57,548 bases of DNA from Planctomycetota bacterium (lineage in GTDB: Bacteria > Planctomycetota > MHYJ01 > JACPRB01), in contig DATLZA010000147.1 in the NCBI GenBank assembly GCA_035574235.1, positions 1-57,548 on the forward strand, given 5' to 3'. How positions within the stretch are numbered: the first letter of the stretch is position 1; every line of letters starts with the position of its first letter. A model generated the notes under the pieces. It did no database searches. It worked only from the letters and a program-made list of their open reading frames with translations, and had not been told where the DNA came from. Shown piece by piece: positions 1 through 57,548 of the stretch. The translations under genes were made by a program, and so were the position numbers.

Positions 1-1
1 G

Positions 2-337
2 ACGGGGGTGCCGATCGTCCTCGGCGCGTGCGCCGCGGGCGACCCCCTCGATCGCGCGTTCGGACCCGACGGGCGCACGATCCGCCGGGCCCTCGAGGAG
101 TTCCCCCCGGAGCGCCGGGCCGACTTCGAGCTCGTCCGCGACCGCTGCGGGCGGTGCCACTCGCTCGATCCCGTCTTCGCCGCCCGGGTGCCCGAAGGAG
201 GCTGGGCCGCGCAGGTGCGCACGATGGCCCGCAAGGCGGGCGCGGGAATCGCCCCCGCGGAAGCCGCCCGGATCGCCTCCTTCCTCGAGTACTTCGACGC
301 CGAGCGCCGCGCGGCGGCCGCCCCGCACGCCCCTTGA
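2..337 (+). CDS. c-type cytochrome lipoprotein, 5' end outside window
   Basis: This is the 3' part of a gene whose reading frame is open to the left edge. The first visible residues read as the end of a lipoprotein signal with a lipobox-like VLGAC, so the true start probably lies a few codons upstream; the GTG at 8 would destroy the signal. The mature part is about 100 residues with one heme c attachment motif (CGRCH) followed by MARKAG, whose Met could be the distal heme ligand. It would be a small outer- or inner-membrane-anchored monoheme cytochrome carrying electrons in the periplasm. No partner is visible because the upstream genes are missing. Heme binding is clear from the motif; the specific role is unknown. 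Confidence 0.7.
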   Translation, partial: TGVPIVLGACAAGDPLDRAFGPDGRTIRRALEEFPPERRADFELVRDRCGRCHSLDPVFAARVPEGGWAAQVRTMARKAGAGIAPAEAARIASFLEYFDAERRAAAAPHAP

Positions 338-486
338 CCGGCCCCGGGGAACGGCCCCGGCTTTATTTCTGGGGGGATTCGGCGGGACACGAAATCGTGG
401 CCGTTTACCCGTGCACGTCCTCTGAGGCCGCCGGGCCGGGGCCGGCGTGAGAATCCGCCGGAATCCGACCCCTCCCCCGGCGACGC

Positions 487-1215
487 TCACGGCAGGGGGC
501 CGATCTCGATCCGGCGGAATTCGACCTCCGTGCCTTCGGCCTGAAGCGCGATTTTCCCCCGGTCCGTCGTGGCGTTGAACCCTTCGTTGACGAGGTCGCC
601 GTTCACCCAGACCTTCACCGTCCGGTCCCGGGCCTCGATGACCATCGTGTTCCACTCGCCGATGGGCTTCTCGGAGTTGTCCGTCAGGTTCAGAATCCGC
701 CGGGCGTCGTTGGGCCCGCCGCCGTACTTCTGGCCCTCCTTGCGGGGGCGGCGCTTCTCCATGTCCGGAACTTCGATATTCTCCTGGATGCACCAGAAGT
801 CCCCCGCGTTCCCGCTCATCATCTGCACCTCGATCGACTGGGGGAACATCTTCCCGAGCGCCCGCGGCGTCGAGGAGTGGATGAGCACGCCGCAGTTGCC
901 CGCCTTCTTCGGGAACCGGTACTCGATCTCCAACCGGTAGTTCCGGAAGGCCGAGGTCGTCATGAGGTGTCCCCGCGGCTCGCCGAGACTCACGAGCATC
1001 CCGTCCCGCACGACGAAGGGATCCGGGGCCGAAGGATTCTGGTCCTTGGCCGGAACGTCCATCGTCCACCCCGAAAGGTCCCTGCCGTTGAAGAGCGACG
1101 CTTTCCGCGACGGCACCACGATCCCGTCCGGACCGGCCACGCAAAGGCCCCCTTGCGCTCCCGCCGCGCACGCCCCGAGCAGCCCGACCGCAACGATCAG
1201 TCCCATCCGCTTCAT
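487..1215 (-). CDS. DUF1080 (3-keto-disaccharide hydrolase-like) exported protein
   Basis: A 242-residue protein with a hydrophobic N-terminus ending in a lipobox-like LLGAC, so probably a lipoprotein. The body has DUF1080 hallmarks: SLFNGRDLSGW near the start, a GVLIHSS core strand, PIGEWNTMVIEARD, and a closing strand FRRIEIGPLP. DUF1080 proteins are concanavalin-like beta-sandwiches very common in planctomycetes; some members hydrolyse 3-keto-glycosides. The ATG at 1215 has an AGGAGGGG ribosome site that overlaps the stop of the upstream FAD oxidoreductase, only 13 bases away, so it is the third gene of a minus-strand operon. An oxidoreductase next to a 3-keto-sugar hydrolase would fit sugar oxidation followed by cleavage, but this is inference. 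Confidence 0.85.
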   Translation of the reverse strand: MKRMGLIVAVGLLGACAAGAQGGLCVAGPDGIVVPSRKASLFNGRDLSGWTMDVPAKDQNPSAPDPFVVRDGMLVSLGEPRGHLMTTSAFRNYRLEIEYRFPKKAGNCGVLIHSSTPRALGKMFPQSIEVQMMSGNAGDFWCIQENIEVPDMEKRRPRKEGQKYGGGPNDARRILNLTDNSEKPIGEWNTMVIEARDRTVKVWVNGDLVNEGFNATTDRGKIALQAEGTEVEFRRIEIGPLP

Positions 1216-1228
1216 GGCCGTTCCCCTC

Positions 1229-3301
1229 CTAGCGTTCCAGCCACCGAACCGCGTCCACGATCACATAGCCGTCCGTCCCGGCGTTGGCGATTTCCACCGC
1301 CGCGCGGCCCCCCGCGAACTCGAACGTCCCCACCGGCGCGAAAAGCCCCTCCACCGGCGGAACCGCCCGCTGGTCGAGCGCCGCCTCCGCCCGGCCGCCC
1401 GCGTGCTCGATCGTCACCGCCACCCGCGAGGCCCGGTTGGGATGGGCCGTGTAGGCCACCTGCACCTCATAGCGGCCCGGGCGCGGAAGCTCCGCCTCGA
1501 ACCGCGCGCGCTTGGCGCCCTTTCCCGCGTTGCCGTCGTGCCGGTACCCCTCCCCCACGTACGGCTCCTGCGCGCGGCTCGGCGTCCAGTCCCCCACGAG
1601 CGTCGCCCGCGCGTCGTCCACGACGATCCCCCGGGGCTTCGGCGGGCCGTATTCGAGCACCTGCCCGTCCGCCCGGAGACGCTCCCGCAGCCGCGCATAC
1701 GGCAGATCCTGCACGGCGATCCCCCCCTCGATCGCCAGCGCCGCCGCCGTCGCCGCCGACTGGCCGAGAATCATGAACACCGGCTCCATCCGGATCGAGC
1801 CGTACGCGATGTGCGAACTCGACACGCAGACCGGGACCAGGAGATTTTCGCATTCCGCTTTCTTCGGCGTGAGCGCCCCGTACGCGATCTCGTACGGCCG
1901 CGGGCAAGGCACCCCGATGTCCCCCTCGTTCTGGACGTGCCCTTCGGGCGTCACGTACCGGCGCACGTTGTGGGAATCGATCGTGTAGGAGCCCATCCCC
2001 ACGGAGTCCGGCGTCTCCTTGCGGTCCAGACAATCGTGCTCGGTCATGACGTACGCGCCGATCATCCGCCGCGCCTCCCGCACGTAGATCTGGTGCGGCC
2101 AGCCCCCGTTGTCCGTGAACTCGTCCTTCGCCAGGCCCCAGCGGGATACCGCCTTCCGGACGTCCTCCGGCACCCGCGGGTCGTTGGCCATGAAGTACAT
2201 GAGCCCCTTCTGGTAGGTCTCGTGCTCCTTGAGAATCTCCCGGCGCCGCTCGTAGGACGCCTCGGGATAGTCGTAGTTCATCCCGATGTTGTCGGTGCTG
2301 AAGGGGCCATGGTTGTTGGTGTCGGTCTTTCGGTTCGGGATCGGATCGTACTTGTTGAAGAGTTCCCGCCATCCCGATTCGAACACCCGAAGCAGAAGCT
2401 CGTACTGCCGGGGATCGTACCCCTCGGGCTTGGGGAACGGAATCCGGTTTTCCGGGAGGTCCGTCAGGCACATCCGATAGCAGTACGCCTGCACCCGCCG
2501 GTCCCCTTCCCCCCGCACGCCCGGCGGATCGGGACTGATCCGCGGGAGAAGCCCGCTTTCCGGCTTTCCGGGAACGACGTACGGCGAAATCGGCTTCTTG
2601 AAGAAATGCGCGTGGTGGAGAACCCCCACCTGGTTGCCGTTCCAGGTCTCCCCGTAGACGGAATTGGCCTCGCGGCCCACGTGGTAGCTCACCCCCGCGG
2701 CGGCCATGAGGTCGCCTTCGTAGGTGGCGTCGATGAACATCCGGCCGCTCCAGAAGGCCCCGTCGAGCGTGCGGAACCCGACGATCCGCGCGCCCTCCTT
2801 CCGGACGCCTCCCGGCCCGCGGTCCAGCCACCGGTCACGGAAGACGGGAATCCCGTATTCCTTAACGTAGCCCTCGAAGATCGCTTCCGCGACGTGAGGC
2901 TCGAAGATCCACATGGTGCGGCGTTCGCCGTCGATGGCCGGTGTTCCCTGCCCCTTGTTGCCGTACTCCGAGGGCTTCTGCCACCTCCAGGCTTCCGGCT
3001 TCTGGTAATGCAGCCACACGCGATGGTAGAAGTCGCGCGCGAGACCTCCGATGACCGCCTTGTTGCCCGTGTCCGTGAAGCCCAGGCCGCCGCTCGAAAG
3101 CCCGCCCAGGTGCCTGTCCGGACAGACGATCGCGACCGATCGGCCCATCCGGCGCGCCTGGACGGCGGCGATCACGCCGGCCGAGGTTCCGCCGTAGACG
3201 ACGATGTCGTACGATCCCCCCTCCACGCCGCCGTTCGGCGCGGGAGCGCCCGCGCAGCCCGCCGAAAGAATCGCCGTCCAGAAGAAGGCGCCGCGCCGCA
3301 T
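1229..3301 (-). CDS. FAD-dependent oxidoreductase with golvesin/xanthan-lyase-like C-terminal domain
   Basis: A 690-residue protein. After an N-terminal export signal that looks like a lipoprotein signal (ILSAGC), residues from about 30 form a dinucleotide-binding fold (DIVVYGGTSAGVIAAVQA), followed by HLGGLSSGGLGFTD and the FIDATYEGDLMAAAGV segment typical of the FAD_oxidored family (PF12831) found in planctomycetes and Bacteroidetes. The last ~130 residues (RYEVQVAYTAHPNRAS to VIVDAVRWLER) resemble the golvesin/xanthan-lyase C-terminal beta-domain, probably carbohydrate-binding. ATG 3301 was chosen because it begins the signal peptide; upstream in-frame codons run into the neighbouring gene. 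It starts 4 bases after the stop of the repeat lipoprotein. Likely oxidises a sugar-like substrate in the envelope; the substrate is unknown. Confidence 0.82.
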   Translation of the reverse strand: MRRGAFFWTAILSAGCAGAPAPNGGVEGGSYDIVVYGGTSAGVIAAVQARRMGRSVAIVCPDRHLGGLSSGGLGFTDTGNKAVIGGLARDFYHRVWLHYQKPEAWRWQKPSEYGNKGQGTPAIDGERRTMWIFEPHVAEAIFEGYVKEYGIPVFRDRWLDRGPGGVRKEGARIVGFRTLDGAFWSGRMFIDATYEGDLMAAAGVSYHVGREANSVYGETWNGNQVGVLHHAHFFKKPISPYVVPGKPESGLLPRISPDPPGVRGEGDRRVQAYCYRMCLTDLPENRIPFPKPEGYDPRQYELLLRVFESGWRELFNKYDPIPNRKTDTNNHGPFSTDNIGMNYDYPEASYERRREILKEHETYQKGLMYFMANDPRVPEDVRKAVSRWGLAKDEFTDNGGWPHQIYVREARRMIGAYVMTEHDCLDRKETPDSVGMGSYTIDSHNVRRYVTPEGHVQNEGDIGVPCPRPYEIAYGALTPKKAECENLLVPVCVSSSHIAYGSIRMEPVFMILGQSAATAAALAIEGGIAVQDLPYARLRERLRADGQVLEYGPPKPRGIVVDDARATLVGDWTPSRAQEPYVGEGYRHDGNAGKGAKRARFEAELPRPGRYEVQVAYTAHPNRASRVAVTIEHAGGRAEAALDQRAVPPVEGLFAPVGTFEFAGGRAAVEIANAGTDGYVIVDAVRWLER

Positions 3302-3305
3302 GGAT

Positions 3306-5276
3306 CTAGTCTCCCTGGAAGTCGCCCGCCGCTCCCGCTCCGTTCCCCGCCCGGTCCTGGGTCCCGGGCGCTGGATTGGTCGCCGCGCCGCCGGTCGCGT
3401 CGCGGCCGTCGAAAAAGACATCGCCCCCATTTCCGCCGGCGACGCCGCCGCGGGCGACGATCGACCCGAGGTTCTGGACGATCCCGCCGGTGGGGCTGTC
3501 GGTCGAAGTCGTCAGATCGTCATCCGCGTCGAAGACGACGGCCGCCGAGGAGGAATCGACGCTGGAGGCGCTACCGTCGTTGCGGGCGCTCCCGCCCGTG
3601 GCGCCGTCGCCGCCTGAAACGTCGATCGACGCGCCCGACGCCAGCGTGATCGCGCCGCCGGCGCCGTCGCCGTCCGAGTCCGAATGGACCACGACCCGGC
3701 CGCCCTGGCCGCCGGCGCCGGTCGCGCTCGAGCCGCCCTTCGCGGAAATCGTGCCGGAGAGCGTAACGTCGTGAGAAACGGTCGAGATCGAAAGCACCGC
3801 GCCCCCGCCGCCGGTGCCGCTCCCGTTGGCGGGCCCCCCGTCGCAGGTCCAAACGCCGGAGACGGAGATCCGCCCGTTCGCCGAGACCGTGAGATTCCCG
3901 GCCACCCCGCCGGCGCTCGAACCCTCCCCGGTCCCTCCGCGGGTGTCGAGATCGGCGCTCCACGTGAGGTCCCCGAAGGGCCCGGAGTTCGTCACCGAGA
4001 CGGCGCCTCCTCCGCCGCCGGCGGCGCTTCCGTTCACCGATGAGCCTCCCCGAGTGTCGAATTTCCCCTGCACGGAGGCGTCGGCCCCCCCGTTCGTATC
4101 GAACGCGATGGCTCCGCCGACGCCGGTCCCGGTTTCCCCGTTTCCGCCGCAGGTCGAGTACGTCCCCCGGCCGGTTTCGAGCGTCAGGACACGATTCCCG
4201 CTCGTCCCGAGACTTACATTGCCGGCCGTGCCGCCGACGGCCCCCGTCGTGCCCACCGTCGCCGCGCCGCCGGAGGTGTCGATGAGACCGTACACCCGCG
4301 CGGGAAGGGATCCCCCCGTCAGCGTGAAGGTTCCCCCATCTCCGCCGGTCGCGTCGCTGCCGGTCGCTGTGGCGTTACCGCCCCGCATCGTGATCGTCGT
4401 CGAAACGTCCACGCCGCCGGGACCGGTCAGCGTCACCGATCCCGCGTCTCCGCCCGCCACAGTCGTCGAGCCGGAGGCCGCGCCGCCCGAGGTCGTCACC
4501 GTCCCGAATACATAAAGCTTGCTGACGGCGGTCATCGCGACGTTTCCGCCCGCGCCGCCCGAGGTCGTTCCCGAGCCGCCCGGCGTCTTGACGGATCCCG
4601 CGGTGAAGTAAATGTGATCCCCGCCCGGCAGGATCGTCCAGGTGACTGAGCCGCCCGCGCCGCCGGCTCCGGCCGTGTGCGCTTCGCCGGACGCGTCGAT
4701 CTCGCCGGTGACGACGATCCGGCGCGCTTCGATGAGGAGCGGCCCGGCGGCATCGCCGTCCGACGTGCCGTCCGTGTTCGCGGTGCGGACCGTCCCGGAG
4801 ACAAACACCGTCCCGTTCGGAGCGCGCAGGGTGATGCCATCGGGAGGCCCCGACCCCGGATCGCGCGCCGTCAGGACTCCGGACACCACGAGATCTCCAT
4901 TGGTCGATTCGATGGTGACGGCCCCGGAGGCGGTGATGTTAACGGTTCCGGTAATAAGGAGATTTCCAGGTTGGCTGACACTGGAGCTGACTGAGGTGAT
5001 CGTGGTTCCCGTCGTGGGGGCGCTGGGAACGGGCGGCACGCTCAGAGTCGAAAGCGACGCGCCGATATTGAGCGTTTCCGAGGCGTAGCCACTGATCTGG
5101 CCGCCCGCGCCGCCCGTGCCGTCGATGCCCCCCGTGGACGAGGCGTTTCCGCCGCAGGCCGAAAGGGTCAGCCCCGCGGGGGTCCCCGGGAGAATGACGA
5201 AGACGATCTCCGGATCGTCGTGGCAGGCGGCGAGCGAACAGACGAGCGCGGCCAGGGCCGGATATCGCAGGCTCAT
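3306..5276 (-). CDS. glycine-rich beta-repeat surface lipoprotein
   Basis: A 656-residue protein beginning with a lipoprotein signal (lipobox LAAC, Cys18). Residues about 209-564 hold roughly ten imperfect 33-37-residue repeats; each has a short beta strand after Gly (GNVAMTA, GSVTLTG, GAVSVTN), a second strand before a TSGG, TRGG or similar turn, then a Gly/Ser/Thr/Ala stretch ending GGxGG. This periodicity suggests a right-handed beta-helix or solenoid like adhesins and polymorphic outer-membrane repeats. Composition is dominated by G, S, T, A and D, with few charged or aromatic residues. ATG 5276 is preferred to the upstream alternative because it opens the signal. It is the first gene of a three-gene minus-strand operon. 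No enzymatic motif is seen; a surface structural or adhesive role is inferred. Confidence 0.8.
   Translation of the reverse strand: MSLRYPALAALVCSLAACHDDPEIVFVILPGTPAGLTLSACGGNASSTGGIDGTGGAGGQISGYASETLNIGASLSTLSVPPVPSAPTTGTTITSVSSSVSQPGNLLITGTVNITASGAVTIESTNGDLVVSGVLTARDPGSGPPDGITLRAPNGTVFVSGTVRTANTDGTSDGDAAGPLLIEARRIVVTGEIDASGEAHTAGAGGAGGSVTWTILPGGDHIYFTAGSVKTPGGSGTTSGGAGGNVAMTAVSKLYVFGTVTTSGGAASGSTTVAGGDAGSVTLTGPGGVDVSTTITMRGGNATATGSDATGGDGGTFTLTGGSLPARVYGLIDTSGGAATVGTTGAVGGTAGNVSLGTSGNRVLTLETGRGTYSTCGGNGETGTGVGGAIAFDTNGGADASVQGKFDTRGGSSVNGSAAGGGGGAVSVTNSGPFGDLTWSADLDTRGGTGEGSSAGGVAGNLTVSANGRISVSGVWTCDGGPANGSGTGGGGAVLSISTVSHDVTLSGTISAKGGSSATGAGGQGGRVVVHSDSDGDGAGGAITLASGASIDVSGGDGATGGSARNDGSASSVDSSSAAVVFDADDDLTTSTDSPTGGIVQNLGSIVARGGVAGGNGGDVFFDGRDATGGAATNPAPGTQDRAGNGAGAAGDFQGD
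3587..4652 (-). repeat. about ten tandem ~105-bp imperfect coding repeats
   Basis: In-frame repeats within the surface lipoprotein gene, each coding 33-37 residues and anchored by GGxGG followed by a beta strand. Copies differ at many positions, so this is an old, diverged array rather than a recent expansion. The period is seen by aligning the GGxGG anchors of the translation. Confidence 0.7.
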
Positions 5277-5328
5277 GAGCGGCCTCCTCCCGATGGGCGC
5301 CCCTTCCGGGGAGCCGGCACGAACCCTG

Positions 5329-5356
5329 AATATACCCGAATCGCCCGGGAAGCAAA
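5329..5356 (-). promoter_or_regulatory. candidate promoter of the lipoprotein/FAD-oxidoreductase/DUF1080 operon
   Basis: On the minus strand a good -10 box (TATATT, 5329-5334) lies about 50 bases before the ATG at 5276, with a weak -35 (TTTGCT, 5351-5356) 16 bases away. The -35 side lies in the short divergent space shared with cstA. Only the -10 is convincing. Confidence 0.35.
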
Positions 5357-5364
5357 GACTTTGC
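5352..5364. promoter_or_regulatory. 13-bp inverted repeat in the divergent lipoprotein-operon/cstA region
   Basis: GCAAAG-A-CTTTGC is a perfect 6-bp-arm inverted repeat located 32 bases before the cstA ATG and just upstream of the candidate promoter for the opposite operon. Position suits an operator controlling one or both directions, but the element is short and no regulator is known. Confidence 0.3.
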
Positions 5365-5395
5365 ATCCGCCGCCGCGGGACCTACACTGGGCGCC

Positions 5396-7105
5396 ATGAG
5401 CCTGCCGCTTCTGGCGATCCTGGTCCTGGCGGCGCTCGGGGCCGGGTACGCGCTCTACGGACGCCTGGTGGCCGCCCAGTACCGCCTGGACGACGCGCGC
5501 CGCACGCCCGCCGAGGAGGTCAACGACGGCGTGGACTTCGTGCCGACGCGCCCGTTCTACCTTCTCGGCCAGCACTTCAGCGCCATCGCCGCCGCGGGGC
5601 CCATCGTGGGGCCCATCCTCGCCTGCGTCCAGTTCGGATGGCTGCCCTGCATCCTCTGGGTCACGCTCGGCGTCGTCTTCATCGGAGCCGTCCACGATTT
5701 TTCCGCCCTCGTCGCCAGCGTCCGCCACAAGGCGCGCTCGATCGCCGAGATCGTGCGGGAAAACCTCGGGCCGCGGGCCTGGGCGGCGATCATGGCGTTC
5801 ATCTGGATCTGCCTGGTGTACGTCATCGTGGCGTTCACGGACGTGACGGCCCAGAGCTTCGTGGGCCGGATCGAGGAGCTCGAAGGGGTCAAGGTTTCCT
5901 TCGAGCGGGGCGGGGCGGTCGCCTTCTCGAGCACGGCCTATCTGCTTCTGGCGGTCGCGATGGGCGCCCTTCAGAAGAAATTCGCGCCGCCGCTCTGGCT
6001 CGTGACGCTCCTTTTCGTCCCGGCCACGCTCGGCGTCGTCTGGCTGGGCACGAAGTGCTCGACGTGGCTGGTCCTGTCCGGTCCTTCCGCCCCGCGGATC
6101 TGGGGGGCGATCATTCTGGGGTACTGTTTCCTGGCGTCCCTGCTTCCGGTGTGGCTTCTCCTACAGCCGCGGGGATATCTGGGAGGCTTCGTTCTTTACA
6201 TCGTGCTGGCGGTCGGCGTTTTCGGCATCTTCTTCGGCGGATTCGAGGTCCGCCAGGACGCCTTCAAGGGCTGGGTGCAGCGGGACGCTTCGGGGCAGCC
6301 GACCCCCACGGGGCTTCTTTTTCCCTTTCTTTTCGTCACGATCGCCTGCGGCGCGTGCTCGGGATTCCACGGCCTGGTCTGTTCGGGGACGACCTCCAAG
6401 CAGATCGCGCGGGAGTCCCACTGCCGGCCGGTGGGATACGGAGGGATGCTGCTGGAGGCCTTCGTGGCGCTCATCGCCCTCGGGACCGTCATGATCGCGG
6501 CGCGGCCGGAGGGGCCGTCGGTCACCTACGCCAAGGGCATCGCCTCGTTCCTTTCCGTGATTCTGGGCCGCGAGCAGTTCCTTTTCGCCTTCATCTTCGG
6601 CTCGCTCGCCTTCGCGACGTTCGTTTTCGACACGCTCGACGTGGCCACGCGGCTGGGGCGGTACATTCTCCAGGAGCTCACGGGGCGGCGTTCGCGCGCG
6701 GCGGCGGCCGCGGCCACGGCGGCGACGGTCGGGGTGCCGCTCTTTTTCATCCTCTCGGCCGATCCCCCCCGGCCCGGCCGTCCCCCCGCCTACATGGAAT
6801 TCTGGACGCTCTTCGGCACGTCCAATCAGCTCCTGGCGGCGCTGACGCTGCTCGGGATCACGGTGTGGCTCCGGCGCCGGGGGCGGCGCTGCTGGTTCAC
6901 CTTCGCGCCGATGCTTTTCGTGATGGCGGTCACCGTCGCGGCGCTCGGAATCCAGGCGGTGCAGGCCTTCCGGCGGCCGATCGGGCTGAACCCTTCGACG
7001 ATCAACGGAGTCGTGTGCATTCTCCTGATGGGACTGACGACGCTTTTGGCGGTCGAAGCCGCGCGCGCGGTGCGGCGACCCGCGCCCGCGTCGGAGGGCG
7101 CCTGA
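5396..7105 (+). CDS. cstA: CstA-family carbon starvation / peptide transporter
   Basis: A 569-residue polytopic membrane protein, shorter than E. coli CstA (about 700). Family signatures include TPAEEVNDGVDFVPT, LFGQHF-like LLGQHFSAIAAAGPIVGPILA, WVTLGVVFIGAVHDF near the N-terminus, GFHGLVCSGTTSKQI and ESHCRPVGYGGMLLEAFVAL in the middle, and FWTLFGTSNQLLAALTLL near the C-terminus. CstA proteins take up peptides or pyruvate, often under carbon limitation. I see no strong ribosome site before ATG 5396, but the start matches the first membrane segment. A small membrane protein follows one base after the stop, suggesting cotranscription, although it is not recognisably the YbdD-type partner seen in enterobacteria. 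Confidence 0.92.
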   Translation: MSLPLLAILVLAALGAGYALYGRLVAAQYRLDDARRTPAEEVNDGVDFVPTRPFYLLGQHFSAIAAAGPIVGPILACVQFGWLPCILWVTLGVVFIGAVHDFSALVASVRHKARSIAEIVRENLGPRAWAAIMAFIWICLVYVIVAFTDVTAQSFVGRIEELEGVKVSFERGGAVAFSSTAYLLLAVAMGALQKKFAPPLWLVTLLFVPATLGVVWLGTKCSTWLVLSGPSAPRIWGAIILGYCFLASLLPVWLLLQPRGYLGGFVLYIVLAVGVFGIFFGGFEVRQDAFKGWVQRDASGQPTPTGLLFPFLFVTIACGACSGFHGLVCSGTTSKQIARESHCRPVGYGGMLLEAFVALIALGTVMIAARPEGPSVTYAKGIASFLSVILGREQFLFAFIFGSLAFATFVFDTLDVATRLGRYILQELTGRRSRAAAAAATAATVGVPLFFILSADPPRPGRPPAYMEFWTLFGTSNQLLAALTLLGITVWLRRRGRRCWFTFAPMLFVMAVTVAALGIQAVQAFRRPIGLNPSTINGVVCILLMGLTTLLAVEAARAVRRPAPASEGA

Positions 7106-7106
7106 C

Positions 7107-7373
7107 GTGGACCGGACGCTGGCGCTTTTCCTCGGGATCGTGGCGCTTCTGACGGCGGTCCCGGCGTGGCTGGCGGGATCGATCCTCGCGCGGCGGGCGA
7201 AGGCCGACGGAGAGCCCGTCCGCGACTGGATTCCGTTCGGGCTTCTCCCCTACGCGCTCACGCGCTTCCGCCACCCGCACCGCGGGGCGATCGTCGCGGC
7301 CTACGTGGCGGCGAATCTCGTTTCCTGGGGGGCGCTCGCCGCGCTCCTGGGGCTCTCCCTGGCCGGACGCTAA
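7107..7373 (+). CDS. small two-helix membrane protein downstream of cstA
   Basis: An 88-residue protein starting with GTG one base after the cstA stop, with a GGAGGG ribosome site inside the cstA end. It has two hydrophobic helices (about residues 5-27 and 62-84) joined by a charged loop rich in Arg, Lys and Pro (RRAKADGEPVRDW). I do not recognise the family. Its position and size suggest an accessory subunit or stabiliser of the CstA transporter; this is inference from context. Its end overlaps the converging SulP gene by 4 bases. Confidence 0.6.
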   Translation: MDRTLALFLGIVALLTAVPAWLAGSILARRAKADGEPVRDWIPFGLLPYALTRFRHPHRGAIVAAYVAANLVSWGALAALLGLSLAGR

Positions 7374-9181
7374 GCGGGGCTCGGCGGCGCCTGAAGGCGC
7401 AGGCGCGTCGTCCCGCCGGAGGTCCCCCCCGCTCCGGCGATCCGGGCGGCCAGCTCCACGGCCGCCCCGAGGTCCGAGCGCAGCCGGAGGGTCCGGAAAC
7501 GGGTTTTCAGGCCCGCGCGGCGCAGGAGCCGGCGGGGTTGCCGCTGCACGCCGGCGAGGATGGGCGTCACCCCCCGGCGTTCGAGCCGCTCCAGGGCGCT
7601 TTCCAGAGCCACCAGGCCGGTCGCGTCCATGTACGGCACCTGGTCCATCCGGAGCACGATCGCCCGCACCCGGTCGGTGACGATCCCCAGCGCCGCGATC
7701 GCCCGTTCGGCCGCGCCGAAGAACAGGGGGCCCGCGATGTCGTAGACCACGACCCCGGGGGGAACGGGCACCGGTCCTGCGGCTTCGGCGTCTCCGACGA
7801 TGCGGGCGCGCGTCATGGAAGCCATGCGCTGCATGAAAAGAAGGGCCGCAAGCACGATCCCCACCGTCACGGACACCACCATGTCGATCGCCACGGTGAG
7901 CCCGAAGCAGACCAGAAGCACCGCCACGTCCCCGCGCGGCGCCACCCGCAGCGTGTGGAGGAAGTGTTTGGCCTCGGACATGTTCCAGGCCACCAGAAGC
8001 AGGAGCGCCGCCAGGGAAGCCATCGGAAGGTAGCCCAGAAGGGGCGCCAGCCCCAGGACCGCCGCCAGGATCGTGAGGGCGTGGACCATGGAGGCCACGG
8101 GGGAACGCGCCCCGGACCGGATGTTCGTCGCCGTCCGCGCGATCGCGCCGGTCGCCGGAATGCCTCCGAAGAAAGGAGCCACGAGGTTCCCGAGGCCCTG
8201 AGCCACCAGCTCCGCATCCGGGTCGTGCCGCGTGCCCGACATGCCGTCGGCCACGACGGCCGAAAGGAGCGACTCCACGGCGCCGAGAAGAGCGATCGCG
8301 AACGCCTTGGGAAGGAGGGCCTGGATCGTATCGAAATCCAGCCGGAACGGCGCCCCTCCCGGCCCCCCCAGCGTCCAGGGCAGCACCGGCATCGGAGGGA
8401 TCTGCGGAATGCCGGCGATCTCGCGGCCGCCGACGACCGTATGGAAGCGCCCGGCGATGGTATCGACCGAAGCCTCTGGGAAAAAGTGGCGCAACGCCGC
8501 CGCCGCCGCGGCCGCCGCCGGAAGGGCGATCAGCGGAGCCGGCACCGTTCGAACCCAGCGCCGGCAGGCGATCAGAAGCGCCAGCGTGAAGGCCCCCAGG
8601 GCCAGGTCCCAGGGGTCCAGCGTGCCGCGCGCCGACCAGAGCTCCGCCACCCGCTCGAAGTAATGGTCGGAAAGATGGGCGGGACGCAGACCCAAGAAGT
8701 CCTTCACCTGAAAGGTCGCGATCACGACGGCGATGCCCGCCGTGAATCCGGTCGTCACCGGGTGGGGCACGAACTGAATGAGGCGTCCCAGCCGCAGCAG
8801 GCCGAGCGCGGCGAGCATCACGCCGGCCATGGCCCCCGCGGTCAGGAGCCCTCCCATCCCGTACTGGGCGCAGATCGGGGCCAGGATGACGACGAACGCC
8901 GCGGTCGGGCCGGATACCTGGGTCCGGGAGCCCCCGAGCAGGGCGATGAGGAATCCCGCGACGATCGCCGTGTAGAGCCCGTGCTGCGGAGGAGCCCCCA
9001 CGTTGATGGCCAGGGCCATCGCCAGGGGCAGGGCCACGACGCCCACGACCAGGCCCGCCAGAACGTCGCTCCGAAGGGCGTCCCGCCCGTAGCCCTCCTT
9101 GAGCGCGGCGCGCAAGGCCGCCGCCGGCAACGCGCTCCAGGGAAGGCCGGCGTCCGGCTCGAAATATCGCGTCCTCGGCAT
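7370..9181 (-). CDS. SulP (SLC26) family anion transporter with STAS domain
   Basis: A 603-residue protein with a SulP transmembrane core followed by a cytoplasmic STAS domain (about residues 455-590; motif YMDATGLVALESALERL). The N-terminal core shows DVLAGLVVGVVALPLAMALAI and GSRTQVSGPTAAFVVI, both typical of SulP permeases; the middle carries GTRHDPDAELVAQGLGNLVAPFFGGIPATGAIARTA as in family members. Substrate could be sulfate, bicarbonate or another anion; it cannot be told from sequence. The ATG at 9181 is chosen over an upstream TTG because GGAAGGAG lies 7 bases before it. Single gene, convergent with cstA and its partner. Confidence 0.92.
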   Translation of the reverse strand: MPRTRYFEPDAGLPWSALPAAALRAALKEGYGRDALRSDVLAGLVVGVVALPLAMALAINVGAPPQHGLYTAIVAGFLIALLGGSRTQVSGPTAAFVVILAPICAQYGMGGLLTAGAMAGVMLAALGLLRLGRLIQFVPHPVTTGFTAGIAVVIATFQVKDFLGLRPAHLSDHYFERVAELWSARGTLDPWDLALGAFTLALLIACRRWVRTVPAPLIALPAAAAAAAALRHFFPEASVDTIAGRFHTVVGGREIAGIPQIPPMPVLPWTLGGPGGAPFRLDFDTIQALLPKAFAIALLGAVESLLSAVVADGMSGTRHDPDAELVAQGLGNLVAPFFGGIPATGAIARTATNIRSGARSPVASMVHALTILAAVLGLAPLLGYLPMASLAALLLLVAWNMSEAKHFLHTLRVAPRGDVAVLLVCFGLTVAIDMVVSVTVGIVLAALLFMQRMASMTRARIVGDAEAAGPVPVPPGVVVYDIAGPLFFGAAERAIAALGIVTDRVRAIVLRMDQVPYMDATGLVALESALERLERRGVTPILAGVQRQPRRLLRRAGLKTRFRTLRLRSDLGAAVELAARIAGAGGTSGGTTRLRLQAPPSPA

Positions 9182-9263
9182 GCGGCGGCTCCTTCCGGAC
9201 AAAAGGGGCTGTAACGTACCGCACCGCCGGGTCGATTTCCAGGAGAAGGCGCGTCCGCTATTT

Positions 9264-9279
9264 CACTGAAATTTCAGTG
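9264..9279. promoter_or_regulatory. perfect 16-bp palindrome between sulP and the cytochrome operon
   Basis: CACTGAAA-TTTCAGTG is a perfect palindrome in the 149-bp space between divergent genes, 52 bases before the GTG of the plus-strand operon. Flanking TTT and GGAAA nearly extend it. It is AT-rich compared with its surroundings, as expected for an operator of a dimeric regulator. No regulator gene is adjacent. Confidence 0.45.
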
Positions 9280-9330
9280 GAAACGGCGGGCCGCTTCGGT
9301 GTACAGATTATTAGCGAGGAGGTGATCGCC

Positions 9331-11778
9331 GTGCTCAGGTTCCTGGGGCGCGCTCCGGCCGTCCTTCTTCTCTCGTTCGCCGCCGCGGCGGCGGCCCCCG
9401 CCGCCCAGGAGGACGCCGCCCGCGAGGGCATGGAATTCTTCGAGAAGAAAATCCGCCCCGTGCTGGCCGAGCGCTGCTACTCCTGCCACAGCGCCCAGGC
9501 GGGCAAGGTCAAAGGCGGACTCCACATCGACACCCGCGAGGGCCTCCTCCGCGGCGGCCACCTCGGACCGGCCGTCGTCCCCGGACATCCGGAGAAAAGC
9601 GTCCTCCTCCTGGCCATCAAGCACGCGGACCCCGACCTCAAGATGCCCCCCAAGACCAAGCTTCCCCCCGAGGTCGTCCGCGACTTCGAAACCTGGATCG
9701 CCCGCGGCGCCCCCGACCCGCGCCACGCGGACGCCGGCGCCGGCGCGCGCAAGGGCGCCATCGACTGGGACGAGGGCCGCCGCTTCTGGGCCTTCCGTCC
9801 TTTGGCCGATCCGTCCCCTCCGGCCGTCCGCGACCCCTCGTGGCCGGAAAGCCCCATCGACCGCTTCATCCTCGCCAAGCTCGAGGAAAAAGGGCTCCGC
9901 ACCGGCCCCGACGCCGACAAGCGCACGCTCCTTCGGCGCGTGACGTTCGACCTGACGGGCCTTCCGCCCACGCCCGAGGAAATCGAGGCGTTCCTGGCGG
10001 ACGATTCGCCGGACGCCTTTGCGAAAGTGGTCGAGCGGCTTCTGGCCAGTCCCCGCTACGGCGAACGCTGGGGCCGCCACTGGCTGGACGTCGTGCGCTA
10101 CGCCGACACCGCCGGAGACAACTCCGACTTCCCGATCCCCCAGATGTACCGGTACCGCGACTGGGTGATCCGGGCGTTCAACCAGGACAAGCCCTGGCGG
10201 GATTTCCTCCGCGAGCAGATCGCCGGGGACCTTCTTCCCTGGACGAACGCGGAGGATCGTTGCGCGAAGATCGTGGCCACCGGGTACCTCGCGCTGGCGC
10301 GCCGCTTCGGCTCCCGCGTGGACGACTACCCCTGGCACCTCACGATCGAGGACACGATCGACAACCTGGGCCGCGCGTTCCTCGGCCTGACCATCAACTG
10401 CGCCCGTTGCCACGATCACAAGTTCGACCCCATCAGCCAGGAGGACTACTACGGCCTCTACGGCATCTTCGCCGGCACCCGCTACCCCTGGCCGGGCATC
10501 GAGCTTCAGCAGTACCAGCGCGATCTCGTCCCCCTGGCCCCGCCGGAGGTCGTGGAGCCCGCCCTGCGCGAGCGCGAGGAGCGCCGCAAGGCGCTGGAGG
10601 AGGCGGTCAAGCTTCTCGAAGCCGAGAAGAAAGCCGTCGACCGCGCGGCGGCCGATTCCGCCCTTCCCTCCGACGGCGAAACCGTGCGCGCCCGCGAGCG
10701 GGCCGAGGAGCTGGGCCGCGCCCTGGCCGCCGCGCGCCGCGAGCGCGACCTTCTTCCCAAGACGCCGCTCCCGTTCGAGACCGCCTACGCGGTCTCCGAA
10801 GGTCCCCCGGCCGGAAACGCCCGCGTGCATATCAAGGGCGACCCCGCCCGCCTCGGGGCCGAGGTGCCCCGCCGGTTCCTGACGATCTTCGGAGGAAAGC
10901 GGGTCCCCGAGACCGAAAAGGGCAGCGGCCGTCTCCATCTGGCCGAGTGGCTGGCGGATCCCTCCAACCCGCTGCCGGCGCGCGTCATCGTCAACCGGAT
11001 CTGGACGTGGCACTTCGGACGCGGCCTCGTTCCGACGCCGAGCGACTTCGGCAAGCAGGGCAAGCCCCCGACGCACCCGGAGCTTCTGGACTGGCTGGCC
11101 CGCCGGTTCCTCGAGGACGGCGGCTCCTTCAAGGCGATGCACCGGAGAATCCTCCTCTCGCGGACGTACCGGATGTCCGGAGACGACGTTCCGGCCAACG
11201 TCGCGGTCGATCCCGCCAACGAACTCCTCTGGCGCTGGCCGCGGCGGCGCCTGGAGGCGGAGGCGATCCGCGACGCGATCCTGGCGGTTTCGGGCGGTCT
11301 CGACCGCACGCCGGGGGGCCCGCATCCCTTTCCGCCCTCGACGGAGTGGGGCTTCACCCAGCACAAGCCGTTCATCGCAGTCTACGAATCCTCGCGGCGC
11401 AGCGTCTACCTCATGACCCAGCGGATCCGGCGGCACCCCTTCTTCGGTCTGTTCGACGGCGCCGATCCGAGCGCCTCGACCGCCCTGCGGGGAACGAGCA
11501 CCACGCCCCTGCAGGCGCTCTGGTTCTTCAACGACCCCTTTGTCCACGAGCAGGCCGGGCGCCTGGCGGAGCGGCTGCGGCGCGAGGCGGCCGGAACCGA
11601 GGCGCGTCTGGAGCGGGCGTATCTTCTCTGCTTCGGCCGCCCGCCCGATTCCGAGGAGCGCGAGGCGGCCCGCGGCTATCTCGAGGAGGCCGCGCGGATC
11701 CTCGGCGGAGAGCCACAGGCCTGGGAAAGCTTCGCGCGGGTTCTCCTGCGCGCGGGCGAGTTCATCTACCTCCGGTGA
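9331..11778 (+). CDS. planctomycete cytochrome C / DUF1549-DUF1553 exported protein
   Basis: An 815-residue protein with a signal peptide, then a planctomycete cytochrome module (PSCyt1-type) carrying the heme motif CYSCH at residue 49 followed by KGGLHIDTREGLLRGG. Next comes DUF1549 (from SPIDRFILAKLEEKGL, with LRRVTFDLTGLPPTPEEIEAFL and HWLDVVRYADT) and a second CARCHDH heme-like motif, then a charged coiled segment around residues 405-470, then DUF1553 (HLAEWLADPSNPLPARVIVNRIW). The start is the GTG at 9331, which has GAGGAGG 8 bases upstream; an earlier in-frame start would bury the signal peptide. It is followed 4 bases later by a DUF1501 gene, the classic planctomycete pair. Function of the pair is unproven; a periplasmic redox or polysaccharide-degrading complex is usually proposed. 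Confidence 0.93.
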   Translation: MLRFLGRAPAVLLLSFAAAAAAPAAQEDAAREGMEFFEKKIRPVLAERCYSCHSAQAGKVKGGLHIDTREGLLRGGHLGPAVVPGHPEKSVLLLAIKHADPDLKMPPKTKLPPEVVRDFETWIARGAPDPRHADAGAGARKGAIDWDEGRRFWAFRPLADPSPPAVRDPSWPESPIDRFILAKLEEKGLRTGPDADKRTLLRRVTFDLTGLPPTPEEIEAFLADDSPDAFAKVVERLLASPRYGERWGRHWLDVVRYADTAGDNSDFPIPQMYRYRDWVIRAFNQDKPWRDFLREQIAGDLLPWTNAEDRCAKIVATGYLALARRFGSRVDDYPWHLTIEDTIDNLGRAFLGLTINCARCHDHKFDPISQEDYYGLYGIFAGTRYPWPGIELQQYQRDLVPLAPPEVVEPALREREERRKALEEAVKLLEAEKKAVDRAAADSALPSDGETVRARERAEELGRALAAARRERDLLPKTPLPFETAYAVSEGPPAGNARVHIKGDPARLGAEVPRRFLTIFGGKRVPETEKGSGRLHLAEWLADPSNPLPARVIVNRIWTWHFGRGLVPTPSDFGKQGKPPTHPELLDWLARRFLEDGGSFKAMHRRILLSRTYRMSGDDVPANVAVDPANELLWRWPRRRLEAEAIRDAILAVSGGLDRTPGGPHPFPPSTEWGFTQHKPFIAVYESSRRSVYLMTQRIRRHPFFGLFDGADPSASTALRGTSTTPLQALWFFNDPFVHEQAGRLAERLRREAAGTEARLERAYLLCFGRPPDSEEREAARGYLEEAARILGGEPQAWESFARVLLRAGEFIYLR

Positions 11779-11782
11779 GGCC

Positions 11783-13177
11783 ATGACGACCCCTTCGGAC
11801 GGCGGCGTGACGCGGCGGCAGGCGATCCGGTCCCTCGTGGGCGGCTCGATCCTCCTTCCCGGAATCCTCGGCGAGCTTCTGGCCGAAGAGGCCCGTTCGG
11901 CCGATCCGCTGGCGCCCCGGAAGCCCCACTACCCGGCCCGGGCCAAGCATGTCATTTTCCTTTTCTCGACGGGCGGTGTGTCGCACCTGGACACCTTCGA
12001 CTACAAGCCCAAGCTCTTCGCCGACGACGGAAAGACCGTGCTCGTTCCCGGGGGTGGGTTGTCGCGGGACAAGAGAAAGCTCCTGCGGCCCGCGTGGCCG
12101 TTCCGGCGCGGCGGGCGGTGCGGCACCTGGGTCAGCGACATCTTCCCGCACCTGCGCGAGCGGATGGACGACATCTGCCTCATCAACTCCATGAAGTCGG
12201 ACGACAACGAACACTATCAGGCGACGCTGGCGATCCACACGGGAAGCTTCTTCTTCTCCCGGCCGAGCCTGGGCTCCTGGGTGAGCTACGGGCTGGGGAC
12301 GTACAACCGGAACCTCCCGTCCTTCGTCGTGATCGCGCCGCATCTCCCCTACGCGGGCACGCAGGTCTACGCGAACGACTTCCTGCCCGCCTACCATCAG
12401 GGAACGCGGGTGGTCCCCGGCTCGGACCCCATCCCGAATCTGGCGCGCCGCACCCGGGAGCCGGGGCTTCAGGAGCGGGAGCTCGCGCTGGCGCAGGCGC
12501 TGGACGGGCGGTATCTGCGCCGTCACGGGGCCGATTCCGAACTCGAGGCGCGCGTGCGTTCCTTCGAGACCGCCTTCCACATGCAGACCGAGGCGCCCGA
12601 GGCGCTGGATCTGTCGAAGGAGTCCGAGGAGACGCTGCAGCTCTACGGCCTGAAGGAGCGGGAGACGCAGAACTTCGGGTGGATGTGCCTGGTGGCGCGG
12701 CGTCTCGTCGAGCGCGGCGTCCGCTTCATCGAGCTCATCGACACGGGCGCCTCCGACAACTGGGACCAGCACGACAACATCCCCCGCCACGCGGAGCTCG
12801 CCCGGCGGATCGACCGTCCGATCGCGGGGCTCCTGGCCGACCTCAAGCGGCGCGGGATGCTCGAGGAGACGCTGGTCGTCTGGACCACCGAGTTCGGGCG
12901 CACGCCGGGCGAGGACGGCCCCAAGGGGCGGGGCCACCACGGCGGGGTCTTCTCCTCCTGGATGGCCGGCGGCGGCGTCAAGGGCGGCATCGTCCACGGC
13001 GCTTCCGACGACATCGGCGCGACGGTCGCCGAACACGAGGTCCACGTCCACGACTTCCACGCCACGATCCTGCACCTTCTGGGGATGGACCACACGCGGC
13101 TGACGTACCGCCACGCGGGGCGCGATTTCCGCCTGACCGACGTCCACGGCAACATCGTGCAGGAAATCCTCGCCTAG
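11783..13177 (+). CDS. DUF1501 TAT-exported protein
   Basis: A 464-residue protein of the DUF1501 family, related to the sulfatase/alkaline phosphatase fold. The N-terminus has a twin-arginine signal (TRRQAIRSLVGGSILLPG). Body motifs are HVIFLFSTGGVSHLDTFDYKP, HFLRERMDDICLINS-like HLRERMDDICLINSM, GVRFIELIDTGASDNWDQHDNI, and VVWTTEFGRTPGEDGPKGRGHH, which carries Asp, Glu and His residues expected for metal binding. It follows the DUF1549/1553 gene by 4 bases and belongs to its operon; export as a folded protein suits a metal cofactor loaded in the cytoplasm. Reaction unknown. Confidence 0.92.
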   Translation: MTTPSDGGVTRRQAIRSLVGGSILLPGILGELLAEEARSADPLAPRKPHYPARAKHVIFLFSTGGVSHLDTFDYKPKLFADDGKTVLVPGGGLSRDKRKLLRPAWPFRRGGRCGTWVSDIFPHLRERMDDICLINSMKSDDNEHYQATLAIHTGSFFFSRPSLGSWVSYGLGTYNRNLPSFVVIAPHLPYAGTQVYANDFLPAYHQGTRVVPGSDPIPNLARRTREPGLQERELALAQALDGRYLRRHGADSELEARVRSFETAFHMQTEAPEALDLSKESEETLQLYGLKERETQNFGWMCLVARRLVERGVRFIELIDTGASDNWDQHDNIPRHAELARRIDRPIAGLLADLKRRGMLEETLVVWTTEFGRTPGEDGPKGRGHHGGVFSSWMAGGGVKGGIVHGASDDIGATVAEHEVHVHDFHATILHLLGMDHTRLTYRHAGRDFRLTDVHGNIVQEILA

Positions 13178-13252
13178 CGGGACGCCCGGGCCGGCCCCCG
13201 AAGCGGGGCGGGCTCGATCCGCCCGACCCGGAGACCGAACCGGCCGGCGGAG

Positions 13253-14674
13253 TCAAAGCCTCTTGAGCTTGTACCCGCCGCCCTTGGCGTCCTCGACCGC
13301 CCAGCCGAGCGTCCGGAGACGCTCCCGCGCGGCGTCCGCCGCCGCGAAATCCTTCCGCCGGCGGGCCTCCTGGCGCTCCTCGGCCAGGCGCCGCACCTCC
13401 TCGGGAACGCCGTCTCCGGACGCTCCCGACGGCGCCCCGAGAACCCCGAAGACGCGGTCGAACCGCTCCAGCGCCTCCAGCGTCTTGCGCGCGGGAGCTC
13501 CGGCCATCCCCCGGTCGAGGGCGCGGTTTCCCTCGCGCGCGAAAACGTGCAGCACGCCGAGCGCCCCCGCGACGTCGAGGTCGTCGTCCATCCGCTCCTC
13601 GAACTCCCGGGCCGTGCGCGCCAGATCGGGCGCCTCGCCCGAGTCCGGCCGAGCCGCCGCCTCCGAAAGACGCTCCTTGAACTCCCGAAGCCGGCCGAGC
13701 GCCGTCCGCGCGTCCCTGAAAAGATCCCACGAGAAATTCACCTGCTGCCGGTACCGCGTCGAGACGAGGGCGTAGCGGATCTCCATAGGGGAGAACCCCC
13801 GCTCCAGAAGATCCCGCACGAGCACCACGTTCCCCAGCGACTTCGAAATCTTCCGTCCCTCCCAGAGGAGATGCCGCGCGTGCAGCCAGGTGCGCACGAA
13901 CTTCTTCCCCGTGGCCGCCTCGCTCTGCGCGATCTCGCACTCGTGGTGCGGAAAGATGTTGTCCTCGCCCCCCGTGTGGATGTCGAGCGTCTCGCCCAGG
14001 TACTTCATGGCCATCGCGGAGCACTCGACGTGCCAGCCGGGAAAACCCCGCCCCCACGGGCTGTCCCACTGCATGAGGTGCCGGGGATCCGTCTTCCAGA
14101 GCGCGAAGTCCGCCGGATGGCGCTTCTCGGGATTGATCTCGACCCGCGCCCCGGCCTTGAGGCTCTCCAGAGTGTTTCCGGACAGCTTTCCGTAGTCGGG
14201 GAACTTCGTCACGTCGAAGTAGACGTTCCCGCCCACGCGGTAGGCGCAGCCCCGCGCCAGAAGCGTTTCGATGAGCGCGATCATCTCGGGGATGTGCTCG
14301 GTCGCGCGCGGGAAGCGGGCGGGCTCGAGGAACCCCAGAAGCCGCCGGTCCTCGAAGAACCGGTTCATGAAGTGCTCCGCCACCTGCCAGGCGGTCCAGC
14401 CCATCTGCCGGGCCATGACGTCGATCTTGTCCTCCCCGGCCTCGAGGTCGTCCTGGGTGAGGTGGCCGACGTCGGTGATGTTCATGATCTGGGTGACGCG
14501 GAACCCCCGGTACTCGAGGTACCGCCGCAGCACGTCCGCGAAGGCGAACGTGCGGTAGTTGCCCACGTGCTGGTCCCCGTAGACGGTGGGGCCGCAGTTG
14601 TACATGCGGACGTGCCCGGGCTCCAGAGGCTCGAACGTTTCGAGCCGCCGCGTGTAGCTGTTGTAGAGCTTCAT
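13253..14674 (-). CDS. cysS: cysteinyl-tRNA synthetase
   Basis: A 473-residue class I synthetase that charges tRNA-Cys. N-terminus YNSYTRRLETFEPLEPGHVRMYNCGPTVY carries the first zinc-ligand Cys; the HIGH signature is the variant HVGN, the other zinc ligands appear in HVECSAMAM and in GGEDNIFPHHECE, and the KMSKS loop is KISKS. Length matches the bacterial family (about 460-480). The C-terminal segment has the usual helical anticodon-binding region with a Lys/Arg-rich end (VEDAKGGGYKLKRL). Its ATG lies 4 bases after the ispF stop, so the two are cotranscribed, as in many bacteria. Confidence 0.97.
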   Translation of the reverse strand: MKLYNSYTRRLETFEPLEPGHVRMYNCGPTVYGDQHVGNYRTFAFADVLRRYLEYRGFRVTQIMNITDVGHLTQDDLEAGEDKIDVMARQMGWTAWQVAEHFMNRFFEDRRLLGFLEPARFPRATEHIPEMIALIETLLARGCAYRVGGNVYFDVTKFPDYGKLSGNTLESLKAGARVEINPEKRHPADFALWKTDPRHLMQWDSPWGRGFPGWHVECSAMAMKYLGETLDIHTGGEDNIFPHHECEIAQSEAATGKKFVRTWLHARHLLWEGRKISKSLGNVVLVRDLLERGFSPMEIRYALVSTRYRQQVNFSWDLFRDARTALGRLREFKERLSEAAARPDSGEAPDLARTAREFEERMDDDLDVAGALGVLHVFAREGNRALDRGMAGAPARKTLEALERFDRVFGVLGAPSGASGDGVPEEVRRLAEERQEARRRKDFAAADAARERLRTLGWAVEDAKGGGYKLKRL

Positions 14675-14678
14675 GGCG

Positions 14679-15152
14679 TCAGGGCGATCCCCGCGGCGCC
14701 AGTTCCACCACCGCCAGGCATTCGATCGCCTCCCCGGCCCCCACGGGGCCCAGCCCTTCGTTCGTCTTGGCCTTGATCGACACGCGGTCGGTCCCGAGGG
14801 CCCGCCCGATCCGCGCCGCCATCGCCGCCGCGTGCGGCGCCAGACGGGGGGCTTCCGCCACGATCGTCACGTCCGCGTTCACCACGATCCAGCGCGGCCG
14901 GATGTCCTCCATGACCCGCGCCAGAAGCGCCTCGCTCGAGACGTCCTTGTAGGCGGGATCCGTGTCCGGAAACTTCCGCCCGATGTCCCCCAGCCCCGCC
15001 GCTCCGAGAAGCGCGTCGATCACGGCGTGAAGGACCACGTCCCCGTCGGAATGCCCGAGAAGCCCCCGCGGATGCGGAATCTCGACGCCGCCGAGGACGA
15101 GCCGGCGTCCCGGAACCAGGCGGTGAAGGTCGCGCCCCAAGCCGATGGCCAT
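14679..15152 (-). CDS. ispF: 2-C-methyl-D-erythritol 2,4-cyclodiphosphate synthase
   Basis: A 157-residue enzyme of the non-mevalonate isoprenoid pathway that cyclises CDP-methylerythritol 2-phosphate. Family signatures are plain: GLGRDLHRLVPGRRLVLGGVEIPHPRGLLGHSDGDVVLHAVIDALLGA with the Asp and His metal ligands, GDIGRKFPDTDPAYKDVSS, and the C-terminal VSIKAKTNEGLGPVGAGEAI. The start is ATG 15152, giving normal length; the frame stays open upstream but only through the kinase gene. It sits between the kinase and cysS, 4 bases before the latter. Use of the MEP pathway is implied for the organism. Confidence 0.97.
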   Translation of the reverse strand: MAIGLGRDLHRLVPGRRLVLGGVEIPHPRGLLGHSDGDVVLHAVIDALLGAAGLGDIGRKFPDTDPAYKDVSSEALLARVMEDIRPRWIVVNADVTIVAEAPRLAPHAAAMAARIGRALGTDRVSIKAKTNEGLGPVGAGEAIECLAVVELAPRGSP

Positions 15153-15199
15153 GTCGGGGCGCCAGTATACCAGAGGGGGGCCGCCCCGTACACGAAGCC

Positions 15200-16459
15200 T
15201 CAGGCGAAGAGCGCCAGGAGGAAGAACCCGAAGGCCACCAGGAGGCAGATCCCTCCCGCGAAGAACAGCGGCAGCCAGACGAAGAGCCACTGGAGCAGCC
15301 GGAGCGCGCCCGTTCCGGCCGGCGTCCGCCCCGTCTCCCGCCGGACCCGTCGCGCCTCCTCGAGGAAGTACCAGTTGAGAATCGCGCCCGGCAGCCAGAA
15401 GAGAAAGTAGCCCATCCCCGCCAGGACGGCGGGCAGAACGAAAGAAGGCGCTTCTGCGGCCCGGCCGCAAGGCGGATCGGCCGGAGGGGCCGGAGGCCGC
15501 CCCGACGAAACGATCGCCGCGGCCGCATATCGGGAAGCCGGGTCGTAGAGGAGAATCTCCAGCTCGCGCCCGCACCGGCGGCAGGGGAAGCGCTCGCCCT
15601 GCGGCGCCTGGGATTCCCGGCACTCCGGACACTCGGTGCGCCACGCGGGAGCATCCGGCTCCTCGCGCCGGCGCCGGAATTCGGCAAGCGCCTCCGCGGC
15701 GTCGGCGAACCGCGCCGCCGCGCGCTCCTCCAGACACCGGTAGAGAAAGCCGTCCCACCGCGTCCCCAGCTCCGGCCACCGCAGTCCCAGGGGTTTGGCC
15801 GCGAAGGGCTGCTCGCCCGAAACGATGCGATAGAAAAGCTTCCCGAAGGAGAAGACGTCCGCCGCCGGGCCGCAGCCGCCCGCGGCCGCGTCGAAGCGCT
15901 CCGGCGCCGAGTAGAGGGGCGAGGCCACTCCCCCCTCCGCGGGAGCCTCCGCGGAAAGCGCGATCTCCCCGTCCCCCTCCGGCCGGCCGCCGTAGCCCAC
16001 GTCGATCAGCCGCACGTCCCCGTCCGGCGTCACGAGCACGTTCCGCGCGGAAAGGTCGCCGTGGACGAAGCCGTTCCGGTGCATCGCCGCCAGGGCTTCG
16101 AGCACCTTGCCCGCCAGCGCGAAGCGTTCCGAAAGCGGAAGATCGGGGCGCGCGGCCAGAACGTCCTCGAGCGGCTCTCCCGGAAGGAACTCCATCCGCA
16201 GATAGGGAGGATCCGCGTCGAGATCGACGTGTTCGACCCGCGGGAACCAGCGGCCGTCCGCCCCGGGCAGGCGCCCGAGGGCGTACTGCGCGGCCGCCTC
16301 CCGGCGGAGTTCGGCGACCGGCCGGCCGCGGCGGAAGATCTTGAGGGCGACGGGCTGTCCCAGATAGTCCGCCCGCCAGACTTCCCCGAAACGGCCCGCC
16401 CCGAGAAGTTCCCGGAGCGCGTGCCCGTGGACCACCCTGCCGCCCGCGACGTCCCGCAT
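15200..16459 (-). CDS. Ser/Thr kinase-like protein with zinc ribbon and C-terminal membrane helices
   Basis: A 419-residue protein. Residues 15-270 form a eukaryotic-type kinase fold: Gly loop GAGRFGEVW (20-28), Lys40 in VALKIF, catalytic loop HGDLSARN (133-140; His-Gly-Asp instead of His-Arg-Asp), and IDVG in place of DFG (Asp153). Key Lys and both Asp residues are kept, so it could be active despite the diverged loops. The C-terminal part has a zinc ribbon (CPEC and CRRC, about residues 295-320) and two hydrophobic helices (about 355-415), placing it on the membrane with the kinase cytoplasmic. ATG 16459 is supported by GGAG four bases upstream. It stands 47 bases before ispF. Targets unknown; alternative reading is a pseudokinase. 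Confidence 0.8.
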   Translation of the reverse strand: MRDVAGGRVVHGHALRELLGAGRFGEVWRADYLGQPVALKIFRRGRPVAELRREAAAQYALGRLPGADGRWFPRVEHVDLDADPPYLRMEFLPGEPLEDVLAARPDLPLSERFALAGKVLEALAAMHRNGFVHGDLSARNVLVTPDGDVRLIDVGYGGRPEGDGEIALSAEAPAEGGVASPLYSAPERFDAAAGGCGPAADVFSFGKLFYRIVSGEQPFAAKPLGLRWPELGTRWDGFLYRCLEERAAARFADAAEALAEFRRRREEPDAPAWRTECPECRESQAPQGERFPCRRCGRELEILLYDPASRYAAAAIVSSGRPPAPPADPPCGRAAEAPSFVLPAVLAGMGYFLFWLPGAILNWYFLEEARRVRRETGRTPAGTGALRLLQWLFVWLPLFFAGGICLLVAFGFFLLALFA

Positions 16460-16530
16460 GGCCACTCCGCCCCGAGTATACCACACCGCCCGACCGAGGC
16501 ACAACGCCGAACGGGACGCCCGGATCCGCC

Positions 16531-16568
16531 TTGACCGCGCCCCCGACTTAGTGTAGGTTTAACACTAA
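16531..16568 (+). promoter_or_regulatory. promoter with candidate NrtR operator for the NAD cluster
   Basis: TTGACC (16531-16536) and TAGGTT (16554-16559) form a -35/-10 pair with a 17-base spacer. A 21-bp inverted repeat, TTAGTGT-N7-ACACTAA (16548-16568), covers the -10 box, the ideal place for a repressor. The nrtR gene two genes downstream encodes a Nudix-type NAD regulator, so autoregulation of the cluster through this site is inferred. Confidence 0.65.
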
Positions 16569-16581
16569 CTGGGGACCCGGC

Positions 16582-17361
16582 ATGGACGCCCCCTTCGTCC
16601 CGGAGCGGGAAGTCGGACTGGCCGTCGATCTCCACACGCGGACGACGGCGGCGGCCCGGCGCGCGCGGCACGCCTCCCGGGGATTCCCGCCTCCGGCACC
16701 CTGGCCCATTCGCCTATCCTCGGCCACGACGACGGTGAGGAGGCGTTCCGTGCCTTCGCGGGAGTCTTCCCGGGACGGGCGGTTCTTCTTCCGGGTGTGC
16801 AAAATCGTTGCATCCGGCGACTTGAACGAGTATAAAATCGACGCGCTTCTGGCCGGCGGAGCGCCCATCGACGCGTTCGGGGTGGGCACCGAACGGGTCA
16901 CCTCGAGCGATGCGCCGGCCCTCGGCGGGGTATATAAGCTCGTCGAGCGGGAGACCCCCGAAGGGCATAGGATCGGCGGCGCCAAGGGGAGCGCCGAAAA
17001 GGCAACCTATCCCTTTGGGAAGCAAGTCTTTCGGACGTCCGTAGAAGGTCAGTACCGCGCGGATACTATCGGCGCGGCCGAGGAGCGGTTGGCCGGGAGG
17101 TCGTTGCGGGTTCCGGCGATGCGCCGCGGGCGCGCGCTCGGAAAGCCGCCCTCCCTGGAGGAAATCCGGCGCCGGGCGCAGGAGGAACTGGCCCGGCTTC
17201 CGGCGGGCGTCCTGCGGCTGCGGGACCCGGAGCGCTGCCCGGGGCGCTTCAGCGAGGCGCTGGAGCGGGCCCGGGAGGAGGCGATCCGCCGCGGGACGCG
17301 GGGGAGAGAGGAGGGAAAGAAGCCCGAGGCTCTTTCCTTGAGAAAGGACGCGGAAGAATGA
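16582..17361 (+). pseudogene. pncB: nicotinate phosphoribosyltransferase, N-terminal half deleted and frameshifted
   Basis: The C-terminal part (from 16801) is clearly nicotinate phosphoribosyltransferase: KIVASGDLNEYKIDALL, PIDAFGVGTERVTSSDAPALGGVYKLV, then KATYPFGKQVFR and a normal end. The enzyme makes nicotinate mononucleotide from nicotinate and PRPP. The N-terminal half is not there: residues 1-72 of the open frame do not match the family, while the +3 frame at 16683-16796 encodes the internal piece IPASGTLAHSPILG followed by EEAFRAFAGVFPGRAVLL, normally about 60-80 residues before the C-terminal block. So at least two deletions and a frameshift separate recognisable parts, and catalytic segments are missing. 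Either a decaying gene or an assembly error. The last codons overlap nadE (ATGA), preserving coupling. The open frame is 259 residues against about 440-480 for the family. Confidence 0.8.
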
Positions 17362-18989
17362 AGATCGCCGCGGCTCAGATCAACCCCACCGTCGGGGACA
17401 TCGCCGGCAACGTCGACAAGATCCTCACCCACATCGGACGCGCCAAGGAGCTGGGGGCGCAGCTCGTCGTCTTCCCGGAGCTCTCGCTGACGGGGTACCC
17501 GCCCCGGGATCTCCTCGAACGCCCCTCCTTCGTGGAAGCCAACATCAACGCGCTCGGAGAGCTCGCCTCCAAGGTCCGCGACATCGCGGCCCTGGTCGGC
17601 TTCGTCGAGAAAAACCTCTCCGCCGAAGGCAAGCCCCTCTACAACGCGGCCGCGCTTCTCGATCAGGGCGAAATCGCCTACGTCACCTTCAAGTCGCTCC
17701 TGCCGACCTACGACGTTTTCGACGAGGCCCGCTACTTCGAGCCCGCGGCGGGCGCGGCGCCGCTGAAGATCGGCGGCCAGAAGGTCGCGCTGACCCTCTG
17801 CGAGGACATCTGGAACGAGGAGCTCGCCGGCCCCCGCCGCTACGCCCGCGACCCCCTGGCCGAGATGGCCAAGAAGAAGTTCCAGCTCATCCTCAACATG
17901 TCCGCCTCCCCCTGGTCCGTGGGCAAGGACCGGGTGCGCCTCGAACTCCTCAAGAGCCACGCCAAGACCTACAACGTCCCCGTCATCTGCGTCAACCAGG
18001 TGGGCGGCAACGACGAGCTCGTCTTCGACGGCAACTCGGTGGCCGTCGACCCCCAGGGCAACATCATCGCCCACGCCAAGCCCTTCGAGGAGGACATCAT
18101 CCTCATCGACCTCGACTACGGCGCGGGCGACCAGCGGGGCCAGAACCTCTCCGATCCCGAGGCCGTCTACCGCGCGCTCGTCCTGGGCACCCGCGACTAC
18201 GCCCACAAGTGCGGATTCAAGAAGGCCGTCGTGGGCCTTTCCGGAGGCGTGGACTCGGCCGTCACCGCCGTGATCGCCGCCGAAGCCCTGGGCCCCGAGA
18301 ACGTCCTCGGGGTCATGATGCCCAGCATCTACACGAGCGAGGCTTCCAAGGCGGACGCCGAGGCGCTCGCCCGCGCGGTCGGACTGGAGTACAAGGTCAT
18401 CTCCATCCAGCCCATGTTCGACGCCTTCATGGACGAATTCCAGAAGCTCTTCAAGGGCCTCCCTGCGGACACGACCGAGCAGAACATCCAGGCCCGCATC
18501 CGCGGCGCCCTTCTCATGGCCATCTCCAACAAGCTCGGCCATCTCGTCCTGTCCACCGGCAACAAGAGCGAGCTGGCGACCGGCTACGTCACGCTCTACG
18601 GAGACATGGCCGGAGGGCTGGCCGTCCTGAGCGACGTCCCCAAGACCCTCGTCTACCGGATCGCCCGCGAGGTGATCAACCGCGACCGGGAGGCGATTCC
18701 CGCCGGAACCCTCACGCGGCCCCCGAGCGCCGAACTCCGCCATAACCAGAAGGATTCCGACGACCTTCCCGACTACGAGGCGCTCGACGCCGTTCTCAAG
18801 GCCTATATCGAAGAAGGTCGGTCGCCCGAGGACATCGTCGCCTCCGGCCTTCCCCGCGAGGTGGTCGAGAAGGTCGTGCGGCTCGTGGAGCGCAGCGAGT
18901 TCAAGAGGCGCCAGGCTCCGGTGGGAATCCGGGTGACCTCCAAGGCCTTCGGCACCGGCCGGCGCTTCCCCATCGCGCGCAAGTATTGA
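17358..18989 (+). CDS. nadE: glutamine-dependent NAD+ synthetase
   Basis: A 543-residue two-domain enzyme making NAD+ from deamido-NAD+, ATP and glutamine. The N-terminal nitrilase/glutaminase domain (residues 1-260) has the triad Glu41 (FPELSLTGYPPRDLL), Lys about 112 (FKSLLPTYDVFDE) and Cys148 (LTLCEDIWNE). The C-terminal synthetase has the PP-loop SGGVDSA near residue 294, then STGNKSELATGYVTLYGDMAGG and PPSAELRHNQKDSDDLPDY. Length is typical of bacterial glutamine-dependent NadE. The ATG overlaps the pncB-remnant stop by 4 bases and is coupled to it; nrtR follows within 31 bases, so synthesis is probably controlled by the upstream operator. Confidence 0.97.
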   Translation: MKIAAAQINPTVGDIAGNVDKILTHIGRAKELGAQLVVFPELSLTGYPPRDLLERPSFVEANINALGELASKVRDIAALVGFVEKNLSAEGKPLYNAAALLDQGEIAYVTFKSLLPTYDVFDEARYFEPAAGAAPLKIGGQKVALTLCEDIWNEELAGPRRYARDPLAEMAKKKFQLILNMSASPWSVGKDRVRLELLKSHAKTYNVPVICVNQVGGNDELVFDGNSVAVDPQGNIIAHAKPFEEDIILIDLDYGAGDQRGQNLSDPEAVYRALVLGTRDYAHKCGFKKAVVGLSGGVDSAVTAVIAAEALGPENVLGVMMPSIYTSEASKADAEALARAVGLEYKVISIQPMFDAFMDEFQKLFKGLPADTTEQNIQARIRGALLMAISNKLGHLVLSTGNKSELATGYVTLYGDMAGGLAVLSDVPKTLVYRIAREVINRDREAIPAGTLTRPPSAELRHNQKDSDDLPDYEALDAVLKAYIEEGRSPEDIVASGLPREVVEKVVRLVERSEFKRRQAPVGIRVTSKAFGTGRRFPIARKY

Positions 18990-18990
18990 C

Positions 18991-19671
18991 GTGGCCCCGG
19001 GCCGGGAGGCCCCGACGACCGTGAGCGCGACGCCGACCGCCGTCACGGTGGACCTGGTCGTCTTCACCGTGCGCGAGGGGCGCCTCAACGTCCTGCTCGT
19101 GCGGCGCCGCGAGGCGCCCTTCGCGGGACGCTGGTCCCTTCCGGGCGGCCCCGTGGGGCCCCGCTTAACCCTCGAAGAGGCGGCCCGCCGGCATCTGCTC
19201 GAAAAAACGGGCCTGCGCGACGTCTACCTCGAGCAGCTCTACACCTTCGGCGACCCGGGCCGCGATCCCCGCGCGCGAACCGTCACCGTGGCCTACTACG
19301 CCCTCATCCGCCCCCGGCCGCTGGCCCCGTCCGGAGACGCGGCCTGGTTCCCCGCGCTTCGCCCTCCCGCGCTCGCCTTCGACCACGCCGAAATCCTCCG
19401 CACCGGCATCCGGCGCCTCCGCGCCAAGCTCGGCTACACGACGGTGGCGTTCGAGCTCCTGCCCTCCACGTTCACTCTGAGCGAGCTCCAGACGCTCTAC
19501 GAGACGATCCTCGGCCGCCGCCTCGACAAGCGCAACTTCCGGCGCAAGATCCTGTCGCTCGACCTCCTGCGCCCCCGCCCAGAGCGGCGCGCGGCCGGCC
19601 CGCACCGGCCGGCCCGGCTGTACTCCTTCAAACGGGGAAAGATGACGGTTCTCGAGAGCCAGATTGTATGA
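18991..19671 (+). CDS. nrtR: NrtR-type NAD-metabolism transcriptional regulator (Nudix-winged helix)
   Basis: A 226-residue protein with an N-terminal Nudix-like domain (TVDLVVFTVREGRLNVLLVRR, then FAGRWSLPGGPVG) and a C-terminal winged helix (FELLPSTFTLSELQTLYETILG followed by RRLDKRNFRRKIL), the exact layout of NrtR regulators, which sense ADP-ribose or related NAD metabolites and repress NAD genes. The Nudix box is degenerate: the usual REUxEE is RHLLEK here, so it is a sensor rather than a hydrolase. The start is uncertain: GTG 18991 directly follows nadE, but GTG 19021 has a GGGAGG upstream and begins close to the domain. It lies in the cluster it is expected to regulate; candidate operator at 16548-16568. 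Confidence 0.9.
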   Translation: MAPGREAPTTVSATPTAVTVDLVVFTVREGRLNVLLVRRREAPFAGRWSLPGGPVGPRLTLEEAARRHLLEKTGLRDVYLEQLYTFGDPGRDPRARTVTVAYYALIRPRPLAPSGDAAWFPALRPPALAFDHAEILRTGIRRLRAKLGYTTVAFELLPSTFTLSELQTLYETILGRRLDKRNFRRKILSLDLLRPRPERRAAGPHRPARLYSFKRGKMTVLESQIV

Positions 19672-19681
19672 TGACTCGGCC

Positions 19682-20542
19682 ATGAGGGTCCTCGTCGTCT
19701 TCAAGAAGTCCTTCCTCGAGGTCCACGGCGCCCGCCGCGCCGCCTCCGTGCGCGATCCGGAATTCCGCCGGCGCCTCGTCCGGGCCGACCTCGAAAACCG
19801 CCGCGCCCTGGAGGAGGTCCTCGCCCACCTCGAGCGGCGGGGCGTCCGCTACGACGCCGTCGTCCGGGGAAGCCTCGCCGCGCGGCGCCACTACGACCTC
19901 GTCGTCTCGCTCGGCGGCGACGGGACCTTCTTCGCCGCCGCCCGGCACGTCAACGACATCCCGATCCTCGGCATCAACTCCGATCCCGGAAGCTCCCTGG
20001 GCCTGTGGACCTGCGCCGACCGCTTCGGCTTCCGCGAGCCCCTCGACCGGGCGCTCGAGGGACGCCTTCCCGGCGTCACCGTCCGCCGCATGGAAGTCTC
20101 CATCAACGGCAAACCCATCCGCGAGCGGCCCTTCAACGACGTCCTGTTCGCCCACCGCAACCCCGCCGCCATGACCCGCTACCGCCTCCGCGTGGGGGCG
20201 CGGACCGAGGATCAGAAAAGCTCCGGACTCTGGATTTCCACCGCCGCGGGCTCCACCGCCGCCATCCGCTCCGCCGGCGGACGCCGCATGCCCCTCTCCT
20301 CCCGCCGCCTCCAGTACCTCGTGCGGGAGCCCTACACGTGGCCCGTGCGGCGCTACCGGCTCCTGCGCGGCTTTCCCGAGCGGCTCGCGATCGTCACCTT
20401 CCTCGTGGAATCGGCCGTCTGGATCGACGGCTCGCGGATCCGCTACGATCTGGCGATCGGGGACACCGTGGAGCTGCGCTCGGGGGCCCCGATCCGCGTC
20501 CTGGGGTACGACGAGCGCCGGCGGCGGAAGCTTTTTCCCTAA
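19682..20542 (+). CDS. nadK: NAD(H) kinase
   Basis: A 286-residue kinase that phosphorylates NAD to NADP. It shows the GGDGT motif (residues 78-82; [18 protein letters not shown]), the NDVLFAH segment corresponding to the NE/D motif, and [21 protein letters not shown], the conserved Gly-rich nucleotide loop. The N-terminus ([16 protein letters not shown] with a helix [15 protein letters not shown]) resembles the NADK3/NADH-kinase branch more than E. coli NadK. ATG 19682 is 10 bases after the nrtR stop; an earlier TTG in frame overlaps nrtR and adds six residues. It completes a salvage-to-NADP gene set. It ends 4 bases into the converging transporter gene. Confidence 0.88.
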
Positions 20543-21444
20543 CCCCGCCGCATCCTGGGAAAGACCTCGCAGACGGCGTTCCCCGCCAGAATGATCGCCC
20601 CTCCGGCCCAGTGGCGCGCCTCGAGCCGCTCCCCCGTGAGCGCCGCCGCGAACGCGGCCGCGAAGACCGGCTCCAGCGAGTAGATCACCGCGGCCCGCGT
20701 GGGGGTCACCTCCCGCTGCCACCGGTTCATGATGACGAGCGCGAGGATCGAGCAGACCGTGGCCGTGTAGAAAAGCGTCCAGGCGACGTGCGGCCCCCGG
20801 ACCGCCGCCGCCAGCGCCCGCGGCCCCACGCCCATCGCCGCCAGAAGCGCCCCCGAGAAGGCCGCCGCCAGAACGAACATGACGAACGTGACCCCCTCGG
20901 GCGGGTGGCGCCGCGTGATCCCCGGCGTCATCTGGATCTGCACGGCGAACGCCAGCGCGCAGAGGGCCGTCAGCTGCTCCCCCGGACCGAAGCCGCCGCC
21001 CCGGGGATCGGTCAGCACCCACACGCCCGCAAACGCCACCGCCGCTCCCGCCACGTGGGCCGGCACGAGCGTCTCCCGGAAGAAAAGCCGCCCGAGGAGC
21101 GGCGTCAGCACCACCGTCAGGTTCGTCAGAAAGGCCGACACCGTGGCCGAGGTGGCTCCCAGCCCGCCCGTCTGAAGGAGAAACCCCGCGGAAAAGGGCA
21201 CCGCCAGCGCCGCCCCTCCGGCGAGCGTCCCCCGCCCCAGCTCCCGCAGGACCTTCGGGTAGCACAGCGGGAAGAGCGCCGCCGCCAGCGCGAACCGCAG
21301 GAACACGAAGGCCGCCGGAGCCGCCCGGGGATCCAGGCCCGCCGCGGCCATCCCCTCCACGCCCAGCTTCACCGAAAAGAACGTGGAGCCCCAGACGGCG
21401 CACATCGAAACAAGCCACCACGTCGCGCGCCGCTCGGGAGACAC
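20539..21444 (-). CDS. DMT-superfamily EamA transporter
   Basis: A 301-residue membrane protein with about ten helices in two EamA repeats. The first repeat starts [22 protein letters not shown]; the second includes [45 protein letters not shown], both typical of drug/metabolite transporters such as RhtA- or YdcZ-like exporters. Substrate cannot be read from sequence. The start is GTG 21444 with no clear ribosome site. Single gene, divergent from the GAF-like gene. Confidence 0.9.
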
Positions 21445-21508
21445 GCGGGAAGTCTACGGCCCGCCCGGAACCGTTGCAAGCTCCCCGCCGTCCGGGTACA
21501 ACGGAATC

Positions 21509-21949
21509 ATGATCGAGCCGCTCGCCCGCATCCTCCGGCAGAAACGCGCGGTTCTCTCGCTTCTTCCCGACCTGACCGCCGAGATCGTCCGGATCGTCCC
21601 GGCCGACTGGCTCCGCTACGATCTCGAGGATCAGGGCAAGCTCTGGTCCCGCGCCGTGCGGCCCGGCCGGGAGCCCGAGCGCCCGGGCCTCGGCGCCGTG
21701 CCGCGGATGGGCTCCCGCGAAACCGAATATGCCAGGCCGATCGAGGGAGGATTCGAAGCGTGCGTCCTGCTGGGTCTCGGAGAACCCAGCGGGAGGCTCA
21801 TCCTCCGGCGCGCCTCCGGGCCCTTCGGAGAAGAGGAGATGGCCCGCCTCCGCGCCGTGGCCGACGTCCTCTCCCTGGGCCTGCGCGCGCGACCCTTCGA
21901 GCCGCCCCCCAAACCGCGCGGCCCGTTCGAGGAGGGTCCCCTGGTCTGA
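21509..21949 (+). CDS. GAF-like domain protein
   Basis: A 146-residue soluble protein. It begins with a helix ([29 protein letters not shown]) followed by alternating strands and a final helix ([21 protein letters not shown]) in the order expected for a GAF domain: strand-rich core [17 protein letters not shown], then [22 protein letters not shown]. No cofactor Cys or output domain is visible and the C-terminus is Pro-rich. The ATG 21509 is preferred because the upstream in-frame region overlaps the divergent transporter start. It could be a small-ligand sensor acting with another protein; the partner is unknown. Confidence 0.6.
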
Positions 21950-22020
21950 CGCCGCCGGAATTCCCGCGACGCGGCCCCGCCTCCGTCCGTATCATCTCTG
22001 TCCTGTCAGGAGACTTCCCC

Positions 22021-23208
22021 GTGATTTCCCTCCTCCTCCTTCTGGCCGGCCCGCAGGATTCCGACGCCGCCGCGCGCCTCCGCGCCGAGCTCGAGCGGAT
22101 CCGCGGGGAGGTCCGCACGCTCATGGACCTCCGCGACCGGCTCCGCCGCAACGACGCCGCCTTCCGGAGCGGCTCCGAAGACGAAGAGGCCCTGAAGAAG
22201 CTCGCCGTCGAACGCGAGGCTCTCGCGCGCGAATTCCAGGAGCGCCGCGACGCCGCGATCCGCGCCATGGACGCGCTTCTGGCCTCGGCGACCGAGGAAC
22301 TGGGAAAGGCGCCGGCCGATCCCGGACTCCTCGAGGTCCGCGGAGAGGCGCGCCTCCTCTACGACCGCCGCGCGGAGGCGCTCGAGGATTTCGAGAAGCT
22401 CGGGACGCTCCGGCCGGACGACGTGGGGCTCGCGCTCAAGACCGCGCGGCTCCAGCACGGCCTCAACCGCTACGAGGCCGCCGCCCGGAGCGCCGAGCGC
22501 GTCCTCGCCCGGGACGCCGCCCACGTGGAGGCCCGCACGCTCCTGGGCCTCTGCCGCTATTCCACCCACCGCTTCGACGACGCCGCGAAACTCTTCGACG
22601 GCCTGCTTCAGGGCGCGCTCGAACCCGAGGCGGCGGAATCCATCCGGCGCTTCCACGGCATGGCCGTCGCCTGCCGCGAAGCCTGGCCGCGGGAGGAGGC
22701 CCTGCGCGCCCGCGAGGCCCGGGCGGACGACCTGCCCCGCGTGAAGCTCACGACCAGCCGCGGCGAGATCGAACTGGAGCTGTTCGAGAACGAAGCCCCC
22801 AACACGGTGGCCAACTTCGTGGAGCTCGTCGACCGGAAGTTCTACGACGGCCTCACGTTCCACCGGGTGATTCCGAACTTCATGGCCCAGGGCGGGTGCC
22901 CCCGGGGCGACGGCTCGGGCGACCCCGGCTACCGCTTCAAGGACGAGCTGGGTCCGGGCCACCGCCTCCACTTCCGCGGCTCGATCTCCATGGCCAACTC
23001 GGGACCCGACACGAACGGCTCCCAGTTCTTCATCACCCACTTCCCCACCGAGTGGCTCAACGGGAAGCACACGGTCTTCGGACGGGTGCTGAAGGGGCAG
23101 GACGTCGTCGACGCCCTGGCGGCCGGAGACAAGATCGTAAAGGCGGAAGTCACCCGGCGGCGCGACCACCCCTACAGGGTCGTCCGCCTCGAGGAATCCG
23201 CCAAGTAG
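22021..23208 (+). CDS. exported peptidyl-prolyl isomerase (cyclophilin) with TPR-like N-terminal region
   Basis: A 395-residue protein. A short hydrophobic signal (ISLLLLLAG) precedes a coiled, TPR-like region (residues about 15-230, with repeats around [32 protein letters not shown] and [19 protein letters not shown]-type units). The C-terminal third is a cyclophilin: [68 protein letters not shown] and [17 protein letters not shown], with the Arg, Phe, Gln, Phe and His catalytic-site residues kept. GTG 22021 is supported by AGGAG 8 bases upstream. It would assist folding of periplasmic or secreted proteins. Convergent with the DUF1080 gene one base later. Confidence 0.88.
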
Positions 23209-23209
23209 C

Positions 23210-23935
23210 CTAGTTCAGTTCCCGGATCCGGAGGTTGCGGAACTGAACGAGCGACGGAGGGCTCGTCCAGCGCCCGTCCCTCCAGGACCCGTGGTGCTGA
23301 AGCCCGATCGGCCCGCGCGCAGGGATCCCCGGCAGCGGCGCGTTCTCGATCACCGTTTCGCCGTTCAGAACGACCGTCAGGCGGTCCCCCCGCAGGGTGA
23401 TCTCGAACGTGTTCCACTCGCCGATCGGCCGGTCCGCCTTCTTGCGCGGCGTGACGGCGGCGCGGACCTCGGGCGGCGTCTTGGGATCCATGCGGACGCC
23501 GTAGACCTCGCCCGACCCGATCGGCCAGCACCAGATGTTCACCTGATGCTTGGGGCTGCCGCGCAGAAAGATCCCGGAATCCGAATCCGGAACCGACAGG
23601 CGGATTTCCTTCCCGTCGGGCCCCTTGCGGTGCGTCCCGTCGGGCAGGATGTCCGGCACGTTCGGATTGATGTACGGCGTTTCCTTGATGCGCCAATCCA
23701 CCCGCAGGACGAAGTCGCCGTACTCCCGCATCGTCCAGAGACTCTTGTCCCCTTTGGCTTCGCTGCGGGCGTCGTAATCGATCACTCCGTCCACGACCCG
23801 CCAGTGGCCGTTGTCCCCCTCGGGAACGCGCCAGCCGGAGAAGTCCTTGCCGTTGAAGAGGGACACCCATCCGTCGCCGTCCTGGCCCGGCGCGAGGGTC
23901 CCAAGCGCCAGAACCGCCGCCGTCGCGAGCGTCAT
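23210..23935 (-). CDS. DUF1080 (3-keto-disaccharide hydrolase-like) exported protein
   Basis: A 241-residue exported protein with a signal peptide ending near APGQ, then the DUF1080 sandwich: WVSLFNGKDFSGWRVPEGDNGHW, DSDSGIFLRGSPKHQVNIW, RPIGEWNTFEITLRGDRLTVVLNGE, and FRNLRIRELN at the end. It is the second DUF1080 protein in the window but shares only family-level similarity with that at 487-1215, so it is not a recent duplicate. ATG 23935 has GGGAGG five bases upstream. It sits 58 bases downstream of the amidohydrolase gene on the same strand and may be the last gene of that operon. Sugar-derivative hydrolysis is possible but unproven. Confidence 0.88.
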   Translation of the reverse strand: MTLATAAVLALGTLAPGQDGDGWVSLFNGKDFSGWRVPEGDNGHWRVVDGVIDYDARSEAKGDKSLWTMREYGDFVLRVDWRIKETPYINPNVPDILPDGTHRKGPDGKEIRLSVPDSDSGIFLRGSPKHQVNIWCWPIGSGEVYGVRMDPKTPPEVRAAVTPRKKADRPIGEWNTFEITLRGDRLTVVLNGETVIENAPLPGIPARGPIGLQHHGSWRDGRWTSPPSLVQFRNLRIRELN

Positions 23936-23993
23936 GCCGGCCTCCCTTCCGCCGTCGTTTCCGGCGGAATTGTCCCAGAAGGACCGGGACGTT

Positions 23994-25436
23994 TCAAGCG
24001 GGCTGACCGCCCCGCGACGCCAGGAGCGCGAAAAACTCCCTCCGGGTACGCGGCCCGTAGACGGCGAAACTCGGCTCCGGGCGCTCGCGATACGCCTGCC
24101 GCAGCTTCTCGATCTCGTCCTTGGGCAGTGCCTCGCGGATCCGCCGGGGATCGATCCCGTACAGCGCCGCGGCGTTCAGGCCGAAGATCCTCGCCTTGAG
24201 CTCCGGCGTCAGCTCCGGGTAGCCGTGCTTCTCGCACAGCTCCGGGGCGATCCGGAAGGCGCGGAAGGCCTGAATCTGCGGCTGCGGGGACCCGTACCAG
24301 ATGGAATCCGTTCCCCACAGGACGTTGTTCGGCCCCACGTGCTTGAGGAGCTTGCCCAGGACGTGGGCCGCCTGATCCGGCCGCTTCATGAGCAGCCACC
24401 ACGTGGAGCCGAGCTCCGCGTAGACGTTCGAACCCGGCGCGATGCCGTTTTCCTCGAGCGAGCGGATGAGGCAATTGACGCCCGCGTCGGCGCGGCCGGG
24501 GTCGTAGGGCCCCTCCTCCACGGCCGGGTCGTATCCCGAGTGATAGATCACGAACTTGAGGTCGGGGAAGCGCTTCGCCGCGCGCCCCACGTCCACCGGA
24601 CGGTCGTAGCGCCCGCCCAGAAATCCCAGAGGAAGCCCCTTGTGGGCGCAGACGATCCGGATCCCGAGCGCCCGCGCCTTCTCGAGGAACGGCACGCCCA
24701 CCTTCTCATCGTCCAGCCACCATCCCTGGCCGCGCGGTCCCCAGGGCGTGTAAACCTTCCACGCGGCGATCTTGAATTCCGAGGCCAGGCGCTCCATTCC
24801 CTCGAGCTGCGCCGCCAGAGGCTCCACGTTCGGGGTGACCAGGCCGTGCACGAGCAGCCTCGGGGAGCCGCCCAGCCGGTCCACGATCTCGCGCGTCTCG
24901 GCGGCGTCCCGATCCGGAAGGGGCTGGCCTTCCGGAAGGGCCGGAAGCGCCGAGAGCACCGCCACCGTGGTGTCGCTGTCGAGGAAGATTTCCTTGGCGT
25001 AGTAGTAGCGCGAAAGCCCCCGGAGGGGATCCTTCTCGCCGCGCCCGCGGCCCCACCCCCGAAGCACCATCGCCAGGAGCGGATTCTTCTGCCGCCACGG
25101 CCCGTCGGGCATCACGTGGTGGGACTGCACGTCGAAGATGAACTCCTTGCCCTCCACGGCCCCGGAAGCGGCCTGCGGCTCCAGAAGCATCTCCGGACGG
25201 ATCGCGTAGCCGCCGCCGGCGGCTCCGTAGACTTCGTTGATCGTCCAGAGGGTCGCCGCCATGCCGCACGGGCCCGCCAGAAACGCCCGGCGCGATATCC
25301 CCAGGCGCCGCGCCGCCCGCTCCGCCCGCCGGTAGACCCGCCGCTCCGCCTCGCGGTCGCGCGCGGTCTTCGGAGGAGGCACGTACTCGCCGTTTGAGAC
25401 GGGATCGAAGGTCAGGGGCAGCGGATCGTCCGTCAC
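23994..25436 (-). CDS. TAT-exported amidohydrolase-2 family metal-dependent hydrolase
   Basis: A 480-residue protein. A charged N-terminal stretch precedes a twin-arginine signal (GISRRAFLAGPCG, about residues 47-57). The TIM-barrel part has an altered HxH site, FDVQSHHV (residues 101-108; Gln where the first His usually is), then VCAHKGLP, FVIYHSGYD and VLWGTDSIW, the later His and Asp positions of amidohydrolase-2 (decarboxylase-like) enzymes. Substrate unknown. The GTG at 25436 overlaps the stop of the redoxin/cytochrome gene by 4 bases (GTGA), so the two are translationally coupled and probably act together in the periplasm. The C-terminus has a short REFFALLA helix. Confidence 0.85.
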   Translation of the reverse strand: MTDDPLPLTFDPVSNGEYVPPPKTARDREAERRVYRRAERAARRLGISRRAFLAGPCGMAATLWTINEVYGAAGGGYAIRPEMLLEPQAASGAVEGKEFIFDVQSHHVMPDGPWRQKNPLLAMVLRGWGRGRGEKDPLRGLSRYYYAKEIFLDSDTTVAVLSALPALPEGQPLPDRDAAETREIVDRLGGSPRLLVHGLVTPNVEPLAAQLEGMERLASEFKIAAWKVYTPWGPRGQGWWLDDEKVGVPFLEKARALGIRIVCAHKGLPLGFLGGRYDRPVDVGRAAKRFPDLKFVIYHSGYDPAVEEGPYDPGRADAGVNCLIRSLEENGIAPGSNVYAELGSTWWLLMKRPDQAAHVLGKLLKHVGPNNVLWGTDSIWYGSPQPQIQAFRAFRIAPELCEKHGYPELTPELKARIFGLNAAALYGIDPRRIREALPKDEIEKLRQAYRERPEPSFAVYGPRTRREFFALLASRGGQPA

Positions 25437-27205
25437 GGGCCCTTCCTCTCCTCGACGGGACGGGAGCGCCGTCGATCCTCCCCGTCGAACGTGTAATGAA
25501 TGAAGGCGATGCACATCTCGTCGGTCGTCTGCTCGCCCCATTTGACCCAGCGCGGCGGATCCGAGGGGTTGTTCCGGTTTTCCGCCGAGTTGTCGTAGAA
25601 GGCCTCCAGGCGGAGTTTCGTCCCCTTGGGCAGCCGGAGCGGCTCCTTGAACTGGTAGGTCTCCTGCCAGGCGAAATCCCAGTCCTCGATCCGCACGAGG
25701 TCCTGCACCCGCCCGTCCGGAAAGGTGGCCGTCACGGCGATCCGGCGCCCCAGCAGATGCATGTGGGGCATCACGTCGTAGGCCGTGACGTCCAGGGGGA
25801 CCGTGTAGGAGGCCGTGACCTTGTGCTCCCGGGCTCCCGGAGGAATGCGGAGAAAAACGTTCGCCAGCATGTGCACATGGAGCATTTTTTCGACGGGCTC
25901 CTTGGCGAAGTAAAGCGCCACCTCCGCCCCTTCGTCCTTTTCCGGCCGCCCGGTCCTGTGGTAGTGGGTTTCCAGGACGATCCGCTCGCCCTTGCGCAGC
26001 CTCCGCCCCACCCCCGGCGGGAGCATCCGGGGCATGTTCCCCGGCGCCCAGCCCGAAAGCGAACCCGAAGGCACGATGTTGGGCCCCGATCCGTTCGACC
26101 GGTAGCCCGGCTCGGGATCGGCCCGATCCTTGCGGACGGACTGCTCGGTCATGTCGAGATACCCGATGATGTGATGCACCGCCCGGGGGTTGCCCGGGCG
26201 GAATTCGACGCCCACGACCCACTTGTCCTCGTCGAAGGGGTTCTCGAGGACGTAGCAGCGGTATTCGTCGCGCCCCCGAGGGCCCAGCACGAAGCCGCCT
26301 TCGGCTTTGAGCACGGCGTCGGGCTTGCCGAGCATCCATTGATCGGAGAAGGCCGGGGGCGGCGGCGCCTCCGCGGCGTTCCCCTCGGGAGCGCCCGCGC
26401 GGTGCCACTTCTCGAGGATCGCGATGTCCTCGTCGCTCAGCCTCCGTTCGTTGTAGTACATCCCCGCGTTGGAAACCGGCTTCCAGGGCGGCATCCGGCG
26501 GCGCTTCGTCTCCCGCACGATTTCCGCCGACCACGCGGCCGCCTGCTCGTAGGTTTCCAGCGAAAACGGCCCCACCTGGCCCGGCCGATGGCAGCCCGCG
26601 CAGTGGCGGAAGAGAATCGGCGCCACGTGCCTGGCGTAGGTGATCTCCGTCGAGCGCGCCTTCTCCCGCCGCCGGATCGCGCAGCCTTCCGGCTGGGTCA
26701 CGGGGGTCTCGACCTCGCCGCCGCCCAGAACCGCCTCGATCGCGTCCTTGAGATACCGCCGCCGCACGAACTCCTCGACCTTGTGGTCGTCGATGAGGCC
26801 CCGGTAACGGATCTTCCCCGCGGCGTCGATGACGACCGCCGCCGGCTGAATCTCGATCTTGTAAAGATCCGCCACGCGGCCGTCTTCGTCCTTGAGCACC
26901 GGCAGGGGAAAGCCGGACCGCGCCACGTATTCGGCGATCTCGCGGACCGATTCGTTCCAGTTCGAGTTGATCGCCAGGAAGGCGACCCCCCGGGGACCGT
27001 ACGCCGCCGCCAGGTCCCCGAGCCGCGGCTCCGCCGCGCGGGACCGGGGACACTCGATGCCGAGGAAGAGGAGGACCACCGCCTTCCGGTCCCGGAACGA
27101 ACGGAGCTCCACCGGACGGCCTTCGAGATCCGGCAGCGTAAAGTCCGGAGCCGGATCGCCGCCCGAGGAACCCGCCAGAAGCACGACCGCCCAGAGCGCG
27201 CGCAT
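25433..27205 (-). CDS. redoxin - cytochrome c - copper type II monooxygenase-like fusion
   Basis: A 590-residue exported protein with three parts. After a signal peptide, residues 18-160 are an AhpC/TSA-type redoxin (APDFTLPDLEGRPVELRSF; one Cys52 in GIECPRS). Around 190-275 is a cytochrome module with heme motif CAGCH (202-206) and QVGPFSLETY. The C-terminal half resembles the copper type II ascorbate-dependent monooxygenase fold: NPRAVHHIIGYLDM, VLETHYHRTGRPEKDEG and DVMPHMHLLGRRI supply His and Met copper ligands. ATG 27205 has GGAGGG upstream; an earlier GTG is too close to the ribosome site. This three-domain order is found in planctomycete and acidobacterial genomes; substrate unknown. 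Coupled by a 4-base overlap to the amidohydrolase. Confidence 0.85.
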   Translation of the reverse strand: MRALWAVVLLAGSSGGDPAPDFTLPDLEGRPVELRSFRDRKAVVLLFLGIECPRSRAAEPRLGDLAAAYGPRGVAFLAINSNWNESVREIAEYVARSGFPLPVLKDEDGRVADLYKIEIQPAAVVIDAAGKIRYRGLIDDHKVEEFVRRRYLKDAIEAVLGGGEVETPVTQPEGCAIRRREKARSTEITYARHVAPILFRHCAGCHRPGQVGPFSLETYEQAAAWSAEIVRETKRRRMPPWKPVSNAGMYYNERRLSDEDIAILEKWHRAGAPEGNAAEAPPPPAFSDQWMLGKPDAVLKAEGGFVLGPRGRDEYRCYVLENPFDEDKWVVGVEFRPGNPRAVHHIIGYLDMTEQSVRKDRADPEPGYRSNGSGPNIVPSGSLSGWAPGNMPRMLPPGVGRRLRKGERIVLETHYHRTGRPEKDEGAEVALYFAKEPVEKMLHVHMLANVFLRIPPGAREHKVTASYTVPLDVTAYDVMPHMHLLGRRIAVTATFPDGRVQDLVRIEDWDFAWQETYQFKEPLRLPKGTKLRLEAFYDNSAENRNNPSDPPRWVKWGEQTTDEMCIAFIHYTFDGEDRRRSRPVEERKGP

Positions 27206-27242
27206 GAACACCCCTCCGAATTCTACCGCGCTTAAGACAAAC

Positions 27243-27272
27243 GGAGGGCCGCCGGGGGTTCGGCGGCCCTCC
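27243..27272 (-). terminator. intrinsic terminator after the lipoprotein gene at 27290
   Basis: A perfect 12-bp GC-rich stem (27243-27254 with 27261-27272) and 6-base loop lies 18 bases past the stop of the minus-strand gene, followed on that strand by GTTTGTCTT. It separates that gene from the redoxin operon downstream. Confidence 0.75.
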
Positions 27273-27289
27273 GGGATACCGTGGGGCTC

Positions 27290-28171
27290 TTATTCGTCGC
27301 AGTCGAAGCGGAAGATCGCGGCGAGCTGCGCGCGGGTGAACGGCCCGTAGGAGACGCCGTCCACGACCACCCGGATCCGATCCTCGCCTTCGATCAGGAA
27401 CTCGACCGTGTGGGTTTCGGCGCCCTGCGTGATCGTGACCGTCCGCCGGCCGCTCCAGAAGGCGGCGAAGAAGTAGGCGCCCGAGGACCGCGTGAAGACG
27501 AAGCCGCGGGCCAGCTCAGTCGAGCAGGTGACCTGCGCCGTCTCCTCCTGGTGCGTCACCACCGCTTCGCCCGAACCGTTGAGCGTTTCAGCGGCGCGGA
27601 GGGACCAGTTGAGGTCGTCCTGGCGGGACCACTCGAGGGCCAGACCGTAGGTCCAGCCGCTCCCGGGAGCGATGCGGGCCTCCGCCCCGCACACCGGGTC
27701 CCGGAAGACGCCCTCGGTGACCCACCGGACTTCGACCGCGTACTGGGCCTTGCCCTCGGCGGAGGTGCCGCTCACGGCGCCGGCGGCGTTCACCGTAAAA
27801 ACGCCCGAGGCGTTCGGCCAGCGGTCGTTGCCTTCGGCGTCCTTGGCGTCGAGGTCGATCTCGAGGCTCACGGCGCCCTGGAAGGCGAATGCCGGGCTGG
27901 GTTCCGGGGAAAACGTCCGCGCCGCCGTCTTAGCCGTGGGGGCGGACTTGGCGGAGGTGGCTCCCGGCGCGCCGCTTTCCACGATCGCATCGGTGGCGAT
28001 CTCGGTGGTTTCCTCCACGGCCTGGGCGGCGGCGTCGGCCTTCTGGGCCTGGACGACCTCCTGGGGTCCCGGCTCCGCGGGAGCGGAAGACGACCCGCCG
28101 TCGTCCCCGCACCCTCCGGCCACGGCCAGAAGAACCCCCAGGACGGCGATCCCTGCGTTCCATCGTTTCAT
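27290..28171 (-). CDS. lipoprotein of unknown function
   Basis: A 293-residue protein with a clear lipoprotein signal (lipobox AVAGGC, Cys about 22) and an acidic, low-complexity linker (GDDGGSSSAPAEPGPQEVV). The remainder (from about residue 95) is beta-rich: AVSLEIDLDAKDAEGNDRWPNASGVFTV, YAVEVRWVTEGVFRDPVCG, GFVFTRSSGAYFFAAFWSGRRTVTI. There are Cys at the centre and end (PVCGAEARI, VTCSTEL, FRFDCDE) that may form disulfides. I do not recognise the family. ATG 28171 has AAAGGAG seven bases before it. Divergent from the sigma factor gene by 112 bases and followed by a terminator, so it is its own transcript. Confidence 0.75.
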   Translation of the reverse strand: MKRWNAGIAVLGVLLAVAGGCGDDGGSSSAPAEPGPQEVVQAQKADAAAQAVEETTEIATDAIVESGAPGATSAKSAPTAKTAARTFSPEPSPAFAFQGAVSLEIDLDAKDAEGNDRWPNASGVFTVNAAGAVSGTSAEGKAQYAVEVRWVTEGVFRDPVCGAEARIAPGSGWTYGLALEWSRQDDLNWSLRAAETLNGSGEAVVTHQEETAQVTCSTELARGFVFTRSSGAYFFAAFWSGRRTVTITQGAETHTVEFLIEGEDRIRVVVDGVSYGPFTRAQLAAIFRFDCDE

Positions 28172-28283
28172 GGCGAATCTCCTTTGTCGACGTTTCGGAT
28201 CCGCCCACCCGTACGCACGCTCCGCCGAATCGTCCCCGAATTTTCGAAACCGGCGGGGGGCGCCCGGCTGTCTTAGAAGAGGG

Positions 28284-29003
28284 ATGACTCGGGATCCGGG
28301 AGAAACCACGATCGGGGGGCCGCTGCGGGACTTCCCCTCGACCTCGTGGGGGCTGCTGCGCTCGGCGCGGGAGGAGAACCGCCGGGCGCTGGAGCGGCTG
28401 ATCGAACTCTACTGGAAACCCGCGTACTTCTACATCCGCGCGGCCGGACGCCGCAGCGTCGAGGACGCCAAGGACCTGACGCAGGAATTCTTCGCCCGCA
28501 TGCTCGAGCGCCGGGACTGGGAGCGGCTTCGCCCGGAACGCGGAAGCTTCCGAGGGTTCCTCAAAAAGGCGCTGCGCAACTTCATGACGGACGCCGCGCG
28601 CCGCGAGCGCGCCCGCCGGCCTCCGGACGGAACTCCGCTTCTGCGGTTCGAGGATCTCGACGACCGGGCGCCCGCGCCTCCCCCGGGGGACCCCGAGACG
28701 GTCTTCGACCGGGAGTGGGAGCGGACGGTGCTTGAGGATTCGCTCCGGGAGCTTGAGGACCGTCTGCGCCGTCATGGAGCCTCGGCACTGTTCGACGTCT
28801 TCCGACTGTACTGTCTGGAAGGAGAAGGCCGCCTCACGTACGCCGAAGTCGCCGAGCGTCTGGGCTTGCGGGAGTCGGACGTCCGCAAGCGCCTGGCCCG
28901 GTGCCGGGCGGAGCTTCGGGAGATCGTGCTGGGCCGGGTGAAAGCCTACGCCGCCGACGAGCAGGAAGCGCAGGAGGAGTACCGGAGGATCGTGGGGCCA
29001 TGA
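28284..29003 (+). CDS. ECF sigma factor, planctomycete type
   Basis: A 239-residue RNA polymerase sigma factor. Region 2 is SAREENRRALERLIELYWKPAYFYIRAAGRRSVEDAKDLTQEFFARML; region 4 is RLTYAEVAERLGLRESDVRKRLARCRAELREIV. The long linker between (about residues 95-165) and overall length match sigma factors typical of planctomycetes rather than the shorter FecI type. The start ATG 28284 follows GAAGAGG. No anti-sigma gene with a transmembrane helix follows; instead a small MshEN-like protein overlaps the stop by 4 bases (ATGA), suggesting a dedicated partner. Regulon unknown. Confidence 0.88.
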   Translation: MTRDPGETTIGGPLRDFPSTSWGLLRSAREENRRALERLIELYWKPAYFYIRAAGRRSVEDAKDLTQEFFARMLERRDWERLRPERGSFRGFLKKALRNFMTDAARRERARRPPDGTPLLRFEDLDDRAPAPPPGDPETVFDREWERTVLEDSLRELEDRLRRHGASALFDVFRLYCLEGEGRLTYAEVAERLGLRESDVRKRLARCRAELREIVLGRVKAYAADEQEAQEEYRRIVGP

Positions 29004-29299
29004 AAGACCTGGATTCCGTGCGCCGTTTCCTGGCGGAAGGCCCCGAGGAGGAGCGGCCCGCGCGCCGCGGCGACCGGCTGGGGGAGCTGGCGGTCGGCTG
29101 GGGGTACCTGACGGAGGAGCAGCTCGAAGCGGCGCTGGCGGAGCAGCGCGCCGCCGGCGGTCGCCTGCCGCTGGGGGAGATCCTGCGGCGGAAACGCTGG
29201 CTCACCTCGGAGCAGCTCCTGAGGCTTCTCGTCTCGCAGCGGCGCCCGCCCCGGCCGCGGCTCTGGGCCAGGATCGTCCGCTGGTTCCGCCGCGCGTGA
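29000..29299 (+). CDS. stand-alone MshEN-type domain protein, possible c-di-GMP binder
   Basis: A 99-residue protein whose start overlaps the sigma factor stop (ATGA). Residues 26-49 follow the known MshEN c-di-GMP motif (RLGxxLxxxGxxxxxxLxxxLxxQ), with Ala replacing the first internal Leu. A second copy spans 57-80 (LGEIL to LLVSQ), with Pro and Arg at the motif's Arg and Gly positions and a 7-residue spacer instead of the usual 5. MshEN domains sit at the N-terminus of type II/IV secretion ATPases; here nothing else is present apart from a basic tail ([15 protein letters not shown]) that might touch membrane, nucleic acid or the sigma factor. c-di-GMP control of sigma activity is inference. 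Confidence 0.7.
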
Positions 29300-29351
29300 C
29301 GCGCCTCTTTCCCTTCCCCCGACCGCGCCGGCCGACTATTCTAAATCCCCC

Positions 29352-30863
29352 ATGGACCCGACCGGCATCCGCGTCGAAGCCGCGCCCGGAGCGGCGCTGC
29401 TTCCGTCGCGCCCTCCCGACCCGTGCACCCTCGTTCTCTTCGGGGCCACGGGCGATCTCACCCGCCGCAAGCTCGCCCCCGCGCTTTACCGCCTGAGCGC
29501 CGCCGGCGACCTTCCCGCCGGCTTCGCCCTCGTCGGCACGAGCACCTCGGTCGGCGCCGCCGACGCCTTCCGCGCCTCCCTCCGGGAGGCCGTGGGGGCC
29601 GCCCTCCGGGGGGCGCCTCTGGACGAGGCCTCCTGGCGTGCCTTCGCGGCGCGCGTCGAAACCGCCCCGGGAGACGTCGCCGACCCCGCCACCTACGCGG
29701 CCCTTCGCCGGACGCTGGAGCGCCTGGAGGCGCGGCCGGCCGGCGCCGGCCACCGTCTTTTCTACCTCGCCGTCCCGCCCGCCGCCTTCCCGGTCATCCT
29801 GCGGAACCTCAAGGAGCAGAAGCTCCTCCATCCGCCCCGCGGCGGCCCCTGGTCCCGCGTGGTTTTCGAAAAGCCCATGGGACGCGACCTCGCTTCCGCC
29901 CGCGAGCTCAACCGCCTCATCGCCGAGGTCCTCGACGAAAGCCAGGTCTTCCGCATCGACCACTACCTCGGAAAGGAAACCGTCCGCAACATCCTCGTCT
30001 TCCGATTCGCCAACGCGATCCTCGAGCCCCTCTGGAACCGCACCGCCGTCGATCACGTCCAGATCACGATGGCCGAAGACATCGGCGTCGAACGCCGCGG
30101 AAAGTTCTACGACCAGACCGGAGTCCTCCGCGACGTCGTCCAGAGCCACCTCCTTCAGGTCCTGGCTCTCTGCGCGATGGAGGCGCCCGTGAGCTTCCGC
30201 GCCGAGGACATCCGCGACGAAAAGCTCAAGGTTTACCGCGCGCTCCGGCCCGCGGATCCCGGCGACGTCGTCTGGGGACAGTACCGAGGCTACCGGCAGG
30301 AGCCGGGCGTGGCCCCCGATTCGCGGACGCCCACCTACGTGGCCCTCCGGGCGTTCGTGGACAACTGGCGCTGGCAGGGCGTGCCCTTCTACATCCGCGC
30401 GGGCAAGGCCTTGGCGCGCCGCCGAACCGAGGTCTCCGTCCACTTCAAGGAGATCCCCTTCTGCGTCTTCGGGCACGAGGAGGTCTGCCGACGGATCGAG
30501 CCCAACGTCCTGGTCCTGCGGATTCAGCCCGACGAGGGCATCGCCCTCCGCTTCGCGACGAAAGCCCCCGGGGACGATCTGGCCGTCGCGGGCGTCACGA
30601 TGGACTTCTCCTACGCCCGGTCGTTCCACCACCCCCCCGTGGACGCCTACGAGCGCCTCCTCCTGGACGCGATGCGCGGGGACGCCACGCTTTTCGCCCG
30701 CCGCGACGCGGACGAGCAGGCCTGGGAGTACGTCACGCCCCTCCTCGAGGCGCACGAACGCTCGGGCGCCGAAGTTCCGATCTACGAGCGCGGCGGCGCC
30801 GGCCCGAAGGAGGCCGACGATCTTCTCCGCCGCGACCGGCGGCGCTGGAGGCCCCTGGAATGA
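29352..30863 (+). CDS. zwf: glucose-6-phosphate dehydrogenase
   Basis: A 503-residue enzyme converting glucose-6-phosphate to 6-phosphogluconolactone with reduction of NADP+ (or NAD+). The nucleotide site is [19 protein letters not shown] (GATGDL 31-36); the active site is RIDHYLGKE (201-209, with catalytic His204 region and Lys208); [17 protein letters not shown] and [12 protein letters not shown] are also conserved. Length is typical. The start is ATG 29352; no strong ribosome site is visible. Its stop overlaps the start of pgl by 4 bases, giving the first two steps of the oxidative pentose phosphate pathway as one unit. Confidence 0.97.
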
Positions 30864-31570
30864 CCTCGCGACGGCGTTCCCGCGTGATCGTGGCGCGCGA
30901 CCGGGACGAAATGGCCCGGCTGGCGGCGGAGTGGATCTGCGACAAGGCCCGCCAGGCGGTCCGCGCCCGAGGGCGGTTCACGATCGCCCTGGCCGGAGGC
31001 CGCACGCCGCGCCCCGCCTACGACGTTCTCGGCGGCCCCGAGTACGCGGAGCGGTTTCCCTGGATGGAAACGGAGTTCTTCTTCGGCGACGAGCGCGCCG
31101 TGCCGCTCGACCACGAGGAGAGCAACTACCGGCTCGTCCGGGAGACGCTGCTGCGCAGCCGTCCGGACGCGCTCGGCCGCGTCTTCCGGATGCCGGCCGA
31201 CGCGCCCGACCGGGAGGAGGCCGCCGAGCGGTACGGCCGGCGCCTCCCCGATCCGCTGGACCTGGTGCTCCTCGGAATGGGCGAGGACGGCCACACCGCC
31301 TCCCTCTTCCCCGGGTCGCCCGCGCTCGACGAACGCGAGCGGCGGGTGGCGGTCGTGACGGCGCCGAAGCCGCCTCCGGAGCGGATGACGATCACTCCGC
31401 CCGTGCTTCAGCGCGCGCGGCAGATTCTCGTGCTCGTCTCGGGGGTGGAGAAGGCGCCGGTCCTGGCGCGCGCTCTGGGAGGGCCTTTCGACCCGAAGGC
31501 GCTGCCCGCTCAGCTCGCCCGCCACGGCACCTGGATCGTGGACCAGGGCGCCGCTTCGGGGCTGCTCTGA
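30860..31570 (+). CDS. pgl: 6-phosphogluconolactonase
   Basis: A 236-residue enzyme of the DevB/Pgl family, hydrolysing the product of Zwf to 6-phosphogluconate. Signatures: [37 protein letters not shown], and the active-site stretch [19 protein letters not shown]. Normal length for the family. ATG 30860 overlaps the zwf stop (ATGA), so translation is coupled. No third pathway gene (gnd) follows; the next gene is on the other strand. Confidence 0.96.
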
Positions 31571-31571
31571 C

Positions 31572-31985
31572 CTAACGCGGCAGCCGCCGCTCGAGCCATT
31601 CGGTGAAGCTGTCCGTCTCCGTCACCACGTCTTCCCAGACGGAGCTCGAAAGACCCAGGCTGACCACGGCGGGCGGCTCGTGCCGGAAATCGAGCGCGTA
31701 AACGAGAAATCCGTCATTGCCGATCCCGAGCAGCCCCGGGAAATTCCAGGGGATGCGGTAGCGCCGGTTGAGGCCCGCCAGGATCCGGACCGGCCAGAGC
31801 CCGGTGTACGCCTCGGGAGCCGCCGACTCGCCACCGCCGGCGGCCAAGAGATAGCGGCGGTAGTCCGTCGGCAGGGTCACGTCGAATTCCGCCTCCAGGC
31901 GGGCCACCGACTCCTCGGACGCGGGCCCCCCCGGCCGCCAGCCGCGGGCGATCATCATCTTGAGCACCGCCTCGAGGGTCGCCAC
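31572..31985 (-). CDS. SUKH (SMI1/KNR4) family protein
   Basis: A roughly 137-residue SUKH-fold protein: VARLEAEFDVTLPTDYRRYLLAAGGG is the family's N-terminal helix pair, with PGLLGIGNDGFLVYALDFR as the central strands and DSFTEWLERRL as the closing helix. SUKH proteins serve as immunity proteins against secreted toxins or as regulatory adaptors. No toxin gene is adjacent here, so an immunity role cannot be supported. The start is uncertain: GTG 31985 is given, with a TTG 12 codons upstream and ATG codons 9-10 codons downstream as alternatives. Convergent with pgl. Confidence 0.75.
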   Translation of the reverse strand: MATLEAVLKMMIARGWRPGGPASEESVARLEAEFDVTLPTDYRRYLLAAGGGESAAPEAYTGLWPVRILAGLNRRYRIPWNFPGLLGIGNDGFLVYALDFRHEPPAVVSLGLSSSVWEDVVTETDSFTEWLERRLPR

Positions 31986-32068
31986 ACCTCCAGGATACTC
32001 CCCGCGGGGGGACGGGGGCAACGGCGCTCGGACCCGCGAATTTCCCGCTCCTGCGGAGAGTTAGAAGG

Positions 32069-33085
32069 ATGATGGAGAACACGCCGGCCCGTCCGGAATC
32101 CGCGCTCGACACCGGGCCTCCGCGCCTGGACCCGTACTCCCAGGCGGTCGTCTCGGCCGCCGAAAAGATCGGCCCCGCGGTCGTCAGCATCCAGGTCCTG
32201 CAGCGCGTGTGGCGCCGCACGGGCCCCTACGAAGCGCGGGAGGAGGACGCCCTGGGCGGCGGTTCGGGGTTCATCTTCACTCCGGACGGCTTCGTCCTGA
32301 CCAACAGCCACGTGATCCACGAGGCCAGCGCCATCGAGGCGATTCTCCCCGACGGCCGCCGGTTCCAGGCCGATCCCGTGGGAGACGACCCGGACACGGA
32401 TCTGGCCGTGGTGCGGATCCCCGCCTCGGGGCTTCCGGTCGCGGAGCTCGGGGACTCCCGGGCGCTGCGCGTGGGGCAGCTCGTGGTGGCGGTGGGCAAT
32501 CCCCTCGGCTTCCAGTGGTCGGTCACCGCGGGCGTGGTGAGCGCGCTGGGGCGCGCCCTGCGCACGCCCTCGGGGCGCCGTCTGGAGAACGTGATCCAGA
32601 CCGACGCGCCCCTCAACCCGGGCAACTCCGGCGGACCCCTGGTGACGTGGGAAGGCAAGGTCGTGGGGGTCAACACCGCCGTGGTCTTCCCCGCCCAGGG
32701 CATCTGCCTGGCGATTCCCGTCCAGACCGCCCGCTTCGTGGCGGGGGAGATCCTGCGCCGCGGCCGCGTGCGCCGGGCCTATCTCGGCGTGACCGGACAG
32801 GATATCACCCTGCCGCGGCGGGTCGTTCTCGAGAACGAGCTTTCGGGCGCGGGCGCCGTCGCGATCCTCGCGGTCGAACCCGACAGCCCCGCCGCGCGGG
32901 CGGGCCTGCGTCCCGGAGACGCGATCGTCCGGCTGGACGGCTCGCCGGTCGGCGGCGTGGACGACCTCCACCGGATTCTGGCGGAGGGCGCGATCGGCCG
33001 GACGGTGGCGGTCGACCTTCTGCGCCGCGGAAGCCGCCTGCGGCTCACGATCGTTCCGGAGGAGCGTCCCCCGCGCGCGTCCTGA
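32069..33085 (+). CDS. HtrA/DegP-type serine protease with one PDZ domain, no signal peptide
   Basis: A 338-residue trypsin-like protease: catalytic His81 (TNSHVIHE), Asp111 (DTDLAVVRI) and Ser187 (NPGNSGGP). A single PDZ domain follows from about residue 240 (YLGVTG, ILAVEPDSPAARAGLRPGDAIVRLDG). Unlike DegP or DegS there is no signal peptide or membrane helix: the N-terminus is polar, from MMENTPARPESALD. So it is either cytoplasmic or exported by another route. ATG 32069 (or 32072) follows AGAAGG weakly. It stands alone, divergent from the SUKH gene. HtrA proteins degrade or sense misfolded proteins; the target is unknown. Confidence 0.9.
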   Translation: MMENTPARPESALDTGPPRLDPYSQAVVSAAEKIGPAVVSIQVLQRVWRRTGPYEAREEDALGGGSGFIFTPDGFVLTNSHVIHEASAIEAILPDGRRFQADPVGDDPDTDLAVVRIPASGLPVAELGDSRALRVGQLVVAVGNPLGFQWSVTAGVVSALGRALRTPSGRRLENVIQTDAPLNPGNSGGPLVTWEGKVVGVNTAVVFPAQGICLAIPVQTARFVAGEILRRGRVRRAYLGVTGQDITLPRRVVLENELSGAGAVAILAVEPDSPAARAGLRPGDAIVRLDGSPVGGVDDLHRILAEGAIGRTVAVDLLRRGSRLRLTIVPEERPPRAS

Positions 33086-33086
33086 C

Positions 33087-34349
33087 TCAAACGTCGCCGG
33101 CGGGAAGCTCGATCCAGAACCGGCTTCCTTCGCCCGGCCGGGATTCCACGCCCGCTCCTCCGCTCATGCGCTCCATCGCGCGGCGCACGATGGCCAGGCC
33201 GATCCCCGTGCCGGGGTATCGATCCTGCGTGTGAAGCCGCTCGAACATCCGGAAGATCCGCTCCTGATCCTCGGGGGCGATCCCGATGCCGTTGTCCTCG
33301 ACCCAGATTCTCCGGCGAGGGGGTCGCGGCTCCGCGTAAATCCGCACGCGGGGCGGAACCCCCGGGGCCACAAACTTGATCGCGTTGGAGAGCAGGTTGT
33401 GAAAGACCTGTTTGAGGGCGGGCGCGTGAGCGACGACGTTCCCAAGCGGTCGATCGACGACGACCTCGCCCCTGCGCTCGGCGAGGGAGGGACGCGCCTC
33501 GAGGAGAACCTCGTCCAGGAGGCGGTCGAGATCCGTACGTTCCCGCGGCAGCTCCGCGCGGGCCAGCCGACTGTAGGCCAACAGATCCACGATCAGCGCG
33601 TCCATGCGGTCCCCGGCCTCCAGGACCCGCCCCAGCCACTCCCGCGGACCGGCGGCCTCCGGGCCGGTTCCAAGCTCCTCGAGCGCGATCTGCGCGAATC
33701 CGCGCATGGCCCGCAACGGCGCGCGGAGATCGTGGGCCACGTGCTGGGCGAAGGCGTCGAGCTCCCGGAGGACCTCCTCGAGGCGGGCGGTGCGCTCGGC
33801 CACGCGGCGCTCGAGATCTTCGTTGAGCCGCCGCAGTTCGTCGTAGAGCGCGATGTTGGCGAAGGCGATCGCGGTCGCGTCGGCGAGATCCCGGAGAATG
33901 CCCATTTCCCGGGAAGTCGCCGCGTGGCGTCGGGCCCAGTAGACGCCCAGAGCCCCCAAAGGATCCGAAGGCCGGATCGGCACCATGGCGAGGCTCTTGA
34001 CGAAGGTGGGCCGGTACACGTCGTGAGGAATGCGGGGATCGGCGAAAATGTCCTCGATCGCCACCGGCGCACGGTTGAGGATCGACCAGCCGGAAATGCA
34101 GCAGGAGGCGGGGAACCGTCGCCCCTTCCAGAGAGGCTCGCGGGCGTCCACCTCGACGTAATGAACCTGGTCGCCCTCGCGCAGCACGAAGGCGCCGCCG
34201 TCGGCCCGGGTGAGCTGCCGGGCCGCCCGGCCGACGATTTCGACCAGCCGCGGAAGCTCGCGCACCCCGGCCAGCTCGCGGATCACCGCGGTGAGCGAAG
34301 GGGCTTCGCGTCGATCGGCGTTCACCTTCCTTAATTCGGAGGATCGCAT
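33087..34349 (-). CDS. GAF-domain sensor histidine kinase
   Basis: A 420-residue soluble kinase. Residues about 15-170 form a GAF domain (ADGGAFVLREGDQVHYVEVD, CCISGWSILNRAPVAIEDIFADPRI; the CCISGW Cys residues could sense redox or bind a ligand). A coiled linker (LRRLNEDLERRVAERTARLEEVL) leads to the phosphoacceptor helix (FAQHVAHDLRAPLRAMRGF) and a HATPase domain (HNLLSNAIKFVAPG, IWVEDNGIGIAPEDQERIF, GTGIGLAIVRRAME). No membrane helix. No cognate response regulator is adjacent. Divergent from the hybrid kinase, so the two may share regulation in their 142-bp promoter space. Stimulus unknown. Confidence 0.92.
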   Translation of the reverse strand: MRSSELRKVNADRREAPSLTAVIRELAGVRELPRLVEIVGRAARQLTRADGGAFVLREGDQVHYVEVDAREPLWKGRRFPASCCISGWSILNRAPVAIEDIFADPRIPHDVYRPTFVKSLAMVPIRPSDPLGALGVYWARRHAATSREMGILRDLADATAIAFANIALYDELRRLNEDLERRVAERTARLEEVLRELDAFAQHVAHDLRAPLRAMRGFAQIALEELGTGPEAAGPREWLGRVLEAGDRMDALIVDLLAYSRLARAELPRERTDLDRLLDEVLLEARPSLAERRGEVVVDRPLGNVVAHAPALKQVFHNLLSNAIKFVAPGVPPRVRIYAEPRPPRRRIWVEDNGIGIAPEDQERIFRMFERLHTQDRYPGTGIGLAIVRRAMERMSGGAGVESRPGEGSRFWIELPAGDV

Positions 34350-34491
34350 GTCCCGAGCGTCGTCGGTTCTACATCCTTTTTCTACCCTATAAAGTCGCCT
34401 CCCGCGGCGGGATTCAACAGGAACCGCGGCGGCCGAAGTTCCGGAGTATACTTACAAGCGGTGCGACCGGGGAAACAGGGGAGTTGCCCCG

Positions 34492-36417
34492 GTGAAGAAC
34501 GGGAACGGACATTCGAACGGGCGGTTCCGCCGTTTCGCCGAAGGAGTCCTCGTCACGGCCGGTGCGGCGGCGCTGGTGGAGATCCTCCGCCGCGCGGGAA
34601 CTCCCTTTCCGAATCCGCCGGCAGCGCTTCTTCTGGCCGTGGTCTGGGCCGCCTTCCGCGGAGGGCTGGGGCCTGGCCTGGCGGCCGCCGCCGTCGCGTG
34701 GGCCTCGTTCGCGTGGTTTTTTTCCAAACCCGGACGTCCCTTCGAATACACCGAACCCGACTTCCAGCGCGTGCTCATCTGGGCCGTGGCCGCACCCGCG
34801 ATCGCCGCCCTGGTGGGGATTCTCCACGCGCGGGCCGAACGCCGCGGACGGGAGGCGCTTCGGGCCAGCCGGGAGCAGTACCGGGATCTCGTCGAGCTGG
34901 CTCCCGAAGGCATCTTCATCCAGGCGGACGGGCGCTTCGTCTACGCGAACGAGGCGATCGCCCGCATCCTGGGCGTGGCGCGACCCCAGGATCTTCTCGG
35001 ACGGGAGGTCCTCGATTTCATTCGGGAAGACTACCGCGATCTCGTCCGGGAACGCATCCGGCGCCTGAGGGAGGAGAAGCAGGCGGTGCCGCTCGTCGCG
35101 CAGGTGTGGCTCCGCGCGGACGGCACGTTCGTGGACGTCGAGGTGGTGGCCGCGCCGGTGGACTGGGAGGGCCGGCCGGGCGCGCAGGTCTTCGTGCGGG
35201 ACGTGTCGGGCCGCCTGGCCGCGGAGCGCGCGCGCCGGACCCTGGAGGAGCAGCTCCGCCATGCGCAGAAGATGGAGGCGGTGGGACGCCTGGCCGGGGG
35301 CGTCGCCCATGACTTCAACAACGTTCTCACCGTGATCCACGGATACGCGCAGACGGCGCTGGAGCGCCTGCCCCCGGAGGATCCTCTGCGGCGGGATCTG
35401 CAGGAAGTGCTCCGGGCGGCCGAGCGGGCGGCGTCCCTCACTCGGCAGCTTCTGGCCTTCAGCCGGAAGTCGCCGCCCGCGCCGACGCGGCTCGACCTGA
35501 ACGCGGTCCTGGCGGGCATGGAAAAGTTCCTCCGGCGGCTCATCGGCAGCGACATCGAGATCGTCCTGCGGCCGGCGGCGGACCTCGGACCCGTCAAGGC
35601 CGACCGCGGACAGCTCGAGCAGGTCGTCATGAATCTCGCCCTCAACGCGCGGGACGCCATGCCGAAGGGAGGCACCCTGATGCTCGAAACGGCCCGGGTC
35701 GAGCTGGCCGCGGAGGCGGCGGAGCGCCACCTGGGCCTTTCACCGGGGCCGCACGTGGTGCTCTCGATCAGCGACACGGGAACGGGCATGGATCGGGAGA
35801 CGCTCTCCCGCATCTTCGAGCCCTTCTTCACGACGAAGCCCGAAGGCGCCGGAACGGGACTGGGACTTTCGATCGTCTGGGCGATCGTGCGGGAGGCCGG
35901 GGGAGGCGTCTGGGTTTACAGCGAACCCGGCCGAGGCACGACGTTCAAGATCTACCTTCCGGAGGCGCCGGCGGCCGAGGCGGAGGCGGAGACGGAGGCG
36001 GCCGGAGGGCCGGCCGGGGCGCTGCCCCGCGGGACGGAGACGGTGCTGGTGGCCGAAGACGAGCGCTCGATCCGCCGGCTCATCCGGGAGCTCCTGACGT
36101 CCCTGGGCTACCAGGTGCTCGAGGCGGCCGACGGGAACGAGGCCCTTCGCGTCTCCCGCGAGTACGACAAGCCGATCCATCTCCTCCTGACCGACTCGGT
36201 GATGCCGTTCATGAGCGGGCGGGATCTCGCACGGCAACTGGCGGAGACGCGTCCGGAAATCCGCATTCTTTACATGTCCGGCTACACGGCGCCCGCGCTC
36301 GCGGCCAACGGCCACGGGATTGCGGCGGCGGATTTCCTGGAGAAGCCATTCACTCCCTCGACGCTGGCCCGCAAGGTGCGCGAAGTGCTGGACCGCCCCA
36401 CCGCCGGCCGGCGTTAG
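34492..36417 (+). CDS. membrane hybrid histidine kinase with DUF4118-like sensor, PAS and receiver
   Basis: A 641-residue protein. Residues 15-115 hold about four membrane helices typical of the DUF4118 sensor region of KdpD-like proteins (LLLAVVWAAFRGGLGPGLAAAAVAW, FFSKPGRPF). Then a PAS domain (125-245; LVELAPEGIFIQADGRFVYANEA), HisKA with His273 in GVAHDFNNVLT, HATPase (NLALNARDAMPKGG, GTGLGLSIVW), and a C-terminal receiver (515-635) with phospho-Asp568 in LLLTDSVMPFMSG. The GTG start at 34492 is preceded by a weak ribosome site. The HDFNN kinase plus receiver architecture is common in bacteria with many orphan sensors; its output partner and signal are not visible. Confidence 0.92.
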   Translation: MKNGNGHSNGRFRRFAEGVLVTAGAAALVEILRRAGTPFPNPPAALLLAVVWAAFRGGLGPGLAAAAVAWASFAWFFSKPGRPFEYTEPDFQRVLIWAVAAPAIAALVGILHARAERRGREALRASREQYRDLVELAPEGIFIQADGRFVYANEAIARILGVARPQDLLGREVLDFIREDYRDLVRERIRRLREEKQAVPLVAQVWLRADGTFVDVEVVAAPVDWEGRPGAQVFVRDVSGRLAAERARRTLEEQLRHAQKMEAVGRLAGGVAHDFNNVLTVIHGYAQTALERLPPEDPLRRDLQEVLRAAERAASLTRQLLAFSRKSPPAPTRLDLNAVLAGMEKFLRRLIGSDIEIVLRPAADLGPVKADRGQLEQVVMNLALNARDAMPKGGTLMLETARVELAAEAAERHLGLSPGPHVVLSISDTGTGMDRETLSRIFEPFFTTKPEGAGTGLGLSIVWAIVREAGGGVWVYSEPGRGTTFKIYLPEAPAAEAEAETEAAGGPAGALPRGTETVLVAEDERSIRRLIRELLTSLGYQVLEAADGNEALRVSREYDKPIHLLLTDSVMPFMSGRDLARQLAETRPEIRILYMSGYTAPALAANGHGIAAADFLEKPFTPSTLARKVREVLDRPTAGRR

Positions 36418-36439
36418 GAAGGGTGGAGGCTTTTTCTTG

Positions 36440-36883
36440 ATGAAGCTTTCCGGTTTCGGGGCGCTCCTGGCGGCGGCCGCCGCGCTCGCGCGCGCCGGCC
36501 AGGGAGAAACGCCTCCCATCTCGGCGAAGGACCTGGAAGGGACCTGGACCGGCATGCGCTTCACGGAGGGCCGGGGGGACGATCCTTCGAAGGGCGCGAA
36601 GGTGGAGTTTACGTTCAAAGGGGAGCTTCTGGCCGGACGCAAGGAGTCCGGAAGCCTCATCGGAGAGGCGACCTTCACGATCGACGGCCGCAACCTCGAC
36701 GCCACGGGGACGACGGGCGGCTACCGCGGGAAGACGTATCTGGGGATCTTCAAACTGGAAGGGGATACCCTCACCTGGTGCGTCTCGGGAGTTGCGGGCC
36801 GCAACGCCAGGCGCCCGCGGGACTTCGCGGCCGATCCGGGGACGTCCCAGTATCTCATCGTCCTCAGGCGCCGGAAGCCCTGA
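36440..36883 (+). CDS. exported TIGR03067-like planctomycete protein
   Basis: A 147-residue protein with a signal peptide (LSGFGALLAAAAALARAGQG) and a compact beta-barrel-like domain that resembles TIGR03067: DLEGTWTGMRFTEG at the start, then VEFTFKGELLAGRKESG, YLGIFKLEGDTLTWCVSG, and RRPRDFAADPGTSQYLIVLRRRK at the end. The family is nearly confined to planctomycetes and its function is unknown; it may bind a small hydrophobic ligand. ATG 36440 has GGAGG ten bases upstream, and the gene follows the hybrid kinase by 22 bases, so the two may be cotranscribed. Confidence 0.8.
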   Translation: MKLSGFGALLAAAAALARAGQGETPPISAKDLEGTWTGMRFTEGRGDDPSKGAKVEFTFKGELLAGRKESGSLIGEATFTIDGRNLDATGTTGGYRGKTYLGIFKLEGDTLTWCVSGVAGRNARRPRDFAADPGTSQYLIVLRRRKP

Positions 36884-36924
36884 GAGAAAGGGCCGGGCCG
36901 CGCGGGAATTCCGTCCTTCGGAAA

Positions 36925-37017
36925 TGGCGGAGAGGCAGGGATTCGAACCCTGGAGTCAGGAAAACCCCGACTAACGGCTTAGCAAGCCGCCGCAATCGAC
37001 CACTCTGCCACCTCTCC
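36925..37017 (-). tRNA. tRNA-Ser (anticodon GCU)
   Basis: Read on the minus strand, the 93-nt gene folds as a cloverleaf: 7-bp acceptor stem GGAGAGG/CCTCTCC, discriminator G, and a genomically encoded CCA. The anticodon loop TTGCTAA has anticodon GCU (36981-36983 on the plus strand), reading AGC and AGU serine codons. A long variable arm (TAGTCGGGG/CCTGACTCC region) is the class II feature expected for tRNA-Ser. The T loop TTCGAAT is canonical. Confidence 0.95.
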
Positions 37018-37032
37018 GTCGAACGCCGCCGC

Positions 37033-37061
37033 ATTGTAGCAGGACCATCAGGGACTTGCAC
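37033..37061 (-). promoter_or_regulatory. candidate promoter of tRNA-Ser
   Basis: A minus-strand -10 box TACAAT (37033-37038) lies 16 bases before the tRNA 5' end, with a weak -35 (GTGCAA, 37056-37061) at 17-base spacing. The -10 position is right for a short tRNA leader. Confidence 0.5.
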
Positions 37062-37150
37062 GCGATTGATCGGCGAACCGCGGAATCCCCGGCCCAGGCC
37101 GCGCGACGGTCTTTTGATCCCCCTCCGGCCTGCGACCGAGGGGCCCATCG

Positions 37151-38005
37151 TTATGTCCGGCGAGAACCTCCATGATGTGGGGGGGCCCCGAGGGGTCGGT
37201 CCGGCATCCCTATGAGCCCCCGGCGGACCGGCGTTCCTTCGGGAACCAGTCCGCCCGCGGACCGAAGTGTCCGCAGTTCCTCGAGGCGGGGAATCCAATA
37301 CCGCCGGCCCATGGCTTGAAGCCTGCGGGCCTTGGCGGCCAACCGCGCCGCGATGCGATCCATTTCCGCGAACGACGGACGTCCCCCGCGAACCGACCCC
37401 TTCGCCCACCGTCGAATCCAACCCATACCGACGGGCATCCGTCCCCTTAGCCGCGTCCCGTGACGCTTTAGAAACTCCAACAGATCCTCCACTCGGAAGA
37501 GGTGATTCAGCGTCCACTCCAGCACGCGCCGTGAAAGCCGCTCCTCCCGCCCCGCTCGAATCAGCGCCAGGCGGGTAATGATGTCATAGTATCCAGGCCG
37601 GTTGGTTTTCTTCATTTCCACGAGATCCGGAATCGACGCCACCCGAAGCCTCCCCCAAGGCGTCGGCATGATTTCGGCGCGCTTCCACGCTGCGCGAAAA
37701 CTTCCCACCCGAGGTGGGCGCCCCACCACGTCCAAATAAACCGGCCCCCCGCGGAACGGAATCACAAAGTGAAATCCATGCCCTCGCGCCACGTAGGCGG
37801 ACGTCAAGGGCGGCGTAAGCTTATGAACGCGAGCGTCCACCTCCTCCAGCGCATCGATGAACCGGCGGATGTTCTCTTCCGCCGGATCGATCCAGAGGTC
37901 CAAGTCCTGAAAAAAATGGGCCGCCCCATACAGGATGGCCGCCTGCCCGCCGACCACAAGATACCGGACACGACACGCCTCAAAGGCGCGGAAGAGAGGA
38001 CGCAT
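37151..38005 (-). CDS. MNT-type nucleotidyltransferase domain protein
   Basis: A 284-residue protein whose first 170 residues match minimal nucleotidyltransferases: YLVVGGQAAILYG with GG19-20, then FFQDLDLWID with Asp34 and Asp36, and a downstream ASIPDLVEMKKTNRPGYYDII segment typical of AbiEii-like and MNT-type enzymes. The C-terminal third is basic and ends in a Pro/Arg-rich low-complexity tail. Such proteins transfer nucleotides to tRNA or protein, or act in toxin-antitoxin pairs. ATG 38005 lies inside the 3' end of a small upstream gene (26-base overlap), so the two are a translational unit. Base use is somewhat less GC-biased than the neighbours, which would fit an acquired module. Confidence 0.8.
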   Translation of the reverse strand: MRPLFRAFEACRVRYLVVGGQAAILYGAAHFFQDLDLWIDPAEENIRRFIDALEEVDARVHKLTPPLTSAYVARGHGFHFVIPFRGGPVYLDVVGRPPRVGSFRAAWKRAEIMPTPWGRLRVASIPDLVEMKKTNRPGYYDIITRLALIRAGREERLSRRVLEWTLNHLFRVEDLLEFLKRHGTRLRGRMPVGMGWIRRWAKGSVRGGRPSFAEMDRIAARLAAKARRLQAMGRRYWIPRLEELRTLRSAGGLVPEGTPVRRGLIGMPDRPLGAPPHHGGSRRT

Positions 38006-38165
38006 CGTGCGCCGCCTCGAGATCTTTGATTCGCTTCCTCAACTTCCACGCCCGAATCAAGCGCTGACCCGGGGAGAGCCTCAACCAGTCGCTGCGAAAG
38101 GGATCCGCCACCGCGTCCCCATCGGGCCAACCTTGTCTCTTCCGCTTCCGATCTCGCGCCGCCAT
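37980..38165 (-). CDS. small protein paired with the nucleotidyltransferase
   Basis: A 61-residue basic protein beginning MAARDRKRKRQGW and containing LSPGQRLIRAWKLRKRIKDLEAAHD, a short helical segment that I recall seeing in small proteins encoded next to nucleotidyltransferase genes. No DNA-binding or enzymatic motif can be named. It overlaps the nucleotidyltransferase gene by 26 bases. ATG 38165 gives a compact protein; an in-frame ATG 25 codons upstream is possible. It may be an antitoxin or adaptor for the enzyme; inferred from gene order only. Confidence 0.6.
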   Translation of the reverse strand: MAARDRKRKRQGWPDGDAVADPFRSDWLRLSPGQRLIRAWKLRKRIKDLEAAHDASSLPRL

Positions 38166-38311
38166 ATCCGGAGTGTACCTGAAGCGCGGTGCCGCGGCAA
38201 ACGGCGCCCGCCCGCCGCCTGAATGGAATTTTCTAGCCATCGGCCGTCCGGAAGCGTATTTAATTCTGGCGTAGGTGAGCGGGATTGTTTGTTTTTTGGG
38301 AGGGTCATGCG

Positions 38312-38716
38312 GTGAAAAGCATTCTCGGACGTACGGTGGTCGCCGGACTGGCGCTGTCCTTGGCCGCTTCGCTGACGGTGGCGGCTCTTTCGCAGGACGA
38401 TAAGAAGAATTCCGCCGTCAACGACGTCTGTCCGTTGAGCGGAAAGGCCGTCAATCCGTCGTGCACCAGCGAAGTCACCGTCAAGTTCTGCTGCGACAAC
38501 TGCAAGGCGAAGTTCGAAAAGGACCCCGTCCCCTTCCTCCATAAACTCGACAAGGCGCCCAATGAGAAGTGCCCGGCCAGCGGCAAGGCCGCCAAGGAGT
38601 CCTCGGCCAGCGCCACGGTCGCCTTCTGCTGCGAGAAGTGCAAGGAGAAGTTCGACAAGGAACCTGCCAAGTTCCTCGCCAAGCTCAAGGCCAAGAAGAA
38701 GGAAGAAAAGAAGTAA
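38312..38716 (+). CDS. exported protein with two Cys-rich YHS/TRASH-like metal-binding modules
   Basis: A 134-residue protein with a signal peptide (GRTVVAGLALSLAASLTVAALS). It carries two similar modules: C40-PLSGK, C51, then VKFCCDNCKAKFEK (Cys60, 61, 64); and C87-PASGK, then VAFCCEKCKEKFDK (Cys106, 107, 110). Each pairs CPxSGK with FCCxxCKxKF followed by Pro and Phe, as in YHS/TRASH metal-binding domains. The second module lacks the partner of Cys51. The C-terminus is a Lys/Glu tail. GTG 38312 has a GGGAGGG ribosome site seven bases upstream. It likely binds copper, zinc or another soft metal in the periplasm. Followed by a strong terminator and converging on the PepSY gene of the adjacent sigma locus. 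Confidence 0.82.
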   Translation: MKSILGRTVVAGLALSLAASLTVAALSQDDKKNSAVNDVCPLSGKAVNPSCTSEVTVKFCCDNCKAKFEKDPVPFLHKLDKAPNEKCPASGKAAKESSASATVAFCCEKCKEKFDKEPAKFLAKLKAKKKEEKK

Positions 38717-38730
38717 CGCGGGACGATCCA

Positions 38731-38764
38731 AGCCCCCGCCGGAAGACCGGCGGGGGCTTTTTTT
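38731..38764 (+). terminator. intrinsic terminator of the Cys-rich module gene
   Basis: A perfect 12-bp stem (38731-38742 with 38747-38758), 4-base loop AAGA, followed by seven T residues (counting the stem's last T), 14 bases after the stop. A textbook rho-independent terminator. Confidence 0.92.
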
Positions 38765-38778
38765 CGGCCGCCGAATAA

Positions 38779-38824
38779 TAAAAAAGCCGCGCCGCCCCCC
38801 ATCGCCCCCGGGGAACGGCGCGGC
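38779..38824 (-). terminator. intrinsic terminator of the PepSY protein gene
   Basis: On the minus strand a 9-bp stem (38816-38824 with 38786-38794) with a GC-rich 21-base loop is followed by TTTTTTATTATT, starting 9 bases past the PepSY stop. Together with the plus-strand terminator it separates the two converging genes. Confidence 0.75.
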
Positions 38825-38832
38825 CCGGTTGA

Positions 38833-39351
38833 CTAGTCGTCGTCCCCCTCTCCCTCGTCGTCGTCTTCCTCCTCGACTTCGAGGACCTGACCCGTCTGCG
38901 CGTCGATCTCGACCTCGAAGACCTTTCCGTCCGCGAACACCTCCACCTCGAGAACCGCGCGACCGTCCTCGAACTCGAGCTCCACGTCCGTGGCCTGCCC
39001 GGGAACGCGCTTCGTGGCGATCTCGATGCCCTTGGCCAGGCTGATCTTGGCCGCCGCCGCGGCTTTCGAGAAATCCTTCGCCACCTCCGCCTTCCCGAGC
39101 ACCGCCCCCGTCTTCGGGTCGAGCGCCACCGACAGCCCCGCCGACCCGCGGGCAAACACGGCCGCGTACTGAACGACCCCCTTGCGGGACGTCAGCTCGC
39201 ACGAAACGGGCGTCCCCTCCTTCACCTCCGCCCGGGCCTTCTCGAGGGCCTCCGCGAGCGTGATCTTGGCCTCCTTCACGAGCGCCTCCCGTTTCCCCGA
39301 CCCGGCCCAAAGCGCCAGGCCCGCCACCAGTCCTGCGCACAGACTCTTCAC
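38833..39351 (-). CDS. exported double-PepSY-domain protein
   Basis: A 172-residue protein with a signal peptide (SLCAGLVAGLALWAGSG). Two PepSY-like units follow: residues about 22-90 (AKITLAEALEKARAEVKEGTPV, then LSVALDPKTGAVL) and 100-160 (AKISLAKGIEIATKRVPG, then VLEVEVFADGKVFEVEIDAQTGQVLEV), each helix-strand-strand ending in an Asp-x-x-Thr-Gly turn. The C-terminus is strongly acidic (EEEDDDEGEGDDD), which could bind cations. GTG 39351 has AGGAGG close upstream. It lies 25 bases after the anti-sigma gene and is in its operon. PepSY domains inhibit peptidases or sit in membrane redox and sensor proteins; here a periplasmic sensor or inhibitor role is inferred. Confidence 0.82.
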   Translation of the reverse strand: MKSLCAGLVAGLALWAGSGKREALVKEAKITLAEALEKARAEVKEGTPVSCELTSRKGVVQYAAVFARGSAGLSVALDPKTGAVLGKAEVAKDFSKAAAAAKISLAKGIEIATKRVPGQATDVELEFEDGRAVLEVEVFADGKVFEVEIDAQTGQVLEVEEEDDDEGEGDDD

Positions 39352-39376
39352 GTCCTCACCTCCTGAAAGGAAACCT

Positions 39377-40471
39377 TCATCGACCCACAATCCGACCCGT
39401 GTCGGCATCGACCCTGATTTCGCGCAGCCGGCCGGCATAGAGCACCCGGACCGCCGCGACGACCCGTCCCGCTTCGGACCCAAGCGACCCTTCGATCGCG
39501 CGGCCGGGCAGCTCGGCCAGCGCCCGCTCGATCGCCTCGCCGAGTCCCAGGCGCGCCGCCGGAGTCCGCCCCGCCTGCCCTTCCTCCTCCTCCTCGAGCC
39601 GCTCGCCGGTCCGGACGTCGAATTCGATCTCGAAAAGCCGGCCGTCGCGCAGCACCTCGACCGTGCACACCGCGCGCCCTTCATCGTCCTCGATCCGGGC
39701 CGCCCGCGCCGCGCCGCCCCGCTCCACCGCCCGCCCCACGAACGCCGCCAGCGGAAGCACCGCTCCCTCGAGAAGCTTCGCGGCGCGCGCGCCCGCCTCC
39801 GAAGGCGGCCCGAAAACCTCCGAGCGCCCCGGCGGCACCGCCTCCCGGTAGCCCCACGCCTCGACCCGCGCCGTCCCCGCCGCGACCGTCACCCCGAGCT
39901 CCGGCCGCTCCTCTCCCGGAAGAGGCCGCAACTCCACCTCGAACTCCGCGCCGGAAGCCTCCACCGCCCCCGCGGGCGTCGTCACCCGGAAGAACGCCCC
40001 GCCGGGAACCCGGAAGCGTCCGCGTCCCGCGGCCAGCTCGAAGCCGTCCGGCCGCCCCTGCCCGGCCGAGCCGGGCTCAAGCGTCGCCTCCGCGCCGCCC
40101 CGGAAGCGAAGCGCGAGCGGCGCCGCGCCGCGGGCCGCCACCCATCGGCCTTCGCGAACCTCCCCCGGGCGCCCCAGAAGATGCGCCACGCCCGCGATCG
40201 ATACGGCCAGAAGAATCCCGGCGGCGGCGATCTCGGCCCACCGGCGCCGGGGGCGCGCCGGCGGCGCCGACGTCGCGTCCGCGACCGCGCATCCCGACGC
40301 CTGCGCCCCGTAGAAGGCGTAAAGCCCGGCTTCCAGAAGCGCCGCCTCCACCAGAGCGCGGCCGCGCGACCGATCCGCGCGAACCGCCGCCGCCAGCTCG
40401 GAAAGCTCCGCCGCCGAGGCGTCGCCGTCCTGCCAGGCCCGGAGGAGATCTTCGAAGCGATCCGCGTCCAT
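39377..40471 (-). CDS. FecR-type anti-sigma protein with C-terminal PepSY-like domains
   Basis: A 364-residue membrane protein. The cytoplasmic N-terminus (FEDLLRAWQDGDASAAELSEL) resembles anti-sigma zinc-less sigma-binding regions; a single membrane helix spans residues 80-100; the periplasmic part starts with a FecR domain (LRFRGGAEATLEPGSAG, FRVTTPAGAVEASGAEFEVELR). Residues about 255-300 and 320-364 then form two PepSY-like units (AVCTVEVLRDGRLFEIEFDVRTGERLE and VRVLYAGRLREIRVDADTGRIVGR), an addition not seen in ordinary FecR. ATG 40471 has GGAGGAG 8 bases upstream. It follows the sigma factor within 2 bases and precedes a secreted PepSY protein, so a ligand-sensing system is likely. Confidence 0.82.
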   Translation of the reverse strand: MDADRFEDLLRAWQDGDASAAELSELAAAVRADRSRGRALVEAALLEAGLYAFYGAQASGCAVADATSAPPARPRRRWAEIAAAGILLAVSIAGVAHLLGRPGEVREGRWVAARGAAPLALRFRGGAEATLEPGSAGQGRPDGFELAAGRGRFRVPGGAFFRVTTPAGAVEASGAEFEVELRPLPGEERPELGVTVAAGTARVEAWGYREAVPPGRSEVFGPPSEAGARAAKLLEGAVLPLAAFVGRAVERGGAARAARIEDDEGRAVCTVEVLRDGRLFEIEFDVRTGERLEEEEEGQAGRTPAARLGLGEAIERALAELPGRAIEGSLGSEAGRVVAAVRVLYAGRLREIRVDADTGRIVGR

Positions 40472-40473
40472 CG

Positions 40474-41007
40474 TCACGGCTCCTCCCCCGGCCCGAGTTT
40501 CGCCTCAAGACACCGCCGGAGGTTCTGCCGGGCCTTCCAGAGGGTCACCTTGACCGACCCTTCGGTCCACCCGAGGGCGCCCGCGATCCGCCGCACCGGG
40601 AGGCGGTCGCGATACCGCTGCTCGACCAGACGCCGCTGGGCCGGGGGCAGTCCTTCCAGACATTCCGCCAGGCGCTCCTGCCGGCGCCGCATCCCCTCCG
40701 GATCCGGAGCGTGTTCCTGGAAGGCCTGCGCGACCGCCTCGTCCAGCGCCTCCGAACCCTCGACCCGGCGCACGCGCGAAGAGCGGCGGAAATAGCCGGC
40801 CACGCGGCGGCGCGCCAGCTCGAACGCCCACGGGAGGAACCGCTCGACCCCGACGCCCTTGCGGTCCTCCTCGATGATCGCCAGGCCGACTTCCTGAAAG
40901 ATCTCCTCGGCGGCCTCGCGGTCCCGCGCCAGGGCGAGGATGAAGCCGAAAAGAACGTCCCGGTTCTCCAGGAACGGCCTCACGAGTCCCGCCGGAGCGT
41001 TTTCCAT
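40474..41007 (-). CDS. ECF sigma factor paired with FecR-PepSY anti-sigma protein
   Basis: A 177-residue ECF sigma factor: region 2 RDVLFGFILALARDREAAEEIFQEVGLAII, region 4 LPPAQRRLVEQRYRDRLPVRRIAGALGWTEGSVKVTLWKARQNLRRCL. The short length resembles FecI/ECF group members and planctomycete relatives of the Rhodopirellula sigma family. The ATG 41007 begins the operon sigma - anti-sigma - PepSY on the minus strand; the opposite strand carries a Cys-rich peptide and an outer-membrane protein starting 86 bases away, which could be target genes. The exact promoter motif recognised is not apparent. Confidence 0.9.
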   Translation of the reverse strand: MENAPAGLVRPFLENRDVLFGFILALARDREAAEEIFQEVGLAIIEEDRKGVGVERFLPWAFELARRRVAGYFRRSSRVRRVEGSEALDEAVAQAFQEHAPDPEGMRRRQERLAECLEGLPPAQRRLVEQRYRDRLPVRRIAGALGWTEGSVKVTLWKARQNLRRCLEAKLGPGEEP

Positions 41008-41092
41008 GCCCTCAGTGTGGGGACGGCGCCCCCGCGAAGTTAACTCAAAAAATTTCGCGCGGCGCGGCGCCGCCGGATATGCTGGCGGGTCT

Positions 41093-41536
41093 ATGAGGCG
41101 GACGTTCCTTCTCCTTCTGGCGTCGCTCTACGTGCTTCAGACGCTCCGGATCGTCCGCCCGGCGCCCGCCGATGCGGCCCCCGGGGGCCCCTCCGCGCCC
41201 TCGGGAACCGATCCCTGCTGTTCCGGGGCCTGCGGCTGTCCGGACGAAATGGCCCGGCGGCGGCTCTGCTGCTGCGGCCCGGAAGCGGCTCGGGAGGAGA
41301 GCCCGCGTTCCCCGAAGCGGCCCGCCGGCGCCTTCGAGGCCGCGCGGTGCCGCGGAGCCGAGGCGGCCGTCGCCCGCGGGCCGGTGCTGCCCCCTTTTGC
41401 GCCTTGTTTCCTCCCCCCCGGCGTTCCCTCCGCCACCGAGCGGCCCGAGGCTTTCCCTCCGGAGCCGCCCGATCCGGTCTCCCCCCGGCCTCCCGACAAG
41501 GTTCCCATCGCCGCGATCCTCGGTTCGGCGTCCTGA
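41093..41536 (+). CDS. exported Cys-rich, Pro-rich small protein
   Basis: A 147-residue protein with an uncleaved or cleaved N-terminal signal (TFLLLLASLYVLQTLRIV). Two Cys clusters follow: CCSGACGC (42-49) and CCCG (59-61), with a further Cys in ARCRGAEA and APCFLPPG; the second half is rich in Pro, Arg and Glu. No family is recognised. The clustered Cys pairs look suited to binding a soft metal. It is divergent from the sigma operon and 31 bases upstream of the outer-membrane protein, probably cotranscribed. The start ATG 41093 opens the hydrophobic segment. Confidence 0.6.
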   Translation: MRRTFLLLLASLYVLQTLRIVRPAPADAAPGGPSAPSGTDPCCSGACGCPDEMARRRLCCCGPEAAREESPRSPKRPAGAFEAARCRGAEAAVARGPVLPPFAPCFLPPGVPSATERPEAFPPEPPDPVSPRPPDKVPIAAILGSAS

Positions 41537-41567
41537 TTCGACAACCCTCTTTATCCGAGGATCGATC

Positions 41568-42536
41568 ATGTTCTCATCCGCGATCATTTTCTCTTTTTTG
41601 GCGGCGCCCGCGCTGCGCGACCATGGGCCCGGAACCTCGGGCGGCGGGCTCACGACGGTTTCGGGCGAGACGCTGCGCCCGGGATCGGTGTCCCTGAGCG
41701 TCCGGATCGATTACACCCAGTTCGAGCGCCTTTCCTCCGAGGACATCCGCGAGCGGACGCTCGACGTGGGGGGAAGTCACGCCCATTTCGACGCGGCGCG
41801 GTGGAGTCTGCTCGAGGCGTTCGAGGTGGCCTTCGGAGCTTCGGAGGGATTCCAGCTGGCCTGGTCCTTCGGGTACTACCGGGGCAACGACCTGCGCGAA
41901 GGGCACGTTCACGGCGACGGAAGCTACGGATTCCACGAAATGGGCGACGTCTCGGGAATGACCGACCCCTGGTTCACGGCGAAGGGCCGGCTCTTCAAGG
42001 GACCGGAGGGGAGTCTGGCCCTCTTTGGCGGGGTGAAGTTCCCGTTCGGGGAGGACGATGAGGCCGACGAGAGCGTGAACGGAAACCGGCCCCTGGAGCC
42101 CGCGCTCCAGCCCGGAAGCGGCACGTTCGACGCCCAGCTGGGGGCGGCGTACTCGCGGTGGCTGACGGAGACGCTGACCCTCGACGCGAGCCTTTCGTAC
42201 ACGCTGCGGACGGAGGAGGACGCGTTCAAGATCGGGGACCTCGTTCTTCTCGGAACCGCCCTGGCGTGGCGCTTCACGGAGAACGTGCAGACGTATCCCC
42301 AGCCCAGCGTGTTTCTGGAAGCGCACGTGCGCCATCTCTTCCGAAACGAGGAGGACGGCGAGCGGGTGCGCAACTCGGGAGGCACGACGCTTTTTCTCGG
42401 CCCGGGGTTCCGGATGGGATTCTCCGAGCGCGTCTCCTGGACGATCGCGCTTCAGATTCCGGTCTTTCAGCATCTCCACAGCGAACAGCAGGAGACGCTC
42501 TTCAAGGCGGTGACGGGACTGACGTTCACGTTCTGA
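41568..42536 (+). CDS. outer-membrane beta-barrel transporter-like protein
   Basis: A 322-residue protein with a signal peptide (FSSAIIFSFLAAPA) and many alternating hydrophobic/polar strands (SVSLSVRIDYTQFERL, GFQLAWSFGYYRGND, LTLDASLSYTLRTEED, VSWTIALQIPVFQHL) ending in the aromatic residue of VTGLTFTF, the mark of an outer-membrane barrel. It resembles the putative transporter group PF13557 (MetA-pathway-like). A His-rich stretch (REGHVHGDGSYGFHEMGD) is notable for possible metal binding. It follows the Cys-rich protein by 31 bases with GAGG seven bases before ATG 41568. Likely passes or senses a small ligand at the outer membrane. Confidence 0.75.
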   Translation: MFSSAIIFSFLAAPALRDHGPGTSGGGLTTVSGETLRPGSVSLSVRIDYTQFERLSSEDIRERTLDVGGSHAHFDAARWSLLEAFEVAFGASEGFQLAWSFGYYRGNDLREGHVHGDGSYGFHEMGDVSGMTDPWFTAKGRLFKGPEGSLALFGGVKFPFGEDDEADESVNGNRPLEPALQPGSGTFDAQLGAAYSRWLTETLTLDASLSYTLRTEEDAFKIGDLVLLGTALAWRFTENVQTYPQPSVFLEAHVRHLFRNEEDGERVRNSGGTTLFLGPGFRMGFSERVSWTIALQIPVFQHLHSEQQETLFKAVTGLTFTF

Positions 42537-42601
42537 GAGGTTCCGGGGCCGGGGAGGCGGCGGCCTTCCCGGCCCTCTTTCCCCGGCGCCTCCGCCCCCC
42601 G

Positions 42602-43006
42602 TCAGCGGACCCCCGCCGCCGCGCCCATCACGATTCCCATGAACGCCGCCCCCGCGAGAAACATCCCATCCGCCAGGCGGTGCCGCCGCCGCATTTCCGG
42701 GTCGTAGTAAACGATCTGGACCCCCGCGCGGCCGAGCCAGAACAGGGACATGCCCGCGCTCAGGAACCTCCCGAGCCCGCGGCCGGAGGCCAGTTCTCCG
42801 GGAAAAAGGAGGCAGACCGCCGCCATCCCCAGAAGGACGATCACGATGTAGACCCAGTGCACGACGAAGATCTGCCGGATCAGAGGGTCCACCCGCACAA
42901 GATTTCGCCGGCAGTCGAGCCGGCCCGGCAGCGCCAGGTTCATCGCCGCCACCAGCCCCTGAAGCACCCCCACCGCCCGGATCCAGGGGATCCACGCCTC
43001 GTCCAT
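42602..43006 (-). CDS. small four-helix membrane protein
   Basis: A 134-residue membrane protein with about four hydrophobic helices: WIPWIRAVGVLQGLVAAMNLAL, IFVVHWVYIVIVLLGMAAVCLLF, GRFLSAGMSLFWLGRAGVQI and FLAGAAFMGIVMGAAAG. No family recognised. ATG 43006 is preferred because AAGGAGGG stands just before it and an upstream start would lie only about 10 bases from the predicted transcription start. A strong promoter with a palindromic operator controls it (43055-43089). Function unknown; it may be part of an ion or metal response because the divergent gene is a Kef-type antiporter. Confidence 0.65.
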   Translation of the reverse strand: MDEAWIPWIRAVGVLQGLVAAMNLALPGRLDCRRNLVRVDPLIRQIFVVHWVYIVIVLLGMAAVCLLFPGELASGRGLGRFLSAGMSLFWLGRAGVQIVYYDPEMRRRHRLADGMFLAGAAFMGIVMGAAAGVR

Positions 43007-43043
43007 GCGCCCTCCTTCCCGCCACCCGGACCGCTGGATCGGC

Positions 43044-43089
43044 ATATACGTATATTTCTGTATATACAGAAAATACTGTTCGACGTCAA
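43044..43089 (-). promoter_or_regulatory. strong sigma70 promoter with two palindromes
   Basis: On the minus strand TTGACG (43084-43089) and TATATA (43061-43066) are separated by exactly 17 bases, upstream of the small membrane protein. An 18-bp perfect palindrome TTTCTGTAT-ATACAGAAA (43055-43072) is centred on the -10, and a 12-bp palindrome ATATACGTATAT (43044-43055) adjoins it at the predicted start of transcription. The AT-rich patch stands out in 70% GC DNA. A dimeric repressor is expected; none is adjacent. Confidence 0.75.
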
Positions 43090-43161
43090 GGCTTCCCGGG
43101 CGCGCGGCCGGCCGCGCGCGGCGCTTGATGAGGGCGCGCCCGCGTGGTAGAGTGCACGCTC

Positions 43162-44526
43162 GTGATGACCGCCCTCCTGGCGAGCCTGGCCGATGAGGGA
43201 ACGCATTCGGCCGTCGGGGCCAAGGCCGAGGAGGTCGTCCTTCGCCTCCTCATCCAGCTCATCGTCATCCTCCTCGTCACGCGGGGGGTGGTGCTCCTGG
43301 CGCGCCGCCTGGGGCAGACCGACGTTTCCGGCGAGATCCTGGCCGGGATCCTCCTGGGGCCCAGCCTCCTCGGAGCCCTCGCCGGAACGATCGACCCCGG
43401 GTTCATGAACCGGCTCTTCCATCCGTCCACCTCCGTCATCTTCACCGGCCTGGCGCAGGTCGGCCTGGTTCTCCTTCTTTTCCAGATCGGGCTGGAATTC
43501 GAATTCCGCACCCACCTGGGGGAGGACCGGCGCCCCATCTTCGTCATCAGCGCCACCGGCATCGCGGTTCCCTTCCTCCTGGGCTACCTTTCCGCTCCCT
43601 GGTTCCACGCGCATCTGCCCGAAACGGTCAAACCCTCCCTTTTCGCCTTCCGGCTCTTCTTCGCCGTGGCCATGTCCATCACGGCCATCCCCGTCCTCGG
43701 GCGGATCTTCATGGAGCTGGGTCTCTCCCATACCCGCACGGCGGCCCTCACGATCGGCTCGGCGGCCGTCGACGATGTCACGGGATGGCTGATCCTCGGC
43801 GCCATCTCCCTCATCGTTCAGGACAAGCCGCTGCTCTCCTGGGTCCTTCCGCGGATCGCGGGCCTGGCGGTCTACCTCTTCGTCGTCTTCCGCCTGCTGC
43901 GGCCCGTTCTGCGGCGCGCCGTCGCGGCCCACCTCGAACGCGCCGGGAGCCTCCGCGTGACGGCCGTGGCCTGGATCCTGCTCCTGCTTTTCGCCTCCGC
44001 CACGATCACGAGCCTGCTCGGCGTCTTCGCCATCATCGGCGGATTCGTCATGGGCGTGGCCCTCCACGACGACCGCCGCTTCGTCGAGGCCTGGAAGCAG
44101 CGCGTGGCCCCCCTGGTGCAGGCCTTCTTCCTGCCGATCTTCTTCACCTACACGGGACTGCGCACCGACATCGGAACCATCCCCGGCGGCTTCGGACTCC
44201 TCATGCTGGTCCTCGTCTGCGCGATCGCCTTCGTCGCCAAGCTCGGCGGCTGCTACCTGGCGGCGCGCTGGGTGGGCGAATCCCGCCGCAGCGCCCTCAC
44301 GATCGGCGTCTGCATGAACACGCGCGCCCTCATGGAGCTCATCGCGCTCAACATCGGCCTGGACCTCGGCGTCCTCACCCGCAGCATGTTCACCATGCTC
44401 GTCCTTATGGCCATCGCCAGCACCTTCATGGCCACGCCCCTCATCCGCATCCTCATGCGCGGCCAGGAGCGCCTGACCGGCGAGGCCGCCGAGGTCGAGG
44501 CCGCCCGCGCGGCCGCCCGATCCTGA
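43162..44526 (+). CDS. Kef/CPA2-type cation:proton antiporter
   Basis: A 454-residue membrane protein with about 12 helices of the sodium/hydrogen exchanger family: ILAGILLGPSLLGALAG at the second helix, LVLLLFQIGLEFEF, AVAMSITAIPVLGRIFMELGL, AAVDDVTGWLIL (the Asp-Asp pair implicated in cation and proton binding), and VAPLVQAFFLPIFFTYTGLRTD. No TrkA-N regulatory domain follows, so it resembles short CPA2 members such as those related to KefB/GerN. ATG 43162 is chosen over a GTG six codons upstream. Divergent from the small membrane protein across 155 bases. Likely exchanges K+ or Na+ for H+. Confidence 0.9.
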   Translation: MMTALLASLADEGTHSAVGAKAEEVVLRLLIQLIVILLVTRGVVLLARRLGQTDVSGEILAGILLGPSLLGALAGTIDPGFMNRLFHPSTSVIFTGLAQVGLVLLLFQIGLEFEFRTHLGEDRRPIFVISATGIAVPFLLGYLSAPWFHAHLPETVKPSLFAFRLFFAVAMSITAIPVLGRIFMELGLSHTRTAALTIGSAAVDDVTGWLILGAISLIVQDKPLLSWVLPRIAGLAVYLFVVFRLLRPVLRRAVAAHLERAGSLRVTAVAWILLLLFASATITSLLGVFAIIGGFVMGVALHDDRRFVEAWKQRVAPLVQAFFLPIFFTYTGLRTDIGTIPGGFGLLMLVLVCAIAFVAKLGGCYLAARWVGESRRSALTIGVCMNTRALMELIALNIGLDLGVLTRSMFTMLVLMAIASTFMATPLIRILMRGQERLTGEAAEVEAARAAARS

Positions 44527-44563
44527 AGACCCCTGCAACCCTTCCGCCCCCCGCGGCGTGATG

Positions 44564-44569
44564 TATAAT
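44564..44569 (+). promoter_or_regulatory. perfect -10 box before the PVC cytochrome gene
   Basis: A consensus TATAAT lies 62 bases before the ATG at 44631. No good -35 sits at the usual distance, so it may need an activator. The rest of the 104-bp gap shows nothing further. Confidence 0.5.
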
Positions 44570-44630
44570 GGGCCCGCTTTTCTTCCCTCGACCCGGAGCG
44601 GGAATGAATTTCCGCCCTTTGAGGTGACCG

Positions 44631-47621
44631 ATGGCTCGCATCCTCCTCGGCGCGCTTCTCCTGGGGATCGCCCCGGCGGCTCAGGACGCCCAATGGATCT
44701 GGAAAAGTCCCCAGGCCCGCGCCCAAGAGCGCCTTTTCTTCCGCAAGACCTTCGAGATCGGCCCCGTGGAATCCGCCCGCGTCCACGGCACCGCGGACAA
44801 CCGCTTCGTCCTCTTCGTCAACGGACAGGAGGCCGCCCGGAGCGACGACTGGACCGCCCCCGTGTGGGTGGACCTCAAGCCGTACCTGCAGCCGGGCCGG
44901 AACGTCCTGGCCGTCGAGGCGCAAAACGAGGGCGGCCCCGCGGGACTGCTCCTGCGCTTCCTCATCCGCACGGCGGACGGCAAGTCCCTCTCCTTCGGCA
45001 CCGACGCCTCCTGGAAAGTCTCCGACCGCCCCGAGAAAGGCTGGGAAGAATCCGGCTTCGCCGACGCCGCCTGGGCCGCGGCCGCCGTCCTGGGCCCCCA
45101 CGGAATGCCCCCGTGGGGAGACGTCCTGGCCGGCCAGCCCGGAACCGCCGAGGCCGCCGCCGCGCCGCGCGAAAATCTCCGCGCCCGCGACGGCTTCCGC
45201 GTGGAGCGCCTCTACACCGTCCCCAAGGCCACGCAGGGCTCGTGGGTTTCCCTCGCCGTCGATCCGCGCGGACGCCTCATCGCCTCGGACCAGGAAAGTA
45301 AAGGCCTTTTCCGCCTCACCCTGAAGGGCGATTCCGTGGACGTCGAGAAGATCGACGTCCCCGTCAGCGGCGCCCAGGGTCTCGTCTGGGCTTTCGACGC
45401 CCTCTACGCCGGCGTCAACGGGAAAGGTTCCGGGCTCTGGAGGATCCGCGACACCGACGGCGACGACCGCCTGGACCGGGCCGAACAGCTCTTCGCCGTC
45501 CGCGGAAGCGGCGAGCACGGCCCCCACGCGGTCCTCCTCACCGAGGACGGCCGCGGACTCTACTTCGTCGCCGGCAACCACACCCTCCTGCCCGACGGCC
45601 TCACCGGAAGCCGCATTCCCACCAACTGGGGCGAGGACCTTCTTCTGCCCCGCCAGTGGGACGCCGGCGGCCACGCGGTGGGGATCCTCGCTCCCGGCGG
45701 ATGGATCCTGCGCGTGAGCCCCGATGGAAAAGAGCGCGAAGTCTTCAGCATCGGCTACCGCAACCAGTACGACGCCGCGATCAGCCCCGAGGGGGAGATC
45801 TTCACGTTCGATTCCGACATGGAGTGGGACCTCGGCCTGCCCTGGTACCGGCCCACCCGCGTCTTCCACGTCGTCAGCGGAAGCGAGTTCGGCTGGAGAA
45901 GCGGAAGCGGCGTGTGGCCCGACGCGTACCCGGACTGCCTGCCCGGCGTCGTGGATATCGGACCCGCCAGCCCCACGGGCGTCCTTTTCGGAACCGGCGC
46001 CCGGTTCCCCGCGCGCTATCAGCGGGCGCTGTACATCCTCGACTGGACGTACGGCACGATCTGGGCCGTCCACCTCAAGCCCAAAGGCGCTTCCTACGAG
46101 GGCGAGGTCGAGGAGTTCGTCAGCGGAACGCCCCTTCCCGTCACCGACGCGGTGATCGGGAAGGACGGCGCCCTGTACTTCACGGTGGGCGGACGCGGAA
46201 CCCAGTCGGCGCTCTACCGCGTCTCCTACGTCGGGAAAGAGCCCGTCGATCCGGCCCCGCGGGCGCCGGATCCCGGAGCCCCCGCGCGCGAAATGCGCCG
46301 GCGGCTGGAAGCCTTCCACGGGCGGCGCGACCCGGCGGCCCTGGACGCCGCCTGGCCCTTCCTGGGACACGCCGACCGGTTTCTCCGCTACGCCGCGCGG
46401 ATCGCCGTGGAAAGCCAGCCCGTCGAATCCTGGATGAACCGCGCCCTTTCGGAGCGCGATCCTCAGGCCCTGACGACGGCGCTGGTGGCCTTGACGCGCC
46501 AGGGTCCCAAGGAGGCGCTCGGCGCGGTTCTCGAGGCGCTCGACCGGCTGGATCTCGGGGGACTTCCGGAGCCGGTCCTTCTGGACGCCCTGCGCGTCTA
46601 CCAGCTCGCCTTCATCCGCATGGGTCCGCCGTCGGAGGAGCTGCGGGGCCGCGCGATCCGGCGCCTGGACGCTCACTTCCCGCACCGTTCGGCGGCGGCC
46701 AACCGCGAGCTGGCCCAGCTTCTCATCTATCTCGAGGCGCCCACGGCCGTCGAGAAGTGCCTCGCCCTTATGAAGCGGTCGGGACCGCCGCCCCGGCCGT
46801 CCTGGGTCACGGCGTTCGACCGCAACCGCGGCTACGGCGGCGTGGTGGAGAAAATGCTCGCCAAGATGCCGCCCGCCGAGGGAATCCATTACGCCTTCGC
46901 GCTGCGCAACGCCAGGACCGGGTGGACGCCCGAACGGCGCCGGGAGTACTTCTCCTTCCTCAAGGAAGCCGCCGAGAGCTACACGGGCGGCAACAGCTAC
47001 AAGGGATATCTCATCAACACGTGGAAGGAAGCGCTCGCTCACGTTCCCCTCGAGGAGCGCGCGGCGCTTCCGGCGCTTTCCCCGCCGCGCCTCTCGGAGC
47101 TCCCCAAGCCCAAAGGACCCGGCCGCGCCTGGACCGTCGAGGAGCTCCTTCCCCTCGTCGAAAAGGGGCTCCGCAAACGGAACTTCAGGAACGGCCGCCG
47201 CATGTACCTGGCCGCCCAGTGCGTCGTCTGCCACCGCTTCGACGCCGAGGGCGGAAGCGGCGGACCGGACCTCACGGGCGTCGCCGGCCGCTTCGGCGTG
47301 CGCGATCTCCTGGAGTCCATCATCGAGCCGAGCAAGGTCATTTCCGACCAGTACCAGGGCATGGTCCTGCGCACGCGCGACGGCCGCGTCTTCTCGGGCC
47401 GCATCGTGGGCGAGAAGGAGGGAAAGCTCCAGATCGCCACCGACCTTCTCAAGCCCGACGCGATCGTCGAGATCCCGAAAAGCGCCGTCGAGGAGAGCCG
47501 CGTTTCGACGGTTTCGCTCATGCCCACGGGGCTGCTCAATCCCCTGAACGCCGACGAAGTGCTGGATCTTGTGGCCTATCTGCTTTCGGCCGGCAATCCC
47601 GAGCACCCGGCGTTTCGCTGA
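44631..47621 (+). CDS. PVC-type c-cytochrome protein with beta-propeller
   Basis: A 996-residue exported protein. After a signal peptide (ILLGALLLGIAPAA), residues about 22-165 form a galactose-binding-like sandwich (QWIWKSPQARAQERLFFRKTF, VARVHGTADNRFVLFVNG-type strands). Residues about 180-530 are a six-bladed, L-sorbosone-dehydrogenase-like propeller (LVWAFDALYAGVNGKGSGLWRI, PTRVFHVVSGSEFGWRSGSG). A helical HEAT-like region follows, and the last ~140 residues are a PVC-type cytochrome with heme motif CVVCHRF at residue 864 and the family tail TDLLKPDAIVEIPKS. This architecture is frequent in planctomycetes, thought to act in periplasmic oxidation of sugars. Starts at ATG 44631 behind a TATAAT box. 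Single gene. Confidence 0.88.
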   Translation: MARILLGALLLGIAPAAQDAQWIWKSPQARAQERLFFRKTFEIGPVESARVHGTADNRFVLFVNGQEAARSDDWTAPVWVDLKPYLQPGRNVLAVEAQNEGGPAGLLLRFLIRTADGKSLSFGTDASWKVSDRPEKGWEESGFADAAWAAAAVLGPHGMPPWGDVLAGQPGTAEAAAAPRENLRARDGFRVERLYTVPKATQGSWVSLAVDPRGRLIASDQESKGLFRLTLKGDSVDVEKIDVPVSGAQGLVWAFDALYAGVNGKGSGLWRIRDTDGDDRLDRAEQLFAVRGSGEHGPHAVLLTEDGRGLYFVAGNHTLLPDGLTGSRIPTNWGEDLLLPRQWDAGGHAVGILAPGGWILRVSPDGKEREVFSIGYRNQYDAAISPEGEIFTFDSDMEWDLGLPWYRPTRVFHVVSGSEFGWRSGSGVWPDAYPDCLPGVVDIGPASPTGVLFGTGARFPARYQRALYILDWTYGTIWAVHLKPKGASYEGEVEEFVSGTPLPVTDAVIGKDGALYFTVGGRGTQSALYRVSYVGKEPVDPAPRAPDPGAPAREMRRRLEAFHGRRDPAALDAAWPFLGHADRFLRYAARIAVESQPVESWMNRALSERDPQALTTALVALTRQGPKEALGAVLEALDRLDLGGLPEPVLLDALRVYQLAFIRMGPPSEELRGRAIRRLDAHFPHRSAAANRELAQLLIYLEAPTAVEKCLALMKRSGPPPRPSWVTAFDRNRGYGGVVEKMLAKMPPAEGIHYAFALRNARTGWTPERRREYFSFLKEAAESYTGGNSYKGYLINTWKEALAHVPLEERAALPALSPPRLSELPKPKGPGRAWTVEELLPLVEKGLRKRNFRNGRRMYLAAQCVVCHRFDAEGGSGGPDLTGVAGRFGVRDLLESIIEPSKVISDQYQGMVLRTRDGRVFSGRIVGEKEGKLQIATDLLKPDAIVEIPKSAVEESRVSTVSLMPTGLLNPLNADEVLDLVAYLLSAGNPEHPAFR

Positions 47622-47682
47622 CGGCCTCCGGCGCGGGTAACGGACCCGGCGGCCGCCGCGTCCAAGGAGAGGAGGGATCCCG

Positions 47683-48633
47683 GTGACCGACGCTTCCGCG
47701 ATCGCCCGCCGCCCGTGGCTCGTGGCCGTCTGGCCGGGCATGGGCCAGGTGGCCCTGACCGCCGGATACTACCTCATGTCGCGGCTTCGAATGCACGAGG
47801 CGGACACGATCCCCGTCCGCGACCTCTTCGACGTCGAGCACGTCGACGTGAAGGACGGCCTGGTGCGGATGGGGCGGCTTCCGCAGAGCCGGCTCTTCCT
47901 CCGGAAGGATCCGGACGGCCGGCGCGACGGAGCGGTTTTCATCGGCGAGGCCCAGCCGCCCCTGGGCAAGCACGCCTTCTGCACCCGGCTCCTGGACGCG
48001 GCCGGAAGACTCGGGGTGGACACCGTCTTCACCTTCGCCGCGATGGCGACCTCCATGCATCCGTCGGCCCCGTCCCGCGTCCTCGGTGTGGCCACGCATC
48101 CCGAAGGCCTTCCGGAACTGCGCCGTCACGGCGTGGAGATCATGCCCGACGGCCGCATCACGGGGCTGAACGGGGTTTTCCTCGCCGCGGCGGCGGAACG
48201 CGGCATGACGGGAATCGGCCTTCTGGGGGAAATTCCCGCCTTCGCCGCGCAGCTTCCCTTTCCCAAGGCCTCCGCCGCGGTCCTGGCCGTCTTCTCGCGC
48301 ATGGTCGGCCTCCCGATCGATCTTCGGGAACTCGAGGAGTACGGTCGCGCCATGGAGGAGCAGCTCGCCCAGATCGTGCGCCAGATGCAGGAAGCCCTCC
48401 GGCCGGGCGCGCCGCCTTCCGAAGAGGAGGCCGAAGCCGTCGAGGCGCGCCCCGAGCCCGCTCCGGCCCAGCCGGAACCCGACGAGGCCGCCCGCCGGCG
48501 GATCGAGGAGCTGTTCCGCGAGGCCGCCCGGGACCGCTCCAAGACCTTCGAGCTCAAGCGGGAGCTTGACCGCCTGGGCCTCTTCAAGGACTACGAGGAC
48601 CGCTTCCTCGACCTCTTCCGCAGGCCCGAGTAG
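47683..48633 (+). CDS. PAC2 family protein
   Basis: A 316-residue protein of the PAC2 family, related to archaeal and eukaryotic proteasome-assembly chaperones. Residues 10-235 are the core: RPWLVAVWPGMGQVALTAGYYLM, VFIGEAQPPLGKHAFCTRLLDAA, VFTFAAMATSMHPSAPSRVLGVA and GMTGIGLLGEIPAFAAQLPFPKAS. A Pro/Glu-rich linker (about 250-270) leads to a helical C-terminus (RIEELFREAARDRSKTFELKRELDRLGLFKDYEDRFLDLF) that I do not recognise. GTG 47683 has AGGAGGGA upstream. Cytoplasmic; function in bacteria is unknown. Confidence 0.85.
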   Translation: MTDASAIARRPWLVAVWPGMGQVALTAGYYLMSRLRMHEADTIPVRDLFDVEHVDVKDGLVRMGRLPQSRLFLRKDPDGRRDGAVFIGEAQPPLGKHAFCTRLLDAAGRLGVDTVFTFAAMATSMHPSAPSRVLGVATHPEGLPELRRHGVEIMPDGRITGLNGVFLAAAAERGMTGIGLLGEIPAFAAQLPFPKASAAVLAVFSRMVGLPIDLRELEEYGRAMEEQLAQIVRQMQEALRPGAPPSEEEAEAVEARPEPAPAQPEPDEAARRRIEELFREAARDRSKTFELKRELDRLGLFKDYEDRFLDLFRRPE

Positions 48634-48649
48634 GACGCGGACGCCTTTC

Positions 48650-48679
48650 TTGACGGCGGGGCGCGAACCGGGGTATTCT
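48650..48679 (+). promoter_or_regulatory. promoter of the Mo-oxidoreductase operon
   Basis: TTGACG (48650-48655) and TATTCT (48674-48679) with an 18-base spacer form a good sigma70 promoter 48 bases before the ferredoxin-subunit ATG. A short inverted repeat ATAGC-T-GCTAT follows at 48689-48699, near the predicted transcript start, and could be an operator. Confidence 0.6.
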
Positions 48680-48726
48680 TGATCGCAATAGCTGCTATCT
48701 GTTTTTTGGATGATCGAGGCCCGCTC

Positions 48727-49425
48727 ATGAACGCTCCCGCCGCGCCTCAACCCGCCCCCCGCTGGGCCCTGGCGATCGACCTGGCGCGCTGCACGGGATG
48801 CCACGCCTGCTCCGTCGCCTGCAAGGTCGAAAACCGCGTGCCCGTGGGTCACTTCCGGACGATGGTGTACTACCGCGACCGCGGAACCTTCCCGCACGTG
48901 CGGCGCGACTTCCTGCCCGTCGTCTGCCAGCAGTGCGCCGACGCCCCGTGCCTGAAGGCCTGCCCCACCCGCTCGATCTCCCGCGGGCCCGACGGCATCG
49001 TCCGCATCGACAAGGAGACCTGCGAGGGCAACGGCGCCTGCGAGGAGGCCTGCCCCTACGGCGCGATCTACGTGGACGCGCTCACCCGCACGGCCGACAA
49101 GTGCGACTTCTGCTCCCACCGCCTGGAGGCCGGACTGGAGCCCGCCTGCGTGGAAACCTGCCCCGGCGGAACCCTCATCTTCGGAAACCTGAACGACCCC
49201 GCCAGCCCCGTTTCGCGCTTCCGCGCCGCCTGCGGAGACGCGCTCCGGCCGCTCAAGCCCGAGAAAAACACCCAGCCGCAGGTTCTCTACCGCGGACTGG
49301 ATCCGTCGCTCGAGAAGAAAATTCCGGAGGGCCGCAACCACGACGGCCGCTCCTACGAAATCGAATTCTGGGCCCGCGAGGAGCCTCCCCCCGCCCCCCC
49401 CGCGCGCCGGAGGAAGAAGCCGTGA
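48727..49425 (+). CDS. 4Fe-4S ferredoxin-type electron transfer subunit (DmsB/NrfC-like)
   Basis: A 232-residue iron-sulfur protein of the DmsB/PsrB/NrfC family. Four Cys clusters bind four [4Fe-4S] centres: CTGCHACSVAC, CQQCADAPCLKACP, CEGNGACEEACP and CDFCSHRLEAGLEPACVETCP. It shuttles electrons between the molybdenum subunit and a quinone- or cytochrome-linked partner. No signal peptide is present; it would ride out with the TAT-exported catalytic subunit. ATG 48727 follows the promoter at 48650. Its stop overlaps the next gene's GTG (GTGA), consistent with a fixed stoichiometry. Confidence 0.93.
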   Translation: MNAPAAPQPAPRWALAIDLARCTGCHACSVACKVENRVPVGHFRTMVYYRDRGTFPHVRRDFLPVVCQQCADAPCLKACPTRSISRGPDGIVRIDKETCEGNGACEEACPYGAIYVDALTRTADKCDFCSHRLEAGLEPACVETCPGGTLIFGNLNDPASPVSRFRAACGDALRPLKPEKNTQPQVLYRGLDPSLEKKIPEGRNHDGRSYEIEFWAREEPPPAPPARRRKKP

Positions 49426-52001
49426 TCCGCCCGGGACGCCGCGAGTTTCTCAAGAGCGGCCTCGGGGCCCTGGCGGGCCTGCGCCTGGGCGAAACGATCC
49501 GCCTCTTCCCGGGCGAACGCTTCGCCGCCGCCCAGGAGGATCGCGACCCCGAAGCCGCCCGCCGCCCCCCCAACGACTACCGCCGCGCCCAGCGCCGTCC
49601 CGGCGTGTGCCTGAACTGCTCCACCGTCTGCGGAATCGTCGGATGGATCGTGGACGGCCGGCTCGTCAAAGTCTCCGGCAACCCCGAGGACCCCAACAAC
49701 GGACGGCATCTCTGCGCCAAGGGTCAGTCCGGCCCGACGATCGGCACCTACCCCGACCGCCTCCTCTACCCCCTCCGCCGGGCCGGCCGCCGCGGCGAGG
49801 GACTCTGGAAACGCATCTCCTGGGACGAAGCCTACCGGGAACTCGCCTCCCGGATCCGCGCCTGCATCGAGGACGGTCACCCGGAGCACGTTGCGCTTCA
49901 CTACGGCCGGTCCCGCATCAACGACGTCCTCGAGCGCTTCATGAGCGCGGTCGGCTCCCCGGTCATCCTCAACCACCGCGCCCTCTGCTCCCTCAACAAG
50001 CGCGCCGCCAACTACGCCACCCTGGGCGATACCGACTGGGAAACCGTGGACGCCGAACGCTGCCTCTACTTCCTGAACTTCGGCTCCAATTTCTACGAGG
50101 CCCACCAGGGGCACATCCACTTCCTCCGCCGTGTCGTGCGCGCCCGGTTCGATCACGGCGCCAAGCTCGTCACCTTCGACGTGCGCTGCTCCAACACCGC
50201 CGGCCGGAGCGACGAATGGTTCGCCCCCCGGCCCGGGACCGAGGGCGCGATCGCGCTCGCGATGGGCCACGTCCTGCTGGCGGAAGACCGCATCGACCGG
50301 GAGTTCCTCGAGAAATGGACGAACGTCTCCCTCGAGGCCCTTCGGGAGTTCTACCGCCCGTACACGCCCGAATGGGCCGAACGGCAAAGCGGGATGGCCG
50401 CCGCCGACATCGCCCGCGTCGCGCGCGAGTTTTCCGAGCGCCGCCCCCGGTGCGCGGCCTTCACCAACCGCGGAAGCCACGCCCATTACAACGGCTACTC
50501 CAACGACCGCGCCGTCATCCTCCTGAACGCCCTGGTGGGTTCGATCGGGAGACCCGGCGGCTACTGCTACGGCGAGTCCGAACGGATCGATCCGGTCCAG
50601 TTCCCGCCCCCGCCGCCGCTGCCGCCGAAGCCCTCGATCCGCACGGACCTGGAAGACCCGCCCGAATACCCGCTGGCCAACTACTGGCAGAAAATGCGCG
50701 TCGGCCAGCTCGTCTACGACTTCATCGCCCGCCGGCGCGCCACGGTCAAGGTCTACCTCACCTACACCCTCGGATCCCCCACGACCTGGCCGGAGGGGCG
50801 CAGCCTCACCACGCGCGTCCTTTCGGACGAATCCCTCATCCCGTTCCACGCCTGCTCCGACATCGTCTACTCGGAGACGGCCCACTACGCGGATCTCATC
50901 CTGCCCGACGCCACGTATCTGGAACGCTGGGGCCTGGACACGCGGAACTCCTACGAGCTTCAGCCGTACGTCACCCTCCGGCAGCCTCTCGTGCCGCCGC
51001 CGGCCGAGTGCGTCAGCTTCGCCGACGTCCTCATCGAACTCGCACGCCGGATCGGTCCTCCCGTGGACCGCTACTTCTCCACCTTCCGCAACCACGAGGA
51101 GTACGTGCGCCATCAGTGCCGCAACATCCCGCCCGGAGACTGCGCCGACGGGTGGGAATACATGAGGCGCCACGGGGTCTGGGTCGACAGCCGGTCGCCG
51201 AAGACCTACGAGCTCTTCAAAAAGCCCCTCACGGCCAAGGAACTCGAAGGCTCGCGCACCGATGCCGCGACGGGGGTGGTCTACCGTCGGGGCCCCGGAG
51301 GAAAAGACGAGCCGATCGGGGTCGTGGTGGACGGCGTTCCGGTGCGCGGTTTCAAGACCCGGTCCCGGAAGTTCGAAATCCACAGCCCCGTCACCGCCGA
51401 GCAGGCCGCCCGCGTGGGCCATCCGGACGACGGCTGGCCACGATGGGTCCCCATCCCGGCCCACGAGAACCTGCCCGAGGACCGCTTCCACCTCGTCACC
51501 TTCAAGTGGAACGTCCACACGCAGGCCCGGACCGCGCCCCAGAAGTACCTGACCGAGATCGTCCACGACAACCCGCTCTGGATCCATCCCGATGCGGCCC
51601 GGCGCCTGGAGCTCAAGACCGGAGACTGGGTCGAGATCACGACGTACCGCCCCCGCGGAGCGACCTACCGGGCCGATGGAAGCGCCGTCGGCAGCGCCCG
51701 CATCCGCGTGGTCGTCACCGAGGGCATCCATCCGCGGGTCGTCGCCTGCTCCAACAGCCTCGGACATCTCTTCGGCGGACGGGCCGCCACCGCCCGGCGC
51801 GGGCGCCGTCCCGAGGGACCCGGGTACGATCCGGCCGTCCTGCCCGACGATCCGGATCTTTCCCGCCGCCTCTGGTGGGACGAGCGCCACGGGGGCCGCG
51901 GCGCCGGATTCAACCTCAACGCGATTCTTCCCATCCAGCCGTCGCCGGTCACCGGCATGCAGGCGTGGTATGATACGACCTGCTCGATCCGGAAGATCTG
52001 A
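49422..52001 (+). CDS. TAT-exported molybdopterin oxidoreductase, Psr/Phs/Arr-like
   Basis: An 859-residue bis-molybdopterin enzyme. The N-terminus has a TAT signal (GRREFLKSGLGALAGL). A [4Fe-4S] site uses Cys63, Cys66, Cys70 and Cys98 (CLNCSTVC and LCAKGQSG); Cys189 in LNHRALCSL is the probable molybdenum ligand, placing it in the Cys-liganded branch with polysulfide, thiosulfate, tetrathionate and arsenate reductases. C-terminal motifs include VVACSNSLGHLFGG and the molybdopterin-binding beta-barrel. The substrate cannot be decided from the sequence. It has no NrfD-type membrane anchor beside it; the next gene is a porin. GTG 49422 overlaps the ferredoxin stop and has AGGAAG upstream. Confidence 0.9.
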   Translation: MIRPGRREFLKSGLGALAGLRLGETIRLFPGERFAAAQEDRDPEAARRPPNDYRRAQRRPGVCLNCSTVCGIVGWIVDGRLVKVSGNPEDPNNGRHLCAKGQSGPTIGTYPDRLLYPLRRAGRRGEGLWKRISWDEAYRELASRIRACIEDGHPEHVALHYGRSRINDVLERFMSAVGSPVILNHRALCSLNKRAANYATLGDTDWETVDAERCLYFLNFGSNFYEAHQGHIHFLRRVVRARFDHGAKLVTFDVRCSNTAGRSDEWFAPRPGTEGAIALAMGHVLLAEDRIDREFLEKWTNVSLEALREFYRPYTPEWAERQSGMAAADIARVAREFSERRPRCAAFTNRGSHAHYNGYSNDRAVILLNALVGSIGRPGGYCYGESERIDPVQFPPPPPLPPKPSIRTDLEDPPEYPLANYWQKMRVGQLVYDFIARRRATVKVYLTYTLGSPTTWPEGRSLTTRVLSDESLIPFHACSDIVYSETAHYADLILPDATYLERWGLDTRNSYELQPYVTLRQPLVPPPAECVSFADVLIELARRIGPPVDRYFSTFRNHEEYVRHQCRNIPPGDCADGWEYMRRHGVWVDSRSPKTYELFKKPLTAKELEGSRTDAATGVVYRRGPGGKDEPIGVVVDGVPVRGFKTRSRKFEIHSPVTAEQAARVGHPDDGWPRWVPIPAHENLPEDRFHLVTFKWNVHTQARTAPQKYLTEIVHDNPLWIHPDAARRLELKTGDWVEITTYRPRGATYRADGSAVGSARIRVVVTEGIHPRVVACSNSLGHLFGGRAATARRGRRPEGPGYDPAVLPDDPDLSRRLWWDERHGGRGAGFNLNAILPIQPSPVTGMQAWYDTTCSIRKI

Positions 52002-52024
52002 GCAGAACCAGGGAGGGACCTTCC

Positions 52025-53383
52025 GTGAATTTGGCCGCCGCCGTCGCCGCCCTTTTCGCGCTTGCTCCTCAGGAGACCGACTCCGAACGCCTCAAGCGCC
52101 TTGAAGAACAGGTCCGGCGCCAGCAGGAGGAAATCGAAAAGCTCAAGGCCGCCTCCCCTCCCTTCACCGCCAGCCTCACGGAGGGGCTCCGCTTCCGGAC
52201 GCCCGACGGCTCCGTGGATCTGCAGCTCGGCGGACGGTTCCAGCAACACCTCCGCGTCCTCCTCGACCGCCCCGAGGGATCCCCGCGCACCCAGCCGGAT
52301 ACCTTCTATGTCCGCGCCGCCCGACTGAAGATGAGCGGAACCTTTTTCTCCGATTACGGCTTCCTGGTGGAAGGCGATTTTCCGTCTTCCTCCACCGGGC
52401 CGACCCCGACCCTCCAGGGGGCCTATGTGGAGTGGAAGAAGCTCCGGGAATTCCGCCTCCAGGTGGGCCAGTTCAAGGTTCCCATCAGCCAGGAACGCCT
52501 GCGCTCCCGCCTCTTCAGCGATTTCGTGGAGGATTCCGTCCTCACGCGGTTCGTCCCCGGATACGACCTGGGGATTCTGGCCTACGGACAGCTCGCCGGC
52601 GGCGCGGCCGGGTATCAGGCCGCCGTCGTCCACGGCCGAAGCCACCTCGACAACGCCGGCCGCTCCCGCCACGACGACAACGACGAAAAGGAATTCGCCG
52701 CGCGCGTCACCCTCTCCCCCTGGGCCCCGGACAAGGAGGCGTTCTTCCTCAAGGGACTCCGCGTGGGCCTGGCCGGAACCGTCACCGACGTGGACGATGT
52801 GACGATCAGCGGCACGGGGGTGACGGCATTCGACCTTTCGACGCCCGAACTCGGCGTCCTCTTCTTCGATCCCGCGGTTTCCTCCGGAACCCTGGCGCTC
52901 GACGGCCGCCGGACGCGCCTCGGCGCGGAGCTCTCCTGGGCCGTGGGCCCCGCCTGCCTGCGCGCCGAGATCCTCGCGCGGCGGGACGAAATGGTCAATA
53001 CCGGCGTCCGAGAGGACATTCCCATCCGCGCCTGGTCCGCCACGCTGACCTGGATCCTGACGGGCGAGGAGAAGAACCCGGAATCCCGTATCGTGCCCGC
53101 TCACCCCCTCGGGGAGAACGGCGGATGGGGCGCGCTCGAGGTGGCGGCGCGCCTGGCCGGCGCCGAAATCGACGACCGCATCGAAAACCTCGGCGTCCTC
53201 GTCGCCGGCCATTCCCTCAAGGTCCGCAGCGCCACGGTCGGCCTGAACTGGTGGCCCGCCCGCAACCTCCGCCTCTCCGCCGACGCCGTCCGCGAGAAGT
53301 TCGGAGACGACCTCGACATGGGCGCCGGCCGCACCGAGGACGCCTTCACCGGCTTCCTCGCACGCTTTCAGATCGATTTTTGA
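52025..53383 (+). CDS. OprP/OprO-like outer-membrane porin
   Basis: A 452-residue outer-membrane barrel. After a signal (LAAAVAALFALAPQ), a coiled-coil stretch (RLKRLEEQVRRQQEEIEKLKAA) precedes many strands ending in the aromatic residue of FLARFQIDF. Motifs EGLRFRTPDGSVDLQLGGRFQ, FYVRAARLKMSGTFFSDYGFLVEGDF and LREFRLQVGQFKVPISQERL are typical of phosphate-selective porins O and P. The coiled coil could make trimers as in OprM-like porins. GTG 52025 has AGGGAGGG 7 bases upstream. It directly follows the molybdenum enzyme (23 bases) and probably supplies its anionic substrate across the outer membrane. Confidence 0.9.
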   Translation: MNLAAAVAALFALAPQETDSERLKRLEEQVRRQQEEIEKLKAASPPFTASLTEGLRFRTPDGSVDLQLGGRFQQHLRVLLDRPEGSPRTQPDTFYVRAARLKMSGTFFSDYGFLVEGDFPSSSTGPTPTLQGAYVEWKKLREFRLQVGQFKVPISQERLRSRLFSDFVEDSVLTRFVPGYDLGILAYGQLAGGAAGYQAAVVHGRSHLDNAGRSRHDDNDEKEFAARVTLSPWAPDKEAFFLKGLRVGLAGTVTDVDDVTISGTGVTAFDLSTPELGVLFFDPAVSSGTLALDGRRTRLGAELSWAVGPACLRAEILARRDEMVNTGVREDIPIRAWSATLTWILTGEEKNPESRIVPAHPLGENGGWGALEVAARLAGAEIDDRIENLGVLVAGHSLKVRSATVGLNWWPARNLRLSADAVREKFGDDLDMGAGRTEDAFTGFLARFQIDF

Positions 53384-55272
53384 GTCCGCCTGCGCCGGAG
53401 CCCGGCGACGAGCCCTCCGAGAGCGCCCAGGACCAGAATCGCCTCAAGTCCCGTCAGGCCGCACCCCCCGCCTCCGCCTCCCCCGCCGTCCTCCCCGCCG
53501 CCTCCTCCACCGGAACCGCCGCCTCCCGTTCCCCCCGTTCCGCCTCCTCCCCCCGTCCCGCCCGTGGAGGATCCGAAACCCGGATACGTCACCGAACTCA
53601 CGAAGGTCACCTTCTCCGTGTTGAGCCCGGAATAATCATCCTTGAGGACGCCCCCGGTATCGTGCGATTCCGGCGTCCAGCACCACCAGGTCCACGAAAG
53701 CCCGTTCTCCTGGATATAGGCGCGCAGCTTCTCCGCCCAGAGACGCTCGCGGGTGCGCTTGTCCTCGCTGATGTCCGTCCGGCTCGAGGGAACCGTCAAA
53801 AACGATCCCCATTCGCCGACCCACACCGGAGCGATGTTCTCCTTGTGAAGAAATCCCCACTGGCGGTCCCAGTGCGCCGGGAGATTGTCCGGAAATCCGG
53901 CGGAGTATTGGTGGAACGGCTGATCCCAGACGATCGGACCGTAATCATGAACCTCGTAGACCAGCCGGTTCGCCACGCTCAGCGTCAAGGGATGATCGCG
54001 AACCCCGAGGTGAACGGCCCCCCACCAGCCCGCCTCGCCGTTGTACTCATGCATTCCCTGAACGCAGATGAGCAGATTGGGATGGATCCTGAGAATCTCC
54101 TCCGCGCACCGCTTGGCGGCCCAGCGCCAGTTCACGGACGGATTGACATTGTCGGCCTCCCACGTGGCCGACCCGTGCACCTCGTTGAACAGATCCACCC
54201 CCACGACCGTCGGATTCGTCCGGTACCGCGTCACGAGCGCCTTCCAGTTCTCGATCCACTGCGATTCGGGACGGCTCGAGGAATACCAGAGTCCGGACTC
54301 CGGCGCGCTTCCGCCGTGAACCCGATGATAATCCAGGATGATCCGAATGCCTCTCTGGCCCGCGGCGCTCACCAGACGATCCAGAATCTGTCCGCAGGTT
54401 TTGTTCAGCAAATCCGCGTTCACCGTGGAGTCGATCGCCTCCTGGCGCGGATAGGTCGTGTCCAGCGGAAAGATGTCCCCCGAGAACGGAAGCCGGATGA
54501 GATTGAATCCCGCGTTCTTCATCTCATCGAGATGCCGCTCGATCGTGTATCCCGTCCCACCCCACAGGCCGTGCGGGATGCGGTTCTCGCTGTCCATCCC
54601 GTGCCAGTTGACCCCCGACCAGCGAATCTCCCGGCCCGCTTCGTCGAGAACCTTGTTGCCCGACGTCCTCCACCACCCGGACCCCGTCCCGCCTCCGGGA
54701 TCCCCTCCTCCCCCGCTCCCGGACAGACTGAATCGAATCCAGTTCAGGTTGAAGGGCCCTCCGTCGAACACCACCCGCAGAACCTGCACGCCCGACGAAA
54801 GCGAAACTCCCGTCGCCGTCACCGTCGTCCACGTCTGCCACCCCCCGGTTTGAGGGGCCGAGACGGTCGCGGTCAGAGCGACGCCATCCTTTTCCAGATG
54901 AAGCGCCCCGCCCGACATTTCGGAGGCCACGCGGAACTCAACCGTGTACGTGCCCGCCTCGCGGACGTCGACCGTGTACTCGAGCCACTCCCCGGCCGCA
55001 ATCCATCCCACGTTGTATCCGCCCCCCGTATCGGCCGTCGCCTCGATGTCCACCTGCTCCGAAGGGCGATACTGCCCTCCGTTGTTCGTGGAATCGCCGT
55101 CCTGATAGGCGACCCCCGGGCCGCCCGTGTCGAAATCCTCCGCCTGAAGCGTTCCCGGGACCGCGACGGCGGTTCCCCCGTAGGGACCCTGCGACCCGGC
55201 CTGAGCCGCTCCCATGACCGCCACGAGCGCTCCGAACAAAGCCGCCCGCTTCAGAATCACGACACCCCTCAT
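53368..55272 (-). CDS. CBM6-GH5 cellulase with C-terminal sorting tail
   Basis: A 634-residue secreted enzyme. After a signal peptide (LFGALVAVMGAAQAGS), residues about 30-185 are a CBM6 domain (LQAEDFDTGGPGVAYQDGD, GGYNVGWIAAGEWLEYTVDV), which binds cellulose or xylan chains. A Gly-rich linker leads to a GH5 catalytic domain with the acid/base Glu in VDLFNEVHG and nucleophile Glu in VWVGEWGSF. The end is a Gly-rich stretch, then Cys-Gly, a hydrophobic helix (LTGLEAILVLGALGGLVAGL) and RRRR, like MYXO-CTERM or Synerg-CTERM sorting signals. ATG 55272 overlaps the stop of the GH48 gene and has GGAGGAGGG upstream. Endoglucanase activity is expected. Confidence 0.9.
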   Translation of the reverse strand: MRGVVILKRAALFGALVAVMGAAQAGSQGPYGGTAVAVPGTLQAEDFDTGGPGVAYQDGDSTNNGGQYRPSEQVDIEATADTGGGYNVGWIAAGEWLEYTVDVREAGTYTVEFRVASEMSGGALHLEKDGVALTATVSAPQTGGWQTWTTVTATGVSLSSGVQVLRVVFDGGPFNLNWIRFSLSGSGGGGDPGGGTGSGWWRTSGNKVLDEAGREIRWSGVNWHGMDSENRIPHGLWGGTGYTIERHLDEMKNAGFNLIRLPFSGDIFPLDTTYPRQEAIDSTVNADLLNKTCGQILDRLVSAAGQRGIRIILDYHRVHGGSAPESGLWYSSSRPESQWIENWKALVTRYRTNPTVVGVDLFNEVHGSATWEADNVNPSVNWRWAAKRCAEEILRIHPNLLICVQGMHEYNGEAGWWGAVHLGVRDHPLTLSVANRLVYEVHDYGPIVWDQPFHQYSAGFPDNLPAHWDRQWGFLHKENIAPVWVGEWGSFLTVPSSRTDISEDKRTRERLWAEKLRAYIQENGLSWTWWCWTPESHDTGGVLKDDYSGLNTEKVTFVSSVTYPGFGSSTGGTGGGGGTGGTGGGGSGGGGGGEDGGGGGGGGCGLTGLEAILVLGALGGLVAGLRRRRTQKSI

Positions 55273-57548
55273 GGTCCCTCCTCCGCGGCCTCGGCCAGCG
55301 CCAAGGCCACTTCCACCTGGGCCCAGAACCGGTGATACCGGAATACGGGCGCCTCGCCCGCCGCCCGCGCCCGCTCCAACCGCCCGAACTCCGGGTCCGC
55401 CCGATAGGCCGAGCGCAGATCCAGGAACGTCACCCCCGCACGGATGTCCTCCCCCCGCGGCGTCCGCCCCCGCCAGCCTTCGGGAAGCGGCACGCGCTCC
55501 CCGAACCGCGCGTAATCCGGCCGGGCCTCGGGCGCCGCCACGCCCGGCCTGTCCCGATGAAGCGTCCAGATCCGCTCCAGAAGCTCCCGGCCGAGCGCCC
55601 GCGAGCGGGAATCCGGGTGGACCAGCAGCGTCCGCGCCAGAGCGCCGGCCACCCCCACGTCCTGCGTCACCGCCGTCACCGCCGCCCGCAGCGAGGCGTT
55701 CGATCCCGGCCGCGCGGCGTTCCAGGGGTCGGGCCGGCCGCTCCAGCGCAGCGTCGCCGGAATCGCGTAGCCTCCCTCCGGCGTCAGCCGCACCTCCCGG
55801 CGGGCCCACGCGGCCCAGCGGTCCGCGACCTCGGCCGCGCGCGCGTCCTTCGAAAGCGCCGCGTACCGGACCAGACGATCCATCGCCCAGACCTGCCACC
55901 CGAACCACTCGTTGCTCGGGGGATCGAGAAAAACCGGATGCGCGTCGTACGCCAGGCCGTGGAAGCCCGAAGGATCCGCGCCGGGCCCGATCCGCGCGCC
56001 GCCGGCGATCGCCCCGTCGGCCGACTGGAGCCAGCGATAGAACTCCACCTGACGCGAAAGGCTCCGCGACCAGTCGCGCGCGGATCCCGGAGCCGGCGAG
56101 CGGAACGCGGGATCCGACGCCAGCGCCCAGGCGGCCAGCGGGTTCTGGTAGCCTACGTGGGCCGCCGAGGCCCCCGTCCGCCAGGCCCACGCGCCCGCCC
56201 CCCGCTCGATCGAGCCGCCCCACGCGTACGTCCATCCCAGAAGCCCGTGCGGCTCGGTCCGGAAATGCTTCTCCCGGAGCGCGTACCGGAGCGCGTCCCC
56301 CATCCGCACGGCCCGCGCCAGAGGAAGCACGCGCGCGGGATCCCGCCCCTGCTCCCGCACGGCGCGCGCCGCCTCGAAGGCGGCCTGGACCGCCCGCGCG
56401 TCGGCGTCCGGAGCGCACACGTAGCGCCACTGACGGGCGTAGGACGGCTCGCGGATGAAAAGATCGAGATACCCGTTCGGCCCGCCGCTTCCGAAGTCCT
56501 CCCACGACGGGTGCGGAATCGTCTCCCAGACCGACTCGTGCGGCCCCCGCTGGAAGGTGTTGAGAAACCCCGCCCGGCGCGCCCGGTCGCCCCTCCGGCC
56601 GAAACCGTACCAGTTGTCCGCATCGACCAGCCAGTGCATTCCGTGGAGATCCGCCGTGCCGTACGCGCGCCGCAGCTCCTCCGCCAGATCGTCCCGGCCC
56701 GCGGGCGCCGACGGATCGAGCGCCACGGGATACTCCTCCGGACGGTCCCGCTCCGGCGCGGGCACCGAAGGACGCGCGGGATCGTAGGCCGCGTTCGTCG
56801 GCTGGTCGTCCGGGCCGGGAATGAGAAACTCCTCCATGCGGGCCCAGGCGCGGTTGAAGGGCGCCCAGTCGCCCGTGATCCGGCCGTACGCGGCCTCCAG
56901 CCACAGCCAGTAACTCAAGGTCTCGCTCGTCGTCAGATGCCCGTAGTCCGGAGCGTCCACGAGAAGGGTTTCGACCGCGTGATAAGGCAGCCCGTCCGGA
57001 CTGAAGTAGCCGTTGGCCGGATCGTGAAGCGCCTGCCGGAGCTCGAGGAACCGCTTCTCGTAAAGCTCGCGGAGGGACAGCACGACGGGGGGGGTCTCCG
57101 TGGAGGCCACGGCGCGTCGCCCCGCGGTCACTTCGACCGCCGCGCCGGTCCGGGCCCCCTGGACCTGCACGCGTCCTTCCCGGACGTCCACGCGGGTGCG
57201 TCCCGGCTCCACCGACACGGCGAACCGCGTCCCGATCACCCGGACTTCCGCGTGCGGTGTGGCGACCGCCATCGGACGACCGGGCGTCTGCGGGGCGACC
57301 TCCGCCTCCAGGGCCCCCCGCCGGAGAACGCAACGCTTCGCCTCCCCGAGCGCGAGTTCCGCGTCCTCCGAGAGCGCCAGCCGGGTCGGCTCCCCCTTCC
57401 AGATCACCGTCCCGCCGCCGCGGACGACGTCGCCCGGCCAAAGCGGGGTTCCCGCGCGCGCCGCCGCGGGCGCCTCTCCGGGACGCTCCAGAAGCGCCCC
57501 CTCGCGGGCCTCGGCCAGGACCATCTCCGAAACCGGCTCCGTCGCGCG
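55269..57548 (-). CDS. FecR-GH48 cellulase fusion, 5' end outside window
   Basis: At least 759 residues, with the frame open to the right edge. The visible N-terminal 150 residues are a FecR domain (LRRGALEAEVAPQTPGRP, VATPHAEVRVIGTRFAVSV, GRTRVDVREGRVQVQGA), preceded by RATEPVSE in frame, so further N-terminal sequence (a membrane helix or anti-sigma region) is likely beyond the edge. The rest is a GH48 cellulase: YHAVETLLVDAPDYGHLTTSE with its acid Glu, YWLWLEAAYGRITGDWAPFN, GMHWLVDADNWYGFG, TFQRGPHESVWETIPHPSW and GGPNGYLDLF, then the family's barrel. GH48 enzymes attack cellulose processively from the reducing end. Overlaps the GH5 gene by 4 bases. Confidence 0.92.
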   Translation of the reverse strand, partial: RATEPVSEMVLAEAREGALLERPGEAPAAARAGTPLWPGDVVRGGGTVIWKGEPTRLALSEDAELALGEAKRCVLRRGALEAEVAPQTPGRPMAVATPHAEVRVIGTRFAVSVEPGRTRVDVREGRVQVQGARTGAAVEVTAGRRAVASTETPPVVLSLRELYEKRFLELRQALHDPANGYFSPDGLPYHAVETLLVDAPDYGHLTTSETLSYWLWLEAAYGRITGDWAPFNRAWARMEEFLIPGPDDQPTNAAYDPARPSVPAPERDRPEEYPVALDPSAPAGRDDLAEELRRAYGTADLHGMHWLVDADNWYGFGRRGDRARRAGFLNTFQRGPHESVWETIPHPSWEDFGSGGPNGYLDLFIREPSYARQWRYVCAPDADARAVQAAFEAARAVREQGRDPARVLPLARAVRMGDALRYALREKHFRTEPHGLLGWTYAWGGSIERGAGAWAWRTGASAAHVGYQNPLAAWALASDPAFRSPAPGSARDWSRSLSRQVEFYRWLQSADGAIAGGARIGPGADPSGFHGLAYDAHPVFLDPPSNEWFGWQVWAMDRLVRYAALSKDARAAEVADRWAAWARREVRLTPEGGYAIPATLRWSGRPDPWNAARPGSNASLRAAVTAVTQDVGVAGALARTLLVHPDSRSRALGRELLERIWTLHRDRPGVAAPEARPDYARFGERVPLPEGWRGRTPRGEDIRAGVTFLDLRSAYRADPEFGRLERARAAGEAPVFRYHRFWAQVEVALALAEAAEEGP

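Follow-up and report, generated by a model that had tools for sequence, protein, structure and literature searches.

The stretch of DNA analysed here (the window, 57,548 nt) is a whole contig (C147, 1-57548) of a planctomycete genome of 4.06 Mb in 203 contigs (G000), which means that position 57548 is an assembly end. From there, a single stop-free frame runs on the minus strand to 55269, with 759 codons up to its stop and its 5' end cut off by the contig end (Table 1). Pfam recognises two domains in it: FecR (PF04773) at residues 55-128 of the visible protein, with 38.5 bits against a cut-off of 24, and Glyco_hydro_48 (PF02011) at residues 163-754, with 775 bits against a cut-off of 25. An earlier note on this DNA had proposed a FecR domain fused to a GH48 cellulase in one open frame, and both the profile search and the uninterrupted frame bear this out. 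The closest solved structures by sequence are GH48 cellulases (E down to 8e-203); the catalytic domain, the only GH48 of its genome, is about 50% identical to actinobacterial GH48s. Some 34 residues separate the FecR match from GH48, and Pfam finds no STN match in the visible protein.

Table 1. Coordinates of the genes, domains and active-site codons discussed in the text; positions refer to the window unless another contig is named.
Feature	Position	Strand	Remark
GH5 cellulase, secreted, with CBM6 and Gly-rich, sorting-signal-like C-terminus	53368..55272	minus	follows in the operon; 4-nt overlap of its start codon with the GH48 stop
Anti-sigma/FecR-GH48 gene, 3' part	55269..57548	minus	5' end lost at contig end; PF04773 and PF02011
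GH48 catalytic domain (PF02011), complete	55287..57062	minus	profile 1-615 of 619
First Asp codon of the invariant APDAD motif	56406..56408	minus	from alignment
Glu codon equivalent to catalytic Glu55 of Cel48F	56922..56924	minus	conserved; window residue 209
Codon at the Cel48F Glu44 position	56955..56957	minus	Asp in window and G001; Glu in other GH48s compared
FecR domain (PF04773)	57165..57386	minus	Pfam; predicted fold of the homologous region is that of solved FecR-type anti-sigma regulators
Juxtamembrane periplasmic stretch, residues 1-54 of the visible part	57387..57548	minus	in the alignment, directly follows the TM helix of the full-length homologue in G001
ECF sigma-TM-GH48 protein	L082 (G808:C27) 373-3081	minus	902-aa single ORF

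Other FecR-GH48 proteins, to which the earlier note had pointed as a check, do exist: one in the Planctomycetota bacterium isolate nzgw515 (G001), which belongs to the same family as the window's genome, and one on a contig that its record assigns to a Prosthecobacter debontii MAG (Verrucomicrobiota; L018). The G001 protein is full-length (824 aa) and consists of an anti-sigma domain, a transmembrane (TM) helix, FecR, just below the PF04773 cut-off at 20.1 bits, and GH48; the L018 protein (914 aa) has the same architecture with FecR above cut-off. Signal peptide, CBM and dockerin are all absent from the FecR-GH48 proteins. In G001, a sigma region 4 lies upstream and a GH5 cellulase gene downstream, each with a 4-nt overlap, while the gene row of L018 comprises a complete sigma factor (193 aa, 4-nt overlap), the antisigma-FecR-GH48 gene, a GH5 with CBM2 and a GH6. 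The operon order is common to all: ECF sigma factor, then anti-sigma domain-TM-FecR-GH48, then GH5 cellulase, the frames overlapping in the planctomycetes. The immediate neighbours that we examined include no gene for a TonB receptor or transducer. In the tree, the catalytic domains of the three FecR-GH48 proteins group together with 95/92 support. As to the GH5 product of the window, its C-terminus (53368-53460, minus strand) comprises a Gly-rich linker, Cys-Gly-Leu-Thr-Gly-Leu-Glu, a hydrophobic stretch and an Arg cluster, which gives it the look of a surface-sorting signal with a weak database match only (13.5 bits); the G001 GH5 has a similar tail.

When the start of the G001 protein is used as a query against the window's genome, there is one strong match, located at the extreme end of contig C103 (E 4e-17, 54% identity). 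The minus strand of C103 encodes a 175-aa ECF sigma factor (L054:257-784(-)), whose end overlaps by 17 nt the start of an anti-sigma-like protein; the first 91 codons of the latter are present, and the contig stops precisely where its frame has entered a hydrophobic helix, RRLRWAAAAAVLLGVGAAAG. The window frame, aligned to G001, picks up immediately after the TM helix. There is no overlap between the ends of C103 and C147, the gap falling inside or just behind this helix; that these contigs carry the two parts of one gene is inferred from the intact genes of G001 and L018. An ATG at 57524 was considered as the true start and rejected, as homologues begin about 100 residues earlier and the missing part would be that on C103. 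The C103 sigma factor scores 135.8 bits to TIGR02989 (Sig-70_gvs1; cut-off 124.55); the L018 sigma factor is just below this cut-off at 117.1 and that of G001 is truncated. The partner is an ECF sigma factor of the TIGR02989 type, with regions 2 and 4 present, TIGR02989 being the Rhodopirellula/Verrucomicrobium ECF family. Further upstream on C103 (L054, 884-5331, minus strand) lie genes for a RuBisCO-like protein, a DUF1537-type sugar-acid kinase, a phosphogluconate-dehydrogenase-like protein and a GFO/IDH oxidoreductase, a set that resembles sugar-acid (apionate-type) catabolism and adjoins the cellulase operon. That the sigma gene belongs to this upstream operon is less likely: a terminator-like site lies between them (L054:855-842), a weak sign with 1 found where 0.5 were expected.

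The N-terminal domain matches no named or curated anti-sigma family in Pfam and, searched alone, no sequence in the PDB. An HMM trained on nine N-termini, all taken from other FecR proteins that are paired with a sigma gene in the window's genome, scores the C103 N-terminus at 44.1 bits, G001 at 31.2 and L018 weakly at 15.5, the best of 900 shuffles reaching 11.5. Residues 1-250 of G001 are modelled (mean pLDDT 87) with a fold of three helices, one TM helix and a beta domain. Compared with the PDB, this model matches two proteins at E below 0.001 and no others: BDI_1681, a putative anti-sigma factor (4m0h, 4m0n), and PupR, through its periplasmic CCSSD (6ovk). The full-length model is poor (pLDDT 62). 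Hydropathy and the model (helix 76-96 in G001) agree on a single TM helix, the one cut by the contig gap in the window's genome. A membrane helix and an anti-sigma-like N-terminus thus precede FecR, as seen in C103 and the G001 model, and an ECF sigma gene overlaps in both planctomycetes and in the verrucomicrobium L018: the upstream apparatus that the earlier note had envisaged is in place. There is no RsgI match in Pfam, the partner being ECF and not sigma-I.

Besides this one, the window's genome has 18 FecR proteins; 13 are untruncated, and for 10 of them the gene immediately upstream encodes a homologue of the C103 ECF sigma factor. PA14, CBM96, WD40 and LamG-type domains occur on other FecR proteins of the genome and, since RsgI3 of Clostridium thermocellum also carries PA14, GH48 looks like one sensor within a set of FecR-borne sensor domains. 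Four other members of the family and genome G392 contributed 23 FecR proteins, none of them with a GH family attached to FecR; zf-HC2, HEAT, TPR, PepSY and CBM96 are found instead. The window holds a second sigma/anti-sigma-like pair (39377-40504 and 40498-40986, both on the minus strand), in which the gene after that of the ECF sigma factor encodes a TM protein that matches FecR weakly and ends in a PepSY domain. Elsewhere in the genome, L046 (G000:C6, 340-2595, plus strand) joins a Ser/Thr kinase domain, FecR and a LamG-like lectin domain, and FecR here reads as the outer juxtamembrane part of a putative receptor kinase. Of the 19 FecR genes, six run off a contig (C147, C202, C5, C143, C99, C162), often within a Pro- or Ala-rich stretch; the anti-sigma half of genes of this kind is therefore prone to be missing from draft genomes.

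Counting above-cut-off matches only, GH48 was found in 2 of 392 Planctomycetota genomes and in 2 Verrucomicrobiota genomes across three overlapping draws (388, 213 and 384 genomes), and all four genes are tied to sigma signalling. The fourth, from a genome of the same order as that of L018 (G808), is fused directly to an ECF sigma factor: a single 902-aa ORF contains sigma-70 regions 2 and 4, a strong hydrophobic helix and GH48 (991 bits), FecR being absent. By its domains, this protein may be a sigma factor that is held in the membrane and bears a cellulase domain. Its topology is uncertain, owing to another hydrophobic stretch of borderline strength, and its GH48 is not firmly placed with the FecR group in the tree.

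Both E44 and E55 have been called catalytic in Cel48F (PMC10317168). The offset to Cel48F numbering was read from the match start and falls exactly on the published numbers 44 and 55. Glu55 and the first Asp of the APDAD motif, which is presumably Asp230 of Cel48F, are kept in all four proteins (window, G001, L018 and G808). The Glu44 position is Asp in the window and G001 and Glu in L018, G808 and the other aligned GH48s; several GH48 loops are also shortened in the two planctomycetes. These two features lead to graded expectations: activity is likely in the verrucomicrobial proteins and possible, perhaps reduced, in that of the window. In G001 (L004, 2404-4878, minus strand), several loops of most GH48s are missing (e.g. 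GRRN/GLVN, SGQP/GAGL, WKG/PLKP), all in frame, which could be either natural trimming or a consequence of the low-coverage assembly.

Sigma/anti-sigma systems with a glycosidase as sensor are already known in clostridia. In C. thermocellum, the GH5 domain of Rsi24C has lost its acid/base residue and binds crystalline cellulose (PMC3526467). As in the present operons, its sigma gene adjoins that of an anti-sigma factor whose TM segment is combined with an outward-facing GH domain, but the domain is a GH5 exposed on the surface of a Gram-positive cell and lacking the acid/base, whereas here it is a GH48 with Glu55 kept, on a FecR chassis. RsgI6 is comparable in that its GH domain is the biomass sensor of an anti-sigma factor driving glycanase genes; this GH10 has very low activity and retains binding (PMC4711584). 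It differs in its RsgI_N chassis, its weak GH10 and its partner, sigma-I and not ECF; sigma-I has sigma2 and no sigma4 (PMC6056542). FecR and PupR share with the window's protein the anti-sigma domain, the single TM helix, the FecR-type beta domain (CJM) and the cognate ECF sigma factor. Unlike it, they end in STN and sense via a TonB-dependent transducer, where GH48 here directly follows FecR. In PupR, the FecR-type juxtamembrane subdomain and the STN after it are both needed to bind the transducer, intramembrane proteolysis coming next (PMC7186176), and E. coli FecR is processed stepwise, the final step being performed by RseP (PMC8144685). Free or cellulosomal GH48s (Cel48F, CelS, the GH48 of CelA) have a full-length domain as here; the present one comes without signal peptide, CBM or dockerin and is tied to a sigma system. 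The G808 chain, for its part, is a sigma factor with an extension of its own. Pinto and co-workers are said to have described, in 2019, ECF sigma factors with regulatory C-terminal extensions, and we know of no such extension that is a GH48.

Taken together, the domain order and the operons argue with good confidence that the protein is a membrane-bound, carbohydrate-sensing anti-sigma factor, which would use its GH48 cellulase domain as sensor and control its own cellulase operon. Of the two options in the earlier note, a cell-anchored cellulase that senses substrate and a FecR fold used as a scaffold, the former is the better supported, as the anti-sigma apparatus is complete. With the anchor in the inner membrane, GH48 is expected on the periplasmic side and not outside the cell. 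In our model, the N-terminal cytoplasmic domain would keep the sigma factor inactive, while FecR and GH48 would be periplasmic, the GH48 tunnel threading or hydrolysing cellulose chains or cellodextrins; the sensed ligand would be cellulose or a cello-oligosaccharide. Tunnel occupancy could change the FecR juxtamembrane domain and expose the protein to stepwise proteolysis, perhaps at site 1 first and then by an RseP-type protease, as with E. coli FecR. The freed sigma factor, alone or with an anti-sigma fragment, would then transcribe the operon including GH5, and probably other cellulase genes. GH48 would occupy the place of the STN subdomain by which FecR and PupR contact their transducer and, with no transducer gene nearby, sensing would therefore be direct. 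A periplasmic GH48 would need soluble cellodextrins or polymer uptake to meet its substrate; planctomycetes can take polysaccharide into the periplasm, where such an encounter could occur.

The protein could instead be mainly a working cellulase held in the membrane and acting on cellodextrins or cellulose, its anti-sigma half merely coupling the amount of enzyme to need; for example, product or folding stress in the envelope could trigger a cleavage that also releases the enzyme. We consider this unlikely, though the best of the rival readings. Glu55 and the APDAD aspartate are conserved throughout, and the sole GH48 of the genome beside a GH5 (plus a GH6 in L018) makes up a classical cellulase set. 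Yet the usual attributes of a secreted cellulase (signal peptide, CBM, dockerin) are missing, Glu44 is replaced and loops are shortened in the two planctomycetes, and the related receptor domains RsgI6-GH10 and Rsi24C-GH5 are weak or dead enzymes. That FecR is merely a structural spacer in a system that no longer signals is improbable: FecR does occur in proteins of the window's genome with no obvious sigma partner (the L046 kinase and L047), but an intact sigma gene with overlapping frames, its product above the family cut-off in C103, and the conservation of both the anti-sigma domain and the TM helix across three genomes of two phyla speak against decay.

Signalling through a TonB-dependent transducer as in FecA-FecR, with GH48 as an add-on, would fit the resemblance of the FecR fold to PupR, but the short stretch between FecR and GH48 leaves no room for an STN subdomain, none is detected, and the examined neighbours include no receptor gene; we rate this reading slightly below even the spacer. 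A chimeric FecR-GH48 join created by assembly or binning is barely conceivable. The gene does sit at the contig end of a draft assembly and the G001 contig has a coverage of only ~2.4, yet the same fusion and gene order recur in three separate assemblies from two phyla, with a coherent, well-supported clade of catalytic domains, and we reject a chimera on the agreement of the three genomes. The carbohydrate-sensing anti-sigma factor remains our preferred reading. A more doubtful extension of it is that, within the Planctomycetota-Verrucomicrobiota group, GH48 was recruited as a still-active receptor by two domain routes (antisigma-TM-FecR-GH48 and sigma-TM-GH48), the engagement of a chain by a processive cellulase being the signal that would free the ECF sigma factor, with no TonB transducer involved.

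GH48 is regarded as a hallmark secreted cellulase, and annotators take its presence as evidence of cellulose degradation; every GH48 that we found in the surveyed Planctomycetota and Verrucomicrobiota is part of a signalling protein. Our literature search returned no paper mentioning FecR and GH48 together. To our knowledge, three aspects are new: (i), GH48 as a sensor family; (ii), the FecR chassis; and (iii), the directly fused sigma-TM-GH48 chain. Planctomycete and verrucomicrobial cells with this protein probably use a cellulase as a cellulose sensor, which suggests a specific means by which these widespread degraders of polysaccharides could detect cellulose. The finding connects FecR, a signalling chassis of the iron type, with the sensing of plant biomass, in parallel to the clostridial RsgI sensors and by an apparently independent route, and it makes testable the idea that one enzyme may serve as both catalyst and receptor.
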